DNA from: Bacteroidota bacterium | GTDB taxonomy: Bacteria; Bacteroidota; Ignavibacteria; Ignavibacteriales; Ignavibacteriaceae | NCBI GenBank assembly: GCA_022564295.1 | Contig: JADFLR010000025.1 | Coordinates: 1-62,001, forward strand | DNA: 62,001 nt | Direction of reading: 5' to 3' | Shown here: positions 1 through 62,001 of the stretch, one piece after another | Layout: the number at the start of each line of letters is the position of its first letter | Position numbering within the stretch: position 1 is the first letter of the stretch | Program-made: the position numbers and the translations under genes | The notes under the pieces: generated by a model | What the model saw: only the letters and a program-made list of their open reading frames with translations | The model's database searches: none | What the model was told of the DNA's origin: nothing

Positions 1-54
1 TCAACCCCGGTTGAAGCGGAAGCCTGGGGCATTCCGTACATTATTCGCCCTTAA
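1..54 (+). CDS. possible C-terminal tail of an upstream gene
   Basis: Frame 1 is open from the window edge to a TAA at 52-54 and reads like a protein end (…EAWGIPYIIRP). Only 17 codons are visible, so no family can be named. The codons are more GC-rich than those of nearby genes and bases 1-14 form a small inverted repeat (TCAACC/GGTTGA). It could therefore equally be non-coding repeat sequence. Confidence 0.3.
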   Translation, partial: STPVEAEAWGIPYIIRP

Positions 55-71
55 TTAAGGATTCCATACAC

Positions 72-118
72 ATATCCTCTCCACGTCCCTCTCCCCTAGC
101 CACAAGGGAGGGGGATAT
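72..118. repeat. imperfect inverted repeat
   Basis: A 47-bp imperfect palindrome with outer arms ATATCC (72-77) and GGATAT (113-118) and C-rich/G-rich inner arms (CCCTCTCCCC against GGGAGGGGG). A perfect 12-bp palindrome, CCTTAATTAAGG, lies just upstream at about 50-61. There is no T-run, so it is not an obvious intrinsic terminator. It resembles a dispersed intergenic repeat, but no second copy was seen in the window. Confidence 0.4.
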
Positions 119-184
119 CTTATTTTCAAGAGGGTAAGTTTTAGTTTGATTAAATAGATATTCAATTATACTTTACATACTAAG

Positions 185-1090
185 ATGAAAAATTTATTAA
201 CTTATTTGTTTATTGCTTCGGTTGGTTTGTTTTTATTTGGTTGCGATAAGCCGGCACCGACAGAATTAATTGATGACACAGATCCTGCTGAATATGAAAT
301 TCTTGGTAAAGATATTAATGATGAATTTTACAGCAACGGTTTTGATACAACAGGAATTACGCAAGACCTTCAGCAATTACCAAACCTTATTGCTATTTCC
401 GGTATAAAAGTAACCGATATTCATGGAAACACAGACGAGTTTTCTTTTGCGCAATCAATTTTCTTCGATCGGACAAAGGAAATCTTTTCACCTGGCGGTC
501 GCTTTTTAGGTTTTCGTAGTATTATCCCGGGTATAGTAAGTTTTGATAACAGAATTGCAAGAGTTGTACCCTTTCATATACGTTACAGAGATGGCGATGT
601 ATTGCGTGATACAACACTCGGAAATAAGTATATACTTTTCAGTGGAAGAAGAGGAGATATAGATGACTTTCATTATCGTCATAATTCTTCTATGAATTTT
701 CGCATAAATATTTTTGGCGGTGAACAGGTTAGTTTTGATATCCCCACTCCGACTGAAATTACAGGTAATATTGATATACTGGGTAGCAGAAGCAATGGTG
801 ATTTAAGAGCTTTACTGCATTGGACCAGAGGGAATACTCATGATATTACAATTGTAATTGGAGCAAGGTTAAGAGACAAGCATATTATTATGCCTTTGTA
901 CAGAGTAAAAACAAGGGATGACGGCAGATTATTAATTCCGCCGAGGTTTATCAACCAAATACCTTTCCAGCATTTTGATAGAATAGTTTTTACATTTATC
1001 CGGAGATTTGAAAACACCATTGATACAAACGGCGGCGATCTCCGTGTTTCATCACAAAGTATTCATAGTATAATAGTAAATCTTCCTTGA
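185..1090 (+). CDS. unrecognised lipoprotein, first gene of an envelope cluster
   Basis: This 301-residue protein begins with a lipoprotein signal: a Lys near the start, a hydrophobic stretch, then a lipobox ending FGC at about residue 20, so it should be lipid-anchored in the envelope. The rest is rich in beta-strand-like alternating sequence with many Arg and Asp residues. I recognise no family. The stop overlaps the TTG start of the next gene in a four-base TTGA, so the two are probably translated together. That neighbour is a beta-barrel/transglutaminase-like protein, suggesting a shared envelope role, which is inference. The ATG at 185 is supported by the signal peptide, although no strong Shine-Dalgarno is visible. 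Confidence 0.75.
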   Translation: MKNLLTYLFIASVGLFLFGCDKPAPTELIDDTDPAEYEILGKDINDEFYSNGFDTTGITQDLQQLPNLIAISGIKVTDIHGNTDEFSFAQSIFFDRTKEIFSPGGRFLGFRSIIPGIVSFDNRIARVVPFHIRYRDGDVLRDTTLGNKYILFSGRRGDIDDFHYRHNSSMNFRINIFGGEQVSFDIPTPTEITGNIDILGSRSNGDLRALLHWTRGNTHDITIVIGARLRDKHIIMPLYRVKTRDDGRLLIPPRFINQIPFQHFDRIVFTFIRRFENTIDTNGGDLRVSSQSIHSIIVNLP

Positions 1091-3063
1091 GAATAATATT
1101 TGGAATTATAATTACAGCAATGTTTGCGAATGTAAACATATTATCTCAAAGCTTTTTCGGGCTTAACGGTTATTGGGGTTTATCGTCAAACTTCAATACG
1201 CCGTTATATAGTTATGAAGGTAATACTTCCAATTATTCTCATGTGAGAGATTGGGGTTTCTCTTTTATTTATGGAGTGGAGTTTGCCAAAAGCACAAATT
1301 CAAATATCTATAGCATATCTCTATCCAAAACATTGGGCAATCATAATCTTTCAGCAAGGTTCACTCCGGGATATCAAAAAGAATTTATTTTTAACACGGG
1401 TGAATCATTTGTTGTAGAAGATTCAACATCGCAATCGTTAACAGCAAGTGTTAATTATAAAGAACTTTTCGGATTGGGTTACTCTTATAAGTTTTCAGAA
1501 GATTTTAGTGTCGGAACTACTTTTAGATTTTTTACGCAAGATTTTTTTCAGGAGTTTGTTACACCGGTATTTGAAGACACATCAATAATATTTTTAAGAG
1601 AAACCGAAAGCGAAAAAGTAAAGTTTTGGAAAGGCGATTTGGGTGTTAGCTATATATTGAATGAAAATTTGACTTTTGTTTTTGCCTCTATCAACCTGCT
1701 TAACTTTGGAGTGAAAGCAGATAATTCAGATTTTAAGGATTTAGAATTAAGAAGGGAAGTCGGCGGAATGATAGGTGTGAATTATATTCCCATTGATGCT
1801 GCCGCAATTAATTTTATTTATGAAACGACAGGTTCGTATCAGGTTGCACTTAACGGCTACGCCGGTGATCTTGGATTTGGAATGACTCTATTCCACGATA
1901 AATACCAGGAACCAGAAATGGCCGGGATGATACCAACTATAAGCTATAAAGGCAAAATTTTCGAACTGTTTGTTTCCGGAGTGAAATATTTTTCCAACAG
2001 GAAAAAGGATTTTGGTGTTTCCGAATTTGTTGAAAATGGTATAAACAACGTTTTAAACAATCCTTACAGTTTTGATAAGATTTTATTAACAGTTTCATTT
2101 AACATTAATACTGCTAGAGAAAGAACGGTTAAATTGATTGATGTTGAAATTGTTAAAGATATTTACCCGACATTTTCTGAAAATTATGTCGAATATCCCT
2201 TTGCTTATGGAACTATCGTAAACCTGACAGATGACTATTTAACAGTTAAACCTATGGCAAGAATTGAAGGAGTAAATGAAGAAAATATTCAATCACCTGT
2301 TTCGACAATCGCTCCGCACGATACGGTACAGGTTCCTTTTTATATTATCATTCCGGAATCATATTCATCTGAAAAAGTAGAACTTTCTTATGCAAACTTT
2401 TATCTTTTTACAATTGCAGATCAGCCGGATGATCAGTTTCAAAAAGCAGTGCTTGTAAACAGCATTAATTCGTGGGATGGTAGAGTTAGCAACTTGCGTT
2501 ATTTTATTAAAAAAGATTTGGATTTTTCGATGAGCCACTCTAAAGCAGTTTTAAGCAGTAATAAAACAGTACTGGATACTTTACCAATTGCACTGGAAAA
2601 TTTTTATAAAGCGAAGATATTATTTAACGAATATGTTGCGAACCTTGTCTACATTTCCGATCCCCGTGCAACCGGAGAATATGTTCAATTTCCGCATCAA
2701 ACATTTGAACTTAAAGGCGGCGATTGTGATGACTTGAGCGTTGGCTATTCATCGTTGCTTGAAAGCGTAGGAATACAAACAGCACTTGTAGATTATAAAG
2801 AAAACGGAAAAGTGCGGCATGTAAATCTTCTCTTTAATACAAAACTTTCCCCAAATCAAGCGAAGCTATTAACCAATAACGACACAAAATATTTTATAAG
2901 AGAAAATGTTGATGGTAAAGACGAGATCTGGTTGCCGGTAGAAGTAACATCATTAACAGATTTTGAAACGGCATGGAAATTAGGAGCAGAAAAATTTAAT
3001 AAGGAAGCCATTAGCGAACTTGGTATTGCTAAAGGCAAAGTTAATATAGTAGATATTTATTAA
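1087..3063 (+). CDS. outer-membrane beta-barrel protein with C-terminal transglutaminase-like domain
   Basis: A 658-residue exported protein. The TTG start gives a Sec signal ending near SQS (about residue 21). Residues ~22-350 alternate hydrophobic and polar residues with many aromatics, as in outer-membrane barrels. Residues ~355-470 look like an Ig-type beta domain. The C-terminal ~180 residues carry a transglutaminase-like core: Cys547 in GGDCDDLS, His578 in VRHVNLL and an acidic residue (Glu619 in LPVEVT), matching the Cys-His-acid triad. The usual Asp is replaced by Glu at the likely third position. It overlaps the preceding lipoprotein gene by four bases and is followed after ~20 bp by a FecR-like gene. 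Its enzymatic activity (protease or transamidase) is not proven by sequence. Confidence 0.7.
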   Translation: MRIIFGIIITAMFANVNILSQSFFGLNGYWGLSSNFNTPLYSYEGNTSNYSHVRDWGFSFIYGVEFAKSTNSNIYSISLSKTLGNHNLSARFTPGYQKEFIFNTGESFVVEDSTSQSLTASVNYKELFGLGYSYKFSEDFSVGTTFRFFTQDFFQEFVTPVFEDTSIIFLRETESEKVKFWKGDLGVSYILNENLTFVFASINLLNFGVKADNSDFKDLELRREVGGMIGVNYIPIDAAAINFIYETTGSYQVALNGYAGDLGFGMTLFHDKYQEPEMAGMIPTISYKGKIFELFVSGVKYFSNRKKDFGVSEFVENGINNVLNNPYSFDKILLTVSFNINTARERTVKLIDVEIVKDIYPTFSENYVEYPFAYGTIVNLTDDYLTVKPMARIEGVNEENIQSPVSTIAPHDTVQVPFYIIIPESYSSEKVELSYANFYLFTIADQPDDQFQKAVLVNSINSWDGRVSNLRYFIKKDLDFSMSHSKAVLSSNKTVLDTLPIALENFYKAKILFNEYVANLVYISDPRATGEYVQFPHQTFELKGGDCDDLSVGYSSLLESVGIQTALVDYKENGKVRHVNLLFNTKLSPNQAKLLTNNDTKYFIRENVDGKDEIWLPVEVTSLTDFETAWKLGAEKFNKEAISELGIAKGKVNIVDIY

Positions 3064-3082
3064 AATTTTAAAGGTGAAAAAA

Positions 3083-3757
3083 ATGAAAATATTATTAATA
3101 ATCTTAATGTTTGCAGGAGGTTTGTCAGCACAGACATTTACGGTTGAAAAAGTTTCAGGTGATGTAAAATACCAGAACGGAAGCAGCGAAACGTGGTTAA
3201 CTTTAAAAGTCGGAACGGCATTAAAAGACGATGCGGTTATTTCCACCGGGAAAAATTCTTCGGTGCTTCTAAAAGGAAATGACGTTAATTTTAATCTCAA
3301 TGAATCTTCTGCTGTTTCTGTTAGCAATATTAAAAAAATGAATATTGATGAACTGCTTCTTGCGCTTGCAATGGAAGATATAATGAATGCGCCTAAGGAG
3401 ATAAGGAATAGTTCCGATAACACTGCTGTTTATGGTACAAAGGAAGGTGAAAGTACTTTGCAAATTATAACAGATGATTTTGGAATAAAAAGATTGAACG
3501 GTGCAGTACAACTTGCAGAAAACAGTTTGGAAGAATCTGCTGTTGTTGCGGCAAAAGAAACTTACCGTAAGTATCCCGATACAAAAAAGCTTCCAGCTTA
3601 CAGAATTTACTTTGCGAATATTCTAAATGATAAAGGCTTGTACGAAGAAGCTTTGGATGAGTATGTTGATATCCAAAACTTAAAACTAACTGATGAAGAA
3701 AGAACGGAAATAAACACTAAAACAGAATCTATAAAGATGAAGCTGTTGAGTGAGTAG
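3083..3757 (+). CDS. exported FecR-like domain protein
   Basis: The ATG at 3083 is preferred over an in-frame GTG at 3074, because AAGG at about 3071-3074 sits at good Shine-Dalgarno distance and the shorter form begins directly with a signal peptide (MKILLIILMFAGGLSAQ). After cleavage, residues ~18-105 resemble a FecR domain: VSGDVKY followed by a WLTLKVGTALKDDAVISTG block, which binds envelope ligands in other proteins. The last ~90 residues are helical and TPR-like (YPDTKKLPAYRIYFANIL). There is no TonB box or sigma partner nearby, so iron-type signalling is not implied. It probably belongs to the same transcript as the two genes upstream. Confidence 0.7.
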   Translation: MKILLIILMFAGGLSAQTFTVEKVSGDVKYQNGSSETWLTLKVGTALKDDAVISTGKNSSVLLKGNDVNFNLNESSAVSVSNIKKMNIDELLLALAMEDIMNAPKEIRNSSDNTAVYGTKEGESTLQIITDDFGIKRLNGAVQLAENSLEESAVVAAKETYRKYPDTKKLPAYRIYFANILNDKGLYEEALDEYVDIQNLKLTDEERTEINTKTESIKMKLLSE

Positions 3758-3932
3758 GTATATTTTATAATATATTTGTAATGTTATTAAATGGCTTCGA
3801 TAATTAGGGGGATTTTTGTCTTAACCAAAGTATCTGATGAAGTTTTTCATCGACCTCACCATATTTATATTAATAATTAATCTGCGTATATTTAATTATA
3901 CATAAGAAGAAAACCTTAAGAGATTAAATCTA

Positions 3933-4820
3933 TTGGAAGAAATTAAAGATATATTTAACCAGGTAGTGGAAGTGTTGAATAGTCCTTTAATTACACTTGG
4001 TGGAATTGACATTACTGCCTGGCGGATAATGTATTTTGTTCTGCTGCTTTTCTTGCTGACATTTATCAGTAAAAGAATCAGGAACTGGCTTATTCACACA
4101 GTGCTGGCTAAAAGCACTCTCGATTTAGGCACAAGAACTGCAATCGGCACAATTACAAGATATGCTATCATTCTAATTGGTTTAATGATAATTCTACAAT
4201 CTTTTGGAATTGATCTCAGTACGCTTACTGTTCTTGCCGGTGCCCTGGGTGTTGGAATTGGTTTCGGTCTTCAGAATGTAACAAATAATTTTGTAAGCGG
4301 AATTATCATTTTATTTGAGAGACCTATAAAAGTAGGTGACAGAATAGAAGTTGGAAATATTTTAGGTGATGTTGTGAGAATATCAATGCGTGCTACTACA
4401 GTTGTAACTAATGACAATATTTCGGTAATTGTACCAAATTCAGAATTTATCTCATCCAAAGTAATCAACTGGAGCCATAATGATAGAAACGTCAGGTTTA
4501 ATATTCCTGTTGGAGTTGCGTATAAGGAAGATCCGCAAAAGGTAAAAGAACTTTTACTTTCAGTAGCTGATGATAATACCGCAGTTTTAAAGGAACCACT
4601 GCCTGATGTAATATTTAATGAATTTGGAGATAGTTCATTAAACTTTATTTTAAGAGTTTGGACGACAAAATTGATACAAGCACCGCAAGTATTAAAAAGC
4701 CAATTGTACTTTGAAATATTCAAAAGATTTCGTGAAGACGGAATTGAAATACCGTTCCCGCAAAGAGATCTCCATATAAAAAATGAAGAATTGAACATTA
4801 AAACAATTCAGGATAAATAG
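3933..4820 (+). CDS. small-conductance mechanosensitive channel, MscS family
   Basis: A 295-residue membrane channel that opens under membrane tension to release solutes in hypo-osmotic shock. Three membrane segments occupy about residues 26-46, 68-90 and 94-118. The third is the Gly/Ala-rich pore helix (GALGVGIGFGLQ), followed by the conserved FERPIKVGDRIEVG beta domain and the VPNSEF stretch typical of MscS. The C-terminal ~100 residues form the cytoplasmic alpha/beta vestibule. Length matches the short MscS type. Translation appears to start at a TTG with no clear Shine-Dalgarno. It is followed after 12 bp by a LapA-like gene. The solute specificity cannot be told. Confidence 0.93.
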   Translation: MEEIKDIFNQVVEVLNSPLITLGGIDITAWRIMYFVLLLFLLTFISKRIRNWLIHTVLAKSTLDLGTRTAIGTITRYAIILIGLMIILQSFGIDLSTLTVLAGALGVGIGFGLQNVTNNFVSGIIILFERPIKVGDRIEVGNILGDVVRISMRATTVVTNDNISVIVPNSEFISSKVINWSHNDRNVRFNIPVGVAYKEDPQKVKELLLSVADDNTAVLKEPLPDVIFNEFGDSSLNFILRVWTTKLIQAPQVLKSQLYFEIFKRFREDGIEIPFPQRDLHIKNEELNIKTIQDK

Positions 4821-4832
4821 GAAAATTTAATT

Positions 4833-5060
4833 ATGGAGAAAAACACAAAACTTGTTATTACCATTGTTCTGCTAATCCTGGCTGCTGTAATAATTTTTCA
4901 GAATACAGCTCCCGTAAATTTAAAAATATTATTTTGGAGCTTTCAGGCATCGCTTATTATTTTATTAATTCTCGTTTTAATAATCGGAATAATTATAGGT
5001 TATGTTCTTCCGAAAATTATAGGAGAATCAAAAACAAAGAATTCAGGGGAAAACAGCTAA
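4833..5060 (+). CDS. LapA-like (DUF1049) small membrane protein
   Basis: A 75-residue protein with two membrane helices (about residues 7-22 and 36-60) separated by the short QNTAPVNLKILFW loop, which is the hallmark of the LapA/DUF1049 family. In enterobacteria the family member LapA works with LapB in controlling lipopolysaccharide assembly. LapB is not present here, so the same role is only inferred. The gene lies 12 bp after mscS and is probably cotranscribed. A hairpin with a T-run lies about 90 bp downstream and could end this transcript. Confidence 0.7.
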   Translation: MEKNTKLVITIVLLILAAVIIFQNTAPVNLKILFWSFQASLIILLILVLIIGIIIGYVLPKIIGESKTKNSGENS

Positions 5061-5103
5061 AAATTTTTCGATAGCAGGAATAATTTAAAAACAAGTAGAT
5101 ATC

Positions 5104-5132
5104 TTGCTTATTCTTTAAATTAAGCTTATTTT
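5104..5132 (+). promoter_or_regulatory. candidate promoter for the rimP-nusA-infB block
   Basis: TTGCTT at 5104-5109 and TATTTT at 5127-5132 are separated by 17 bp. The second element also fits the Bacteroidetes-type TAnnTTTG (5127-5134). Transcription would begin near 5140, just before the hairpin at 5146-5173, so that hairpin would be part of the rimP leader. Confidence 0.4.
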
Positions 5133-5145
5133 TGTTCACTCTTAT

Positions 5146-5173
5146 TCGCCCTATTTAGGGCGATTTTTGTTTG
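5146..5173 (+). terminator. hairpin with T-run just upstream of rimP
   Basis: The stem TCGCCCT/AGGGCGA has an ATTT loop and is followed by ATTTTTGTTTG, the form of an intrinsic terminator. It ends two bases before the rimP ATG at 5175. It may end the mscS-lapA transcript. Because a promoter-like sequence lies upstream of it, it may instead act as an attenuator or leader structure for rimP. Confidence 0.6.
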
Positions 5174-5174
5174 T

Positions 5175-5627
5175 ATGAATTCATTTAGAGAAAATATTGT
5201 TCAGATAGCCGAAGAAATTACCTCATCATCAGGTTTTTTCCTGATTGATATTGTTATAAGAGGCACGGAAAGAAACAGGGTTATAGAAGTTTTTGTTGAC
5301 GGTGAAAAGAACATCACGGCAAAAGATTGTGCAGAGGTAAGCAGAAAAATAAATGAAATTTTTGAAGAGAAAGAATTAATAAAAGCAGCCTACCGGCTTG
5401 ATGTTTCTTCGCCTGGAGTTGAGAGATCACTGTTATATCTTAAACAATATCCAAAACATATTAACAGGATGTTTGAGATAACTTATAGTTACGGTGAGGA
5501 AAAGAAAAAGTTAAAGGGAACGTTAATTAAATTAGAAGGTGAAGTTTTAACCTTCTTAACTAACAAAGAACAAATAATTAATTTTAAAGATATAATTAAA
5601 GCTAAAGTATTGGTAAGTTTTTCTTAA
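5175..5627 (+). CDS. rimP: ribosome maturation factor RimP
   Basis: A 150-residue cytoplasmic factor needed for maturation of the 30S ribosomal subunit. The N-terminal alpha/beta domain carries the family pattern (VFVDGEKNITAKDCAEVSRKI, then YRLDVSSPGVER at about residues 75-87), followed by a small Sm-like beta barrel (KKLKGTLIKLEGEVL). Length is normal. It is the first gene of the conserved rimP-nusA-infB-rbfA-truB order, with nusA 15 bp downstream. No Shine-Dalgarno precedes the ATG; instead a hairpin and T-run abut the start, so expression may depend on the leader. Confidence 0.95.
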   Translation: MNSFRENIVQIAEEITSSSGFFLIDIVIRGTERNRVIEVFVDGEKNITAKDCAEVSRKINEIFEEKELIKAAYRLDVSSPGVERSLLYLKQYPKHINRMFEITYSYGEEKKKLKGTLIKLEGEVLTFLTNKEQIINFKDIIKAKVLVSFS

Positions 5628-5642
5628 AAGGAGAAAGATAAA

Positions 5643-6887
5643 ATGAATCGTGAAATAGTTGAATCCTTTACTGAGATGGTAAAGGATAAAGGCATGGATA
5701 AAGATGTACTTGCGGGTATTCTTGAAGAGGTTTTCGGAGTTCTGATAAAGAAAAAGTATGGTGAAGATGCTAAGTATGAAGTTGTAGTAAATATGGATAG
5801 GGGAGATATAGAAATATTCTTCGAGCGGGAAATTGTAGAAGTAGTGACAGACCCGAATACTCAAATAAGCATCGATGATGTTAATCGCAGAGGAAATGAA
5901 GATGAACTTGAGGTAGGAGAAGATTTTGTTGAGGATATTGAATTAGCTTCTCTAGGAAGAAGATTGATTCTTTTAGCCAAGCAAACTTTAAACCAGAAGA
6001 TAAGAGAAATTGAAAAAGATATTATATATAATGAATATACGGAGCTGCTTGGTGAAATAGTTGTTGGCGATATTTATCAGATAAGAAAAAGTGATATTCT
6101 AATTAACCATAATAAAAATGAATTGTTTCTACCAAGGCAGGAACAGATACCTTTTGAAAGATATAAGAAAAGCGAAACTATACGTGCAATTGTAAAAGAG
6201 GTAAAGAAAACAAACAGCGGGCCAGTTATAATTGTGTCGAGAGCGGATGAAATGTTTCTAAGACGGCTTTTTGAAATCGAAATTCCGGAAATATATGATG
6301 GAATAATTGAGATAAAAGCTATCGCACGCGAACCGGGTGAAAGAGCAAAAATTGCTGTCGAATCTCAGGATGCACGGATAGATGCCGTTGGTGCCTGCGT
6401 TGGTATGAAGGGAGTTAGAATTCATGCAATTGTTCGCGAACTGAATAATGAGAATATTGACGTAATTAATTATACCGATGACATCGAACTTTTTATTCAG
6501 CGCGCACTAGCCCCTGCTAAATTGAACAGTATAGAAATTGATGAAGATGAAATGAAAGCTATAGTTTCTGCAGATTCTGACCAGGTATCCAAGATAGTTG
6601 GTAGAAATGGTGTTAATATTCGTCTTGCAATAAATATAACCGGTTATGAAATTGAAGTCTTAAGAGAAGAAAAACCTTTTGAAGAGTATGAAGAAGATAT
6701 AGAATTGATTGACCTTAAAGATGAACTTGGTGAAGAAGTCTATAATATTTTAATTAATAACCGATATGATACAGGAATTGAGGTTCTTATTGCAGGAACT
6801 GAAAAGTTAATAGAAATAGAAGAATTTGACGAAGATAAGGTAATCGAAATAATAGAAATTATTAAAGCTCAGTACGAGGAAGAATAG
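5643..6887 (+). CDS. nusA: transcription termination/antitermination factor NusA
   Basis: A 414-residue RNA polymerase-binding factor that modulates pausing, termination and antitermination. The order is: N-terminal polymerase-binding domain (about 1-125), S1 domain (~130-200), then two KH domains (the first containing DAVGACVGMKGVRIHAIVREL, the second DQVSKIVGRNGVNIRLAI). A short acidic C-terminal region follows; the two long acidic repeats of E. coli NusA are absent. AGGAGA-like sequence just before the ATG supports the start. It lies between rimP and infB in the conserved order. Confidence 0.97.
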   Translation: MNREIVESFTEMVKDKGMDKDVLAGILEEVFGVLIKKKYGEDAKYEVVVNMDRGDIEIFFEREIVEVVTDPNTQISIDDVNRRGNEDELEVGEDFVEDIELASLGRRLILLAKQTLNQKIREIEKDIIYNEYTELLGEIVVGDIYQIRKSDILINHNKNELFLPRQEQIPFERYKKSETIRAIVKEVKKTNSGPVIIVSRADEMFLRRLFEIEIPEIYDGIIEIKAIAREPGERAKIAVESQDARIDAVGACVGMKGVRIHAIVRELNNENIDVINYTDDIELFIQRALAPAKLNSIEIDEDEMKAIVSADSDQVSKIVGRNGVNIRLAINITGYEIEVLREEKPFEEYEEDIELIDLKDELGEEVYNILINNRYDTGIEVLIAGTEKLIEIEEFDEDKVIEIIEIIKAQYEEE

Positions 6888-6903
6888 GCGTTAAGGAATA
6901 AAT

Positions 6904-9462
6904 ATGGTTGAAGTTAAATCTAAAAAAATCAGAATATATAAACTTGCTTCTGAATATAATCTTTCGGCTGATAGTATAGTAGAGTTTTTATCGGGCGAAG
7001 GATTTAAAGTTAAAACGCATATGTCCAATCTTAACGAAGAAATGATTTCTGCAGTACAGGAACATTTTAAAAAGGATATTGAAAAAACTCAAAAGCATTA
7101 TCAAAAATTAGCCGAATTCAAAAAAATAAGAGAAGATAAAGCAAGGAAAGATGAAGAAGTTGTTGAAGACGAAGCAAAAGACGAAAAGAAAGAAACTGAA
7201 GAAGTTAATGTTTCCGATGTTCCAATAGCAAAAGTACAGATTGTAGCTGTGAAAACAAAAGTTGAAAAAAAGAAAGTTAAAGCAGAAGAGGGTAAAACCG
7301 AAGTTAAAGAAAAGGAAGAATCGGAAGAAAAACCTGATAAAATGAAAGTTAAACATCGCGGATTAAAAGTTGTTGGCAAAATGGATCTTGCAGAAAGTAG
7401 GAGAGAAGAAGAAAAAAGTGTTCCGGAAACAAAAAATGCCGAAACTAAAGAAGTTAAAAAGAAAAAACGTAGAAGAAAATCGAAGAAAAAAGCCGGTGAA
7501 GCTGTTGTTGATGAAACTCCTGCAGCGCGTAAAAGAAAAAAAGTAAAGAAGTTTGAGATTGATCAGCGCGACGTTAAAGAAGCGATCAGAAAAACTATGC
7601 TTAGTATGGAAGACTCATCAGCTTCGGGCAGAGCGAGTGCAAGAAAAAGAAAACGTAAAGAGCGTGAAGAAAAGGAAGAGGAAATAATAGAGCAAAAATC
7701 CCTCGAGAAAAATTTACTTAAAGTAAATGAATACATTGCTGTTAACGAACTCGCTAATTTAATGAATGTTCCGGTAGGCGATGTTATTTCCAAATGCATT
7801 GAACTCGGATTGATGGTATCTATCAACCAACGATTGGATTTGGAAACAATTACACTCGTTGCCGATGAATTTGATTTTGAAATTGAACTTCAGGAAGAAT
7901 ATACTGCAGAAGCACTTGAAGACGTTGAAGACCCGCCGGAAACATTAAAGCGCCGTCCGCCGGTAGTAACAATTATGGGTCATGTCGATCACGGAAAAAC
8001 TTCGTTGCTGGATTATGTAAGAAAAGAAAATGTTGTAGCTGGTGAATCGGGCGGAATCACACAGCACATTGGTGCATATCAAGTTGATGTTGGAGGCGGC
8101 AAACAAATTACCTTTTTAGATACACCTGGACATGAAGCATTTACTGCAATGCGCGCAAGAGGTGCACAACTCACAGATATTGTAGTGTTAATTGTGGCTG
8201 CCGATGATGCAGTTATGCCGCAAACCGTTGAAGCGATTAATCACTCGCTTGCCGCAAACGTTCCAATTGTAATAGCAATTAATAAAATAGATAAACCTGG
8301 CGCTAACATAGAAAAGATAAAACAGCAGTTGGCTGATCGAAATATTCTCGTTGAGGACTGGGGAGGAAAATATCAGTGTGTGGAAATATCTGCTAAAACA
8401 GGTTTAAATATAGAACAACTGCTTGAGACAATTTTGCTCGAAGCAGAGATGCTCGATTTAAAAGCAAATCCTGATCGCAAAATACGCGGAGTTGTTATTG
8501 AATCAGAACTGGATAAAGGCAAAGGTATAACGGGTACTATATTAGTTCAGAAAGGAACTCTTAAAATTGGCGACCCGTTTATCGCAGGTATTTATCAGGG
8601 CAAAGTAAGAGCAATGTTTGATGAAAGAGGGCGTAAGGTGAATAATGCTACTCCCTCAACTCCCGTATTAGTGTTGGGCTTTGAAGGTGTTCCACAAGCG
8701 GGCGACACTTATGTTGTTGTAGATTCGGAGAAAACAGCGCGTGATATTGGATTGAAAAGACAAAGATTAAAACGCGAGCAGGATCAAAAACAAGTTCATC
8801 ATATTACCCTAGATGAGATTGCAAAACAAATTAGTATTGGCGGTGTAAAAGATCTGCCTCTTATTGTAAAGGGCGATGTGGATGGTTCGGTTGAAGCGTT
8901 ATCGGATTCATTTATGAAACTCTCTACCGAAGAAGTTGTAATAAAGGTAATTCATAAAGGGGTAGGAGGTATTTCGGAAAGCGATGTACTTCTCGCAGCA
9001 GCATCGGGCGCCATTATAATCGGGTTCCACATAAGACCAAATCTGAACGCAAGGAAGCTTGCCGAAAAGGAAAATGTTGATATTAGGCTTTACAATGTTA
9101 TTTACGATGCAATAGATGAAGTAAAGTCTGCATTAGAAGGATTATTATCACCTGTAATCTCTGAAGAAATAGTTGGGACACTTGAAGTAAGAGATATTTT
9201 TAAAGTTCCGAAATTCGGTACTGTTGCAGGTTGTTATGTGCTTGATGGGAAAATATCTCGAAACAATAAAATAAGATTGATAAGGGATGGAATTGTAATT
9301 AACGAAGGTGAAATTGGAAGTTTAAAAAGATTTAAAGAAGATGTGAAAGAAGTTGATGCCGGATACGAATGCGGATTGAATATCAATGGTTATAACGATG
9401 TTAAAGTTGGTGATGTGATTGAAGTATATAAGATCATCGAAACAAAAAAGAAACTTGTCTGA
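6904..9462 (+). CDS. infB: translation initiation factor IF-2
   Basis: An 852-residue GTPase that brings initiator fMet-tRNA to the 30S subunit. Residues 1-50 form the N-terminal IF2 subdomain; residues ~60-260 are a long, highly charged Lys/Glu linker. The G domain begins near residue 353, with the P-loop GHVDHGKT at 359-366, DTPGHEAF (switch II) and NKID. Domain II and the C-terminal fMet-tRNA-binding domain follow, including [13 protein letters not shown]-type sequence. Length is within the usual 800-950 range. It sits 16 bp after nusA and 46 bp before rbfA, the standard arrangement. Confidence 0.97.
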
Positions 9463-9508
9463 TAATTAACACAGTTTCCAAAATCAGCAATATTTTCTGA
9501 ATTAAAAA

Positions 9509-9871
9509 ATGTCATCATATAGAACAGATAAAGTTGAAAGACTGATAAAAGAGGAAGTAAGCTCCATTTTTCTTCAGAAGCTTCAGAATCCCGATTTGGG
9601 GTTTTTAACGATTACCAACGTAAAAGTAAGTCCCGATCTGAAGCAGGCAAAAATTTACATTTCTGTATTTGAAAAAGAAAAACGTGAACTTGTTTTGGAT
9701 AAAATTCAGTCAAGAATAGGATTCATTCGTGGAGAACTTGCACAAAGAATTAGAATAAAATTTACTCCGGAATTAAAGTTTTTTCTTGATGACACTCAAG
9801 ACTACGTTGAGAAAATTGAAGGATTGATTGATAAGATACACAAAGAGGATGGTAACAAAACAAACGGATGA
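9509..9871 (+). CDS. rbfA: ribosome-binding factor A
   Basis: A 120-residue KH-like protein that binds the 30S subunit during late maturation and cold adaptation. Characteristic parts are the N-terminal RTDKVERLIKEEVSSIF helix, the LTITNVKVSPDLKQAKIY strand pair and the RIRIKFTPELKFFLDDT segment. Length is typical. Its last bases overlap the start of truB, so the two genes are likely translationally coupled. Confidence 0.95.
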   Translation: MSSYRTDKVERLIKEEVSSIFLQKLQNPDLGFLTITNVKVSPDLKQAKIYISVFEKEKRELVLDKIQSRIGFIRGELAQRIRIKFTPELKFFLDDTQDYVEKIEGLIDKIHKEDGNKTNG

Positions 9872-10541
9872 TTTTGCTTCGTTGGATTTTTTAGCTGGTG
9901 AAACCCTTCTTATTGATAAGCCCCCGCAATGGACTTCATTCAAGGTCGTTCATACGATTAGAAAAGCAATTAATGTAAAACGCGTTGGTCATACAGGAAC
10001 TCTTGATCCGCTTGCAACAGGCTTGCTGATTATTCTAACGGGCAGGAACACAAAGCAGATGATGAATTTTGAAGGACTCAGTAAAACATATACCGGAACT
10101 TTTCTGCTTGGTAAGTCTTCTCCTTCGATGGACACCGAAACCGAGGTGACGAATAAAGATTTACCTGAAAATTTGAATGATGAATTGATATTTAAAACAC
10201 GGGATATGTTCCTGGGTGGTTTAGAGCAAATTCCTCCAATGTACTCGGCGTTAAAAGTGAATGGTAAAAAATTGTATGATCTTGCACGGAAAGGAAAAGA
10301 AGTTGAAAGAAAACCGAGGAAAGTACATATTTACCGTTTTGAAATTACACGGATAAACATTCCGGAAGTACATTTTGATATCAAATGTTCGAAAGGTACT
10401 TACATTAGAGTTATTGCAAATGATTTTGGTGAAAAGTTAGGGTGTGGTGCTGTTTTAAGCAGGCTAATAAGAACCGAAATTGGAGATATTAGTGTAGAAG
10501 ATGCTCTAAGTGTGGAAGAATTTGTGCAGAAAATTATATAA
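9849..10541 (+). CDS. truB: tRNA pseudouridine-55 synthase TruB
   Basis: Converts U55 of the tRNA T-loop to pseudouridine. The signature LLIDKPPQWTSFKVV and the catalytic motif GHTGTLDPLATG (Asp nucleophile) are present, along with PPMYSALKVNGKKLYDLAR and the KGTYIRVIANDFG segment. About 230 residues, shorter than E. coli TruB because the C-terminal PUA domain is minimal or absent. Two starts are possible: this ATG, which overlaps rbfA by 23 bases, or an upstream in-frame TTG at 9828 that has a better placed GAAGG. The choice affects seven residues only. Confidence 0.94.
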   Translation: MVTKQTDDFASLDFLAGETLLIDKPPQWTSFKVVHTIRKAINVKRVGHTGTLDPLATGLLIILTGRNTKQMMNFEGLSKTYTGTFLLGKSSPSMDTETEVTNKDLPENLNDELIFKTRDMFLGGLEQIPPMYSALKVNGKKLYDLARKGKEVERKPRKVHIYRFEITRINIPEVHFDIKCSKGTYIRVIANDFGEKLGCGAVLSRLIRTEIGDISVEDALSVEEFVQKII

Positions 10542-10580
10542 TAGGAAAATATTGAACCATAACGTAACCAATTAATTGTG

Positions 10581-10627
10581 TTTATTTTTCCTTTAATTAT
10601 GGATATATTTGTAAGATTGTTTACAAA
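10581..10627 (+). promoter_or_regulatory. candidate ribF promoter with overlapping inverted repeat
   Basis: TTTATT (10581-10586) and TATATT (10604-10609) are 17 bp apart, the spacing seen at other promoters here. A perfect inverted repeat, TTTGTAA (10608-10614) and TTACAAA (10621-10627) with a 6-bp spacer, overlaps the end of the -10 element and the expected transcription start. This is where a repressor operator would lie. AAGGAAG follows as ribosome binding site for ribF. Confidence 0.45.
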
Positions 10628-10636
10628 TAAGGAAGT

Positions 10637-11575
10637 ATGCGAATTTATCAAGATTTATCAGAAGTTTCGCACAATAAAAACAGTGTTGTAACGCTTGGGA
10701 CTTTTGATGGAGTTCATTTAGGACATAGAAAGATAATTGATGAAGTTGTGAAAAAAGCAGCTCTTTTAGGAGGAAGAAGTTTCTTAATCACTTTTTACCC
10801 TCACCCCAGAAAAATTATTTCCCGGGAGAATAAAATTGAGCTTCTAAGTACTCCTTCCGAAAAAGTAAAAATGATTGAATCGTTTGGGATTGAGAATATG
10901 TTAATCATCAAATTTACTAAAGAGTTTTCTCAATTAGATCCGGATAAGTTCCTTGAAAAATATATTGTCGATGGTATTGGTGCACGAGAGGTTGTAATTG
11001 GCTACGATCATCATTTTGGCAAAGGAAGAGGCGGAGATATCAACTCTCTGAAAAAAAAAGGTTATAATTCTGGATTTGAAGTTACAGTTATCCCCGCTTG
11101 TAATATTGATGGCGTTGCAATCAGCAGCTCAAATATTCGAAAGGCAATTTCCGAAGGTGATATAAAACGTGCTAATAAATTTATCGGAAGATTTTATTCC
11201 TTTGGCGGCAAGGTTATCCGCGGCGATAAAAGAGGCAGAGAACTTGGATTCCCAACGGCAAACTTGGATGTTGAAAATAATGATAAACTTCTGCCCGCAA
11301 TCGGAATTTATGCTGTGGAATTCATTGTAAAAGAAAAGAAACATTTTGGTCTGCTCAGCGTGGGTAAAAGACCAACCTTTTATGCTTCGGGAGATATAGT
11401 GCCTGAAGTGTACATATATGATTTTGATGAGAACATTTACGATGAATTTGTTACTGTAAATGTTGTGGAAAGAATAAGAGGCGAAGAAAAGTTTTCATCT
11501 GCCGATGAGTTGGTTAAACAAATGAACAACGATAAAAAAATAGGAATTGAAATTTTAAAAAAGTTAAATAATTAA
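10637..11575 (+). CDS. ribF: bifunctional riboflavin kinase / FAD synthetase RibF
   Basis: Makes FMN from riboflavin and then FAD. The N-terminal nucleotidyltransferase domain (about 1-180) has LGTFDGVHLGHRKII, the ATP site, and GYDHHFGKGRGG. The C-terminal riboflavin kinase domain (about 185-310) has GRELGFPTANL and the PAIGIYAV strand. At 312 residues it is the usual length. It lies in the rbfA-truB-ribF-rpsO order common in bacteria, but a 95-bp gap with promoter-like sequence separates it from truB, so it may have its own control. AAGGAAG just upstream supports the ATG. Confidence 0.96.
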   Translation: MRIYQDLSEVSHNKNSVVTLGTFDGVHLGHRKIIDEVVKKAALLGGRSFLITFYPHPRKIISRENKIELLSTPSEKVKMIESFGIENMLIIKFTKEFSQLDPDKFLEKYIVDGIGAREVVIGYDHHFGKGRGGDINSLKKKGYNSGFEVTVIPACNIDGVAISSSNIRKAISEGDIKRANKFIGRFYSFGGKVIRGDKRGRELGFPTANLDVENNDKLLPAIGIYAVEFIVKEKKHFGLLSVGKRPTFYASGDIVPEVYIYDFDENIYDEFVTVNVVERIRGEEKFSSADELVKQMNNDKKIGIEILKKLNN

Positions 11576-11595
11576 TTCCGGTTTGTTCTGGAATT
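11574..11595 (+). promoter_or_regulatory. hairpin in the rpsO leader
   Basis: AATTCCGG (11574-11581) and CTGGAATT (11588-11595) form an 8-bp stem with one G-T pair and a TTTGTT loop. No T-run follows, so it is unlikely to be a terminator. It begins inside the ribF stop codon and ends about 31 bp before rpsO. S15 represses its own mRNA in several bacteria through leader structures, so a regulatory role is possible. Confidence 0.35.
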
Positions 11596-11626
11596 ATATC
11601 GTACAACTAAATTAAGGATAAATTAA

Positions 11627-11890
11627 ATGACAAAAGAGGAAAAACTTGAGGTAATCAAGAAGTATGGAACTAATGAAAATGACTCCGGAAAATCTGAAGT
11701 TCAGGTTGCATTGCTCACAAAAAGAATTAATGATCTCACATCGCATTTTAATGTGCATAAAAAAGATCATCATTCCAGAAGAGGATTGATGATGATGGTT
11801 GGTAAGAGAAGAAGATTACTTGACTATCTTGTCGATAAAGATATTGAAAGATACAGAACGATAATTAAAGAATTGAATATTAGAAAGTAA
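11627..11890 (+). CDS. rpsO: 30S ribosomal protein S15
   Basis: An 87-residue primary binding protein of 16S rRNA, central to assembly of the 30S platform. The four-helix sequence is easily recognised: [15 protein letters not shown]-like segment, the [29 protein letters not shown] core and the C-terminal [18 protein letters not shown] precedes the ATG. The adjacent pnp gene, 11 bp downstream, gives the widely conserved rpsO-pnp pair. Confidence 0.97.
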
Positions 11891-11901
11891 AGGTATTATA
11901 A

Positions 11902-14013
11902 ATGTTAGTACAAAAAGAAGTTGAAATTGGGGGGAAAAAATTATCCATTGAGACCGGAAGGTATGCAAAACAAGCAAACGGCTCGGTAATGGTTCGTTAT
12001 GGAGACACTATGGTTTTGGTTACAGCTGTAGCTGCAACAGAAGCAAAAGAAGATCAGGGTTTCTTTCCGCTTCAGGTTGAATATAGAGAAAAAACATCCG
12101 CTGCCGGTAAATTCCCCGGTGGATTTATAAAAAGAGAAGGAAGACCTTCGGAAAAAGAAATACTTAGTTCACGATTGATTGACAGACCGATCCGCCCGCT
12201 CTTCCCAAAAGATTTTAAAAACGAAACTCAGATCATAGCATCTGTTCTTTCATTTGATGGAGAGAATGATTCGGATGTGTTGGGTGCAATTGGTGCATCG
12301 GCAGCATTAACAATTTCCGACATTCCGTTTGATGGTCCTATTGCACAGATTCGTATTGGCAGAGTTGATGGTGAATATGTTGTTAACCCAACTGGAAGCC
12401 AGTTGAAAGTTGCTGACCTAGAATTGGTTGTTGCCGGAACAGCAGATTCAATTACAATGGTTGAGGGTGAAGCAAGCGAAGTTAAAGAAGAAGATTTGCT
12501 GGGGGCATTGAAATTTGCGCAGAGTGAGTTAAAAAAAATTGTTGATCTTCAAAATGAATTAAGAGAAGCAGTTGGTAAAACAAAATGGGAAGTTCCGACG
12601 AACGAAATTGATGAAGCTTTAAAGAATGATGTTTATTCTTTAGCTGAAGAAAAACAGAAAAAAGTTGTTTGGTCTGCTTTGACAAAAGATGGAAGATCGG
12701 CGGCTAATAATGAAATATTAGAAGAAGTAAAGACTGCTCTTGAAGAAAAATATACCGAGCAGGAAAAAGTTATTTGCGAAGTTATGCATGATATGGAAAA
12801 AGATATGATGCGCGATCGGATACTATCTGAAGGTATAAGATTGGATGGGCGGGATACGAAACAAGTAAGACCAATTAGTATTGAACTTGGTATACTTCCA
12901 AGAACGCATGGCTCGGCTTTATTTACACGTGGTGAAACACAAAGTCTTACAACTGTTACTCTTGGGACTAAAAGCGATGAACAGATAGTCGATGGTTTAT
13001 TCGAGGAGTACAGAAAGAAGTTTATGCTCAATTATAACTTTCCGCCTTTCAGTGTAGGAGAGGTCGGTAGAATGTTTGGCGTTAGCAGAAGAGAAATTGG
13101 TCATGGTAATCTTGCCGAGAGAGCATTAAAAATGGTTTTCCCCGAGGAATCAGCTTTCCCTTACACAGTACGTGTCATCTCAGATATTCTTGAATCAAAC
13201 GGTTCCTCTTCAATGGCAACTGTTTGTGCCGGTTCGCTTGCAATGATGGCTGCAGGAGTACCAATTAAAAAAGCTGTTTCAGGTATTGCAATGGGATTAG
13301 TAAAAGACGGTGATAAATATGCTGTTCTCTCGGACATTCTTGGTAATGAAGATCATCTAGGCGATATGGATTTTAAAGTTGCCGGAACCGAAGAAGGAAT
13401 AACTGCATTCCAGATGGATATTAAAATTCAAGGTATATCGTTTGAAATTATAGAAAAAGCTCTTCATCAGGCAAAAGAAGGAAGATTGTATATACTTGGT
13501 ATAATGAATGAGGCAATTCAAAAACCAAGTGAACAACTTTCTCCTTACGCTCCAAGGTTAATAACAATGAAAGTTGAAATCGACCAGATTGGTCTTGTTA
13601 TTGGTCCGGGAGGCAAAACCATTCAGGGTCTTCAAAGACTTTATGGTGTGGATATAAACATTGATGATGACGGCACGATTAACATAGCATCGCCTAATAG
13701 CGAGGATGCAAATAAGTGTAAAGAATACATCAAAAAACTTACCGCCACTCCCGAAGTAGGTGAAGTGTATGATGGTGTTGTAACAAAAATAATGGACTTC
13801 GGTGCTTTCGTTGAAATTATTCCGGGCAAGGACGGACTTTTACATATTTCTCAGATTGACAATAAAAGAGTTGAAAAAGTATCGGATTACTTTAAAGTTG
13901 GGGATAAGGTTACTGTTAAACTGATAAAAATTGAAAACGGTAAATTTTCATTAAGCCGTAAAGAGCTTTTAAAAGAAGAATCAAAAAAAGAAGAGAATAA
14001 AGAGGTGGTTTAA
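11902..14013 (+). CDS. pnp: polyribonucleotide nucleotidyltransferase (PNPase)
   Basis: A 703-residue 3'-to-5' phosphorolytic exoribonuclease acting in mRNA decay, usually as a trimer. Two RNase PH domains (about 1-220 and 305-545) are separated by a helical domain. The second PH domain holds conserved RPISIELGILPRTHGSALF and the KVAGTEEGITAFQMDIKI catalytic region. A KH domain (about 553-615, IGLVIGPGGKTIQGLQ) and an S1 domain (about 622-690, VYDGVVTKIMDFGAFVEI) bind RNA. It follows rpsO by 11 bp. The C-terminus ends in a short charged tail. Confidence 0.97.
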   Translation: MLVQKEVEIGGKKLSIETGRYAKQANGSVMVRYGDTMVLVTAVAATEAKEDQGFFPLQVEYREKTSAAGKFPGGFIKREGRPSEKEILSSRLIDRPIRPLFPKDFKNETQIIASVLSFDGENDSDVLGAIGASAALTISDIPFDGPIAQIRIGRVDGEYVVNPTGSQLKVADLELVVAGTADSITMVEGEASEVKEEDLLGALKFAQSELKKIVDLQNELREAVGKTKWEVPTNEIDEALKNDVYSLAEEKQKKVVWSALTKDGRSAANNEILEEVKTALEEKYTEQEKVICEVMHDMEKDMMRDRILSEGIRLDGRDTKQVRPISIELGILPRTHGSALFTRGETQSLTTVTLGTKSDEQIVDGLFEEYRKKFMLNYNFPPFSVGEVGRMFGVSRREIGHGNLAERALKMVFPEESAFPYTVRVISDILESNGSSSMATVCAGSLAMMAAGVPIKKAVSGIAMGLVKDGDKYAVLSDILGNEDHLGDMDFKVAGTEEGITAFQMDIKIQGISFEIIEKALHQAKEGRLYILGIMNEAIQKPSEQLSPYAPRLITMKVEIDQIGLVIGPGGKTIQGLQRLYGVDINIDDDGTINIASPNSEDANKCKEYIKKLTATPEVGEVYDGVVTKIMDFGAFVEIIPGKDGLLHISQIDNKRVEKVSDYFKVGDKVTVKLIKIENGKFSLSRKELLKEESKKEENKEVV

Positions 14014-14259
14014 CAAACTCCCTTATTCTTTTAAATAAATATTTTTCATATAATGTAAAAATTTTCATAAAAAGGATTTTTACAACAAATAACACATAGC
14101 TTGTATTTATGATTGAAGTAAACAACATAAATTTTATAATTACATTCTTTCTTTCATCATATATTTTGGTGAAAATTGGAGGCGATATGAATGCGGGCTA
14201 TCGAGATTTACAAGAATTTACAATGAAACATTTAATTTCATTAGAAGAGTTTTTATTCA
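14014..14259 (+). promoter_or_regulatory. leader region upstream of rng, with a short overlapping ORF
   Basis: This AT-rich gap holds a 9-bp inverted repeat, TGTAAAAAT (14054-14062) and ATTTTTACA (14076-14084), with no T-run. GGAGG at 14178-14182, one of the clearest Shine-Dalgarno sequences in the window, sits four bases before an ATG at 14187. That ORF of 56 codons runs to 14357 and overlaps the rng start in another frame. It may be a leader ORF used for coupling. The ORF product itself is not recognisable. Confidence 0.35.
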
Positions 14260-15825
14260 ATGGTAAAAGAAATTATAATCAATTCCACTTCTACGCAAAC
14301 ACGCGTTGCTATTACGGAAGATGGAAATTTAGTAGACTTCTTTGTCGACTATCCTGAAAACCGCAGGATGGTGGGGGATATATATCTTGGCAGAGTTGCC
14401 CGGGTTCTTCCCGGCATAAGAGCTGCATTTATAGATATCGGTATGAAACACGATGCCTTCCTTCATTTTTCGGATATCGGGGACAGAACTCATCAGTTGC
14501 AGGAAATGCTTGGTGAGGATATACCTGTGGTGGTGGATGAAGAACAATCAAACCGTAACGGAAAAACCGATCAATCCTCTGGAAGAAATGGAGGATACAC
14601 AGTACCCAAACTGCGAAAAGGTCAGGAAATAATAATTCAAATAACAAAAGAACCTGTAAACAACAAAGGTGTTCGCGTTACTTCTTCGGTTTCGCTTCCC
14701 GGCAGGTTTTGTGTTTTGCTTCCCTATGATAATAAAATCGGGGTTTCTAAAAAGATAACTGATTTTAAAGAAAGAAGAAGATTACGTTACATCGCAAGAA
14801 GTATTCTGCCGGAAAACTATGGTTTGATTATTCGAACCGTAGCAAAACATCAATCAGAACAAGCATTAAAAGATGATCTTCAAGCACTGATAAAAAATTG
14901 GCATGACATTGAAGAAGCTGCAAAATCAGAAAATCCTCCTTTCCTTTTACACCAGGATCTAAACACAACTTCAAGTGTAATCAGAGATTTGTTCAACTCT
15001 GAAGTATCAAAAATATTTATCGATTCTAAAAAACTTCACCGGGAAATAAAAAATTATGTAAACCTTGTTCAACCGGCAGTAGCCGATAAGATTGAACAGT
15101 ATAAATCTAATGCCGGAATTTTTGATGACTTTAACATTGAGCAGCAAATAAGTTCGCTTATGGGTAGAAAAGTTCCTCTTCCGAACGGCGGTTACCTGGT
15201 TATTGAACATACAGAAGCAATGGTTGTAATTGATGTAAACAGCGGCAGATATGCAAAGAGTAAAGAGCAAGAACTTAATTCGTTGAAGACCGATCTTGAA
15301 GCTGCAAGGGAGATTGTTCGGCAAATGCGCCTTCGCGATATCGGCGGAATTATAGTTGTTGATTTTATTGATCTTGAAGAGGAAAAAAATCGTAAAAAAA
15401 TATTTGATGAGCTTAGAAAAGAATTCAGAAAAGACCGTGCAAAAGTTTCAATTCTACCAATGTCCGATTTTGGTTTGGTGCAGATTACACGGCAAAGAAT
15501 CAGACAAAACATAATGCAAACGATGAAAGATGTATGCCCTGTTTGTATGGGAACTGGTTTGGTAACGAAAGAATCGCACTTAATATATGATATTGAAATG
15601 TGGCTTAAGAAATTTAAAAAACAATCTAAAGAAAGAAGCTTAATTATTAAGTGTCATCCTTCGGTTGCTGCAAAAATGCGCGAAGGAAAAGTTAAGTCGC
15701 TTATTAAATTTCAACTAAAGTATTTTATGCGTCTTAAATTAGCTGAAGATGATAAAATTCTTCCGGGCAGATTTAAATTCTTTTCAGCGAAAACAGGTGA
15801 AGAGTTAACAAAATTAGTTGATTAG
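14260..15825 (+). CDS. rng: ribonuclease G/E family endoribonuclease
   Basis: A 521-residue single-strand-specific endoribonuclease for rRNA maturation and mRNA decay. An N-terminal S1 domain (about 35-120: VGDIYLGRVARVLPGIRAAF) precedes the catalytic DNase I-like domain. The metal-binding acids are Asp325 (VIDVNSGRY) and Asp368 (VVDFIDLEEE), with the same 43-residue spacing as in E. coli RNase E. The Zn-link cysteines are Cys426 and Cys429 (CPVCMGTG). There is no long C-terminal degradosome scaffold, so it is RNase G-like. The S1 domain has an extra Gly/Asn/Ser-rich loop near residues 88-110. Its own Shine-Dalgarno is weak. Confidence 0.95.
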   Translation: MVKEIIINSTSTQTRVAITEDGNLVDFFVDYPENRRMVGDIYLGRVARVLPGIRAAFIDIGMKHDAFLHFSDIGDRTHQLQEMLGEDIPVVVDEEQSNRNGKTDQSSGRNGGYTVPKLRKGQEIIIQITKEPVNNKGVRVTSSVSLPGRFCVLLPYDNKIGVSKKITDFKERRRLRYIARSILPENYGLIIRTVAKHQSEQALKDDLQALIKNWHDIEEAAKSENPPFLLHQDLNTTSSVIRDLFNSEVSKIFIDSKKLHREIKNYVNLVQPAVADKIEQYKSNAGIFDDFNIEQQISSLMGRKVPLPNGGYLVIEHTEAMVVIDVNSGRYAKSKEQELNSLKTDLEAAREIVRQMRLRDIGGIIVVDFIDLEEEKNRKKIFDELRKEFRKDRAKVSILPMSDFGLVQITRQRIRQNIMQTMKDVCPVCMGTGLVTKESHLIYDIEMWLKKFKKQSKERSLIIKCHPSVAAKMREGKVKSLIKFQLKYFMRLKLAEDDKILPGRFKFFSAKTGEELTKLVD

Positions 15826-15877
15826 TTTTCAATAATAAATTATTACATTTTATAACTTTAACTTTTGGAGATACACA

Positions 15878-16528
15878 ATGAAATTTTTTATCGATACGGC
15901 AAACATTAATGAAGTAAGGGAAGCAGCTTCTTTGGGGATTTTAGACGGTGTTACAACAAACCCCTCACTTGTTTATAAAGAAGGAAAAGATTTTCGAAAA
16001 CTTTTAGATGAAATACTGAAAATTGTTGACGGACCTGTAAGTGCCGAAGTAATTGCAACCGATTATGAAGGGATTTTAAAAGAAGCGAGGGAATATGCCA
16101 CCATTCATAAAAATATTGTTGTAAAAGTTCCTTTAATTAAAGAGGGGTTAAAAGCAGTTAAAACTCTTTCCGATGAGAATATAAACACAAATGTAACTCT
16201 TTGTTTTTCCCCAACACAGGCATTGTTAGCGGCAAAAGCTGGCGCTACTTATATTAGTCCTTTTATTGGCAGGTTAGATGATACTAGTACAAACGGTATG
16301 GAACTGATTGAACAGATTGTGCAGATTTATAGAAATTACGGTTACGAAACGCAGGTTCTGGTTGCAAGTGTTAGGCATCCGCTTCATCTTGTTGAAGCTG
16401 CTTTAATAGGAGCCGATATTTGTACTATGCCGTTTAGTGTGATTGATAAATTGTTCAATCATCCGTTGACAGATATAGGATTGAGAAAATTTCTTGCTGA
16501 TTGGGATAAAATTCCATCAAAAGAATAA
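15878..16528 (+). CDS. transaldolase / fructose-6-phosphate aldolase-like (TalC type)
   Basis: A 216-residue TIM-barrel enzyme of the short transaldolase family. The Schiff-base lysine is Lys83 in [12 protein letters not shown]. The N-terminal [16 protein letters not shown] and GVTTNPSL motifs and the [10 protein letters not shown] strand are standard. The family contains both true transaldolases of the non-oxidative pentose phosphate pathway and fructose-6-phosphate aldolases; sequence by eye does not decide between them. No other transaldolase is in the window. A GGAG sequence before the ATG supports the start. Confidence 0.93.
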
Positions 16529-16561
16529 AAATAATAATTATTAATAGAAAAAAAACAACAG

Positions 16562-17644
16562 ATGAAACAAACCAGGTTTAATAAAATTCACCACACTCTT
16601 GGTGCAAAGATGGTTGAGTTTGCAGGATATGAAATGCCTGTTCAATATTCATCTATTATTTCAGAGCACAAAGCAGTAAGAAATTCTGTCGGTGTTTTCG
16701 ATGTATCGCATATGGGTGAAATTTTTATTTCGGGTGAAAAGGCGTTAAATTTTGTGCAGCTTATTACGGTAAACGATGCTTCCAAACTTAACCCCGGCAA
16801 GGTGCAGTATTCTGCAATGTGTTACGCCGATGGCGGAATAGTTGATGACCTTTTGGTGTATAAAATTGCAGATGATAATTTTATGCTTGTCGTAAATGCT
16901 GCCAATATCGAAAAAGATTTTAACTGGATGGTTGAAAATAATGAGTATTCTGTTGAGATTAAAAACAGAAGTGATGTTTACTCATTATTGGCAGTGCAAG
17001 GTCCAAATTCAAAAAATGTAATTCAAAATTTTTTAGATGATGAACTCAATCTTGAGTTTTATAATTTTACACAAACCAGGTTAGCAAATATAGATATGAT
17101 TATTTCCCGAACCGGTTACACTGGCGAGTTAGGATACGAGTTATATTTTACCGGAGATGAAACGGATGCTGAAAAAGTTTGGAATAAAATATTTGAAGCC
17201 GGAAGGGAATACGATATTAAGCCGGCAGGTTTGGCAGCACGCGATTCGTTAAGACTGGAAATGGGGTTCTGTCTATATGGAAACGATATTGACCAAACAA
17301 CAAACCCAATTGAAGCCGGTCTAGGATGGATAACTAAATTGAAAAAGGATAAATTTATAGGTCAGGATGCGATTAAAAAAGTTAAAGAAGAGGGAATTAA
17401 AAAAGGACTTGCTGCAATGGTTTCCGGCGAGAGGATATTCCCCCGCAAAGGTTACGATATTTTTTCTGATGGAAAGAAAATTGGAACTTTAACAAGCGGT
17501 ACAGTAAGCCCCGTATTAGAGAAACCAATTGCACTTGGATACATTGATGCCGAATATAAATCGGTTGGTACAAAAGTAAATATTGTAATTCGTAATAAGG
17601 AAGTACCTGCCGAAATAGTAAAGCTTCCTTTTATAGAAAAATAA
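16562..17644 (+). CDS. gcvT: aminomethyltransferase, glycine cleavage T protein
   Basis: A 360-residue tetrahydrofolate-dependent enzyme that releases ammonia and passes the methylene unit from the lipoyl-bound aminomethyl group to THF. Conserved stretches include MVEFAGYEMPVQY near the N-terminus, VGVFDVSHMGE, the SRTGYTGELGYELY motif and AARDSLRLEMGFCLYGNDI, followed by GLGWITK. Length and order of motifs match GcvT. The other glycine-cleavage genes (gcvH, gcvP) are not in this window, so it lies apart from them. Confidence 0.96.
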   Translation: MKQTRFNKIHHTLGAKMVEFAGYEMPVQYSSIISEHKAVRNSVGVFDVSHMGEIFISGEKALNFVQLITVNDASKLNPGKVQYSAMCYADGGIVDDLLVYKIADDNFMLVVNAANIEKDFNWMVENNEYSVEIKNRSDVYSLLAVQGPNSKNVIQNFLDDELNLEFYNFTQTRLANIDMIISRTGYTGELGYELYFTGDETDAEKVWNKIFEAGREYDIKPAGLAARDSLRLEMGFCLYGNDIDQTTNPIEAGLGWITKLKKDKFIGQDAIKKVKEEGIKKGLAAMVSGERIFPRKGYDIFSDGKKIGTLTSGTVSPVLEKPIALGYIDAEYKSVGTKVNIVIRNKEVPAEIVKLPFIEK

Positions 17645-17700
17645 ATAATGACAAACAGATGAAAAACTCATGTTTGCTTCAAACACACAAGGGAATGATT

Positions 17701-17890
17701 ATGATTGTGAAAATGAAATATGTATGGGTGCATGGTTGGATGAGTGCATGAGGAATGGTTCAAAAAGATTATCAAAATCTATCCATTCGACAGCTTCTGG
17801 ATTCATTACATACAATCTCAGTCAAACGCCGGGCAGGCATACAGTCATGCATTCATACGCAACCAGGGTGGAGATTGGAAATATAAGCAT
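17701..17890 (+). pseudogene. possible frameshifted gene remnant upstream of comB-like gene
   Basis: From an ATG at 17701 the reading is MIVKMKYVWVHGWM, resembling the start of an alpha/beta hydrolase (a strand followed by HGW), then a TGA at 17749. The +1 frame continues as EEWFKKIIKIYPFDSFWIHY and stays open into the next gene without a stop. The two halves together read like one protein start broken by a single-base shift. The remnant is too short for a firm family call. Confidence 0.3.
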
Positions 17891-18637
17891 ATGAAAGTTA
17901 ATGTTCTCTTTTCTCCGGTTAATGCAGATGAACTATATTTTGCTAATAAAACCACAGTTGTTATTGATGTACTTCGGGCCTCTTCTACAATTATAAATGC
18001 TCTTTCAAATGGAGCTAAAGAAGTAATTCCCGTTGCTACAGTGGAGTTTGCCGTAAAAGTTTCTGGCGGAATGTTTGGTGGACAAACTCTTCTCGGTGGT
18101 GAAAGAAACACAAAAAAAATTGAGGGATTTGCAATCGGCAATTCACCAACAGAATATTCCAAAGAGGTTGTTAAAGATAAATTCATTGTTTTTTTCTCAA
18201 CCAACGGATCAAAGGCAATTGTAAAAGCTAAATTTTCGGAAAATTTATTAGTATGTTCTTTCAATAATTTATCAGCAGTTGCAAAGCATCTTATTAAGTT
18301 AAAAAACGATGTTGAAATTTTATGTGCGGGCACTAACAATCATTTTTCTTTGGAAGACTCAGTTTGTGCGGGCAAATTGATTGAAGAGATGAATAAGAAA
18401 AAGAAGCATATTGAAGTATCTGATTCATCAGCTGCAGCTTTTACACTGTATGAGAGATTCGGTAATGATATTTTAGAAATGTTAAAGAATACCGAACATG
18501 GTAAAAAACTTCTTGAAAACGGGTTTGATAAAGACCTGGAATTTTGCAGCAAATTAAATATAAATTCTGTATTACCATACTTCGACGGAATTAAGTTAAA
18601 ATCACTTGATTTGAAGAAACCTAAAATGCGTTCTTGA
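17891..18637 (+). CDS. comB: 2-phosphosulfolactate phosphatase-like protein (ComB family)
   Basis: A 248-residue protein of the ComB family, which removes phosphate from 2-phosphosulfolactate in coenzyme M synthesis. Family features are the N-terminal VVIDVLRASSTIINAL, the GGERNTKKIEGFAIGNSP stretch and FFSTNGSKAI. The start is placed at ATG 17891, where family similarity begins; the frame is open 49 codons further upstream, but that part does not look like ComB. No ComA, ComC or other coenzyme M genes are nearby. Many bacteria carry a solitary ComB-like protein of unknown substrate, so the reaction is uncertain. Confidence 0.85.
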   Translation: MKVNVLFSPVNADELYFANKTTVVIDVLRASSTIINALSNGAKEVIPVATVEFAVKVSGGMFGGQTLLGGERNTKKIEGFAIGNSPTEYSKEVVKDKFIVFFSTNGSKAIVKAKFSENLLVCSFNNLSAVAKHLIKLKNDVEILCAGTNNHFSLEDSVCAGKLIEEMNKKKKHIEVSDSSAAAFTLYERFGNDILEMLKNTEHGKKLLENGFDKDLEFCSKLNINSVLPYFDGIKLKSLDLKKPKMRS

Positions 18638-18659
18638 TTAATTATAGAACGAGAATAAA

Positions 18660-21089
18660 ATGGCTGCTAAAAAAAAAAGAAATAATAAATTAAAGAAGAA
18701 TAACAAAGAAAACTATTTCAGTTTTTCATCTGATAAAACAAAAAAAATACTTGGTATCATTCTTATCTTATTTTCAATTTTTCTCTTGTTCAGCATTATC
18801 TCGTACGATAGAAGGGATGAAGCTAATTTAACAGGATTTTTTTCAACAAGTGAGCATGGTGCCGATGTACACAACTGGGCGGGAATCTTCGGCGCATATA
18901 TTTCAAACTTTTTTATAAAATCAACCATTGGATATTTCTCCATTGTCTTTCCTTTTCTCTTTTTTACCTTTGGTATTTCGTCCTTTAAAAGAATAACAAC
19001 TCGAATTTTAATTCACAGTTCAAATTTTCTTCTTTTAAGCGGGATAATAATCGCATCCTTTTTTGGTGTATTCAGAATGTATTATAACGTTTTCACAGGG
19101 AGCTACGAACTTTCGGGTTTAGTTGGTGATTACCTCGGCGGATTATTGAGCAATCTGTTTGGAGGAGTTATTAGCGTCTTACTTTTAATTACTTCTATGA
19201 TTGCATTGCTGATATTTGCCTTCGATATAAAAATTGAAAAAATATTTTTATACATTAAAAACCTGTTTCAATCCTTACGATCAAAAGAAAAAATAAAATC
19301 TTCAACTGAGAATATTGAAGAAGATGACACTAACTTAATAAAAATTAAAAAGCTTCGTTCTGATAAGAAGAAAAAGAAAGAAGAAAATGAAACTCAAATA
19401 ACTGCCGAAGATTTAATGACTGAAGAAGAAGTGAAGACGAATATCAGGATCATTCGTAAAGATGATCAACCACCGCTGCCCGTTCATAACAAACTGCTTG
19501 AAGATCAAAGGAAAAAAGTTGATTTGGAAAAAACTGGAGAAATTCATAAAAAAGATATTGACCGCACAGAAGGGGAGAAACTTCCTGATCCGTGGGAAGA
19601 AAACATTAATTATAAAATGGTGGGATTAGATCTGCTTGACGCTGTCCCCGAAGAAAATTTTCAAGTTGCAGAAGAGGAGTTAAAAAGAAATGCCGAACTG
19701 CTGAAAGAAAAACTAAAACTTTTTGATATTGACATTAAGGATATTTCTGTAACTCCCGGTCCTGTTGTTACATTATATGAAATTGTACCTGCACCGGGCG
19801 TAAAGATTAGCAAGATAGTTGCACTAGAGAATGATATTGCGCTTGCATTGGCTGCAAGAGGAATAAGAATAATAGCACCAATACCTGGCAAAGGTGCAAT
19901 TGGTGTTGAAATACCAAATAGAAATGCAACGCTTGTTACAGCAAGATCAGTTTTAGGTAAAATATATGAGTCCAAAGCCGAGCTGCCGTTAGCACTAGGT
20001 AAAACTATAGATGGAAATGTCTTCATAACTGATCTTTCTCAAATGCCGCATTTATTGATTGCCGGTTCAACAGGTTCAGGCAAGAGTGTCGGTATCAACA
20101 TGATCATAAGCAGTTTGCTTTTTACTAAACATCCATCAGAGGTCAAGTTTATTCTTGTTGATCCGAAAAAAATTGAATTGTCCTTTTACAATAAATTAAG
20201 AAGGCATTACCTGGCAGTTTCACCCGATCTTGATGAGGAGATAATAACCATTCCTCAAAATGCAGTGCTCATGCTTAAATCGATTGAGAACGAAATGGAA
20301 AAGCGTTATGATAAACTAGCAAAAGCCGGTGTGAGGAATATTGTAGATTATAATAAAAAAGTATCCGATCCTAAAACAAAACCACACAATACAGAATCAA
20401 TTAAACATCACCATCTGCCGTATTTAGTTGTCATAATAGATGAGCTTGCCGACTTAATGATAACTGCAGGTAAAGAAGTTGAAGAGCCAATAACACGGCT
20501 TGCTCAGCTTGCACGAGCGGTTGGGATACATCTTGTTCTTGCAACTCAACGTCCATCGGTTAATGTTATAACCGGTGTTATAAAAGCAAATTTCAGTGCG
20601 AGAATTGCATACCAGGTTGCAACCAAAATCGATTCAAGAACCATACTCGATATGAACGGGGCGGAACAATTGCTTGGTAAGGGCGATATGTTGTTCCTGC
20701 CAACCGGTTCACCAAAGCCGTTTCGTATTCAAAACGCATTCATCTCTACTGATGAAGTTGAGAGAATTACAAACTTTATTTATCCACAGGATTCTTACTC
20801 GAAACCTTATTTTCTTCCTTCTATTTATGAAAAGAAAAGCTCTAGAGCCGGCGGGTTTACAGCAGATTTTGATCCGATGTTTGAAGAAGCCGCGCAGGTT
20901 ATCGTTCGTCATCAACAGGGCTCGGTATCTTTACTTCAGCGAAAATTAAAGTTAGGATATTCCAGGGCTGCACGAATTGTCGATCAACTTGAGGAAGCCG
21001 GAATTGTTGGTCCAAATGACGGAAGTAAGGCAAGACATGTATTGATTGAAAATGAAATGCAGTTGGAAACATTATTAAGGACTCTGTAG
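18660..21089 (+). CDS. ftsK: DNA translocase FtsK/SpoIIIE
   Basis: An 809-residue septal DNA pump that moves chromosome ends away from the division site. Four to five membrane helices lie in about residues 28-190, followed by a charged linker (~200-330), then the alpha/beta RecA-like motor. Walker A is GSTGSGKSVG near residue 470; Walker B is VVIIDELADLM near 600. The C-terminal ~65 residues form the gamma winged-helix domain (VSLLQRKLKLGYSRAARIVDQL) that reads KOPS-type sequences and activates Xer recombinases. A Xer recombinase is encoded at 41859. The linker is much shorter than in E. coli FtsK. Confidence 0.96.
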   Translation: MAAKKKRNNKLKKNNKENYFSFSSDKTKKILGIILILFSIFLLFSIISYDRRDEANLTGFFSTSEHGADVHNWAGIFGAYISNFFIKSTIGYFSIVFPFLFFTFGISSFKRITTRILIHSSNFLLLSGIIIASFFGVFRMYYNVFTGSYELSGLVGDYLGGLLSNLFGGVISVLLLITSMIALLIFAFDIKIEKIFLYIKNLFQSLRSKEKIKSSTENIEEDDTNLIKIKKLRSDKKKKKEENETQITAEDLMTEEEVKTNIRIIRKDDQPPLPVHNKLLEDQRKKVDLEKTGEIHKKDIDRTEGEKLPDPWEENINYKMVGLDLLDAVPEENFQVAEEELKRNAELLKEKLKLFDIDIKDISVTPGPVVTLYEIVPAPGVKISKIVALENDIALALAARGIRIIAPIPGKGAIGVEIPNRNATLVTARSVLGKIYESKAELPLALGKTIDGNVFITDLSQMPHLLIAGSTGSGKSVGINMIISSLLFTKHPSEVKFILVDPKKIELSFYNKLRRHYLAVSPDLDEEIITIPQNAVLMLKSIENEMEKRYDKLAKAGVRNIVDYNKKVSDPKTKPHNTESIKHHHLPYLVVIIDELADLMITAGKEVEEPITRLAQLARAVGIHLVLATQRPSVNVITGVIKANFSARIAYQVATKIDSRTILDMNGAEQLLGKGDMLFLPTGSPKPFRIQNAFISTDEVERITNFIYPQDSYSKPYFLPSIYEKKSSRAGGFTADFDPMFEEAAQVIVRHQQGSVSLLQRKLKLGYSRAARIVDQLEEAGIVGPNDGSKARHVLIENEMQLETLLRTL

Positions 21090-21117
21090 TTAATATTAAA
21101 AACAAAAGATAATTAAA

Positions 21118-21726
21118 GTGAAAAATATAATTAGAATATTCATAGCGATAATTTTTATATTTGCCACCACAACGTTCTCACAAAACGATGCGGATAAAGT
21201 GCTGAATGATCTGCAAACAAAATTTGATACAATAAAAGACCTTTCTGTTGAATTTACACAATCGGGTAACGGGAAAAATAAATTGGCAGGTATGCTGTTT
21301 TTAAAAAGAGAAAATAAATTGAGAATAGAAACAAAAAATTTTATCATCGTTACTGATGGAACAACATCCTGGAATTATAACAAAAAAGAGAATAAAGTTA
21401 TTATCAGTAATTATGATGAAAATGATCCCGGTGTTTTTTCAATAAAAGAACTTGTTTATGAATTACCTGCTGAGAGCGATATTGAGTTAAGTAATGAAAA
21501 CGGACAAAATGTTTTAACGCTTACTCCAAATAGTTATAATTATAGTTTCGATAGTGCTAAACTCTGGATTAATGAAGATAATTTGATAAGTAAAGTAGTT
21601 CTAAATGATGCAGCAATAGGAATAGTTAAGGTAAAGTTTTCGAACTATCAGCTTAATCAAAATTTAAAAGATTCGGAATTTTCATTTACACCGCCCGAAG
21701 GAAGCAGAATTATTGACATCAGATAG
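21118..21726 (+). CDS. LolA-like outer-membrane lipoprotein carrier protein
   Basis: A 202-residue periplasmic protein with a cleavable signal (ending near TFSQ) and the LolA/LppX-like open beta-barrel pattern: DLSVEFTQ, GMLFLKRENKLRIE, FIIVTDGTTSWNYN, and a final beta strand EFSFTPPEGSRII. LolA shuttles lipoproteins from the inner to the outer membrane. It starts at GTG 21118. It overlaps the following flippase-like gene by 14 bases, suggesting one transcript from ftsK onward. Other Lol genes are not in the window. Confidence 0.85.
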   Translation: MKNIIRIFIAIIFIFATTTFSQNDADKVLNDLQTKFDTIKDLSVEFTQSGNGKNKLAGMLFLKRENKLRIETKNFIIVTDGTTSWNYNKKENKVIISNYDENDPGVFSIKELVYELPAESDIELSNENGQNVLTLTPNSYNYSFDSAKLWINEDNLISKVVLNDAAIGIVKVKFSNYQLNQNLKDSEFSFTPPEGSRIIDIR

Positions 21727-22762
21727 AATAAAAAACTCTTCCATATTAAAAGCATTTTTAAGTTATGGGATATCGCTGTCATTAGCAGTTATTTTCCTCT
21801 ACATTGCATTTCATGGCGTTAACATCAGCGAGGTGATGGACATTGTTTCCAACGCATCAGTTTTATGGATGGTTGTGTTTACGGTAACTCTTTTTCTTGG
21901 TCACTTAATTCGTGCTTTACGATGGAAGGTTATATTAAATTCAGTAAAACCAAATACTTCATTTAAACATCTTTTCAGTGCATTGATGGTTGGATACGGC
22001 GTTAATTGTGTAACACCAAAATTAGGAGAAATTACGCGTGCTGTACTGCTTGGCAAATGGGAAAACCTTTCTCGTTCCTCAATGTTCGGAACGGTTATAG
22101 TTGAACGAGTTATTGATATTATTTCTCTCGGATTGGCGGTGTTGGTTTCAGTATTTGTGTGGCGCGAAAACCTATACGATAGTTTTCCCTGGCTTGAAAC
22201 CACATTGTATTTTGCAGGAATAATGATGTTAATAGTAATTTTAATGATTTATTTAACAGTAAAATACAAAGATAAATTCTACGGTTTTATCATCAGGTTG
22301 TTCAGTAAATTATCCGAAAAATTTGCAACAAAACTGGCATATATTTTTGAAATGTTAACCGAGGGATTCTCAAGTTTAAAAGGGATAAGAAATTATATTT
22401 ATACAGTTTTACTAACTTTAGTTATCCTACTTGTTTATGCTCTAAGCTCATATATCGGATTTTTTATGTTCCAAGAATTAAAGCCGGTTACCTACGAGAT
22501 GGGCTGGGTATTGATGAGTATTGCTGCAATTGGCGTTATTATACCCACACCCGGTGCAACCGGCTCATATCACACTCTTGCAAAATCCACTCTTGTTTTG
22601 CTCTTTGGATTTGGGGAAACCGTTAGTGCTGCCTATGCGTTTTTAACACATATCATCTCATACTTTTTATTTATCTTCACAGCTTTATTTGTTTATTTTG
22701 TTGTTATCAAACAAAAAAACAGGCTTATAAAAGTAGTAGAAACAAAACTGGATGATTTATGA
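21713..22762 (+). CDS. lysylphosphatidylglycerol synthetase TM-region / YbhN-type membrane protein
   Basis: A 349-residue integral membrane protein with about eight hydrophobic helices. Family-typical stretches are LRWKVILNSVKP (about 68-80), the VNCVTPKLGEITRAVLLGKW segment and PTPGATGSYHTLAKS near residue 280. The family (UPF0104/LPG_synthase_TM) includes the flippase half of MprF and stand-alone proteins implicated in lipid or polyprenol handling. There is no attached catalytic synthetase domain here. It overlaps the LolA-like gene upstream and the next gene downstream (ATGA), so these form one envelope operon. The substrate is unknown. Confidence 0.88.
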   Translation: MTSDRIKNSSILKAFLSYGISLSLAVIFLYIAFHGVNISEVMDIVSNASVLWMVVFTVTLFLGHLIRALRWKVILNSVKPNTSFKHLFSALMVGYGVNCVTPKLGEITRAVLLGKWENLSRSSMFGTVIVERVIDIISLGLAVLVSVFVWRENLYDSFPWLETTLYFAGIMMLIVILMIYLTVKYKDKFYGFIIRLFSKLSEKFATKLAYIFEMLTEGFSSLKGIRNYIYTVLLTLVILLVYALSSYIGFFMFQELKPVTYEMGWVLMSIAAIGVIIPTPGATGSYHTLAKSTLVLLFGFGETVSAAYAFLTHIISYFLFIFTALFVYFVVIKQKNRLIKVVETKLDDL

Positions 22763-23418
22763 AAAAACATTTATTTGTTACAATTATTTTATTATCAAAC
22801 ACTCTTACCTTTGCACAAGTTGAGTTAAAAGGTACGATGGGAATTTACTTCACAAGTATTCCATCAATGCAGGATTATATCAATCAGAGTGGATTAGCTT
22901 CAAATAATCAGCTCAGTAGTTTTGTTTCTTCGGTTATGTTTGCCGGGGAAGCCGGAATTTTTATCAGCCCCAATTTTGAAACATCTTTAGAACTGGCTTA
23001 TCAGCTTTATTCATATACAAATGGAAGCCCCGGTGGGCAATACGACCTAACTTTCTCTAACTTAATGCCTACAGTTTTTGCTTACTATGTATTAGTGGGC
23101 ACAGGGTACAATTTTAAATTTGGCGGGGGGCTCGGTCCAAGATTTGTAAATGTTGATGAATCACTACCGGCTTCCGGATTTACAACAACTTATAATTCTG
23201 TGGGTTATGGTATTGTTGGAAGAATTGAAGGTAACACTCTTTTAGGAAGCAGCATATACGCAAACATAGGTGCAGATATTAGTTATGATGTAAATGGTGA
23301 ACCTGAAAATAACGGAAATCCTTTGCATAACAACCTTCAAAATGAAAATGTAAACTTTGATGCTTTCTCGGTTGGTGTAAGACTGGGTATAACTTACATC
23401 ATCGGGGGGAGTAATTGA
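22759..23418 (+). CDS. predicted outer-membrane beta-barrel protein
   Basis: A 219-residue protein with a Sec signal (cleavage near TFAQ at residue 20) and, after it, a series of amphipathic strands with Gly and aromatic residues (YTNGSPGGQYDLTF, FAYYVLVGTGYNFKFGGGLG) ending in a strand SVGVRLGITYIIGG. This pattern fits a small eight-strand OmpA/OmpW-like barrel. I cannot assign a specific family. The start overlaps the preceding stop (ATGA) and its own stop overlaps the TTG start of uppP, so it is embedded in a translationally coupled run. Confidence 0.7.
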   Translation: MKKHLFVTIILLSNTLTFAQVELKGTMGIYFTSIPSMQDYINQSGLASNNQLSSFVSSVMFAGEAGIFISPNFETSLELAYQLYSYTNGSPGGQYDLTFSNLMPTVFAYYVLVGTGYNFKFGGGLGPRFVNVDESLPASGFTTTYNSVGYGIVGRIEGNTLLGSSIYANIGADISYDVNGEPENNGNPLHNNLQNENVNFDAFSVGVRLGITYIIGGSN

Positions 23419-24263
23419 GCATACTTGAATCAATTATTCTGGGAATAGTACAGGGATTATCCGAGTTCCTCCCGATCAGCAGTTCGGCACATTTAACTTT
23501 AGCCGGAAAATTAATGAATGTTGTTCCAAAAGATCATCCTGAATTTTGGACGGCGTTCGTGGCGGTTATTCAATTGGGCACCTTAATTTCAATATTAATT
23601 TATTTTAGCAAGGACATCATTAATATAACAAACGATTTTTTCAGGGATAACATTAAGTTGAAATTAAAATATCGAGAGCAAAGTCTTTATTCCAGATTAG
23701 GTTGGATGATAGCAATAGGTACCATTCCTATAGTTATTATCGGTTTAGGATTTAAAGATATTATTGAAGGTTCTCTAACAAAAAATTTATATGTAATTTC
23801 ATTAAGCTTAATTATATTTGCAATTATTTTAGCGATTTCAGAACGAGTAGCTGAACACAAAAGAGATATTAAAGATTTAACAATTAAAGATTCGCTCATC
23901 ATAGGCATTGCACAATCTTTTGCACTCATTCCCGGCGCCTCCCGCTCAGGTACAACAATTACCGGTGGATTATTTGTTGGGTTAAAACGTTCCGATGCAG
24001 CACGCTTCTCTTTTTTATTAAGTATTCCCGCAGTGTTTGCAAGCGGTTTATTAGAGCTTTATAGTGCGTTAAAATATATTGATGCTTCCATGATGCTCAA
24101 CTTTGCGGCGGCAACTGTAGCATCTGCTGTAAGTGGTTATATCGCAATAGATTTTCTTATAAAATACCTAAAAAAACATTCAACGTATATTTTTATTTTT
24201 TATAGAATTGTTTTGGGTATTTTAATTATAGTTTTATTATTAACAAACACTTTCAAACCATAA
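23415..24263 (+). CDS. uppP: undecaprenyl-diphosphatase UppP
   Basis: A 282-residue membrane enzyme that recycles undecaprenyl pyrophosphate to the monophosphate lipid carrier for peptidoglycan and other surface glycans, and gives bacitracin tolerance. The two catalytic signatures are present: GIVQGLSEFLPISSSAHL near the N-terminus (Glu and Ser) and PGASRSGTTITGGL near residue 175 (Arg). About eight membrane helices. The start is a TTG whose TTGA overlaps the previous stop. Confidence 0.96.
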   Translation: MSILESIILGIVQGLSEFLPISSSAHLTLAGKLMNVVPKDHPEFWTAFVAVIQLGTLISILIYFSKDIINITNDFFRDNIKLKLKYREQSLYSRLGWMIAIGTIPIVIIGLGFKDIIEGSLTKNLYVISLSLIIFAIILAISERVAEHKRDIKDLTIKDSLIIGIAQSFALIPGASRSGTTITGGLFVGLKRSDAARFSFLLSIPAVFASGLLELYSALKYIDASMMLNFAAATVASAVSGYIAIDFLIKYLKKHSTYIFIFYRIVLGILIIVLLLTNTFKP

Positions 24264-24272
24264 GGAGACAAC

Positions 24273-24893
24273 ATGAAAAAAAATATTTTCACCCTGTTTT
24301 TAGTTATGCTTTCATTTGGGATTATATTCGCATACGGGAAACTAAATAATGTTAATTCCAATATTTCAGATAAAGGGAATTTTTTTATGAGTGATTCAAT
24401 AACGGTAGCGATCATCAAAACAAATATGGGCACAATTGAAATAGAACTTTTTGCAGACAAAACACCAAAGACTGTTGAAAACTTTGTTGGGCTTGCTAAA
24501 AAAGGATATTATAATGGAGTCATTTTTCATAGAGTAATCAAAGACTTTATGTTACAAGCTGGCGATCCCACAGGTACAGGTAGCGGCGGTGCAAGCTTTT
24601 GGGGCGGTAAGTTTGAAGATGAATTTGTTTCTGATTTAAATCACAATACGCCGGGAATACTCTCAATGGCTAATGCAGGACCTAACACAAACGGCAGCCA
24701 GTTTTTTATTACACTTGTTGCCACACCATGGTTAGATGGTAAACATACTGTGTTTGGAAAAGTAATTAACGGCATGGATGTAGTTTATGCAATTGGCAAA
24801 GTTAAAACAGAAGCGGGTGACAAACCAATTAATACAGTGGTCATGGAAGAAGTAACAATCGAAAAAAGAGCAGGTGCAAACACCGAAGACTAA
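24273..24893 (+). CDS. exported peptidyl-prolyl cis-trans isomerase, cyclophilin type
   Basis: A 206-residue cyclophilin that speeds proline isomerisation in protein folding. An N-terminal hydrophobic signal (about residues 1-22) directs it to the envelope. The cyclophilin core spans about 45-200, with [19 protein letters not shown] (active-site Arg/Phe region), [17 protein letters not shown] and the [14 protein letters not shown] block, all characteristic. AAGGAG precedes the ATG. It sits nine bases after uppP. Confidence 0.94.
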
Positions 24894-24926
24894 TTTTTAT
24901 CTGACCATTAAGAAAATGATGAACAG

Positions 24927-26399
24927 ATGAAACAACAGGAATTTTTCTCCTCCAGATGGGCGCTTATAATTGCTACCATTGGTATAGCGGTTGGCACAGG
25001 AAATATATGGCGTTTTTCTAGAATTGTTGCCCAAAACGGAGGAGGTTCCTTTCTTATTCCATGGGTAATTTTCCTGCTTATCTGGTCAGTCCCATTAATC
25101 ATTGCGGAGTTTGCAATTGGTAAATCCACAAGAATGGGACCGGTTGGTGCGATGGCAAAAACCGCAGGGAGAAAATTTGGCTGGATGGGGGCATTCATTG
25201 TTTTCGTTTCAACTGCCATTATGTTTTATTATTCTGTTGTTACAGGATGGTGCCTGCGCTATTTTTTCTCTTCCGTTTCAGGTAATTTGTTTAAAGTTGA
25301 TGATTACCATGTTTACTGGAATAACTTTGCAAATGGTTATGAACCGCTTCTCTTTCATTTCATTGCAATTTCGTTTGTTGCTTTTGTTGTGCTAAGAGGT
25401 GTTACAAAAGGTATTGAAACAGTAACTAAGTTTTTAGTTCCTTCTTTGTTAATAATCTTATTTATTCTTTTTGTTCGGGCAATCACTCTTCCCAATGCCA
25501 TTGAAGGAATTAAATATTTTTTCACACCGGATATAAATGTTATCCTCGATCATAAAGTATGGCTGAACGCGCTAACACAAAATGCTTGGGATACAGGTGC
25601 AGGATGGGGATTGATTCTTGTTTATGCAGTTTATATGAAAAAGAAGGAGGACATCCCGCTTAATGCTGCACTCATTGGCTTTGGTAACAATGCGATTTCT
25701 ATTATTGCGGGAATTACAATATTTTCAACGGTCTTTGCATTAAGTTCTGTAGATGCAATGACACAGGTATCACAATCAGGTCCGGCAAACACAGGACTAA
25801 CGTTTATTTATTTACCGCTTCTTTTTAGCAAGATGACGGGAAATGATACAATCAATTTATTTTTTGCTTCTATCTTTTTCCTTGCGCTCTTTTTTGCTGC
25901 ATTCACTTCTTTAATTTCAATGATAGAGCTTTCAACCCGGACAATGATTGATTTTGGATTGAAACGAAAACGTGCAGTAGGTATTATTGTTGTAATAGGA
26001 TTTTTGTTAGGATTCCCTTCCGCACTCAATCTTAAAGTTTTAGCAAACCAGGATTGGGTTTGGGGTGTTGGTTTGATCCTTAGCGGAGCGTTCATTGCAT
26101 TTGCAGTAAAGCAGTATGGAATCGATAAATTCAGAACAGAATTAATTAATGGTTACGGAAGTGATATTAAAATTGGTAAGTGGTACAATTATATCATCGG
26201 CATATTAATTCCAATCCAGGTAGTTGTATTAATTTTATGGTGGCTGATTTCTTCAGTTTCGTGGGATCCTGAATGGTGGAATCCGTTACACGTTGAGAAT
26301 GCAGGCACTGCAATTTTTCAGTGGGCAATTGTGCTTGTATTTTTTATAGTATTTAACAAATATATCGTTGCTAAAACATTAAATAATAATTTGGATTAG
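24927..26399 (+). CDS. sodium-dependent transporter, NSS (SNF) family
   Basis: A 490-residue secondary transporter with about 11-12 membrane helices and the LeuT-type fold. The N-terminal signature SSRWALIIATIGIAVGTGNIWRF (unwound TM1 that binds Na+ and substrate) and the GGGSFLIPW segment of TM2 are clear. A short gene right downstream encodes a MetS-type small subunit, so this is likely a MetP-like subunit of a two-component NSS transporter; characterised examples take up methionine and other neutral amino acids. Substrate here is inferred only. Confidence 0.93.
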   Translation: MKQQEFFSSRWALIIATIGIAVGTGNIWRFSRIVAQNGGGSFLIPWVIFLLIWSVPLIIAEFAIGKSTRMGPVGAMAKTAGRKFGWMGAFIVFVSTAIMFYYSVVTGWCLRYFFSSVSGNLFKVDDYHVYWNNFANGYEPLLFHFIAISFVAFVVLRGVTKGIETVTKFLVPSLLIILFILFVRAITLPNAIEGIKYFFTPDINVILDHKVWLNALTQNAWDTGAGWGLILVYAVYMKKKEDIPLNAALIGFGNNAISIIAGITIFSTVFALSSVDAMTQVSQSGPANTGLTFIYLPLLFSKMTGNDTINLFFASIFFLALFFAAFTSLISMIELSTRTMIDFGLKRKRAVGIIVVIGFLLGFPSALNLKVLANQDWVWGVGLILSGAFIAFAVKQYGIDKFRTELINGYGSDIKIGKWYNYIIGILIPIQVVVLILWWLISSVSWDPEWWNPLHVENAGTAIFQWAIVLVFFIVFNKYIVAKTLNNNLD

Positions 26400-26408
26400 A
26401 GGTATAAG

Positions 26409-26531
26409 ATGGAAATAAGCACAATTATAACGATGGTTTTAGTATTAGGAATTGTATGGGGAGGGCTGGCTTTTTTCCTGGTGCGTGCAATTAAATATGA
26501 AAAAGTGAAATTTAAAAATGGCAAAGAGTAA
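26409..26531 (+). CDS. MetS-type NSS transporter small subunit
   Basis: A 40-residue protein with one membrane helix (about residues 5-28, with the conserved IVWGGLAFFLVRAI) and a short basic tail. It lies nine bases after the large NSS transporter gene and matches the small partner subunits such as MetS in position, size and helix. AGGTATAAG before the ATG gives a modest ribosome site. Its last 14 bases overlap the start of holA. It is short enough to be missed by gene finders. Confidence 0.8.
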   Translation: MEISTIITMVLVLGIVWGGLAFFLVRAIKYEKVKFKNGKE

Positions 26532-27525
26532 AGCACCTTCTATTCTCGATATAATCCCGGCTATTAATAAAGGACCCTTGCAGCCCGTTTATTATTTTTT
26601 TGGTGAAGATTATTATCTCCTTCAAAATGTTTTAGATATGATCAGCAAGGCAGTGTTACCGCTTATAACTTCAGATTTTGATAAAGAAACTTTTTACGGC
26701 GATAAAAAACCACTTGGTGAAGTGCTTGATTTTGCTAAAGCGTTTCCATTCGGTTCAGAAAAAAAATTAATTATCTTCAAGCAATTTGAAAAAGTAAAGG
26801 ATAAAAAACCGCTGGTAGATTATGCAGCTTCTCCAGCTGATTTTACTGTTTTGGTTTTAATCCACAACGGGATCATTACAAACTTAAGTACTGAACCATA
26901 CAAAACCCTAAGTAAAAATAACTTCATCTTTGAAGCGAAAGAGTTGAAGGGTAAAAACTTGCTTAAGTGGCTGATAAGGCATATTGAAGAAAAAGGCAAG
27001 ATCATATCAGAGGAAAATGCACAGATGCTTGTTGATATTTCCGGTGAGAGTAGAAGTATGCTCGAAAACCAGATTGAAAAGATCATCACTTTTATGAGTG
27101 AAGACAAAGAAATTTCCTTTGATCAGATTCAATCGCTTTCAACCAGGTTAAAACAATTTTCAATTTTCGATCTTCAAAATGCAATCGGTAAAAAAGAAAA
27201 AGATAAAGCGATTGACATTGCCTTTAACCTTTTGGAAAACAGTGCTGAACCGGTTTTTATTGTTGCAATGCTTACGCGTTATTTTACTGGAGTTTCCCGT
27301 GTTAGTGAACTAACAAAGGAAAACATACCATTTCAGCAAGCGGCAAGGATCGTTGGCACTCATCCATATTATTATAAAGATTATCAGCAGGCAAGAAGAC
27401 TATATTCTGATTCTGATCTTGCAGGAGTTTTCCGCGCATTACTTCATGCAGACCTTTCCATCAAAACAACCTCTGCAGATGGGAAAAATATTATCACTAT
27501 TTTAATTTCGGAAATACTTTCCTGA
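26518..27525 (+). CDS. holA: DNA polymerase III delta subunit
   Basis: A 335-residue clamp-loader subunit that opens the beta sliding clamp. The N-terminal domain has the YYFFGEDYYLLQNVL motif typical of HolA; the middle holds LKGKNLLKWLIRHIEEKGKII and the lid-like DISGESRSMLENQIEKI; the C-terminal collar domain includes FDLQNAIGKKEKDKAI and the AARIVGTHPYYYKDYQQAR segment. Length is normal. The ATG overlaps the 3' end of the upstream small membrane gene by 14 bases, so it may be translationally coupled to that transporter operon. Confidence 0.93.
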   Translation: MAKSKAPSILDIIPAINKGPLQPVYYFFGEDYYLLQNVLDMISKAVLPLITSDFDKETFYGDKKPLGEVLDFAKAFPFGSEKKLIIFKQFEKVKDKKPLVDYAASPADFTVLVLIHNGIITNLSTEPYKTLSKNNFIFEAKELKGKNLLKWLIRHIEEKGKIISEENAQMLVDISGESRSMLENQIEKIITFMSEDKEISFDQIQSLSTRLKQFSIFDLQNAIGKKEKDKAIDIAFNLLENSAEPVFIVAMLTRYFTGVSRVSELTKENIPFQQAARIVGTHPYYYKDYQQARRLYSDSDLAGVFRALLHADLSIKTTSADGKNIITILISEILS

Positions 27526-27617
27526 ATTCACTAAAAACAGTTCTCTATTTCACCTTTTTTAATTAATTTGTGTAGCAGAGGAAACAAAATTCAAGTATAA
27601 TAGTATAAATATAGTTA

Positions 27618-28202
27618 ATGGATAAAAATCTTAACGCTCTTTCGGATGAAGAACTGATTGCCGAGTTACAGCAAACGGGTAATGAAAGAGCATTTGAAAT
27701 TCTTGTACAGCGTTACAAAAATCCGTTAACAAATTATGTGTTCCGTTTTCTCGGTGATTTTGATGCTTGTATGGATGTTGTCCAGGAAACAATGATTAAG
27801 TTTTACAGGTATAAAGATAATTACAGCAGTGTGGCAAAGTTTTCCACCTGGATTTACACTATCGCTGGCAACTTAGCCCGTACGGAATACAGAAGACGGA
27901 AACGCAGAAGTTTTTTATCAATAAACGATTACGGAGAAGATCACAAAGTATTCGATATTCCCGATGAAAGCTACCGCCCCGATGTGATGACCGACAGTGG
28001 AATTAAGGATGAATTAATTCAAAAGGCGTTGTTAAAAGTGAAAGAAGCTTTTAGAGAGGTTGTTATTTTAAGAGATATAGAGGGTATGAGTTATGAGGAA
28101 ATTGCAGAAATAACCGGTTTGAACGAAGGTACGGTAAAATCGAGAATTAACCGCGGAAGAGCTAAATTACAGGAACTATTAAAGGATATTTATAAAGAAT
28201 AG
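27618..28202 (+). CDS. ECF-type RNA polymerase sigma factor
   Basis: A 194-residue sigma-70 family factor with only regions 2 and 4. Region 2 (about 25-95) includes FDACMDVVQETMIKFYRY and KFSTWIYTIAGNLARTEYRRRKRR; region 4 (about 135-190) includes EVVILRDIEGMSYEEIAEITGLNEGTVKSRINRGRAKL, the -35 recognition helix-turn-helix. The next gene, nine bases on, encodes a protein with a single membrane helix and is a probable anti-sigma partner, a common arrangement for RpoE-like factors. The regulon cannot be seen. Confidence 0.93.
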   Translation: MDKNLNALSDEELIAELQQTGNERAFEILVQRYKNPLTNYVFRFLGDFDACMDVVQETMIKFYRYKDNYSSVAKFSTWIYTIAGNLARTEYRRRKRRSFLSINDYGEDHKVFDIPDESYRPDVMTDSGIKDELIQKALLKVKEAFREVVILRDIEGMSYEEIAEITGLNEGTVKSRINRGRAKLQELLKDIYKE

Positions 28203-28210
28203 TTATTTAA

Positions 28211-28885
28211 ATGATTGACGATGAAAAAAAATATGATGATCTAATCAAGACACTCAAAGGTCTTCAGCAGGTAAAAGCACCTCCAAATTTTGAAGCCGAC
28301 CTAAAAAGAAGATTGAATGCGGAGAAGTATGCGAAGGAAGAAAAAAGAACAATCAAAAGATTTTTTGCCCCATCACGGTTAGTTCCTTCTTTTGCATTAG
28401 CCTCCGCCGCAATAGTTATATTCTTAATGGTCAGTGCAAATTCAGAAGAAGCAGATAACCCGTTTTTGATGGAACCGAGAGTACGCGAGGATATGATATT
28501 AATTTCCGACACAGACGATTTAAATATTCCTATAGACAATTTGAGCAAGAAAAGTGAAGTGATTGAAGAAAAAGTTATTGCGGATAAAAAAGATAAAGGG
28601 ATGAGAAGAGAAAACTTCGTTGATGGAGGATCTTCGGATGAAAGTTTAATTGCAGGGAGAAACGAGTTAGCTTTTACAGAAACTACAATGATTCGCGAGA
28701 TGGAAAGTGTCCCTACCGAAGATATTTCCGCAGAAGAATTTACCAAACCGGTTGCAACAGGGCTTGCAATAGAGAAATCAGGATTGAATTTCAGGCAGGT
28801 AAATCCAACACAAAAAGAGCAGGAAGTGATTTTGGAGCTAAAGAAAAAAATGCGAATTCTCAAGAAAAACGAAAAGTTGGAGTGA
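28211..28885 (+). CDS. probable membrane anti-sigma factor partner
   Basis: A 224-residue protein with a charged N-terminal ~60 residues, one membrane helix (about 63-82) and a long acidic, low-complexity outer domain. No zinc-binding HxxxCxxC motif of the ZAS class is visible in the N-terminal part, so the anti-sigma role rests on gene position (nine bases after the ECF sigma gene) and topology. I do not recognise a family. Confidence 0.6.
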   Translation: MIDDEKKYDDLIKTLKGLQQVKAPPNFEADLKRRLNAEKYAKEEKRTIKRFFAPSRLVPSFALASAAIVIFLMVSANSEEADNPFLMEPRVREDMILISDTDDLNIPIDNLSKKSEVIEEKVIADKKDKGMRRENFVDGGSSDESLIAGRNELAFTETTMIREMESVPTEDISAEEFTKPVATGLAIEKSGLNFRQVNPTQKEQEVILELKKKMRILKKNEKLE

Positions 28886-28912
28886 GAATTATCGATAAAT
28901 CAGCCATTTTCT

Positions 28913-28941
28913 TTGTTTTTTATAAGTAGGATTTATATATT
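28913..28941 (+). promoter_or_regulatory. candidate rpmE promoter
   Basis: TTGTTT (28913-28918) and TATATT (28936-28941) are 17 bp apart, ~40 bp upstream of the rpmE start. The same spacing is seen at rpsT. Located just after the anti-sigma-like gene, it would give L31 its own transcript, ended by the hairpin at 29263. Confidence 0.4.
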
Positions 28942-28979
28942 TATAGCTCTAAAATTTGAAAAATTGTAGGAAAGTTATT

Positions 28980-29240
28980 ATGAAAAAAGGTATTCATCCT
29001 GAATACGGAGCAGTGGTTTTTCAGGATCCGTCTTGTGATTTTGCAATACTGTCTAAGTCAACTATTAAATCTAAAGACACAGTTAAATGGACTGATGGAA
29101 ACACTTATCCTTTGGTTAAGCTGGAAATTTCCAGCGGTTCGCATCCGTTCTTTACAGGTAAGCAAAAACTTCTTGATACTGCAGGAAGAGTTGAGAAGTT
29201 TAACAGAAAATATAAAAAGAAAAAAGCAGGGGAAGAATAA
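28980..29240 (+). CDS. rpmE2: 50S ribosomal protein L31 type B
   Basis: An 86-residue ribosomal protein. [20 protein letters not shown] and [23 protein letters not shown] are typical. The zinc-binding CxxC cysteines of type A L31 are absent, making this the zinc-independent type B paralog, which often replaces type A when zinc is scarce. The ATG at 28980 is chosen because AGGAAAG sits just upstream and family similarity begins there; an in-frame start eight codons earlier is less likely. A strong terminator follows. Confidence 0.95.
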
Positions 29241-29262
29241 TTTTTTTTAACAGCTAGATTTT

Positions 29263-29287
29263 AAAGCCAGTTTACCTGGCTTTTTTT
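29263..29287 (+). terminator. intrinsic terminator after rpmE
   Basis: Perfect 8-bp stem AAAGCCAG/CTGGCTTT (29263-29270 and 29276-29283) with loop TTTAC, ending in a run of seven T. It lies 23 bp after the rpmE stop. Confidence 0.85.
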
Positions 29288-29543
29288 GTTTTAAACGGAA
29301 GCATTATCAAAAGTCCTTTGGGAAACCTTTGTGACTTCGAGTCTTAGTGGCAAAAAAAGATTCTTGAATGAAATTAAAATTTTCAATACTTAGAAGTCAG
29401 TAAAAATCATCAATAAATTATTCCTCAAGACGAATTCCCTTTTCCTAAATTAAATGCAGATAAAAAATTATACCGAATAATGTTCAAGATTCTTAGAGTA
29501 AAAAACGTTAAATTTCAATTTAAAATTTAAATGGGATAGATAG
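29288..29543. other. intergenic stretch before the alternative glmU gene
   Basis: AT-rich gap with no convincing ORF or RNA gene on either strand. The last ~40 bases contain an AAATTTCAATTTAAAATTTAAAT run with partial dyad symmetry and GGGATAG near the start of the next gene. No clear promoter pair was found. Confidence 0.5.
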
Positions 29544-30782
29544 ATGCAAATTTGCATTTTTGAAGACGAAAAACATTCTAACTTTTATCCGCTTTCTTAT
29601 ACAAGACCGGTTTACGAACTCGTTTGCGGAATAAACACATTGAGAGAAAAAATAATCAGAGATATTTCCGGTGTTAACGTTTCTCTTCATTGCAGAAAGT
29701 ATCTTGAAGAGACACTTAAAAATCAATATCCTGATGTGAATATGAATATTATAAATGATAACTCCTGCTTATTTGTAAACGGCAGAGTGCTTGCTTCCGG
29801 ATACCTTGCTGAAATAGTTTCAGAAGATTCCGAAGATTGTATATACAAAAGCGGTGATGAAATTGCCGCAGTAAAATTATCAAAAGAAAATCTAACTAAA
29901 ATTAAAAACAACTTTACTGAAACTTTGAATTTTGAATCTTTCCCCGAATTACCGATGAAAAAAGTCGATGTGAAACTTTACAATTATTTGTGGGAAATGA
30001 TTACAGATAACGGTTCGGAAATTGTTAAAGATGCAGAGGCATTATCAAAAGATAATTCTGCTTTTACTAACACGAAAGATTTTGAAGGTGTTAGCTTTAT
30101 AAATGCTGAAAAGATATTCATCAAAAAAAATGTAACTATAAAACCCGGTGTAGTAATTGATGCCGCTAACGGTGCTGTTTATATAGATGATAATGTTTTT
30201 ATTTATCCAAATGCTGTAGTTGAAGGACCTGTTTATATCGGAAAAGATTCAAAGATAAAAATTGGAGCGGCAATTTATGAAAATGTGAGCATCGGCAGCA
30301 ATTGTAAAATAGGTGGCGAGGTTGAGGATGCAGTAATTCTCCCCTACTCTAATAAACAACATGCTGGCTTTATTGGTCATTCTTATCTTGGCAGTTGGGT
30401 AAACCTTGGTGCTGATACTAACTGCAGCGATCTTAAAAATAATTACAGCACAATCAAAGTAAAATTAAACGGCGAATCGATAGACACCGGCTCGCAGTTT
30501 TTAGGTGTGATCATTGGTGATCATTCTAAATCAGCAATTAACACAATGTTTAATACAGGCACAATAATAGGAATATCTTCAAATATTTTTGGCGCCGGTT
30601 TTCCCGAAAAACACATTCCTTCCTTCTCGTGGGGAGGAGCAGATGGGCTGACGACTTATGAGCTAAATAAAAGTATTCAAACAGCAAAGATAGTTTTTGG
30701 CAGGAGAAATAAAGAGTTTACGATTGAGGATGAAAAGTTATTAGAAACAGTTTTTAATCTAACGAAAGAAGAACGGGAATGA
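29544..30782 (+). CDS. alternative GlmU-type sugar nucleotidyltransferase/acetyltransferase
   Basis: A 412-residue protein resembling the alternative bacterial GlmU family (TIGR03991), thought to make UDP-GlcNAc from GlcN-1-P. The N-terminal domain (about 1-170) begins FEDEKHSNFYPLSYTRPVYEL and lacks the classical LxxGxGxRM nucleotide loop. From about 185 to 370 it has left-handed beta-helix hexapeptide repeats (VTIKPGVVIDAANGAVYIDD, VYIGKDSKIKIGAAIY). The C-terminus holds GADTNCSDLKNNYSTI, typical of the family. A separate pyrophosphorylase-only GlmU-like protein is encoded at 48117. The two may divide the work. Confidence 0.85.
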   Translation: MQICIFEDEKHSNFYPLSYTRPVYELVCGINTLREKIIRDISGVNVSLHCRKYLEETLKNQYPDVNMNIINDNSCLFVNGRVLASGYLAEIVSEDSEDCIYKSGDEIAAVKLSKENLTKIKNNFTETLNFESFPELPMKKVDVKLYNYLWEMITDNGSEIVKDAEALSKDNSAFTNTKDFEGVSFINAEKIFIKKNVTIKPGVVIDAANGAVYIDDNVFIYPNAVVEGPVYIGKDSKIKIGAAIYENVSIGSNCKIGGEVEDAVILPYSNKQHAGFIGHSYLGSWVNLGADTNCSDLKNNYSTIKVKLNGESIDTGSQFLGVIIGDHSKSAINTMFNTGTIIGISSNIFGAGFPEKHIPSFSWGGADGLTTYELNKSIQTAKIVFGRRNKEFTIEDEKLLETVFNLTKEERE

Positions 30783-32173
30783 GTGAAGAAATAAAAGATA
30801 GTACTGAATTTAAATTAGAATACCATTCTGTGAAAAATCTTTATGAAGGCGTACGTGGTTTAGCAGTAAAAATATTGAATCGTGTTGAGAGAACAGATGC
30901 GTATTTAAACCGTTTGCTTGATAATGAAATGAAAAACACTGAATTGGAAGGTCCAGATAAAGCATTGTTGTTTGAAATTGTACATGGTGTTATCAGGTGG
31001 ATGGGACGGCTTGATTGGATATTGAACGGGTTTTATAAAGGCACTTTCTCTAAAGCAATTCCAAACCTTAAAAATGGTTTAAGGGTTGCATTGTATCAAA
31101 TATTATTTTTAGATAGAGTCCCTGATTATGCAGCTGTAAACGAAGCTGTGGAATTTGTAAAGAAACTTCAGGGGGTTAAACCCGCCGGATTAACAAATGC
31201 GGTTTTACGAAACATTATAAGAAATAAAGATGGTATCAGGTATCCAAATCCTGATGAAGATCTTATTGGATATCTAAGTGCCTATTATTCTCATCCATCC
31301 TGGATGGTAAAAAGATACGTGGAAAGATTTGGCAGAGTAGAAACAGAAGAACTCCTTAACGCAAATAATGAAAAACCATATCTCACTTTGCGACTAAATG
31401 CCATACGGTCTCAGCCCGATGAATTTAAGTCTTTACTTGATTCTGTACATTTACGGTATAACGTCGGAAGATATTTAGCTGAATTTTTTAAACTTCAAAA
31501 TCTTACAAACATAACCGCCTGGGAATATTTTACAAGAGGGTATTTCAATATTCAGGATGAAAGCGCTGGTTTGGCTTGCCGGTTGTTAAGAGTTAGTGAT
31601 GATATGAGAGTGCTTGATTTGTGTGCGGCTCCCGGAGGAAAGACTGCATACATAGCGGCACTAATGCACGATAAAGGAAAAATTGTTGCTATCGACAGGT
31701 ATGACAGCCGGTTGAAAATATTAAGAAAAAATATGCAGCGGTTAGGATTGAAAAGCATTCATACAATTGAAACAGATGCGTTAGAATATAATGACGAACC
31801 GTTTGACAGAGTTCTTGCAGATGTTCCTTGCATGGGGTCAGGGACACTTTCGAAAAAGCCCGATATAAAATGGAAGAAAGATATTTTCGATTTAAGAGGA
31901 TTAAACGACTTGCAGTATAATTTGTTATGTAAAGCAGGATCGTTGGTTAAACCGGGCGGAGTCGTTGTCTACAGCACCTGTTCGATTGAACCTGAAGAGA
32001 ATTTTGAAATCGTGGAAAGATTCTTATCGGATAATAGTAATTTCAAATTAGAGAGTGCAAAAGGTAAATTCCCCGAAGATGTTTTAGATGAGCATGGATG
32101 CATCCAAACGTATCCACACAGGCATAAAATGGATGGTGCTTTCGCGGCTAAGTTAGTTAAAGTGGAATATTAA
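30779..32173 (+). CDS. rsmB: 16S rRNA m5C967 methyltransferase RsmB
   Basis: A 464-residue SAM-dependent rRNA methyltransferase. An N-terminal NusB-like helical domain (about 20-170, KALLFEIVHGVIRWMGRLDWIL) precedes the Rossmann domain with motif I LDLCAAPGGKTAY. Cys351 (DVPCMGSG) and the nucleophile Cys401 (YSTCSIEPEENFEIV) have the same 50-residue spacing as the E. coli pair. The start overlaps the previous stop by four bases (ATGA). AGAAGAACGGGA upstream helps translation. Confidence 0.93.
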   Translation: MSEEIKDSTEFKLEYHSVKNLYEGVRGLAVKILNRVERTDAYLNRLLDNEMKNTELEGPDKALLFEIVHGVIRWMGRLDWILNGFYKGTFSKAIPNLKNGLRVALYQILFLDRVPDYAAVNEAVEFVKKLQGVKPAGLTNAVLRNIIRNKDGIRYPNPDEDLIGYLSAYYSHPSWMVKRYVERFGRVETEELLNANNEKPYLTLRLNAIRSQPDEFKSLLDSVHLRYNVGRYLAEFFKLQNLTNITAWEYFTRGYFNIQDESAGLACRLLRVSDDMRVLDLCAAPGGKTAYIAALMHDKGKIVAIDRYDSRLKILRKNMQRLGLKSIHTIETDALEYNDEPFDRVLADVPCMGSGTLSKKPDIKWKKDIFDLRGLNDLQYNLLCKAGSLVKPGGVVVYSTCSIEPEENFEIVERFLSDNSNFKLESAKGKFPEDVLDEHGCIQTYPHRHKMDGAFAAKLVKVEY

Positions 32174-32197
32174 CAGATAAAAAAAGAACAGTTAATT

Positions 32198-33082
32198 ATG
32201 CTTAAAAAATTTACAGAAGAACTAAAGGAACAACGGGAAAAAGCCGGAATAACTTTACAAAATATGGCAGCTAAAACACGAATAGATATTAAGTTTTTAG
32301 AAGCACTTGAAGACGGCAACTTTAATTTTTTACCCGAGGTTTATGTAAAAGCTTTCATTAAACAATATGCAAAAGTTGTTGAGCTTGATGAAGAAGAAAT
32401 CTTACAGAAATATATTCTGGCAAAAGAAGGCAAGGAAGAAGCGGTTGAAAAAGTAAAACAGGAAGATACCGGAGAAAAAAAAGAAGATACTGAAGAGCAA
32501 AAAACAAATTCTGACCTAGAATTCAATAAACCGGCTAAAATTTTTACTGATGATGGTACAAGCAAGAAAAGCATTGAAGATGATAAAAGGAAACAGAAAC
32601 AACTAATTATTGGAGGTACAGTAATAGGTGTTATTCTGTTTATGTTGCTTGTGTTCTATATCTTCATTAATGGTAGTGATGACATTATTGTGGAGGAAAA
32701 ACCGTACGAAGAAGTTTTGCAGGAAACTCCGAATCGTTACATTGAAGAAAAAAGCAATCAAATTACGGAAGAAACAATTACGCCTATTATTGAGGAACTA
32801 ACGTTAACTATTACCAACATTGATTCCACAGATTCATCATGGGTATTGGTAATTGTGGATGATACAAGGGCAGAGGATTTCCTGCTTCTTCCTAAAATTT
32901 CAAAAACAATAAAAGCGAATAACAATTTTAAATTTACGCTCGGTAATTCAGGTGTTGTAACGCTGATATTAAATGGTGAGGTGGTTGATTTTGATGGAAG
33001 TCGTGGCACTGTTAGGTATTTTAAGCTTGATGTAAATGGGCTGGAAAGAATTTTTAACCCACCTCAATTAAGTAATGAATAG
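32198..33082 (+). CDS. RodZ-like helix-turn-helix membrane protein
   Basis: A 294-residue protein with an N-terminal HTH domain (about 1-70: ITLQNMAAKTRIDIKFLEALEDGNF then VYVKAFIKQYAKVVELD), an acidic linker, one membrane helix (about 134-152) and a C-terminal beta domain of the DUF4115 type (about 205-290). RodZ links the MreB cytoskeleton to cell-wall synthesis in rods. No mreB is nearby. It abuts ligA directly (stop TAG then ATG). Confidence 0.85.
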   Translation: MLKKFTEELKEQREKAGITLQNMAAKTRIDIKFLEALEDGNFNFLPEVYVKAFIKQYAKVVELDEEEILQKYILAKEGKEEAVEKVKQEDTGEKKEDTEEQKTNSDLEFNKPAKIFTDDGTSKKSIEDDKRKQKQLIIGGTVIGVILFMLLVFYIFINGSDDIIVEEKPYEEVLQETPNRYIEEKSNQITEETITPIIEELTLTITNIDSTDSSWVLVIVDDTRAEDFLLLPKISKTIKANNNFKFTLGNSGVVTLILNGEVVDFDGSRGTVRYFKLDVNGLERIFNPPQLSNE

Positions 33083-35119
<2,037 letters not shown>

Positions 35120-35122
35120 CAG

Positions 35123-35650
35123 ATGAATATAATTAAACAAAAAGCAGCAAAAATATTAGTAAATCTAAAGCTTAAAAGGGGTGAATTTTATAACCAGTCG
35201 TTTTCTTCAGCATTTAAAAGTTCTAACTCATTTCTTGTTCTTATGCCTGCAGACAATAAAGATTTTCAATATGCCGTTAATATTTTAGATTATCTTGAAG
35301 AGTTAAAGAAAGATTTTTCTATACTTACATTCGATTATCGGGTAAGTCTTTTACCACTACGGTTTCGGGAGAGAGCACATGGGCACGGAATAAAAGATAT
35401 AAATAAAATTGACCTGCCTTCAAGACGATTGATATCAAATTTAACAAAGAAAAAATATGATGCCTTGTTGGATCTAAACAGAAAAGAACAACTGTTTTAT
35501 ACTTATGTGTCAGGCATTATGAATGCTGCTGTGAGTATAGGTTTTACTAAGAGTTTTGCAGATAAAGCTTATAATATTCAAATTGCAAATAGTGAAACAA
35601 ATTCCAAAATTTCTTATGAGAATTTATTAAATTGCCTTAAAATGTTATAG
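35123..35650 (+). CDS. hypothetical protein, possibly glycosyltransferase-9-like fragment
   Basis: A 175-residue protein of uncertain family. Segments such as SFLVLMPADNKDFQYAVNI and KKYDALLDLNRKEQLFYTYVS, followed by AAVSIGFTKSFADKAYNIQI, resemble the N-terminal half of glycosyltransferase family 9 (heptosyltransferase-like) or the DUF6913-type proteins of Bacteroidetes. The donor-binding half is missing, so catalytic activity is unlikely. It lies three bases after ligA and ten before a STAS gene. Confidence 0.55.
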   Translation: MNIIKQKAAKILVNLKLKRGEFYNQSFSSAFKSSNSFLVLMPADNKDFQYAVNILDYLEELKKDFSILTFDYRVSLLPLRFRERAHGHGIKDINKIDLPSRRLISNLTKKKYDALLDLNRKEQLFYTYVSGIMNAAVSIGFTKSFADKAYNIQIANSETNSKISYENLLNCLKML

Positions 35651-35660
35651 GATTTTTAGA

Positions 35661-36011
35661 ATGGATTTCGAAATAAAACGAAAAAACAGTATTACCATTT
35701 TTAAGTTAAATGAAAAACGTCTCGACACTAACATTTCCGGTTTGTTAAAAGGAGAGTTTACGCTCTTGCTAAAAGTTGAAGGAGCCAATAAGTTTATTCT
35801 TGATTTAAGCGAAGTTGAAAGCTGCGATAGTTCCGGGTTGAGCGCAATACTTGTTGCAAACAGAATACTGAATGTTAATGAAGGACATATGAGATTAGCC
35901 GCTCCATCGGAAAAAGTTTATTCGTTAATACAAATTACCCAGCTTGATAGAGTGCTTCCTGTGTGCAATACTGTTGATGAGGCGGTTGAACAATTGCAGA
36001 AAATCGATTAG
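35661..36011 (+). CDS. STAS-domain anti-sigma factor antagonist
   Basis: A 116-residue single STAS domain protein like SpoIIAA/RsbV. The phosphorylatable serine lies in LDLSEVESCDSSGLSAIL (about residues 49-66). Such proteins bind anti-sigma kinases when unphosphorylated and release the sigma factor. No anti-sigma kinase or phosphatase gene is adjacent, so its partner is unknown. It is the last gene of the ligA run and is followed by a terminator. Confidence 0.88.
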   Translation: MDFEIKRKNSITIFKLNEKRLDTNISGLLKGEFTLLLKVEGANKFILDLSEVESCDSSGLSAILVANRILNVNEGHMRLAAPSEKVYSLIQITQLDRVLPVCNTVDEAVEQLQKID

Positions 36012-36069
36012 AACAAGCTCAATTTCTATTTAACCCGGATTACAATATTGTTCGTGTGAATGGGAACAA

Positions 36070-36102
36070 AAGCATCCACAATAATCAGGATGCTTTTTTT
36101 AT
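36070..36102 (+). terminator. intrinsic terminator after the STAS gene
   Basis: Stem AAGCATCC/GGATGCTT (36070-36077 and 36088-36095) with a 10-base loop and a T-run ending TTTTTTAT. It ends the rsmB-to-STAS gene run. Confidence 0.85.
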
Positions 36103-36266
36103 ATAGTTATAAACTCACTTTTCGCAAAAGAAGAATTATTCAGAGAGAATCTTTTTTATTTAAATGATTGATTATTAAACAAAATCCTTCCAGGATGTGG
36201 GGTTTAAATATAGAATTTTTTACGTTACAGCAGTCATAAATTTTATAGCATTAAAACGGAATATTT

Positions 36267-37706
36267 TTGGAAGCCCATACAATTGACTATATAATCATAA
36301 TTACATTCCTTATAGGAATAGCTGTATTTGGTTCTTTATCGGGCGGGAAGCAAAAATCCGTTTCCGATTATTTTCTTGGATCAAGAAAAGTTTCGTGGTG
36401 GTCAGTATGTTTTGCAATTGTTGCCGCAGAAACAAGCACACTTACTTTTATTTCCATACCAGGATTGGCATATCTTACGAATCTCAATTTTTTACAGGTT
36501 ACTTTTGGTTATCTGGTGGGCAGAATAATAGTTGCAAAACTTTTTCTTCCTGCATATTATAAGGGTGAATTGAAAACCGCTTACAGTTATTTGGAAAATC
36601 GTTTCGGAAGAAAAACACGAACTACTGCTTCCATTGTATTTATGTTTACTCGGATAGCCGCTGATGGTGTACGGCTGTTTGCAACTGCAATTCCTTTGTA
36701 TCTAATATTAAAAATTGATCCTATGATAGCAATTATCCTTATAGCCATTGTGGCGTTAGTTTATACTTATACAGGCGGGTTAAAAGGTGTAATAAAAGTT
36801 GATGTGATTTTGATGTTTCTTTATATAGGGAGCGCGTTGCTTGCAGCAATTTATTTAATCAATCTTCTGCCGAATGGATGGACAACTGTTCTGCAAAAGG
36901 CAGCCGAAGGAGATAAATTATCTATTATTAATTTAGGATTTAAAAATGGGATCTCTGGTTTCTTCAGCAATCCTTATACTTTAATAGGTGGGATATTAGG
37001 CGGGGCGTTTCTTTCGATGGCATCTCACGGTACTGATCAATTAATTGTTCAGAGGTTATTTGCAACAAAGGATCTTAAGAGCGCCCAAAAAGCAATTATA
37101 GGAAGCGGAATTATTGTAATAGCTCAGTTTGCAATTTTTCTTGTTTTGGGAGTAATGCTCTATTCGTATTACGGTCCGATGGATGTTAAATCTGATGAAA
37201 TATTTCCCCGGTTTATAATTGAAGTTCTTCCTCCTGGTATAACCGGAATTATAATTGCGGGATTATTTGCAGCAGCAATGTCAACACTTGCCGGCTCTAT
37301 GAGTTCCCTATCGTCTTCTTCTATGATGGATATTTTCCTCCCTTTTTATGGAGAAAAGTTTGATGACAAACAGAAATTAAAAATTTCAAGAATGCTTACT
37401 GTGTTTTGGGCAGTTCTTTTAATTTTGTCCGCAATGATTTTCAAGGAGAGCTCGCGGGCAGTTGTCGAAATTGCATTAAGCATTGCCGCTTTTACTTACG
37501 GTGGTTTACTCGGTACTTTTTTACTCGGATTGTTATTTAATAAAGTAAAACAAAAAGATGCGCTTATTGCATTTGCTGCAGCTATTGTTGCAATGATTAT
37601 TGTTATCTTATTTTCAAATATTGGGTGGACATGGTACACATTAGTTGGAGTGACTGTAACTATTTTTGCAGGCGTCTTTCTATCCCTGATTAAAATTAAG
37701 AAATAA
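36267..37706 (+). CDS. sodium:solute symporter (SSS) family protein
   Basis: A 479-residue Na+-coupled symporter with about 13 membrane helices. Recognisable parts are GSRKVSWWSVCFAIVAAETSTLTFISIPG near the N-terminus, the ENRFGRKTRTTASIVF stretch, VYTYTGGLKGVIKVD and FAAAMSTLAGSMSSLSSSSMMDIF, which carries the SSS signature and sodium site. Members move sugars, proline, pantothenate or sialic acid; the substrate cannot be set here. The predicted start is TTG 36267, 165 bp after the terminator. Its stop is one base from the stop of the convergent TPR gene. Confidence 0.9.
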   Translation: MEAHTIDYIIIITFLIGIAVFGSLSGGKQKSVSDYFLGSRKVSWWSVCFAIVAAETSTLTFISIPGLAYLTNLNFLQVTFGYLVGRIIVAKLFLPAYYKGELKTAYSYLENRFGRKTRTTASIVFMFTRIAADGVRLFATAIPLYLILKIDPMIAIILIAIVALVYTYTGGLKGVIKVDVILMFLYIGSALLAAIYLINLLPNGWTTVLQKAAEGDKLSIINLGFKNGISGFFSNPYTLIGGILGGAFLSMASHGTDQLIVQRLFATKDLKSAQKAIIGSGIIVIAQFAIFLVLGVMLYSYYGPMDVKSDEIFPRFIIEVLPPGITGIIIAGLFAAAMSTLAGSMSSLSSSSMMDIFLPFYGEKFDDKQKLKISRMLTVFWAVLLILSAMIFKESSRAVVEIALSIAAFTYGGLLGTFLLGLLFNKVKQKDALIAFAAAIVAMIIVILFSNIGWTWYTLVGVTVTIFAGVFLSLIKIKK

Positions 37707-37707
37707 A

Positions 37708-38499
37708 TTATTTATCACAGAACTTTTTCATGTAATGATATGCCTCAAGGTATCCTTTATCGAAAGCAGTTTTTAAATCTTTACAACACCCGCTGATATC
37801 CCCGGTTATTTGCTTAGTCATTCCTCTTTCAAAATATGCAGATCCGTGATTGGGATTTAAAATTACAGCATTACTAAAATCATTTATTGCAATTTGGTAA
37901 TTTTTTTCCCCATTTTCTAAAATGCCTTTATGGTAAAAAGCTTCGGGGTTGTTTTTTTCTATCGATATATAATGTGTAAAATCTAGTAATGCATTTTCGT
38001 TATCTTCAATTTTTAATCTTGCATAACCTCTTTGAAAGAATGCGTCAACGACTTTTATTTGACGAAGCATTGCATCTGTAAAATCATCTATTGCATCTCT
38101 GAATAAATTAAGTTTGCTCTTCGCTATTCCTCTGTAATAATATGTAATGCCTTCACTTGAATTAAGACGAATTGCCTCATTGAGATAAGGGATAGACTCC
38201 TCATATTTTTCTCCCTTAACTAATGCAACACCCTTGTTGTAATATTTAATACTTTTGTCTGTTACTTTTATTATAGTATCATCCTGGATATCCACGGTTG
38301 GCTGAAGAACATTAGTAGAATCTGAAGCAGGGTTTTTGGTAGCATTATCACCATCTTTTTTAATAAATTCTTCATTTTCCAAAATGGATTCAAGCTTTAT
38401 ACGGTCTTTATAATTAATTTTTTTATTACCTCGCTTTTTTAGTATTAGAACTACAAAAACGATTATTAGAACTATTCCCGCAATAATTAAAATATCCAT
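37708..38499 (-). CDS. membrane-anchored TPR-repeat protein
   Basis: A 263-residue protein with one N-terminal membrane helix (about 3-21), a charged linker and about four to five TPR units between residues ~80 and 255 (AVALVKGEKYEESIPYLNEAIRL, YRGIAKSKLNLFRDAIDDFTDA and similar). TPR arrays mediate protein-protein contacts, so it likely acts as a scaffold. No partner can be named. It is divergent from the HAD gene and converges on the SSS gene with one base between stops. Confidence 0.85.
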   Translation of the reverse strand: MDILIIAGIVLIIVFVVLILKKRGNKKINYKDRIKLESILENEEFIKKDGDNATKNPASDSTNVLQPTVDIQDDTIIKVTDKSIKYYNKGVALVKGEKYEESIPYLNEAIRLNSSEGITYYYRGIAKSKLNLFRDAIDDFTDAMLRQIKVVDAFFQRGYARLKIEDNENALLDFTHYISIEKNNPEAFYHKGILENGEKNYQIAINDFSNAVILNPNHGSAYFERGMTKQITGDISGCCKDLKTAFDKGYLEAYHYMKKFCDK

Positions 38500-38799
38500 G
38501 GTTTTTTTAAGAAATTAATAAATCGTTAATGATATTATTTTCATATATTATGCCAAGTAAAAATTTAATTCATTAACAAAAACTCGTTTAATAGCTACAA
38601 AATATTAAACATTTTTTGCCTGTGTTCATTTGTTTAGATTTGAAAGTCATAATTTACGCTCGGATTAAAAACTATTTACTCAATTCATTTAGAATTGGTA
38701 AATTATTACTCAAATTAGATGAATTTGTAATTTATTCATATAAAATTGATAAAACCAATCTTTTAAAGAATTTGGGTGCGGTATTAGATTAATCTAACA
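38500..38799. promoter_or_regulatory. divergent intergenic region with a palindrome next to the HAD gene
   Basis: A 300-bp AT-rich gap between divergently transcribed genes. A perfect 14-bp palindrome, TTAGATTAATCTAA (38784-38797), ends two bases before the ATG at 38800 and sits where a ribosome site would be. Another imperfect inverted repeat lies around 38673-38725 (AATTCAT… ATGAATT). No ORF was seen. Confidence 0.4.
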
Positions 38800-39648
38800 A
38801 TGTCTGATAAAGAAAGATTAAAAAATATTAAAATTGTAGTATCCGATCTTGATGGAACTTTGCTCAAAAACGATGGTTCGGTTGGGGAAGAGACTAAAAA
38901 ACTTATTCGTGAATTGCACAATTATGATGTGCTTTTTTCATTTGCTACAGGCAGACTCCATTCTGCTGTTACAGACATTGCAAAAGATCTGGAAATCAAA
39001 AATCCTATAATTTCGCTGGATGGGAGTGTTATCAAAGATTTTCCAAGCGGAGAAACGATTTTCGAATCCTTCTTGAAAATAAAATATGTTGAAAAAGCTG
39101 TAAAGTATGCAGATGATTATTTGTTGAATGTTGCACTCTGTCATGCGGATGCAATTTATTTTACCGAATTTAATACTGTAATTCCAAACCTGTTAAATAA
39201 GTTCGGCGCTAAGTATAAAGAAGTTTCTTCTTACGATAATCTGCTGGATAAGACTTTAGAGATTGTGCTTGCCGGCGATAATAAGGAATCAATTGAGTTT
39301 GTTAAAGATAAATTTACATTTCCATATGCCTTCGGTTGTAATGCTTCTTATTACCGCTCGCAAAGTAAGAGAGGATTGTATTATTTAGATATTAGAAGAG
39401 CAGGATCTTCTAAAGGAAAGGGATTGAAAAGATTGCTTAAATATTTACATATCAAGCCGCATCAATCTGTTGTAATGGGTGATTGGTATAACGATATAAG
39501 TATGTTTGAATCAGATGCAATAAAAGTAGCAGTGGCAAATTCAATTCCGGAATTAATTAGAAATGCTGATCACGTAACTGAAAGATCGAATAACAATGAA
39601 GGACCGGCAGAGTTTTTAGAGATGATTCTCAGGGCAAAAAAAGATTGA
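38800..39648 (+). CDS. HAD-superfamily Cof-type hydrolase
   Basis: A 282-residue phosphatase of the Cof/YidA type. Motif I is VVSDLDGTLL (nucleophile Asp), motif II SFATGR, and the C-terminal motifs III/IV are KGKGLKRLLKYL and MGDWYNDISMFE. The C2-type cap lies between. Such enzymes hydrolyse phosphosugars or FMN-like compounds; the substrate is not known. No Shine-Dalgarno is visible; a palindrome sits just before the ATG. Three bases separate it from the next gene. Confidence 0.9.
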   Translation: MSDKERLKNIKIVVSDLDGTLLKNDGSVGEETKKLIRELHNYDVLFSFATGRLHSAVTDIAKDLEIKNPIISLDGSVIKDFPSGETIFESFLKIKYVEKAVKYADDYLLNVALCHADAIYFTEFNTVIPNLLNKFGAKYKEVSSYDNLLDKTLEIVLAGDNKESIEFVKDKFTFPYAFGCNASYYRSQSKRGLYYLDIRRAGSSKGKGLKRLLKYLHIKPHQSVVMGDWYNDISMFESDAIKVAVANSIPELIRNADHVTERSNNNEGPAEFLEMILRAKKD

Positions 39649-39651
39649 TCA

Positions 39652-41856
39652 ATGGCAATGTTATCTGAAAAATTAACACCCCGAAATTTATTTTATAAAA
39701 TTGCAATAGGGTTTGTAACCGTAGCACTAATTGCTCTGATGTTTCCAAAGGGTGAATCAATTGAATCTGAAGTAACCGAAGGGGCTGTTTGGCTTAACGA
39801 TGACCTGATTGCAGAATTCAGCTTTCCTATTATCAAGAGCGAAGAGATTTACAAAAGCGAGTTGAGAGCCGCTGAAAAAAAAGTCTATCCCATTTTTATT
39901 AGCAATTCTGGAATGGTAACGAAAAGCATTGATTCACTAAGAAGCCACAGCAATTTTCTTATTGAAGTTTTAGACTATTCAGCAAACAATGATTCGCTTG
40001 AATTACTAAATTCTACATTCCTAAGCACTTCTGCATTTATAATATTTCAGTCTATAAGATTGAAAGAGAGAAATCTGATTAAAAGCGGTGTATATAAACT
40101 TAGAAATTTATTTATTGCCTCAGGGTTTGTATTAAATAAGGTTTATAAAAAAGGTGTTCTCAATATCAACGACGGGGAGGAAACAAAAGACAGCATTGCG
40201 ATAAGAATTGGTAATGTTGATGATATAGCCCCGATAGATAAATTTTTATTTTTTAACCGTGCACGGGAAAAAGTAGCCAGGGAAATAAAACGGTTTAACT
40301 ATCCTGATGAGTTAGAAGAAGCTTTAACTGAATACACAGTACATTTTCTTTTCCCGAATCTTGTTTATAACGAAGAATTAACAAACGAAGAAATTGAGCA
40401 GGAAAAAAATAATGTTTCAAGATATTCTGGTATTGTAAATGAGAACGAGAGGATAATTGCAAAACATGAAAGAATTTCGAAGGAAATAATATTAAAGATC
40501 GATTCTTATAAAGAAGCTAAAGGTGATACAGTTGCAAATGAAGGGCTGTTCCTTCAATTTATAGGAAAATTCATTCACATTAGTTTACTTCTTTCTTTGC
40601 TTACCGTATACCTTATGCTTTTCGGAAAAAGAATTTTTTATGATAACAATAAACTTATACTTATTTCACTCATCTTTGTGTTCGTATCGTTCATTACATT
40701 CCTTGTGAATCAAATTGAGGTTCAGGCGCCGATACACTTTTTAATTTTCTTACCCGCAGCGTCGATGCTCTTTACAATTATTTTTGATTCGAGGATGGGA
40801 TTTTACTGTACAGTTATTTTAGCGTTAATAGCAGGGGCTCTCCGTGGAAATGATTATACTTTTGCGACAATGAATATGATTGCCGGTGGTCTTTCAGTTT
40901 ATACTGTTAGAGATATTAAAAACCGGTCACAAATTTTCCGGTCATTCCTTATAATTTTATTGGGGTATACTGTTTCAATAATTGCTTTCGGATTGGAAAG
41001 ATTCGCTCCAGTTGATTTGATGCTTGTTGAATTTGCTTTTGCTGGTTCTAATGCACTTATTAGTCCTGTACTCACTTACGGCTTACTTATTTTCTTTGAA
41101 AAGATGTTCCACATTACCACCGACTTAACGCTACTTGAATTATCCAACTATGACCGACCGCTGCTGAAGGACCTTGCACGGAAAGCACCCGGAACGTTTA
41201 ATCATTCGATGACAATGGGAACACTGGGCGAAACTGCCGCTGAAAGAATTGGTGCAAATCCGCTGCTTGCAAGGGTCGGTGCATATTATCATGATATAGG
41301 TAAAACCATAACACCGCAAAACTATGTTGAAAATCAGTTGGATAATCAAAACGTGCATGAAAATCTAACACCCGAGGAAAGTGCTCAATTAATTGTAAGC
41401 CATGTTCAGGAAGGTATTCAACTTGGTAAGGATAGTAATTTGCCTCAGGAGATACTCGATTTTATTCCAATGCATCATGGTACAACTGTGATGACATATT
41501 TTTATGAAAGAGCAAAAACACTTTACGGCGAAGACAAAGTAAAAATTAATGATTACAGGTACCCCGGACCAAAACCCAACAGCAGGGAAACAGCAATTAT
41601 TATGCTTGCGGATGGATGTGAATCAGCCGTAAGGTCCATTGAAGAACCGGATAGCGAAAAAGTTGAAAATGTTATCGATGGTATTTTTAACTCGCGTACT
41701 GATGATGGACAATTAAACGATTCACCTGTAACTTATAACGATATAACCAAAATGAAGGAAGCATTCTTAAGCATACTTTTAGGTCAGCATCACCGAAGAA
41801 TTCGCTATCCTAAACAGGAAGAGATGGAAAAAGGTTTGAATGAAGAAAAAACATAA
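39652..41856 (+). CDS. 7TM-HD phosphodiesterase, PgpH-like
   Basis: A 734-residue membrane protein with an N-terminal extracytoplasmic domain after one helix (about 20-300), about seven membrane helices (~305-490) and a C-terminal HD domain (about 510-730). The HD metal site includes YYHDIGK (His547, Asp548), the HHGT motif and the ADGCE segment. Characterised members (PgpH) degrade c-di-AMP to pApA. That activity is inferred from the architecture. It lies between HAD and xer genes in a tight run. Confidence 0.9.
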   Translation: MAMLSEKLTPRNLFYKIAIGFVTVALIALMFPKGESIESEVTEGAVWLNDDLIAEFSFPIIKSEEIYKSELRAAEKKVYPIFISNSGMVTKSIDSLRSHSNFLIEVLDYSANNDSLELLNSTFLSTSAFIIFQSIRLKERNLIKSGVYKLRNLFIASGFVLNKVYKKGVLNINDGEETKDSIAIRIGNVDDIAPIDKFLFFNRAREKVAREIKRFNYPDELEEALTEYTVHFLFPNLVYNEELTNEEIEQEKNNVSRYSGIVNENERIIAKHERISKEIILKIDSYKEAKGDTVANEGLFLQFIGKFIHISLLLSLLTVYLMLFGKRIFYDNNKLILISLIFVFVSFITFLVNQIEVQAPIHFLIFLPAASMLFTIIFDSRMGFYCTVILALIAGALRGNDYTFATMNMIAGGLSVYTVRDIKNRSQIFRSFLIILLGYTVSIIAFGLERFAPVDLMLVEFAFAGSNALISPVLTYGLLIFFEKMFHITTDLTLLELSNYDRPLLKDLARKAPGTFNHSMTMGTLGETAAERIGANPLLARVGAYYHDIGKTITPQNYVENQLDNQNVHENLTPEESAQLIVSHVQEGIQLGKDSNLPQEILDFIPMHHGTTVMTYFYERAKTLYGEDKVKINDYRYPGPKPNSRETAIIMLADGCESAVRSIEEPDSEKVENVIDGIFNSRTDDGQLNDSPVTYNDITKMKEAFLSILLGQHHRRIRYPKQEEMEKGLNEEKT

Positions 41857-41858
41857 TA

Positions 41859-42749
41859 ATGGAAACTTTCCTGAAAGAATATCTTTCCGTTTTAAAACTT
41901 GAACGAAACCTCTCTAACAATACTATTACATCGTATAAGAATGATATAAGTTCTCTTTTGCGTTTTTTAGAAGAGAAGAAAATCAACGATCTATCGGAAA
42001 TAAAATTTTCTGATTTAGTAGATTTTTTTAAGGTGCTGAATAAAATCGGATTAACAAGCACTACAGCCGCACGTTATTTCTCCTCTATTAAAAGTTTTTT
42101 TAGTTATTTGCATACGAGCAATTATATTGTTGAAAATCCAGTTGAAAGACTTAGTTCGCCTAAACTATCCAAAAATTTACCAATTGTACTTAACATTGAA
42201 GAAATAGATTTAATCTTATCTTCACCGGATTTCAGCACTAAGCTGGGGTTAAGAGATAAAGCATTGCTAGAGCTTTTATATGCCTGCGGAACTCGTGTTT
42301 CGGAAATTATCGGTCTGACAATATCTGATCTGTTTTTGAAGGAAGAAGTGATTAGAGTGTTTGGAAAGGGTTCGAAAGAAAGGATAGTTCCAATAGGTAG
42401 TTCTGCAATTCGATGGGTTGAAGAATATCTTTTAATGAGCAGACCTTTATTAGAAAAGAGATTAAAAAGTGAAAACGTTTTATTCCTGAACAACCGTGGA
42501 ACAAAACTTTCAAGAATGGGCTTGTGGAAAATAATTGACAGGTATACTAAAGAAGCGGGAATTAAAAAGGAAGTCCATCCACACACTTTCAGGCATTCGT
42601 TTGCAACTCATCTATTGGAAGGCGGAGCGGATTTACGCGCCGTGCAGGAAATGCTTGGTCACGTTGATATTTCCACAACTCAGATATACACTCATATCGA
42701 CAGAGATTTTATTAAGCAGGTTCATAAAGAGTTTCATCCAAGAGGTTAA
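41859..42749 (+). CDS. xerD: tyrosine recombinase XerC/XerD
   Basis: A 296-residue site-specific recombinase that resolves chromosome dimers. An N-terminal SAM-like DNA-binding domain (about 1-85) precedes the catalytic domain. The catalytic residues are intact: Arg146 (CGTRVSE), His242 and Arg245 (HTFRHSFATHLLEGG), His268 (GHVDISTT) and the nucleophile Tyr277 (IYTHIDR). It may act with the FtsK gamma domain encoded at 18660. Whether it is XerC, XerD or a single-recombinase type is not clear. Its housekeeping neighbours argue against a phage integrase. Confidence 0.92.
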   Translation: METFLKEYLSVLKLERNLSNNTITSYKNDISSLLRFLEEKKINDLSEIKFSDLVDFFKVLNKIGLTSTTAARYFSSIKSFFSYLHTSNYIVENPVERLSSPKLSKNLPIVLNIEEIDLILSSPDFSTKLGLRDKALLELLYACGTRVSEIIGLTISDLFLKEEVIRVFGKGSKERIVPIGSSAIRWVEEYLLMSRPLLEKRLKSENVLFLNNRGTKLSRMGLWKIIDRYTKEAGIKKEVHPHTFRHSFATHLLEGGADLRAVQEMLGHVDISTTQIYTHIDRDFIKQVHKEFHPRG

Positions 42750-42751
42750 CA

Positions 42752-43405
42752 TTGCCCGATCTTCAAATAAGCGAAAGACTGATAAATTTTTTAATGTTTT
42801 TGCCGGTATTTCTTCTTTCAATTTCGGTTCACGAATATTCGCATGCATTTTTTGCAAATAAATACGGGGATGCTACTGCAAAAAATTTAGGAAGGTTAAC
42901 ATTAAATCCTTTTAAACATATAGATCTCGTTGGAAGTATAATTATGCCGCTTGCTGCTTTTGCATCTGGGTTTGCATTAATTGGCTGGGCTAAACCTGTT
43001 CCGGTTGACAGGAGAAATTTCAGTGATCCTTTGAGGGATGATGCCGTAGTTTCATTTGCCGGACCGCTTTCAAATTTTATTTTTTCCGTTTTGTTATTTG
43101 TTTTATTTCTTATTTCGGTAAATATCTTCGAAGAGCAAAACTTAATTATAAGTAATTTGCTTTGGTACGGTGTATTTCTGAATGTGTTTTTATTTGCATT
43201 TAACTTATTGCCGATTCCGCCTCTGGACGGCTCACATATATTATTCGATCTTTTCCCAAATAAATTAACCGCGAAGTATTTGAATCTTGGTCTGTATGGA
43301 TCCTTGCTTTTGCTGGTTTTCATCTACAGTCCGCTATGGGGAATTTTTATGAAAATCGTTAACTTCATTCTACACTTATTTATAAAGATTGGCGGATATG
43401 TTTAA
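42752..43405 (+). CDS. site-2 protease family (M50) membrane metalloprotease
   Basis: A 217-residue intramembrane protease with about five to six helices. The zinc site is HEYSH in SVHEYSHAFFANKYGD (about residue 26), with the third ligand in NLLPIPPLDGSH (about 150). This small type lacks PDZ domains. It starts at TTG 42752, two bases after the xer stop, and overlaps the following lipoprotein gene slightly. The substrate is unknown; related proteins cut anti-sigma factors. Confidence 0.9.
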   Translation: MPDLQISERLINFLMFLPVFLLSISVHEYSHAFFANKYGDATAKNLGRLTLNPFKHIDLVGSIIMPLAAFASGFALIGWAKPVPVDRRNFSDPLRDDAVVSFAGPLSNFIFSVLLFVLFLISVNIFEEQNLIISNLLWYGVFLNVFLFAFNLLPIPPLDGSHILFDLFPNKLTAKYLNLGLYGSLLLLVFIYSPLWGIFMKIVNFILHLFIKIGGYV

Positions 43406-44411
43406 ACGGTCGGCAACATTATTTTTGTTCTTATCCTGCTGTTTGATGATTTTCATCACGTGTAACAAAGAATCATACGATGATGAAAAATTAAGGGATT
43501 ATCAATCAACTGTTGAAACAACCGGATCAAAAGATATAGAGCATTTCTTTTTTGTTGGTAAAGTTGGAAGAGAAACAGGTTTGTATAAATATAATTTGAA
43601 TGATAATAAGTATGAACTTTCCTGGTCAGTTCCAAAGGAAACCGTAGTTCAGCTTTCGTATAGTAATAATCTCGAATATGCTTTTTTTATAACTGCAAAA
43701 AAGCTTGGTATTAAGCGTGGTGTTTCATTTATCAGAAGTATTAAGCTGTATAGTTTAGACTTGAGCAACTCTTCAGTTGAACTGATTACAGAAATTGGTG
43801 ATGCGGTGCAGTTGTTTGCATACTGGATTGATAATAATTATAAGATACAGCTAACACGGTTCGATATGAAAATCGCATCGCATATAAATAAGATCAATCA
43901 AATCTATAGTCCGTTTGGAAAGCTTATAAAAGGAGATATAGAGAAATTCGATTTCATCAAAGATGGTTATCCACAGTTTGAAATCAAAAGTACATCGTTA
44001 ATTTCACATTCCGGCAATTTCGGAATTACGCAATCGGCAGATTCGGTTTTTCTAAGTATCGCAGGAGTTGATGGTAAAGTGTTTATCGATTCTATATCCG
44101 GCGAAATTAATAAAGTAAAATGGAACTCCGACGAGAGTTATGTTTTTTTCAAAACAATTTCAGTTATTGAAAATAAATTGAAGAAAATACCATCAACAAT
44201 TTATGTTTACGATATTGTTAATCAGAAAATAGTAAAGAAGTGGGATGATGAAGATAAAATGAACTTTATTATCGCGAATGAATTACTGATATTTGATACA
44301 AGTTTTAAAAATCAGTCTGCAATAGGTGTGTATAATTATAAAAAGAATGAGGATGTTAGTAGAATTCAAATAAGAGGCGGCTGCGGATTGATTTACTTAC
44401 CAAACAATTAA
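43398..44411 (+). CDS. hypothetical lipoprotein
   Basis: About 337 residues with a lipoprotein signal (Lys-Arg near the start, hydrophobic stretch, lipobox ending FITC near residue 22). Repeated beta-strand motifs (KYELSWSVPK, SYVFFKTISVIE, STIYVYDIV) suggest a beta-propeller-like domain, but no family is recognised. The ATG at 43398 is preferred over an in-frame TTG at 43389. It overlaps the site-2 protease gene by a few bases. Confidence 0.7.
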   Translation: MFKRSATLFLFLSCCLMIFITCNKESYDDEKLRDYQSTVETTGSKDIEHFFFVGKVGRETGLYKYNLNDNKYELSWSVPKETVVQLSYSNNLEYAFFITAKKLGIKRGVSFIRSIKLYSLDLSNSSVELITEIGDAVQLFAYWIDNNYKIQLTRFDMKIASHINKINQIYSPFGKLIKGDIEKFDFIKDGYPQFEIKSTSLISHSGNFGITQSADSVFLSIAGVDGKVFIDSISGEINKVKWNSDESYVFFKTISVIENKLKKIPSTIYVYDIVNQKIVKKWDDEDKMNFIIANELLIFDTSFKNQSAIGVYNYKKNEDVSRIQIRGGCGLIYLPNN

Positions 44412-44426
44412 AATATATTAACTCTA

Positions 44427-46313
44427 TTGAACACTTATTTAAGAATATTAAGCTTTGTAAAACCTTACTGGAAGCATGTATTAACAACCTTTGTCTTTAC
44501 AATATTATATGCTCTGCTTAGTGGGGCATCAATTTATCTAACAATTCCATTGCTCTCTACGTTGTTTCAGGAATCAAACAATCAGCAGGTTACAACCCGA
44601 TCTAATGTTGTTGAGAATTCATCTGGCTTGCTGCCCGAATGGATTCAAAATATAAAAGAAGAAATATCAAATTCGTTTAACAATTATATTTTAGGCGGAG
44701 ATAAGATTGATGTTCTAATAAATATATGTGTACTTATTGTCATTGCATTTCTGTTAAAAAATATATTCGGTTATATGCAATCATATTTTATGGCTTATGT
44801 TGAGTTCGGTGCTATGCGCGACTTACGAGATAAAGCCTATATCCATCTTAACAAATTGCCATTAAGTTACTTTAAAAAAGAGAGAGTGGGGAATTTAATA
44901 TCAAAGTTTACAAATGATGTGAACATTGTGCAGGCAAGTATATCAGCAACATTTTCAAATCTTATAAAAGAGCCATTAACAATTTTAGTCTTCTTTGGAA
45001 TTGCATTTAGTATAAGCTGGCAGCTCACAATACTGGCGATAATTATTGTGCCTGTTTCAACTTTGATAATTGTGTGGATTGGCAAAAAATTAAGAAAGCA
45101 AACTACAATTCTGCAATCAAAATTGGCAGATATAACAAGCGTTCTGCAGGAATCTATTTCCGGAGTTAAAGTTGTTAAAGCTTTCGCGATGGAACGATTT
45201 GAAAACAGAAAATTTATGACGGAAACCAACAACTATTTTAAGATGGCATTAAAAATTGTAAGAACAAGAAATTCATCATCGCCTATTACAGAAATAATAA
45301 GTGTAATTATTGGGGCTATTATTATTTATTATGGTGGGTTGCTGGTATTGAAAGAAGGTACACTTTCTGCGAGCCAGTTTATGGGGTTTCTGTTTGCTAT
45401 ATTTCAAATGATGCCGCCCATTAAAGAACTTGGCGGGGTTAATAACAGGATACAGGAAGCAAGTGCTGCCGCCGATAGAATTTTCGTAATTATGGATACC
45501 GAACCACTGATCAAAAGTAAGGATGGCTCGATTAAGCTTTCTGAATTTAATAATAAAATCGAGTTTGAGAATGTAAGTTTTGTTTTTGATGATTCGAATG
45601 AAACAATACTCGATGATATTAATTTTACAGTAAATCGTGGTGAGATACTTGCCCTCGTCGGTCCGAGCGGTGGAGGCAAATCTACTTTGGTAGATCTTAT
45701 TCCCAGATTTTATGATCCCACTGAAGGAAAGATTTTAATTGATGGTATTGATATTAGAGATTTTAAATTAAATTCGCTGCGAGGTAAAATGGGTATTGTT
45801 ACGCAGGACACATTTTTATTTAACGGTACGATTAAGCAGAATATTGCGTATGGATTGGATGATTATCCGTTTGAGAAAATCGTTGAAGCAGCAAAAACTG
45901 CAAACGCACATAACTTTATTTTAGAGATACCATATGGTTATGATTCTATTGTGGGTGAACGAGGAGTTAAACTTTCCGGCGGACAAAAACAAAGGTTAAC
46001 AATTGCGCGCGCACTGTTAAAAAATCCTGAAATAATGATATTTGATGAAGCAACATCAGCGCTCGATAATGAATCTGAAATTCTTGTGCAGGAAGCAGTA
46101 GAAAGATTGATGGCGAATAGAACAACCTTCGTAATTGCTCATAGGTTAAGCACAATTCGGAACGCCTCAAAAATTATTGTGATTGATAATGGGCGAATAG
46201 TTCAGAAGGGCACTCATAACGAACTCATTAAAGATGGAAAAGGACTGTACAAAAAACTATATGAACTACAATTTAGAAATGTGACAAATAATATTCAACA
46301 TTTGCAACAATAA
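44427..46313 (+). CDS. ABC exporter, MsbA/lipid exporter-like
   Basis: A 628-residue half transporter with a six-helix membrane domain (about 1-340) fused to an ATPase. Walker A begins at residue 412 (GPSGGGKST), the signature is LSGGQKQRL at 516, and Walker B is IMIFDEATSALD near 540. It resembles MsbA, which flips lipid A or other lipids, and is followed by an O-antigen ligase-like gene, which fits a role in surface glycolipid export. A precise substrate cannot be claimed. It starts at TTG 44427. Confidence 0.9.
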   Translation: MNTYLRILSFVKPYWKHVLTTFVFTILYALLSGASIYLTIPLLSTLFQESNNQQVTTRSNVVENSSGLLPEWIQNIKEEISNSFNNYILGGDKIDVLINICVLIVIAFLLKNIFGYMQSYFMAYVEFGAMRDLRDKAYIHLNKLPLSYFKKERVGNLISKFTNDVNIVQASISATFSNLIKEPLTILVFFGIAFSISWQLTILAIIIVPVSTLIIVWIGKKLRKQTTILQSKLADITSVLQESISGVKVVKAFAMERFENRKFMTETNNYFKMALKIVRTRNSSSPITEIISVIIGAIIIYYGGLLVLKEGTLSASQFMGFLFAIFQMMPPIKELGGVNNRIQEASAAADRIFVIMDTEPLIKSKDGSIKLSEFNNKIEFENVSFVFDDSNETILDDINFTVNRGEILALVGPSGGGKSTLVDLIPRFYDPTEGKILIDGIDIRDFKLNSLRGKMGIVTQDTFLFNGTIKQNIAYGLDDYPFEKIVEAAKTANAHNFILEIPYGYDSIVGERGVKLSGGQKQRLTIARALLKNPEIMIFDEATSALDNESEILVQEAVERLMANRTTFVIAHRLSTIRNASKIIVIDNGRIVQKGTHNELIKDGKGLYKKLYELQFRNVTNNIQHLQQ

Positions 46314-46319
46314 TAGTTG

Positions 46320-47501
46320 ATGCTTAATACACGTTATGATACCCGGCTTCCTTTTTATTTAACCATTGCTACAATTTCAAGTTTTCTACTTTCTCTTTTT
46401 TTATTGCAATTGTTTGCCGGTCTGCTCGTATTAGCATGGCTGTTCGAAGCGAATAAAAATAAATTTAAAGCGATTGATACAATAAGCTATATATTTATTG
46501 TGTTTGTGCTTATAAGAATTTTATCTGCTCTTTTTTCGGATTATCCTGATTCGAGTAATCAAATTTATTATAAAGATTTGCTATTCTTTTTAAGCTTTTT
46601 CGCATTTGGCTATTATTTAAAAGTATTTGATGAAAGCAAACTTAGAACTATTTATTATGCCTTTATAATTGCAGCAATTATTGTTGCATGTGTAGGTCTG
46701 ACTAAATTTTTAACCGGTAATGCAGAACGCGCGGAATCTTTCACATCGGGTTACGCTACTTTTTCATCGTACCTTGTTTCCTTAATCGGGTTTGCATTAA
46801 TATTTTTCAGATTAATTAAAACTAAACAACAAAAGTTCCTTTTGGCGACAGGAATTGTTTTAATATTAAGCGGAATTGTTACTTCGCTTGGAAGAACAAA
46901 TATTGTGATAGCAATATTAATTTTAATTGTTGGAATTGTCGCAATTAAAATTAAAATAAGATATGCCATTGTCTTATTACTTTTGACAATTGGAATTAGC
47001 TGGTTTTCATTTCAGTTAAATGTAAAAGAAATCAACAAACGAATTGAAACACCCGCTCAGCTTTCTGACAGAGATGTACTGTTTGGAACAGCAAAAGAAC
47101 TCTTCATGAAATTTGAGAAACCAATAATTGGTTATGGGCCGCGAACATTTCATGATGTTTTTACAAACAGAAAGCAGATATCCGATAAAGGTGTTGGAAG
47201 CTGGCATAACGATTTTATTCAGGTTTATTTTGAGAGCGGATTCCTGGGCTTAGCCGCATTTTTAGTTATTATATTCTTACCATTAATTAAAGCATTAAAA
47301 TGTTTAAAGGACTGTCGTCTTTCAGAGGAAAGGAAATATATTTTAATCGGGGCAGTGTTAGGTTTAGTAGGGCTGGTTCTTTCTGCACTAACGGCGGGAT
47401 TTGTAAACTCACCTGTTCTTTCAGTACTTTTTGTATTCTTTATTACAACTATTTCAGTAATTGTTTATCCGGTTAAAAATAATTTGGTAAACAATCTCTA
47501 A
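46320..47501 (+). CDS. O-antigen ligase-like membrane protein (Wzy_C/WaaL family)
   Basis: A 393-residue protein with about 10-11 membrane helices, typical of O-antigen ligases and polymerases. The conserved loop region has DRDVLFGTAKELFMKFEKPIIGYGPRTF and WHNDFIQVYFESGFLGL, matching Wzy_C-type proteins. These attach or polymerise surface glycans on lipid carriers. It lies three bases after the MsbA-like gene (ATG 46320, with a TTG directly before it), supporting a lipid-linked glycan function. The gene converges on the next one with a 4-bp overlap. Confidence 0.85.
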   Translation: MLNTRYDTRLPFYLTIATISSFLLSLFLLQLFAGLLVLAWLFEANKNKFKAIDTISYIFIVFVLIRILSALFSDYPDSSNQIYYKDLLFFLSFFAFGYYLKVFDESKLRTIYYAFIIAAIIVACVGLTKFLTGNAERAESFTSGYATFSSYLVSLIGFALIFFRLIKTKQQKFLLATGIVLILSGIVTSLGRTNIVIAILILIVGIVAIKIKIRYAIVLLLLTIGISWFSFQLNVKEINKRIETPAQLSDRDVLFGTAKELFMKFEKPIIGYGPRTFHDVFTNRKQISDKGVGSWHNDFIQVYFESGFLGLAAFLVIIFLPLIKALKCLKDCRLSEERKYILIGAVLGLVGLVLSALTAGFVNSPVLSVLFVFFITTISVIVYPVKNNLVNNL

Positions 47502-47959
47502 TTAAAAAAATATCTCCCTCCGATTCCACCAGAAAAATCAAATTTAGTTGCCGGGATTATATCCAGTATTGGTGCAATCTCTACAAAAACATCGAAGTTT
47601 GTTCCGCGGGGAAGCCATAATATTCCAATAACACCCCTAACTCCTAAGCGGCTGGTACTTTCCTTTATTTTTAGTCGTGCGCCGGGACCGTAATAAACCA
47701 CAAAATTTTCCTCCGAATGAATCATATCTGAATTATGAAAAACATAATCAGCATAAAAATCAAACAAACTGTTTGAAGAAGTAAATGAATAACCCAAACC
47801 AAAATCGAGCGCAGTTCCGGAAGTAAGCCAAAACTTTGCACTTATTCCTGTTGGTTCACCGAGCACAACTCCTAACCCAAATCCCTTTTGTTGTGCATGA
47901 TTCAAATTTGAGATAATGAATAATGATACAATAACTAATAATATATGCGTTTTTTTCAT
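47498..47959 (-). CDS. small predicted outer-membrane beta-barrel protein
   Basis: A 153-residue protein with a Sec signal (MKKTHILLVIVSLF… cleavage near HAQ at about 22) followed by alternating strands (FGLGVVLGEPTGISAKFW, ALDFGLGYSF, GGRYFFN at the end with terminal aromatic). GEPTGISAKFW is shared by many small proteins of FCB bacteria, but I assign no function. It converges on and overlaps the O-antigen ligase-like gene by four bases. Confidence 0.75.
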   Translation of the reverse strand: MKKTHILLVIVSLFIISNLNHAQQKGFGLGVVLGEPTGISAKFWLTSGTALDFGLGYSFTSSNSLFDFYADYVFHNSDMIHSEENFVVYYGPGARLKIKESTSRLGVRGVIGILWLPRGTNFDVFVEIAPILDIIPATKFDFSGGIGGRYFFN

Positions 47960-48116
47960 AATTCCTTTTTAACAATTAAATATTCAAATAATTGATTACA
48001 AAGATACTTTAATCATGTATTTCAGCCAAAGCATATTTGTATAATGCCCTGCCTTTGATTAATTTTTACCCAATATATTATTAAACAATTATTAAAAGAA
48101 GATCGATCTTACACCT

Positions 48117-49010
48117 ATGGATAACAATGATCAAATAATTAAAATAGTTAATGAGATTTCTTCCGGTACGAATAAAATCTCCAACGAACTTGCAATCATC
48201 CTTGCTGCAGGGCATGGCAAAAGATTAAAATCCGAAAAATCTAAAATGCTGCATGCAATTTTAGGAGTACCGACAGTTGAAAGAGTTTACAACGCCTGCA
48301 AAAAAGGTGTTGAAGGTATTTACATAATTATTGTTGTCGGTATAAAAGCAGAAAATGTAATGGAACATCTTGGCAAAAGAGAAAAAACATCCTATGCTTA
48401 CCAACAAGTGCAGCACGGAACAGGGCATGCTGTGCAGGTTGCATTAGAAGGATTGAAGAATATCCCCGATGATGCGATAGTTTATATCCTTCCCGGTGAT
48501 ATGGGTTTAATAGATGGGGGAACCATAAAGAAGTTCCGTGAAGAGTTTATAAAATCTAAAGCTGATATGATTGTGCTTACAGGTTTGTACGAAGGAAAGC
48601 CCGAAGATAACTATTACGGAAGAATAATTAGGGCAAAAGATAACAGCAGAAACGTAATACAGATAATGGAACACAAAGATATACTTGCTCTGCATGATGA
48701 TAATCCTTTTACAACTTCTTACAAAGGGAAGGAATACTCTTACACAAAAGAAGAGCTTATAAACAATAACGAGTACAACTCCGGTGTGTTTGCTTTTAAG
48801 TACGGCAAACTTGCAGAGATGATTGGCAACCTAAAAAGCAATAACGTGCAAAGTGAAATTTACCTGACAGACCTTATTGCATTATTTAATGAAAAGGGTT
48901 ACACTGTTGCTGCTGCGAGCCCGGAAAAGAATTATGTTGTAATGGGCTTTAACACACAGGAAGTGCTGAAAGAGATGAATGAGATTGCAAGAAAAATTTA
49001 TGAAAAATAA
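48117..49010 (+). CDS. stand-alone GlmU-like nucleotidyltransferase (pyrophosphorylase domain)
   Basis: A 297-residue protein with an N-terminal tail (~24 residues) and a GT-A nucleotidyltransferase domain. The loop LAAGHGKRLKSEKSKMLH (residues 29-46) is the classical GlmU/RmlA uridylyltransferase signature. Later parts include QHGTGHAVQVALEGL and YILPGDMGLIDGG, and EYNSGVFAFKYGKL. The left-handed beta-helix acetyltransferase domain of GlmU is missing. It likely makes UDP-GlcNAc or a related nucleotide sugar. The alternative GlmU at 29544 could supply the acetyltransferase part. Confidence 0.88.
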   Translation: MDNNDQIIKIVNEISSGTNKISNELAIILAAGHGKRLKSEKSKMLHAILGVPTVERVYNACKKGVEGIYIIIVVGIKAENVMEHLGKREKTSYAYQQVQHGTGHAVQVALEGLKNIPDDAIVYILPGDMGLIDGGTIKKFREEFIKSKADMIVLTGLYEGKPEDNYYGRIIRAKDNSRNVIQIMEHKDILALHDDNPFTTSYKGKEYSYTKEELINNNEYNSGVFAFKYGKLAEMIGNLKSNNVQSEIYLTDLIALFNEKGYTVAAASPEKNYVVMGFNTQEVLKEMNEIARKIYEK

Positions 49011-49126
49011 TGAATTACAGCCGCAATGTATTTTGTGCTGAAAACAGAGGGGCATACTTCGCTAGAATAGTTTTAAATGACAATCATTAAAATTTAATTT
49101 CTAAAATTTATTCGAGGTAAATAATC

Positions 49127-49387
49127 ATGACTATAAAAGAAGCAGTAATAATTGCTACAAATTATTTTACTGAATTATATGACGGAAGATATACCAATTT
49201 AGCATTAGAGGAAGTTGAGCGCTCCGAAGGAGGCGGTTCATGGTATATTACGCTTGGATATGACGTTAAAATTGAGGAAACGCTTCCACTTCCGGGTCTC
49301 ACGCCAAGAACTGAAAGAAAGTATAAAATATTTGAAATTAATATTGGAACCGAGGAAGTAGTATCAATGAAGATAAGAAAAGTCTAA
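49127..49387 (+). CDS. small protein coupled to a PIN-domain gene (possible antitoxin)
   Basis: An 86-residue protein with an N-terminal helix (IKEAVIIATNYFTEL) and then strands (WYITLGYDVKIEETLPL, YKIFEINIGTEEVVSMKI), a helix-plus-sheet pattern reminiscent of a small PepSY/cystatin-like domain. I recognise no named family. AGGTAAATAATC precedes the ATG. Its stop overlaps the start of a PIN-domain gene by one base (TAATG), typical of coupled two-gene modules. It has no obvious DNA-binding motif, so it would be a non-classical antitoxin if it is one. Confidence 0.65.
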   Translation: MTIKEAVIIATNYFTELYDGRYTNLALEEVERSEGGGSWYITLGYDVKIEETLPLPGLTPRTERKYKIFEINIGTEEVVSMKIRKV

Positions 49388-49878
49388 TGATAGACTACTT
49401 TGAAAGTATAATAGTAAAATATTCAAATAAGGGATTAATTATTGATACAAATTTATTTTTACTATTAGTTATTGGAACTGCAAATCAGAATCGCATCGAA
49501 TCATTCAAGAGAACAAGCCGATATTTAATTGAAGATTATAAAATTCTGAGTGGTATAGTTTCAAACTTTAATATCCTTATCACAACTCCCAATATATTGA
49601 CAGAAGTAAGCAATCTATTGAACCATTTAGATCAACGCGAGAAATTATTATACTATCAATACTTTGATACGTTTATAAGAAAAATGAATGAAAATTTTAT
49701 AAAAAGTAATAAAGTTTCATCTAATAATTTGTTTTCAAAATTTGGGCTTACCGATCTTTCAATATTTGAAGTATCAAAAGGTTCATATCTAGTATTAACA
49801 GATGATTTAGAATTATATCATTACCTGAGTAACAAAAAAGTTGATGTTATTAATTTTAACCACCTACGAATCTATTGA
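49387..49878 (+). CDS. PIN-domain-like protein, possible ribonuclease toxin
   Basis: A 163-residue protein with the acidic residues of the PIN nuclease fold in the expected order: Asp20 (LIIDTN), Glu73 (NILTEVSN), Asp123 (GLTDLSI) and Asp139/140 (LTDDLEL). PIN proteins are metal-dependent RNases and many act as toxins of VapBC pairs. The loop between Asp20 and Glu73 is longer than in VapC, and the partner upstream is not a VapB-like DNA-binding protein. The toxin role is therefore a hypothesis. The terminal segment is strand-rich (VDVINFNHLRIY). Confidence 0.7.
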   Translation: MIDYFESIIVKYSNKGLIIDTNLFLLLVIGTANQNRIESFKRTSRYLIEDYKILSGIVSNFNILITTPNILTEVSNLLNHLDQREKLLYYQYFDTFIRKMNENFIKSNKVSSNNLFSKFGLTDLSIFEVSKGSYLVLTDDLELYHYLSNKKVDVINFNHLRIY

Positions 49879-49927
49879 TGATTGATAGCTTTATATCACC
49901 TTGACAGGAAATTTGTAAGTATCATCA

Positions 49928-49960
49928 TAAAAAAAACTCTCCATTTCTGAAGAGCCTTTT
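49928..49960 (-). terminator. intrinsic terminator after rpsT
   Basis: On the - strand: stem CTCTTC/GGAGAG (+ strand positions 49949-49954 and 49937-49942) with loop AGAAAT, followed by eight T. The + strand also has T-rich sequence after the stem, so it may work for the PIN gene too. Confidence 0.65.
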
Positions 49961-49987
49961 CTTTAAAAATAAAATTTTGATTGCAAC

Positions 49988-50266
49988 TTACTCTTTAGTC
50001 TCCTTTTCAGTTGGTTGTAAACTGTTTAAGTGCTTTGTAAGCCGAGATTTTTTACGTGCAGCATTGTTCCTGTGAATTCTTCCGCGAGTTGTACTCTTAT
50101 CTAATAAAGCAATAGCTTCTTTATAATTCTTTTCGGCGTCTTCAATTTTTTCGGCGCCTAAAACCTTCTTCATAGTAGATTTAATTCTTGTAGAAGTTAT
50201 TTTATTTCTCACTCTTTTCTTTTCATTCGTTCGAATTCTTTTCTTTGCAGATTTATGATTTGCCAT
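49988..50266 (-). CDS. rpsT: 30S ribosomal protein S20
   Basis: A 92-residue basic protein that binds 16S rRNA early in 30S assembly. MANHKSAKKRIRTNEKKRVRN, the IKSTMKKVL helix and the RGRIHRNNAARKKSRLTKHL stretch are typical of S20. AAGGTAAGAATG supports the start. Its terminator overlaps the end region of the PIN gene. Confidence 0.96.
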   Translation of the reverse strand: MANHKSAKKRIRTNEKKRVRNKITSTRIKSTMKKVLGAEKIEDAEKNYKEAIALLDKSTTRGRIHRNNAARKKSRLTKHLNSLQPTEKETKE

Positions 50267-50306
50267 TCTTACCTTTTTCTTAAAATTCTTTAAAAATTAG
50301 TCTCAA

Positions 50307-50335
50307 AATATAAAGATTTGTAAATTTCATGTCAA
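50307..50335 (-). promoter_or_regulatory. rpsT promoter
   Basis: On the - strand, TTGACA (+ positions 50330-50335) is followed after 17 bp by TATATT (50307-50312), then TTG, which also fits TATATTTTG-like elements of the Bacteroidetes group. Perfect consensus -35, optimal spacing, and ~40 bp upstream of rpsT. The clearest promoter in the window. Confidence 0.65.
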
Positions 50336-50393
50336 ATTAGAGTTTAGTAATTTCAAATACCATTATGCTAAAATTAACTAAAAAATCAGTTTT

Positions 50394-51032
50394 GTGCTAA
50401 AAGTAAACGAAATATATCATTCAATCCAAGGAGAAAGCTCAAAATCAGGGCTGCCTTGCGTTTTTGTGCGTTTAACTTATTGCAATTTAAGGTGTACTTA
50501 TTGCGACACAGAGTACGCCTTTTATGAGGGTGAAGACAAAACCATAAGGGAAATCATCAATGAGGTTAAGAAATACAATTGTAAATTGGTAGAGATAACG
50601 GGTGGAGAACCGCTCGTTCAGGATGAGTCTCTGGAATTAATGAAAAGATTGTGTGATGAAGGATTTGAAGTAATGCTGGAAACAGGAGGGAGCTTGCCAA
50701 TAAAAGATATTGATGAAAGAGTTTTGATAATAATGGATTTAAAATGTCCTTCGAGCAAAATGGAAAAGAAAAATCTGTATGAGAACATCAATTTTCTTAA
50801 ACCGGCAGATGAACTGAAATTTGTGATAGGTAACAGGGAAGATTACAATTGGTCGAAGGAAATTATTTCTAAATATTATTTAAAAAATAAAAGTAAAATT
50901 TTATTTTCAGTAGTGTTTGGTGAACTTGAACCAGTAGCTTTGGTTAACTGGATAATTGAAGATAAACTTGATGTGCGATATCAATTGCAAATGCATAAAT
51001 ATATCTGGCATCCGGAAACAAAAAGTGTATGA
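50394..51032 (+). CDS. queE: 7-carboxy-7-deazaguanine synthase QueE
   Basis: A 212-residue radical-SAM enzyme that converts CPH4 to 7-carboxy-7-deazaguanine in queuosine synthesis. The cluster cysteines are Cys30, Cys34 and Cys37 in TYCNLRCTYCDTEYAF (CX3CX2C). EITGGEPL and DLKCPSSK are family motifs. The start is GTG 50394. It overlaps queD by four bases. Confidence 0.94.
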   Translation: MLKVNEIYHSIQGESSKSGLPCVFVRLTYCNLRCTYCDTEYAFYEGEDKTIREIINEVKKYNCKLVEITGGEPLVQDESLELMKRLCDEGFEVMLETGGSLPIKDIDERVLIIMDLKCPSSKMEKKNLYENINFLKPADELKFVIGNREDYNWSKEIISKYYLKNKSKILFSVVFGELEPVALVNWIIEDKLDVRYQLQMHKYIWHPETKSV

Positions 51033-51448
51033 TGAAGATTGCAAAAGAATTCCACTGGGAAATGGGTCATCGTTTACCCGAACATTTTGGCTTATGTAAA
51101 AATATTCACGGGCACTCATATAAAATGATAATTGAGTTTGAAGGCAAGCTGGATGAACAGGGAATGGTAATCGATTTTTATGATGTGGAGAAGATGATAT
51201 CCCCAATCATTGATGAACTTGATCACGCATTTATGGTAAAAAATGATGATAAATTAACACTTGATTTTTTAGAAAAACTAAACTCAAAAAAAGTTGTGGT
51301 TAATTTCTTTACTACCGTAGAAAACATTTGCAAATATATTTCAGAAAAAATAATTAAAAGTAAGTTACCTGATAATATAGAAAATGTGAGAGTCAGAGTT
51401 TATGAAACTTCAGAGGATTATGCTGAAGTTTGTGTGGCTACGAATTAA
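51029..51448 (+). CDS. queD: 6-carboxy-5,6,7,8-tetrahydropterin synthase QueD
   Basis: A 139-residue enzyme that makes 6-carboxytetrahydropterin from dihydroneopterin triphosphate, just before QueE in the queuosine pathway. Zinc-site histidines include His14 (EMGHRL), His27 and His29 (NIHGHSYKM); the nucleophile is Cys23 (GLCKNIHGH). The downstream DELDHAFMV segment is also typical. It overlaps the queE stop (ATGA). Other queuosine genes (queC, queF) are not in the window. Confidence 0.94.
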   Translation: MMKIAKEFHWEMGHRLPEHFGLCKNIHGHSYKMIIEFEGKLDEQGMVIDFYDVEKMISPIIDELDHAFMVKNDDKLTLDFLEKLNSKKVVVNFFTTVENICKYISEKIIKSKLPDNIENVRVRVYETSEDYAEVCVATN

Positions 51449-51494
51449 CACTAATTTTCATACAAAGAATTCATTGAAATTATAAGACTACAAT

Positions 51495-53507
51495 TCACTT
51501 CACCATCTTCTCCAACTTAGCAATCTCATCCCTAAGCGAAGCTGCTTTTTCAAATTCAAGATCTTTAGCAGCCTCGTGCATTTGATCGCGTAATTGTTCA
51601 ATCAAATCCTGCTTCTGATCTTTATCCATATATTTAAGAATGGGTTCTGCTACTTTTGTAAACCCGTAATCTTCTTTTCCATCCCTCTTTCTAACATCTG
51701 CAATGGAAGTTGAATTCATTATCTCTTCAACACTTTTATAAATTGTTGCAGGTACAATGTTATTCTTCTCATTATACTCTTTTTGCAGTTTTCTTCGCCT
51801 GTTTGTTTCTATTATTGTCTTCTGCATCGATTGTGTAATTACATCGGCATACATTATAACTATGCCGTTTACATTTCGTGCTGTTCTCCCCGCAGTTTGC
51901 ATTAACGATCTTTCACTTCTTAAGAATCCTTCCTTATCAGCATCAATAATTGCTACAAGGGAAACTTCCGGCAGATCCAATCCTTCACGTAACAAATTAA
52001 CACCAACCAAAACATCAAATTCACCAAGCCGCAGATCACGAAGTATCTCAACTCTTTCCAAAGAATCAATATCGCTGTGGATGTAGCGAACAAGTATTCC
52101 AATTTTATCCAAATAGTCTGCGAGGTCTTCCGCCATCTTTTTTGTGAGAGTTGTTACAAGTGTTCTCTCTTTCCGTGTAACTCTTTCGCGTATCTCTCCA
52201 ATAAGATCATCGATCTGCCCGGTAATAGGTCTTACTTCAATTGGCGGATCGAGAAGACCGGTGGGACGAATTATCTGCTCAACTATAACACCATCACTTT
52301 TTTCCAATTCGTAATCGGAGGGTGTTGCGCTAATGAAGACCAACTGGTTTAACTTTGCATTAAATTCTTCAAATTTCATCGGTCTGTTATCTAATGCGGA
52401 TGGAAGACGAAATCCATAGTCAACGAGATTCTCTTTTCTTTTTCTGTCTCCTTTATACATTGCTCTTAGCTGAGGTATAGTAACATGAGATTCATCAATC
52501 ACCAACAGAAAATCATCCGGGAAATAATCGAGAATTGTGTATGGTCTTGAGCCGGGTTCTCTGCCATCCATATGACGCGAGTAATTTTCAATACCGGAAC
52601 AGTATCCTATTTCCTTTATCATCTCGATATCAAAACGCGTGCGCTGCTCGATGCGTTGTGCTTCAACGTACTTCTCTTCTTTCCTGAAATAGTCCAACCG
52701 TTCTTTCAGTTCCTCTTCGATACTGTACATTGCTTTCTGTAATTTGTCTCTGTCTGTCACAAAATACTTCGCTGGATACACAGGAGCCGATTCAACTTCC
52801 CTAATAACTTTACCGGTTTGTGAATCAATAATCGAAAGCCGTTCTATTTCATCATCCCAAAACTCAATGCGCAAAGCTTCTTCATACTGGTATGCAGGAA
52901 TTATCTCAATAACATCGCCCCTTGCCCGAAAAGTGCCTCGCGTAAAATCAACATCATTTCTTACAAAATGAATATCAATTAAATTACGTAAAAGTTTTTT
53001 CCTTTCAACTCGTTCACCTTTTCTTATAAAAATTATTTGATCTGCATAGTCCTGAGGTGCCCCGATTCCGTAAATACAGCTAACACTTGCAACAACAATT
53101 ACATCGGATCTTCCTTCAATTAACGAAGTGGTTGCTTTTAAACGAAGGCGGTCAATCTCTTCATTTATTGAAAAATCTTTTTCTATATAGAGATCACTTT
53201 TAACAACATAAGCTTCGGGTTGATAGTAATCGTAATAGCTGATGAAAAACTCTACTGCATTGTTAGGAAAGAACCCTTTGAATTCAGAGTAAAGCTGTGC
53301 AGCAAGAGTTTTGTTGTGGGATATTATAAGAGATGGTTTGTTAACTTCTTTAATTACATTTGAGATGGTAAAAGTTTTCCCGCTTCCTGTAACACCAAGA
53401 AGAGTTTGAAATTTATCACCGCGGTTTAATCCTTCTACAAGTTGTTCTATTGCTTGCGGTTGATCGCCGGTGGGACTATAATTTGATACAAGTTCAAATT
53501 TATTCAT
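51495..53507 (-). CDS. uvrB: excinuclease ABC subunit B
   Basis: A 670-residue nucleotide-excision-repair helicase that verifies damage with UvrA and recruits UvrC. Walker A is GVTGSGKT at 38-45. The beta-hairpin [13 protein letters not shown] and the VIDESHVT and [21 protein letters not shown] helicase motifs are intact. A UVR domain closes the protein ([24 protein letters not shown], about 632-665). A CcmE-like gene lies five bases upstream on the same strand. Confidence 0.97.
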
Positions 53508-53512
53508 TTGCT

Positions 53513-53836
53513 TTAATCAAGCAGCACATCGTGTGCATGAAAAGAATCTTTATTAAGATGTCCCCGCAGCACTATTATTTTTGCCGATTCAAGTCCCAAT
53601 GGAATACGATCTGCATGAACCAGGACAACTTTTCCTGTTTTATCAACTGCGAAGAATTCGTTATTGTTTATTCCTTTGTCCTGAAGAATCTCTACTTTTA
53701 TATCTTTCACTGCACTGTTATTTGTGTCAAAATCCGAGAATGAGCCAAGACCTTCTTTGGAGAAATAAATAAAATAAACAAGCGCTATGATAATTATTAC
53801 AAGTAACGGTAAAATTAATTTCTGTAAATGTTTCAT
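53513..53836 (-). CDS. CcmE-like OB-fold membrane protein
   Basis: A 107-residue protein with one N-terminal membrane helix (about 9-27) and an extracytoplasmic beta domain. The end, [29 protein letters not shown], resembles CcmE, where IPPLFREGxGVVVEGxL..F.AxEVL ends the OB fold. The heme-binding His motif of CcmE (VLAKHDE) is not seen because the protein stops right after DVLLD. It could be a truncated or different OB-fold protein. It precedes uvrB by five bases, without other cytochrome c maturation genes. Confidence 0.5.
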
Positions 53837-53926
53837 AATCTTGTTTCCTTACTAAGTGAAAGGCAAATTTAGTTATTTTTATTAGTAGTAAAAATGAAAT
53901 TTTAGTAACTCTGAATAAGGAATATT

Positions 53927-54057
53927 ATGAACAATCAGAAAATATGGATAGCCGCTGCCGGATCAATTAGTTTAGCAGGGTGGCTTTAAGTACTTTTGGC
54001 GCACCCAGACTGGGTGATCAAGTCTCAAGTGAAATGTTTTATAGTTGGATTACTTAA
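53927..54057 (+). pseudogene. frameshifted micro-gene, one membrane segment
   Basis: TAAGG precedes an ATG at 53927 with good spacing. Frame 0 reads MNNQKIWIAAAGSISLAG and stops at 53987-53989 (TAA). A one-base shift in the GGG run at about 53978-53980 continues as VALSTFGAPRLGDQ and runs to TAA at 54055-54057. The combined ~43-residue product has one hydrophobic helix. It looks like a small coding gene with a single-base indel, whether real or from sequencing. No family recognised. Confidence 0.45.
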
Positions 54058-54601
54058 TCGCTCGTAATTTAAAATAAACTTCTTCCGGAGAAAAAATTCC
54101 AGCGAAAAATCTTTCATAAATTACCGGCTCAATGTTAACAATAAAATCCATCCACTTTAATGCAGCAAAATGTGATGTAATAAACTTCTTTTCAACAACT
54201 TCAAACTGTGCTTTACCTTTATAGTTTGTGCGATGATCCAATTTCCATTTTTCATAAAACCTAAGCTTTCGGTTACCTATGTATTCATAATTATCGAAGG
54301 TGCGGATGGAAAAAGGAATTTTATGATCGGGCTCGCCAAAGTATTTTGTGTTGAGGAAGAAAGGAGCATAAACAATTAGCAATCCATTAGGCTTAAGTAT
54401 TCTGTATATCTCTGAAATATAATCGTGAAAAATATTTAAATGCTCTAAAATGTGTGAAGCAAAAACTTCATCAAAAGTATTATCATCAAACGGATATGGA
54501 AATTTATTCAAATCGTGAATTTGATTTCCGCCATAATCAACAACGTCAAGATTAACATATCCTTCCTTAATGTCTTTACCGCAGCCGAGATTTAGTTTCA
54601 T
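54050..54601 (-). CDS. class I SAM-dependent methyltransferase
   Basis: A 183-residue Rossmann-fold methyltransferase. Motif I is LNLGCGKD (about residues 3-10), followed by VNLDVVDYGG, ASHILEHL (motif similar to post II) and YRILKPNGLLIVYAPFF. The substrate is unknown. It follows the YitT-type gene by 15 bases on the same strand, so the two are probably cotranscribed. Its stop overlaps the end of the putative micro-gene. Confidence 0.85.
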   Translation of the reverse strand: MKLNLGCGKDIKEGYVNLDVVDYGGNQIHDLNKFPYPFDDNTFDEVFASHILEHLNIFHDYISEIYRILKPNGLLIVYAPFFLNTKYFGEPDHKIPFSIRTFDNYEYIGNRKLRFYEKWKLDHRTNYKGKAQFEVVEKKFITSHFAALKWMDFIVNIEPVIYERFFAGIFSPEEVYFKLRAIK

Positions 54602-54616
54602 CAGAAAATTTTCTCT

Positions 54617-55588
54617 TTATTTTCTTAATGCTCTTTTTTTAATTACTCCACCGTGCGCATCCTTTATACTGTTCATAAAAATAAAGGCATCCGGATCGAT
54701 TTTATCGATTTCCCTTTTTAGTTTAGTAAGTTCAAGCCTTGTAACTACTGTATAAACAATATCAACCTTTTGTAATTCGTCTCCTTGTTTGCCAAATCCA
54801 CGTTTACCGGAATACAGCGTAACACCCCTTCCTAAGTTTTCTATAATTGCTAATCTTATTTCTTCACTTTTATTAGAGATAACGGAAACACCTGTATATT
54901 CTTCAACACCTTCAATTACAAAATCTACTGTTCTTGAGGCCGCAAGGTATGTTAAAATTGCATATAATGCTATCTCGACAGATAAAACATAAGCACCAAA
55001 TAAAAATATAATCGTATTGAATATCAAAATAATGTCACCAATAGTTAGACCAATTCGTTTACTTAAATAAATCGCAAGTACTTCTGTACCGTCAATTACA
55101 GCCCCACCCCTAATTGATAATCCAATACCAAGACCCAGAAAAAAACCACCGAATATAGCAACAAGTAATTTATCTGCTGTAACAACCGGGTATGGAATAA
55201 AATAGACTGTAAGAGCAAGCCCTATTATGGCTATGAAACTTTTCATTGCGAATGTTTTACCTATTTGCGAAAAACCAACAACCAGGAAAGGAAAATTTAT
55301 TACTATAAGCAGAACCGATAGGGAGACACCAGTAATCTGTTGTACTAATAACGATATACCTGTTACTCCACCATCAATAAAAGAATTTGGAAGCAAGAAC
55401 CCTTTTAACCCGAAACCGGCAGATGCAATGGCAAACAAAATGAGCATTGCATCTTTAATAAAATAAGGAAAATAAAATTTATATTTATTGATATTTTCTT
55501 GCGATTGTTCCTCATCAGATTTTATATCTGTCTTTTTAGATTTTCCGAATAGAATATCAATAATTATTTGGTAGGATTTCTTTTTCAA
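54617..55588 (-). CDS. YitT family membrane protein (DUF161/DUF2179)
   Basis: A 323-residue protein with a charged N-terminal tail, five to six membrane helices (about 45-235; FGLKGFLLPNSFIDGGVTGISLL, GLGIGLSIRGGAVIDGTEVLAI are family-typical) and a C-terminal DUF2179 domain (about 240-320). Function is not established. It starts at TTG 55588. The long leader on the - strand contains a small stem near 55639-55662. Confidence 0.85.
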   Translation of the reverse strand: MKKKSYQIIIDILFGKSKKTDIKSDEEQSQENINKYKFYFPYFIKDAMLILFAIASAGFGLKGFLLPNSFIDGGVTGISLLVQQITGVSLSVLLIVINFPFLVVGFSQIGKTFAMKSFIAIIGLALTVYFIPYPVVTADKLLVAIFGGFFLGLGIGLSIRGGAVIDGTEVLAIYLSKRIGLTIGDIILIFNTIIFLFGAYVLSVEIALYAILTYLAASRTVDFVIEGVEEYTGVSVISNKSEEIRLAIIENLGRGVTLYSGKRGFGKQGDELQKVDIVYTVVTRLELTKLKREIDKIDPDAFIFMNSIKDAHGGVIKKRALRK

Positions 55589-55742
55589 GAATTTTAATTC
55601 CTTTAATGTGTATGATCAATAAATACGGAGTTTAGATCGGCAAGCACCGACATTTTCCTGCCCGGACTTGTATCGCATTTTAAGCAAAGCATAATCCAAA
55701 TTTATAAAAATGAAGTGAATTAAATAATTATTTTAAATAAAT

Positions 55743-55775
55743 AAAAAAGCCCGGCTCAAATGAGTCGGGCTTTTA
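55743..55775 (-). terminator. intrinsic terminator after rlpA-like gene
   Basis: On the - strand: long stem AAAAGCCCGACTC/GAGCCGGGCTTTT (one mismatch) with loop ATTT and T-run. It lies ~20 bp after the stop of the rlpA-like gene. Confidence 0.8.
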
Positions 55776-55795
55776 ATACAGTTTATGATTATAGA

Positions 55796-56287
55796 TTAGT
55801 TCAACGAAACTAATGGGTTATCAATTCCTTCGATAAATATTTCTTCAATCTTTAGTTTTTTAACACCGCTGCTAATCACATCAAGTTCTTCGGCAGCAGC
55901 TTTTGAAAGATCAATCTGGCGACCGGGGATGTAAGGACCTCGATCATTGATTCTAACAATTACAGATTTATTTGTTCTTGTATTCGTTACCCTAAGAAGA
56001 GTACCGAATCTTAAAGATTTATGAGCAGCAGTAAATGCATTCTGATCATAAATCTCTCCGTTAGCAGTTAATCTTCCGTGAAACCTTGGACCGTACCATG
56101 ACGCTCTCATTGTTCCACGATCAATATACCGGATAATTGAAGTATTGATAATGCTCTCCTCCTGAACCGATGCAAATTCCTCTGTAAGAAATGCGGTTTC
56201 GGAAGGTACCTTATCATTCGTAGCTATAGTGAAACCAACTAATCCAATCACAGCAAGAATCATTATCATTTTGCTTATTGACTTCAA
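55796..56287 (-). CDS. RlpA-like septal ring lytic transglycosylase family protein
   Basis: A 163-residue exported protein with an N-terminal membrane/signal segment (about 5-23) and a double-psi beta-barrel domain (about 58-140). [35 protein letters not shown] and [23 protein letters not shown] contain the conserved Glu/Asp region of RlpA. Related enzymes cleave naked peptidoglycan strands at the septum. The C-terminal SPOR domain is absent, so septal targeting is uncertain. The length is typical of short RlpA-like proteins. Confidence 0.9.
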
Positions 56288-56640
56288 GAATCACCTCTTA
56301 GTTAATTAATAATTTCTTTTACCTTATAAAGTTAGGAATGCTGTAATCCAAAGACAATAAAAGAGTTACGCTAAGGGACTTAAAGTAGAATATGCAAAAA
56401 TATCGACTATTTGGGTTTTATGGTCGGATTACATTTTTTTCATAACAGAAGTAATAATATTGGATTAAAATAACAAGTTGAAAATGACCGTAATAGTTTT
56501 GTAAAAATTTTGATATGCGTAAAAATTTAATGAAATGTTGACTTCCACCTTCTTAGATGGTGGATACTTTAAATAAATTTTGGAAATGAAATAGGATAAT
56601 AAAATTACGAAAATAGTATTTTTTTAATTAGATTTATTTT
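56288..56640. promoter_or_regulatory. divergent gap with dyad in the APC-gene promoter region
   Basis: The gap separates the rlpA-like gene (-) from the permease gene (+). TTGACT at 56538-56543 is followed by a dyad TCCACC (56544-56549) / GGTGGA (56559-56564) extended inward to an 8-bp arm with one mismatch and TTA loop, then GATACT at 56563-56568. The dyad occupies the spacer between probable -35 and -10 elements. No ORF was seen in the rest. Confidence 0.4.
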
Positions 56641-58731
56641 ATGAATCAAAAACGGCATAAGACTCTTAAAAAAGAACTAAACCTGTTTCACGTTTATGCT
56701 ATTGCAACAGGCACAACCTTAAGTGCTGGTTTTTTTCTTTTGCCGGGATTAGCTGCACTTGAAGCAGGTCCCGCTGTTCCCCTTGTATATCTTATTGCGG
56801 TAATCCCATTGGTGCCTGCAATGTTTTCCATTATTGAATTGGCAACTGCAATGCCAAGAGCCGGTGGTGTTTATTATTTTTTAGATAGAACAATGGGACC
56901 AATGGTGGGAACGGTGGGAGGATTTGGTACATGGTCTGCGCTGGTTTTAAAAGTTGCTTTTGCTCTTATTGGTATGGGTGCTTATATAAAACTTTTTTTC
57001 CCAACGGTTCAGATTGTTCCGGTTGCTGTAATCATTGCACTTGTGCTTGGATTGCTCAGTTTATTTGGTTCAAAGAGGACTGGGAAACTACAGGTTATTT
57101 TAGTAACCGTACTTCTTTTTTGTTTGTTGATATTTATTGGCGGTGGTTTGCCGCAAATAAATATAACCCACTTCGATAATTTTTTATCATCCGGATGGTC
57201 ATCAATTTTATCTGCTTCAGGATTAGTTTATATAAGCTATGTGGGATTAACAAACATTGCAAGCTTATCCGAAGAAGTTAAAAATCCCGAACGTAATTTA
57301 CCACTCGGAATATTTTTAGCACTCGGTACCGCACTAATTATTTATATATTAGGTACGATGGTAATGACAGGAGTAATTCCTTTGGAAAGATTTGTTGGTG
57401 ACTTAACGCCCGTTGCAACTGCCGGGGAATATTTGTTCGGCGAAGTTGGATTAATCTTTTTTTCAATTGCAGCTCTGTTCGCATTCATCGCTGTTGCGAA
57501 CGGCGGGATGCTAAGTGCATCAAGATATCCGCTTGCACTTAGCCGCGATCATCTTCTTCCCCGATATTTTTTAAAGATGAGTAAATGGAACACACCAATC
57601 TTTGCAATTATGGTTACCGTAGGAACTATAGTTGTTATCCTTTTACTTTTAGACCCAACCGGTATAGCCAAACTTGCAAGTGCATTTCAGTTGATGGTTT
57701 TTGCGCTTATTTGTTTAGCAGTAATTATTATTAGAGAAAGTAAAATTGATGCGTACGATCCCGGTTTTAAATCTCCCTTATACCCGTGGATGCAGATATC
57801 AGGAGTAGTGCTTCCGTTCTTCCTAATCGTTGAGATGGGCTTAATGCCTTTATTGTTCAGTCTTGGGCTGATGACTGTTGGTATTGCATGGTATTGGTTT
57901 TACGGTAAAAGCAGAGTTGTGCGTACAGGGGCAATCTATCATTTGTTCGAACGAATAGGGCGGTTACGTTATGATGGTTTGGATACAGAATTGCGAGGCA
58001 TTTTAAAAGAAAAAGGTTTAAGAGAAGCTGATCCGTTTGATGAAATTGTTACACGAAGTTTGGTCATCGATCTCAAAGAAAAAAAAGAATTTGAAGAGAT
58101 TGTGAAAGAAGCTTCGGAATGGATATCTCAATTTGTAGATAAATCTTCGGCGGAAATAGAAAAACAATTTTTAGAGGGAACAAGAATGGGCGCAACTCCT
58201 GTTACTCATAATATTGCGCTTCCTCATTTAAGATTGAACGGATTAAAACAAGCGGAGATGGTAATCGTTAGAGGTAATGAAGGAATTCATATAAAATTTA
58301 AAAACCCTTTAACTGATTTCGAAGAAGACGAACAAGATGTTCTTGCAGTTTATTTTTTGGTTAGTCCCCAAGCAGACCCCACACAGCATCTAAGAATATT
58401 AGCACAAATTGCAGGCAGAGTTGAAGAAGAATCTTTTGAATCAGAATGGCGTGAAGCGAAAGACGAACAGGAAATAAAAGAAGCACTTATTCACGAAGAT
58501 CGTTGTTTATCAATTGTTATAAGTATGGAGACTGCTACAAAGGTTTTAATTAATAAACCGTTAAAAGAAATTCGATTCCCGGAAGGTTGTTTGATTGCAA
58601 TGCTGCGAAGGAATGGACAAACAATTATTCCCAAAGGAAGTACGGTTATATTGGAAGGAGATAGATTAACTATCATAGGTGATCCGAAAAGTATGGCTGA
58701 GTTTAAAAAAGATTATGAGGGAGTTGGCTAG
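56641..58731 (+). CDS. APC-family amino acid permease fused to PTS-EIIA-like and TrkA-C-like domains
   Basis: A 696-residue chimera. Residues ~10-430 form a 12-helix APC transporter (SAGFFLLPGLAALEAGP, SIIELATAMPRAGGVYYFLDRT and EEVKNPERNLPLG are typical). About 480-620 resembles a PTS EIIA-type phosphocarrier domain (TRMGATPVTHNIALPHLRL, with a candidate phosphorylated His529). About 625-694 matches the TrkA-C/RCK_C type (LKEIRFPEGCLIAMLRRNG, GDRLTIIGDP). The regulatory tails suggest control by phosphorylation or small ligands. Substrate not known. No Shine-Dalgarno is seen. Confidence 0.85.
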   Translation: MNQKRHKTLKKELNLFHVYAIATGTTLSAGFFLLPGLAALEAGPAVPLVYLIAVIPLVPAMFSIIELATAMPRAGGVYYFLDRTMGPMVGTVGGFGTWSALVLKVAFALIGMGAYIKLFFPTVQIVPVAVIIALVLGLLSLFGSKRTGKLQVILVTVLLFCLLIFIGGGLPQINITHFDNFLSSGWSSILSASGLVYISYVGLTNIASLSEEVKNPERNLPLGIFLALGTALIIYILGTMVMTGVIPLERFVGDLTPVATAGEYLFGEVGLIFFSIAALFAFIAVANGGMLSASRYPLALSRDHLLPRYFLKMSKWNTPIFAIMVTVGTIVVILLLLDPTGIAKLASAFQLMVFALICLAVIIIRESKIDAYDPGFKSPLYPWMQISGVVLPFFLIVEMGLMPLLFSLGLMTVGIAWYWFYGKSRVVRTGAIYHLFERIGRLRYDGLDTELRGILKEKGLREADPFDEIVTRSLVIDLKEKKEFEEIVKEASEWISQFVDKSSAEIEKQFLEGTRMGATPVTHNIALPHLRLNGLKQAEMVIVRGNEGIHIKFKNPLTDFEEDEQDVLAVYFLVSPQADPTQHLRILAQIAGRVEEESFESEWREAKDEQEIKEALIHEDRCLSIVISMETATKVLINKPLKEIRFPEGCLIAMLRRNGQTIIPKGSTVILEGDRLTIIGDPKSMAEFKKDYEGVG

Positions 58732-58791
58732 GGAGTTATTACTTCTAATATCCCAAATCGTTAATCGATATTCTTAATTTAAATTTTGAGA

Positions 58792-59145
58792 ATGAGATTT
58801 TCTGACACATTAAACTACAGCCCGGAAATTGAATTTGATATGTACGAGCCGATAAAGTTTTCATTATTCCAAAATTATTCAAATCCATTCAACCCATCAA
58901 CAACAATAAAATTTGCTTTACCCGAAAAAACTGATTTGGTAATTGCTGTTTATAATTCTCTTGGAGAAAAGGTTGCTGAAGCATTTAAAGGTGAACTTGA
59001 GGAAGGATATCACGAAGTTGTGTTTTCCGCCATAGGCGGATCCGCCTCCGGCGGAAATGCATCTTCTCTTCCATCGGGTGTTTACTTTTACAGATTTGAA
59101 AGTCAGTCGTTTACTGCTGTGAAGAAAATGATAATCATGAAATAA
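58792..59145 (+). pseudogene. orphan T9SS type A sorting domain fragment
   Basis: About 117 codons encode only the C-terminal sorting domain of a type IX-secreted protein: YSNPFNPSTTIKFALPE, VYNSLGEKV, then LPSGVYFYRFE and a basic end. There is no signal peptide or passenger domain, so it is probably the tail of a lost gene. A ten-codon palindromic insertion (59026-59055) interrupts it in frame. A terminator follows at 59170. Starts exist at ATG 58792 and TTG 58786, but neither has a clear ribosome site. Confidence 0.55.
59026..59055. repeat. double palindrome inserted in frame in the sorting domain
   Basis: Two adjacent hairpin units, each TCCGCC–3 nt–GGCGGA (loops ATA and TCC), make a 30-bp GC-rich element in an AT-rich gene. 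It adds exactly ten codons (encoding I-G-G-S-A-S-G-G-like residues) between VVFSA and the LPSGVYFYR motif, where other sorting domains usually have only one or two residues. It looks like a REP/BIME-type element. No second copy is seen in the window. Confidence 0.7.
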
Positions 59146-59169
59146 TCGTAATAAATATTGATTTTAATG

Positions 59170-59200
59170 AGCTCGATTTTTAATGAATCGAGCTTTTTTT
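59170..59200 (+). terminator. intrinsic terminator
   Basis: Stem AGCTCGATT/AATCGAGCT (59170-59178 and 59186-59194) with a seven-base loop, followed by a T-run. It lies 24 bp after the sorting-domain fragment. Confidence 0.85.
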
Positions 59201-59581
59201 ATGACTAAAATATTTCCTTTTAATCAATCAGGATTGGCTGATAATGTGGCTTTGAGCACCTTTCATTTTTGATAATCTCAATGGTAAAATTTACTTACAA
59301 TCTTACAAAATGATTTGAAAAAACAATGATTTTAGAATATTTTTTAATCTTTTTTGTGATACATCTCTGTTTTGGACAATGCGTCTCAAGGCATAAAATT
59401 TGCAAAAAATAGTAAAGGTTTAACAGTTAGAGGCTAAAACCTTCCAATATGGTATAATGGAAGGAAAAGCACTCCACAATATAAATAATATTTCATAAGA
59501 ATTTCGGCAAACATTCAACCGGTGGAGCATTATTATGTTCTTCCCAAAATTATTATAGTAATACTAGATGGTATTTGAGAT
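59201..59581. other. intergenic stretch before the surface protein gene
   Basis: An AT-rich gap with no convincing ORF. An inverted repeat, CCTTCCA (59440-59446) and TGGAAGG (59458-59464) with an 11-bp spacer, could be a regulator site or leader hairpin of the downstream gene. No clear ribosome site precedes ATG 59582. Confidence 0.45.
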
Positions 59582-62001
59582 ATGAAAAATATATTTTCTA
59601 AAATTAGCTTACTAAATATAATTGGGCTTCTCTCAATTCTTTTATTTACGGATTATACCTTTGCTCAAAATCCCGGGAATGCATTAGATTTTGATGGAAG
59701 TAATGATTATATATCAGTTCCTGACGCCACAGCATTAGATATTACAAACCAAATAACAATAGAGGCGTGGTTTAAACCCTCCTCGAGTTCCTGGGCATAT
59801 AAAAAGTTAATAACAATAGACTTTACCAAAGTTTCCGCTACGCTGACTGATTTCCCGGTATTAGTATCTGTAACGGATGCAGATTTGAAGGATTCCGAAA
59901 ATGGTGGACCGATACAACCGGATGGAGATGATATATTATTTATACAGACTGATGGAACAAAATTATCACACGAGATAGAAAAGTATGACGGCTCGACAGG
60001 TCAATTAGTAGCGTGGGTAAAGATACCGTCGTTATCGTCAAGTACAGATACAGAGTTTGGTCTGTATTACGGCAATTCAAGTTGTTCATCACAGCAGGAT
60101 GCAACAAATGTTTGGGATGCTAATTACAAGGGCGTTTGGCATCTAGGGGAGAGTTCGGGATTAAGGTTTGATAGCACCATCAATGATAATGATTTATCCG
60201 AATCCGGCACAGTTTCTTATTCAAGTAACGGAAAATTTGTTGGTGCGGCTGATTTCGAAGTCACTGATGAAGGGTCGCTCGTTATTGCAGATAATGTAAG
60301 TCTGAGCATCACCGGCAATTTGACCATTTCGGGCTGGACAAAACTGGAAAGCTTACCTTCAGTGGTGGGTGATCAGATGGGCATCGCGTCGAAGTGGGAA
60401 AGTGGTAACTTGTCGTACGATCTTTACATCGATGACGGTCCAGAGAATGGTGCCGACAATGTTGGCAGATTCAAGCTAACTGATAACAACAGCAGTCACC
60501 GTGATGCTGATGGTGACACTGAACTGTCGGCTGCTACCTGGTATTACCTGACCGCAGTTTACAATAGTACCGACCAACGGGTATACTTGAATGGGTCTTT
60601 CGATGCTAGCGGTGACAATCCCTCAAGTCACTCCACCGGAATATATGATGGGGCATCGCAGTTCAGCATCGGCCGCCAAAGCAGTAATGCAAACGAGATG
60701 GATGGCCTGATAGACGAAGTCCGCATCTCCAACACCGCCCGGGATTCAAGCTGGATTGGAACGGAATACAGAAACCAAAACTCTCCCGGCACGTTTATGA
60801 GTTTCAGCAACCAGACTGCTGCAACCGTTAGTAAATCTGGTGCCTACGGCATTAGTACCAATAACTTAAAAGCTTATGGTACAATAAATAACCAGAGTGT
60901 TTCCGGCAGTATTACCGCCAGTGAGTGGAATCACATCTGCTTAACCTACAATAAGGACGCAGGCGGTACGGATGAAATGAAACTCTATATCAACGGAACG
61001 CAGAGTGCAACAGGAGATTATTCGACGGCAATATCAACAAACAACAATAATCTGCTGCTTGGAGATATGGTAGGATTATTAGGAAAGATGGATGAAATAA
61101 GGATATGGAATGACGTAAGGACACAGCAGGAGATAAGAGAGAATATGCATAGAATAGTAACGCCGGGATCAGAGACAAATTTAGTAGCTTACTGGAAGTT
61201 AAACCAAAGCTCGGGAACTTCAGCTCCGGATTCGAAGGGAAGTAACACGGGAACACTATTCAATATGACTGATGGTGATTGGGCAGCATCGACTGCACCC
61301 TTTGGAGGGGGAATAGCGAACAGCACAACAAGTTTCACAAGCGGAACTGCAAACTTGGGTACGTTTTCGTTAACAACAACAAATTCATTTGATAACCCGG
61401 TAGACATAACCTCAACTGAGATATTGAACGCACCGAACATACTGCCATCAATAGCAAATCCATTAGATGACCGATACTGGGTAGTAGATGTATTTGGAAC
61501 ACCCGGCACATATACAGCAAATTTAACATTCACATTGCCATCGGGATACCTGGACTTAGGTGATGAAGCAAACCTGAATTTATATAACCGGAGCGGCAAT
61601 AATGACGGTAGCTGGACATTGTTGATAAGCGGTGCAGCGAGTATGACATCAACAACTGTAACATTTAATGGAGTGAGCACATTAGGACAATTCACAATAG
61701 GCAGCAGCGGTTCACCGTTACCTGTTGAGCTGGTAAGCTTTACTGGAAAAGTGAAGGATCAGAAAGTATATCTTAAATGGAGTACAGCAACGGAAGTTAA
61801 TAATTATGGATTTGATGTAGAAAGAAAAGTAAGCAGTAAGCAGTTGGCAGTAGGCAATTGGGAGAAGATTGGGTTTGTTGAGGGACACGGTAACAGTAAC
61901 TCACAAAAAGAATATAGTTTTACAGATGCTGAAGTAAATTCTTCAGGAATATATTATTACAGATTAAAACAAATTGATAATGACGGTGCATATGAATTCT
62001 C
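59582..62001 (+). CDS. large secreted LamG/DUF2341 surface protein, partial (runs off window)
   Basis: The frame from ATG 59582 is open without a stop to the window end (806 codons). A signal peptide ends near TFAQ (about residue 29). A LamG/concanavalin-like domain starts (NALDFDGSNDYISVPDA, TIEAWFKPSSSSW, to residue 71), is interrupted by a DUF2341 domain and a second LamG domain (72-415), then resumes (VSKSGAYGISTNNLKAYGT … WNHICLTY … LLGKMDEIRIW). Residues ~535-700 look like a surface beta domain; LPVELVSFTGK near 710 and KWSTATEVNNYGFDVER precede what is normally a T9SS sorting domain beyond the window. Function: probable carbohydrate or surface adhesion. Confidence 0.85.
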   Translation, partial: MKNIFSKISLLNIIGLLSILLFTDYTFAQNPGNALDFDGSNDYISVPDATALDITNQITIEAWFKPSSSSWAYKKLITIDFTKVSATLTDFPVLVSVTDADLKDSENGGPIQPDGDDILFIQTDGTKLSHEIEKYDGSTGQLVAWVKIPSLSSSTDTEFGLYYGNSSCSSQQDATNVWDANYKGVWHLGESSGLRFDSTINDNDLSESGTVSYSSNGKFVGAADFEVTDEGSLVIADNVSLSITGNLTISGWTKLESLPSVVGDQMGIASKWESGNLSYDLYIDDGPENGADNVGRFKLTDNNSSHRDADGDTELSAATWYYLTAVYNSTDQRVYLNGSFDASGDNPSSHSTGIYDGASQFSIGRQSSNANEMDGLIDEVRISNTARDSSWIGTEYRNQNSPGTFMSFSNQTAATVSKSGAYGISTNNLKAYGTINNQSVSGSITASEWNHICLTYNKDAGGTDEMKLYINGTQSATGDYSTAISTNNNNLLLGDMVGLLGKMDEIRIWNDVRTQQEIRENMHRIVTPGSETNLVAYWKLNQSSGTSAPDSKGSNTGTLFNMTDGDWAASTAPFGGGIANSTTSFTSGTANLGTFSLTTTNSFDNPVDITSTEILNAPNILPSIANPLDDRYWVVDVFGTPGTYTANLTFTLPSGYLDLGDEANLNLYNRSGNNDGSWTLLISGAASMTSTTVTFNGVSTLGQFTIGSSGSPLPVELVSFTGKVKDQKVYLKWSTATEVNNYGFDVERKVSSKQLAVGNWEKIGFVEGHGNSNSQKEYSFTDAEVNSSGIYYYRLKQIDNDGAYEF

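Follow-up and report, generated by a model that had tools for sequence, protein, structure and literature searches.

Domain insertion, in which one domain interrupts another in frame to give the order A1-B-A2 (PMC13114784), has been put at 20% of multidomain proteins, and the inserted domains were usually smaller than their hosts, with a median of 115 versus 199 residues (PMC13114784). The surface-protein gene described here, found at the end of the 62001-base stretch of DNA that was analysed (hereafter named the window), is likewise a case of one domain interrupting another in frame. However, it differs from the usual nested insertion in that the host and part of the insert share a fold (LamG in LamG), and in that the insert consists of two domains, is longer than its host and contains an inner domain that appears to have been replaced later. 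The other inserted domain belongs to the DUF2341 family, whose members have been linked to type IV pili and ExbB/MotA-like channels in three papers (PMC4858521, PMC12505986 and PMC11809585). In these papers, an adhesin role was proposed for DUF2341 proteins by analogy with PilY (PMC4858521), adhesion was noted for very large proteins (PMC11809585), and LamG and DUF2341 proteins were often discussed as adhesins (PMC4858521, PMC11809585). Unlike the pili- and channel-linked proteins, the DUF2341 domain of the window gene lies inside a LamG domain of a protein that is most likely secreted by the type IX system. The open-access literature searched yielded nothing that combines DUF2341 with LamG, and nothing on LamG shuffling.

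The window is the whole of contig C15, whose end truncates the gene: the frame runs from 59582 to the last base without a stop codon. The features that define the gene are:

59582–62001, + strand: surface-protein gene, incomplete at the contig end, an open frame of 806 codons
59582–59668, + strand: probable signal peptide, approximately residues 1–29, a hydrophobic N-terminus read by eye
61875–62001, + strand: terminal overlap of 127 bases with the start of contig C23, 100% identity

Bases 1–127 of C23 open a 139-codon frame that shares its first 41 codons with the last 41 of the window gene and runs on to a stop codon. Exact terminal overlaps of this kind are typical of graph assemblers. The two contigs can probably be joined, and the whole gene would then probably have approximately 904 codons. 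Since the C23 continuation holds a Por_Secre_tail domain (PF18962; 41.9 bits, cut-off 27), the predicted product is most likely a surface protein secreted by the type IX system; the same domain was found in a paralogue on contig C42 (36.9 bits). A 119-codon frame just upstream (58786–59145) resembles, by eye, a type IX sorting domain lacking a passenger. The first 64 bases of the window gene (59582–59645) match the start of a gene at C13:176941 with 88% identity; the passenger of that gene is different, which hints that signal peptides may be shuffled too.

Pfam analysis of the window protein found Laminin_G_3 (PF13385) in three stretches together with DUF2341. A second LamG profile was built from relatives, and the outer LamG parts given below are placed on it.

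59675–59797, + strand: N-terminal part of the outer LamG, residues 32–72, profile positions 1–41, 46.0 bits
59795–60823, + strand: in-frame insert of 343 codons, residues 72–414, comprising DUF2341, the LamG of the cassette and a short linker
59921–60118, + strand: DUF2341 (PF10102), positions 1–66 of 84, 50.0–50.8 bits (cut-off 23.4)
60281–60757, + strand: inner LamG, Laminin_G_3 positions 7–150, 73.9–74.3 bits (residues 232–396 on the relatives' profile)
60794–61258, + strand: C-terminal part of the outer LamG, residues 405–559, profile positions 44–200, 127.3 bits

The two outer pieces are complementary on one profile, as a nested insertion predicts, and the clear return to the outer LamG is at residue 415 (base 60824). 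When searched alone against Laminin_G_3, residues 28–71 matched positions 1–31 with 26.7 bits, slightly below the cut-off of 27.6, and residues 415–575 matched positions 65–150 with 63.6 bits. Joined, the outer halves gave a single stretch covering positions 1–150 of 151 with 84.9 bits (E 8.5e-24). The initial annotation had read this gene as a DUF2341-LamG cassette of approximately 344 codons nested in frame in another LamG; the profile matches confirmed that residues 72–414 comprise a DUF2341 domain followed by a complete LamG, both enclosed by another LamG, and corrected the length by one codon.

Residues 28–575 were also modelled using AlphaFold2 with an alignment of nine rows, eight of them cassettes; two other alignments, in which viral LamG rows were set on the inner LamG or N-halves were misplaced, were not used. 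The mean pLDDT was 62.6, with DUF2341 partly good and the outer halves too poor to reveal a pairing between them. In a pdb search, residues 151–376 of the model aligned with ConA-like sandwiches at Z scores of about 16–17. The matches were mostly such sandwiches lying on the inner LamG, headed by clostridial neurotoxin-type binding regions and a GH43 arabinanase, and they are read as a resemblance of the modelled fold only, with no sign of function.

The initial annotation had named an uninterrupted LamG homologue joining residue 71 to residue 415 as support for an insertion. With the joined outer LamG as the query, 24 of 28 related loci (17 genomes) aligned straight across the join, giving 31 continuous spans, a span being counted if it reached at least from joined position 12 to joined position 160; the other four loci fell short, and the 28 were not drawn at random but were the best matches from a search over 59 genomes. 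The nearest match in architecture came from a genome of the same genus (G002), where a single alignment of 470 columns (37% identity) starts in the outer LamG, crosses the join and ends at the window end. DUF2341 was detected at none of the 28 loci. The insert is lacking in the uninterrupted relatives, which are treated as homologues rather than as orthologues, and is present in the C42 paralogue. Neither of the results named as arguing against an insertion was found, namely outer halves belonging to different domains or homologues that all share the nested arrangement with uniform base composition. With residues 58–195 as the query, eight of the 164 genomes of the order gave a match, the gene's own genome among them; the five others of its genus gave none.

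The paralogue lies well inside a 98-kb contig, and comparison of its DNA with that of the window gene gave 90% identity over bases 1–563 and 91% over bases 1132–2420, with nothing matching between.

C42:37018–39708: paralogue of 896 residues with the same nested arrangement
60140–60712, + strand: exchanged tract, GC-rich and unlike the C42 paralogue, 39% identity inside and 90% outside

A two-breakpoint likelihood fit placed the borders of this tract at codons 187 and 377, with a gain of 301 log units. Between the two proteins DUF2341 is 87% identical, whereas the inner LamG core is only 31% identical; the latter value rises to 41% if counted to the conserved end of the domain, compared with 26–40% between either inner LamG and those of 27 other cassettes. 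Of the fourfold sites, 10–23% differ between the copies in the larger blocks of flanking sequence, against 53% (10 of 19 sites) in the inner tract. The comparison of identities kept 36 alignments, reduced to 27 cassettes once duplicates had been removed; rows that left much of the cassette uncovered were dropped, among them the DUF2341 loci of the gene's own order, in seven of eight of which no LamG was found. In the DUF2341 tree the window and C42 copies were sisters (support 100/96, end branches of 0.07–0.08). In the best tree of the inner LamG they were not, and their branches were 1.40 and 1.46 long; this tree was weakly resolved, with 20% of bootstrap trees joining both inner LamGs and the long branches leaving their placement unsure. 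Since the nested insertion is common to both copies, it is older than the duplication, and the differences at flanking fourfold sites show that the duplication is itself not very fresh. On the sequence evidence, the history has at least two steps, an insertion before the duplication, followed in at least one copy by replacement of the inner LamG; the replacement fell after the duplication, in one or both copies. Ahead of NWEKIGFVEG the paralogues also differ in a short stretch, SSKQLAVG as opposed to IPDQVRNDNR (window 61832–61862; L004:6236–6270), possibly small inserted repeats; the patterns tested for the two stretches occurred in the window once (61841) and not at all, respectively.

Base composition was compared with a background of 794 windows, each 190 codons long, taken from 29 other frames on the contig. 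The inner LamG of the window copy (GC 0.48, GC3 0.495) lay above all of them, the maxima being 0.426 for GC and 0.389 for GC3, and that of C42 was more extreme still, with a GC3 of 0.722 against a local mean of 0.286. The DUF2341 half was not unusual in the window copy (GC 0.397, GC3 0.33) and in C42 lay slightly above the background maximum (0.426 for both GC and GC3). The outer C-half, with a GC of 0.429 in one copy and 0.427 in the other, was also slightly over that maximum. This complicates a simple picture, indicating that the gene is raised more widely and that the inner LamG is its extreme part. LamG domains are not GC-rich by nature, since six others in the genome have GC3 values of 0.22–0.29. 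Two further LamGs of the genome, however, are GC-rich too. One, with a GC3 of 0.51, belongs to a 400-residue protein (L150:3233–4435, G000:C13, − strand) with an apparent type IX sorting tail, judged by eye; the other, with a GC3 of 0.61, is part of a frame of approximately 1864 codons (L151, G000:C53, − strand) with one in-frame TGA within the LamG (approximately 4860–4900), which may reflect a broken gene or a sequence error.

These results bear on the earlier proposals of a GC-rich region from about 60160 between AT-rich flanks and of a recent foreign acquisition, possibly in two steps. The GC-rich region was recovered as the fitted tract at 60140–60712, although the outer C-half is slightly raised as well. 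Foreign origin holds for composition within that tract only: because the insertion is older than the duplication and only the inner LamG is compositionally foreign, the whole insert is not a single recent acquisition. The guess of two steps gained support, with an old, shared insertion coming first and the inner LamG being replaced afterwards.

The pair DUF2341-LamG also occurs, in that order and with the same motifs at its start and end, in other bacteria and in viral contigs, showing that the cassette is a known two-domain unit. Within the phylum, 25 of 395 genomes, sampled from a larger group, matched the window cassette, the gene's own genome included, with 30–44% identity once its own copies were set aside. 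Four named genome records, from candidate phyla and Mycoplasmatota, matched with 43–48% identity over DUF2341 in a search with six 8-residue patterns, a narrow net. Three viral contigs and 11 plasmid records matched the cassette, the latter all with at most 28% identity, and no phage record did. Proteins at four of the distant plasmid matches (H1, H4, H5 and H7) are annotated as members of the MotA/TolQ/ExbB proton channel family. The cassettes found elsewhere (L076–L079, L081–L099, L112 and L114) resemble that of the window in domain order and boundary motifs. They differ in being un-nested: at none of the 42 DUF2341 loci checked did complementary LamG halves flank the cassette, although several of these loci duplicate one another and most extend only approximately 1.5 kb to each side.

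The phage, plasmid, viral and named-genome records were considered as sources of a donor, and none was convincing. The retrieved LamGs share 26–40% identity with either inner LamG, so that no close donor was identified among them, and with GC3 values of 0.20–0.59 in their LamG part, none of the 36 retrieved cassettes attains the 0.72 of C42. In C42 the codons of the motif NVWD.NY.GVWHL already mostly end in G or C and differ from those of the window mainly by silent changes. At this one border, the GC-ending codons suggest that the donor to C42 may itself have been a DUF2341-LamG gene recombining at the motif.

Could the mosaic be false, produced by joining reads of different strains or paralogues in one or both copies? 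The window copy does stop at a contig end in repeat-like sequence, and genes with LamG domains and secretion tails are multi-copy in this genome (45 protein matches and 14 LamG matches). However, the two copies sit in different neighbourhoods, C42 deep in its contig, both have an open frame, and both flanks differ by approximately 10% throughout with no switch to identity on one side; moreover, the completeness of the genome is rated at 100% and its contamination at 0.24%. We therefore regard an assembly artefact as unlikely. A reading without nesting, in which an N-terminal LamG remnant precedes an ordinary DUF2341-LamG-LamG string whose last LamG has no start, could draw on the sub-threshold score of residues 28–71 and on the Pfam match of the last LamG, which extends back into the linker (positions 23–150). 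It is somewhat less likely again, since it calls for two complementary truncations, a less simple scenario, and leaves aside the exact fit of positions 1–41 and 44–200, the gain in score of the joined sequence as one domain and the same-genus homologue whose alignment crosses the join and continues to the end.

It might also be supposed that nothing was replaced and that a single inherited inner LamG diverged very fast in both paralogues. Surface domains can evolve quickly, and the LamG tree is compatible with a common origin, but fast divergence would hardly take identity from 90% to 39% at sharp borders or give the copies such unlike third-position composition (0.495 and 0.722), and the core identity of 31% falls within the 26–40% shared with relatives from other families and phyla, a range that includes the conserved end. 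We consider this very improbable. Least probable of all is that the two copies belong to an active cassette-switching system fed by silent copies of the inner LamG: their long near-identical flanks could recombine, but the assembled genome has two DUF2341 matches and no third copy, and among 45 matches residues 188–382 were matched elsewhere by C42 only.

Taken together, the sharp breakpoints and the composition argue for replacement of the inner LamG within a nested gene. As the profiles and the uninterrupted homologues show, a complete DUF2341-LamG cassette opened an outer LamG, a ConA-like sandwich, in frame between the strands EAWFKPSSSSW and TVSKSGAYGIS. A duplication within the genome then gave the C42 paralogue with the same arrangement. 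Afterwards at least one of the copies had its inner LamG swapped for one from a GC-richer source, perhaps through crossovers at the conserved bounding motifs NVWD.NY.GVWHL and DE.RIS. The outer LamG may serve as a stalk or platform that displays the DUF2341-LamG module, with the inner LamG as the exchangeable binding face of an adhesin. Insertion, duplication, replacement of the inner LamG and adhesin display, taken as one account, are in our judgement probable. The inner LamG would bind a ligand, and its replacement would change the target. A bolder extension seems doubtful to us, albeit conceivable: the nested position would be a standing exchange slot with the two motifs as its borders, where foreign DUF2341-LamG genes repeatedly replace the inner LamG and the outer LamG protects fold and display, the inner domains of both copies having been acquired independently.

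Insertion and domain replacement are both processes of known kinds, of which the window gene is a clear example; a LamG in a LamG with a replaced inner domain is new as far as the open-access literature searched shows. The steps of a domain insertion are usually too old to see, whereas in this case the sequences record each of them: the form without the insert, the form with it and the later replacement. Should binding specificity be set by the inner LamG, the bacterium could retarget a surface protein while leaving its secretion tail and scaffold undisturbed, and the two natural variants, in the window and on C42, make this idea of specificity exchange directly testable.
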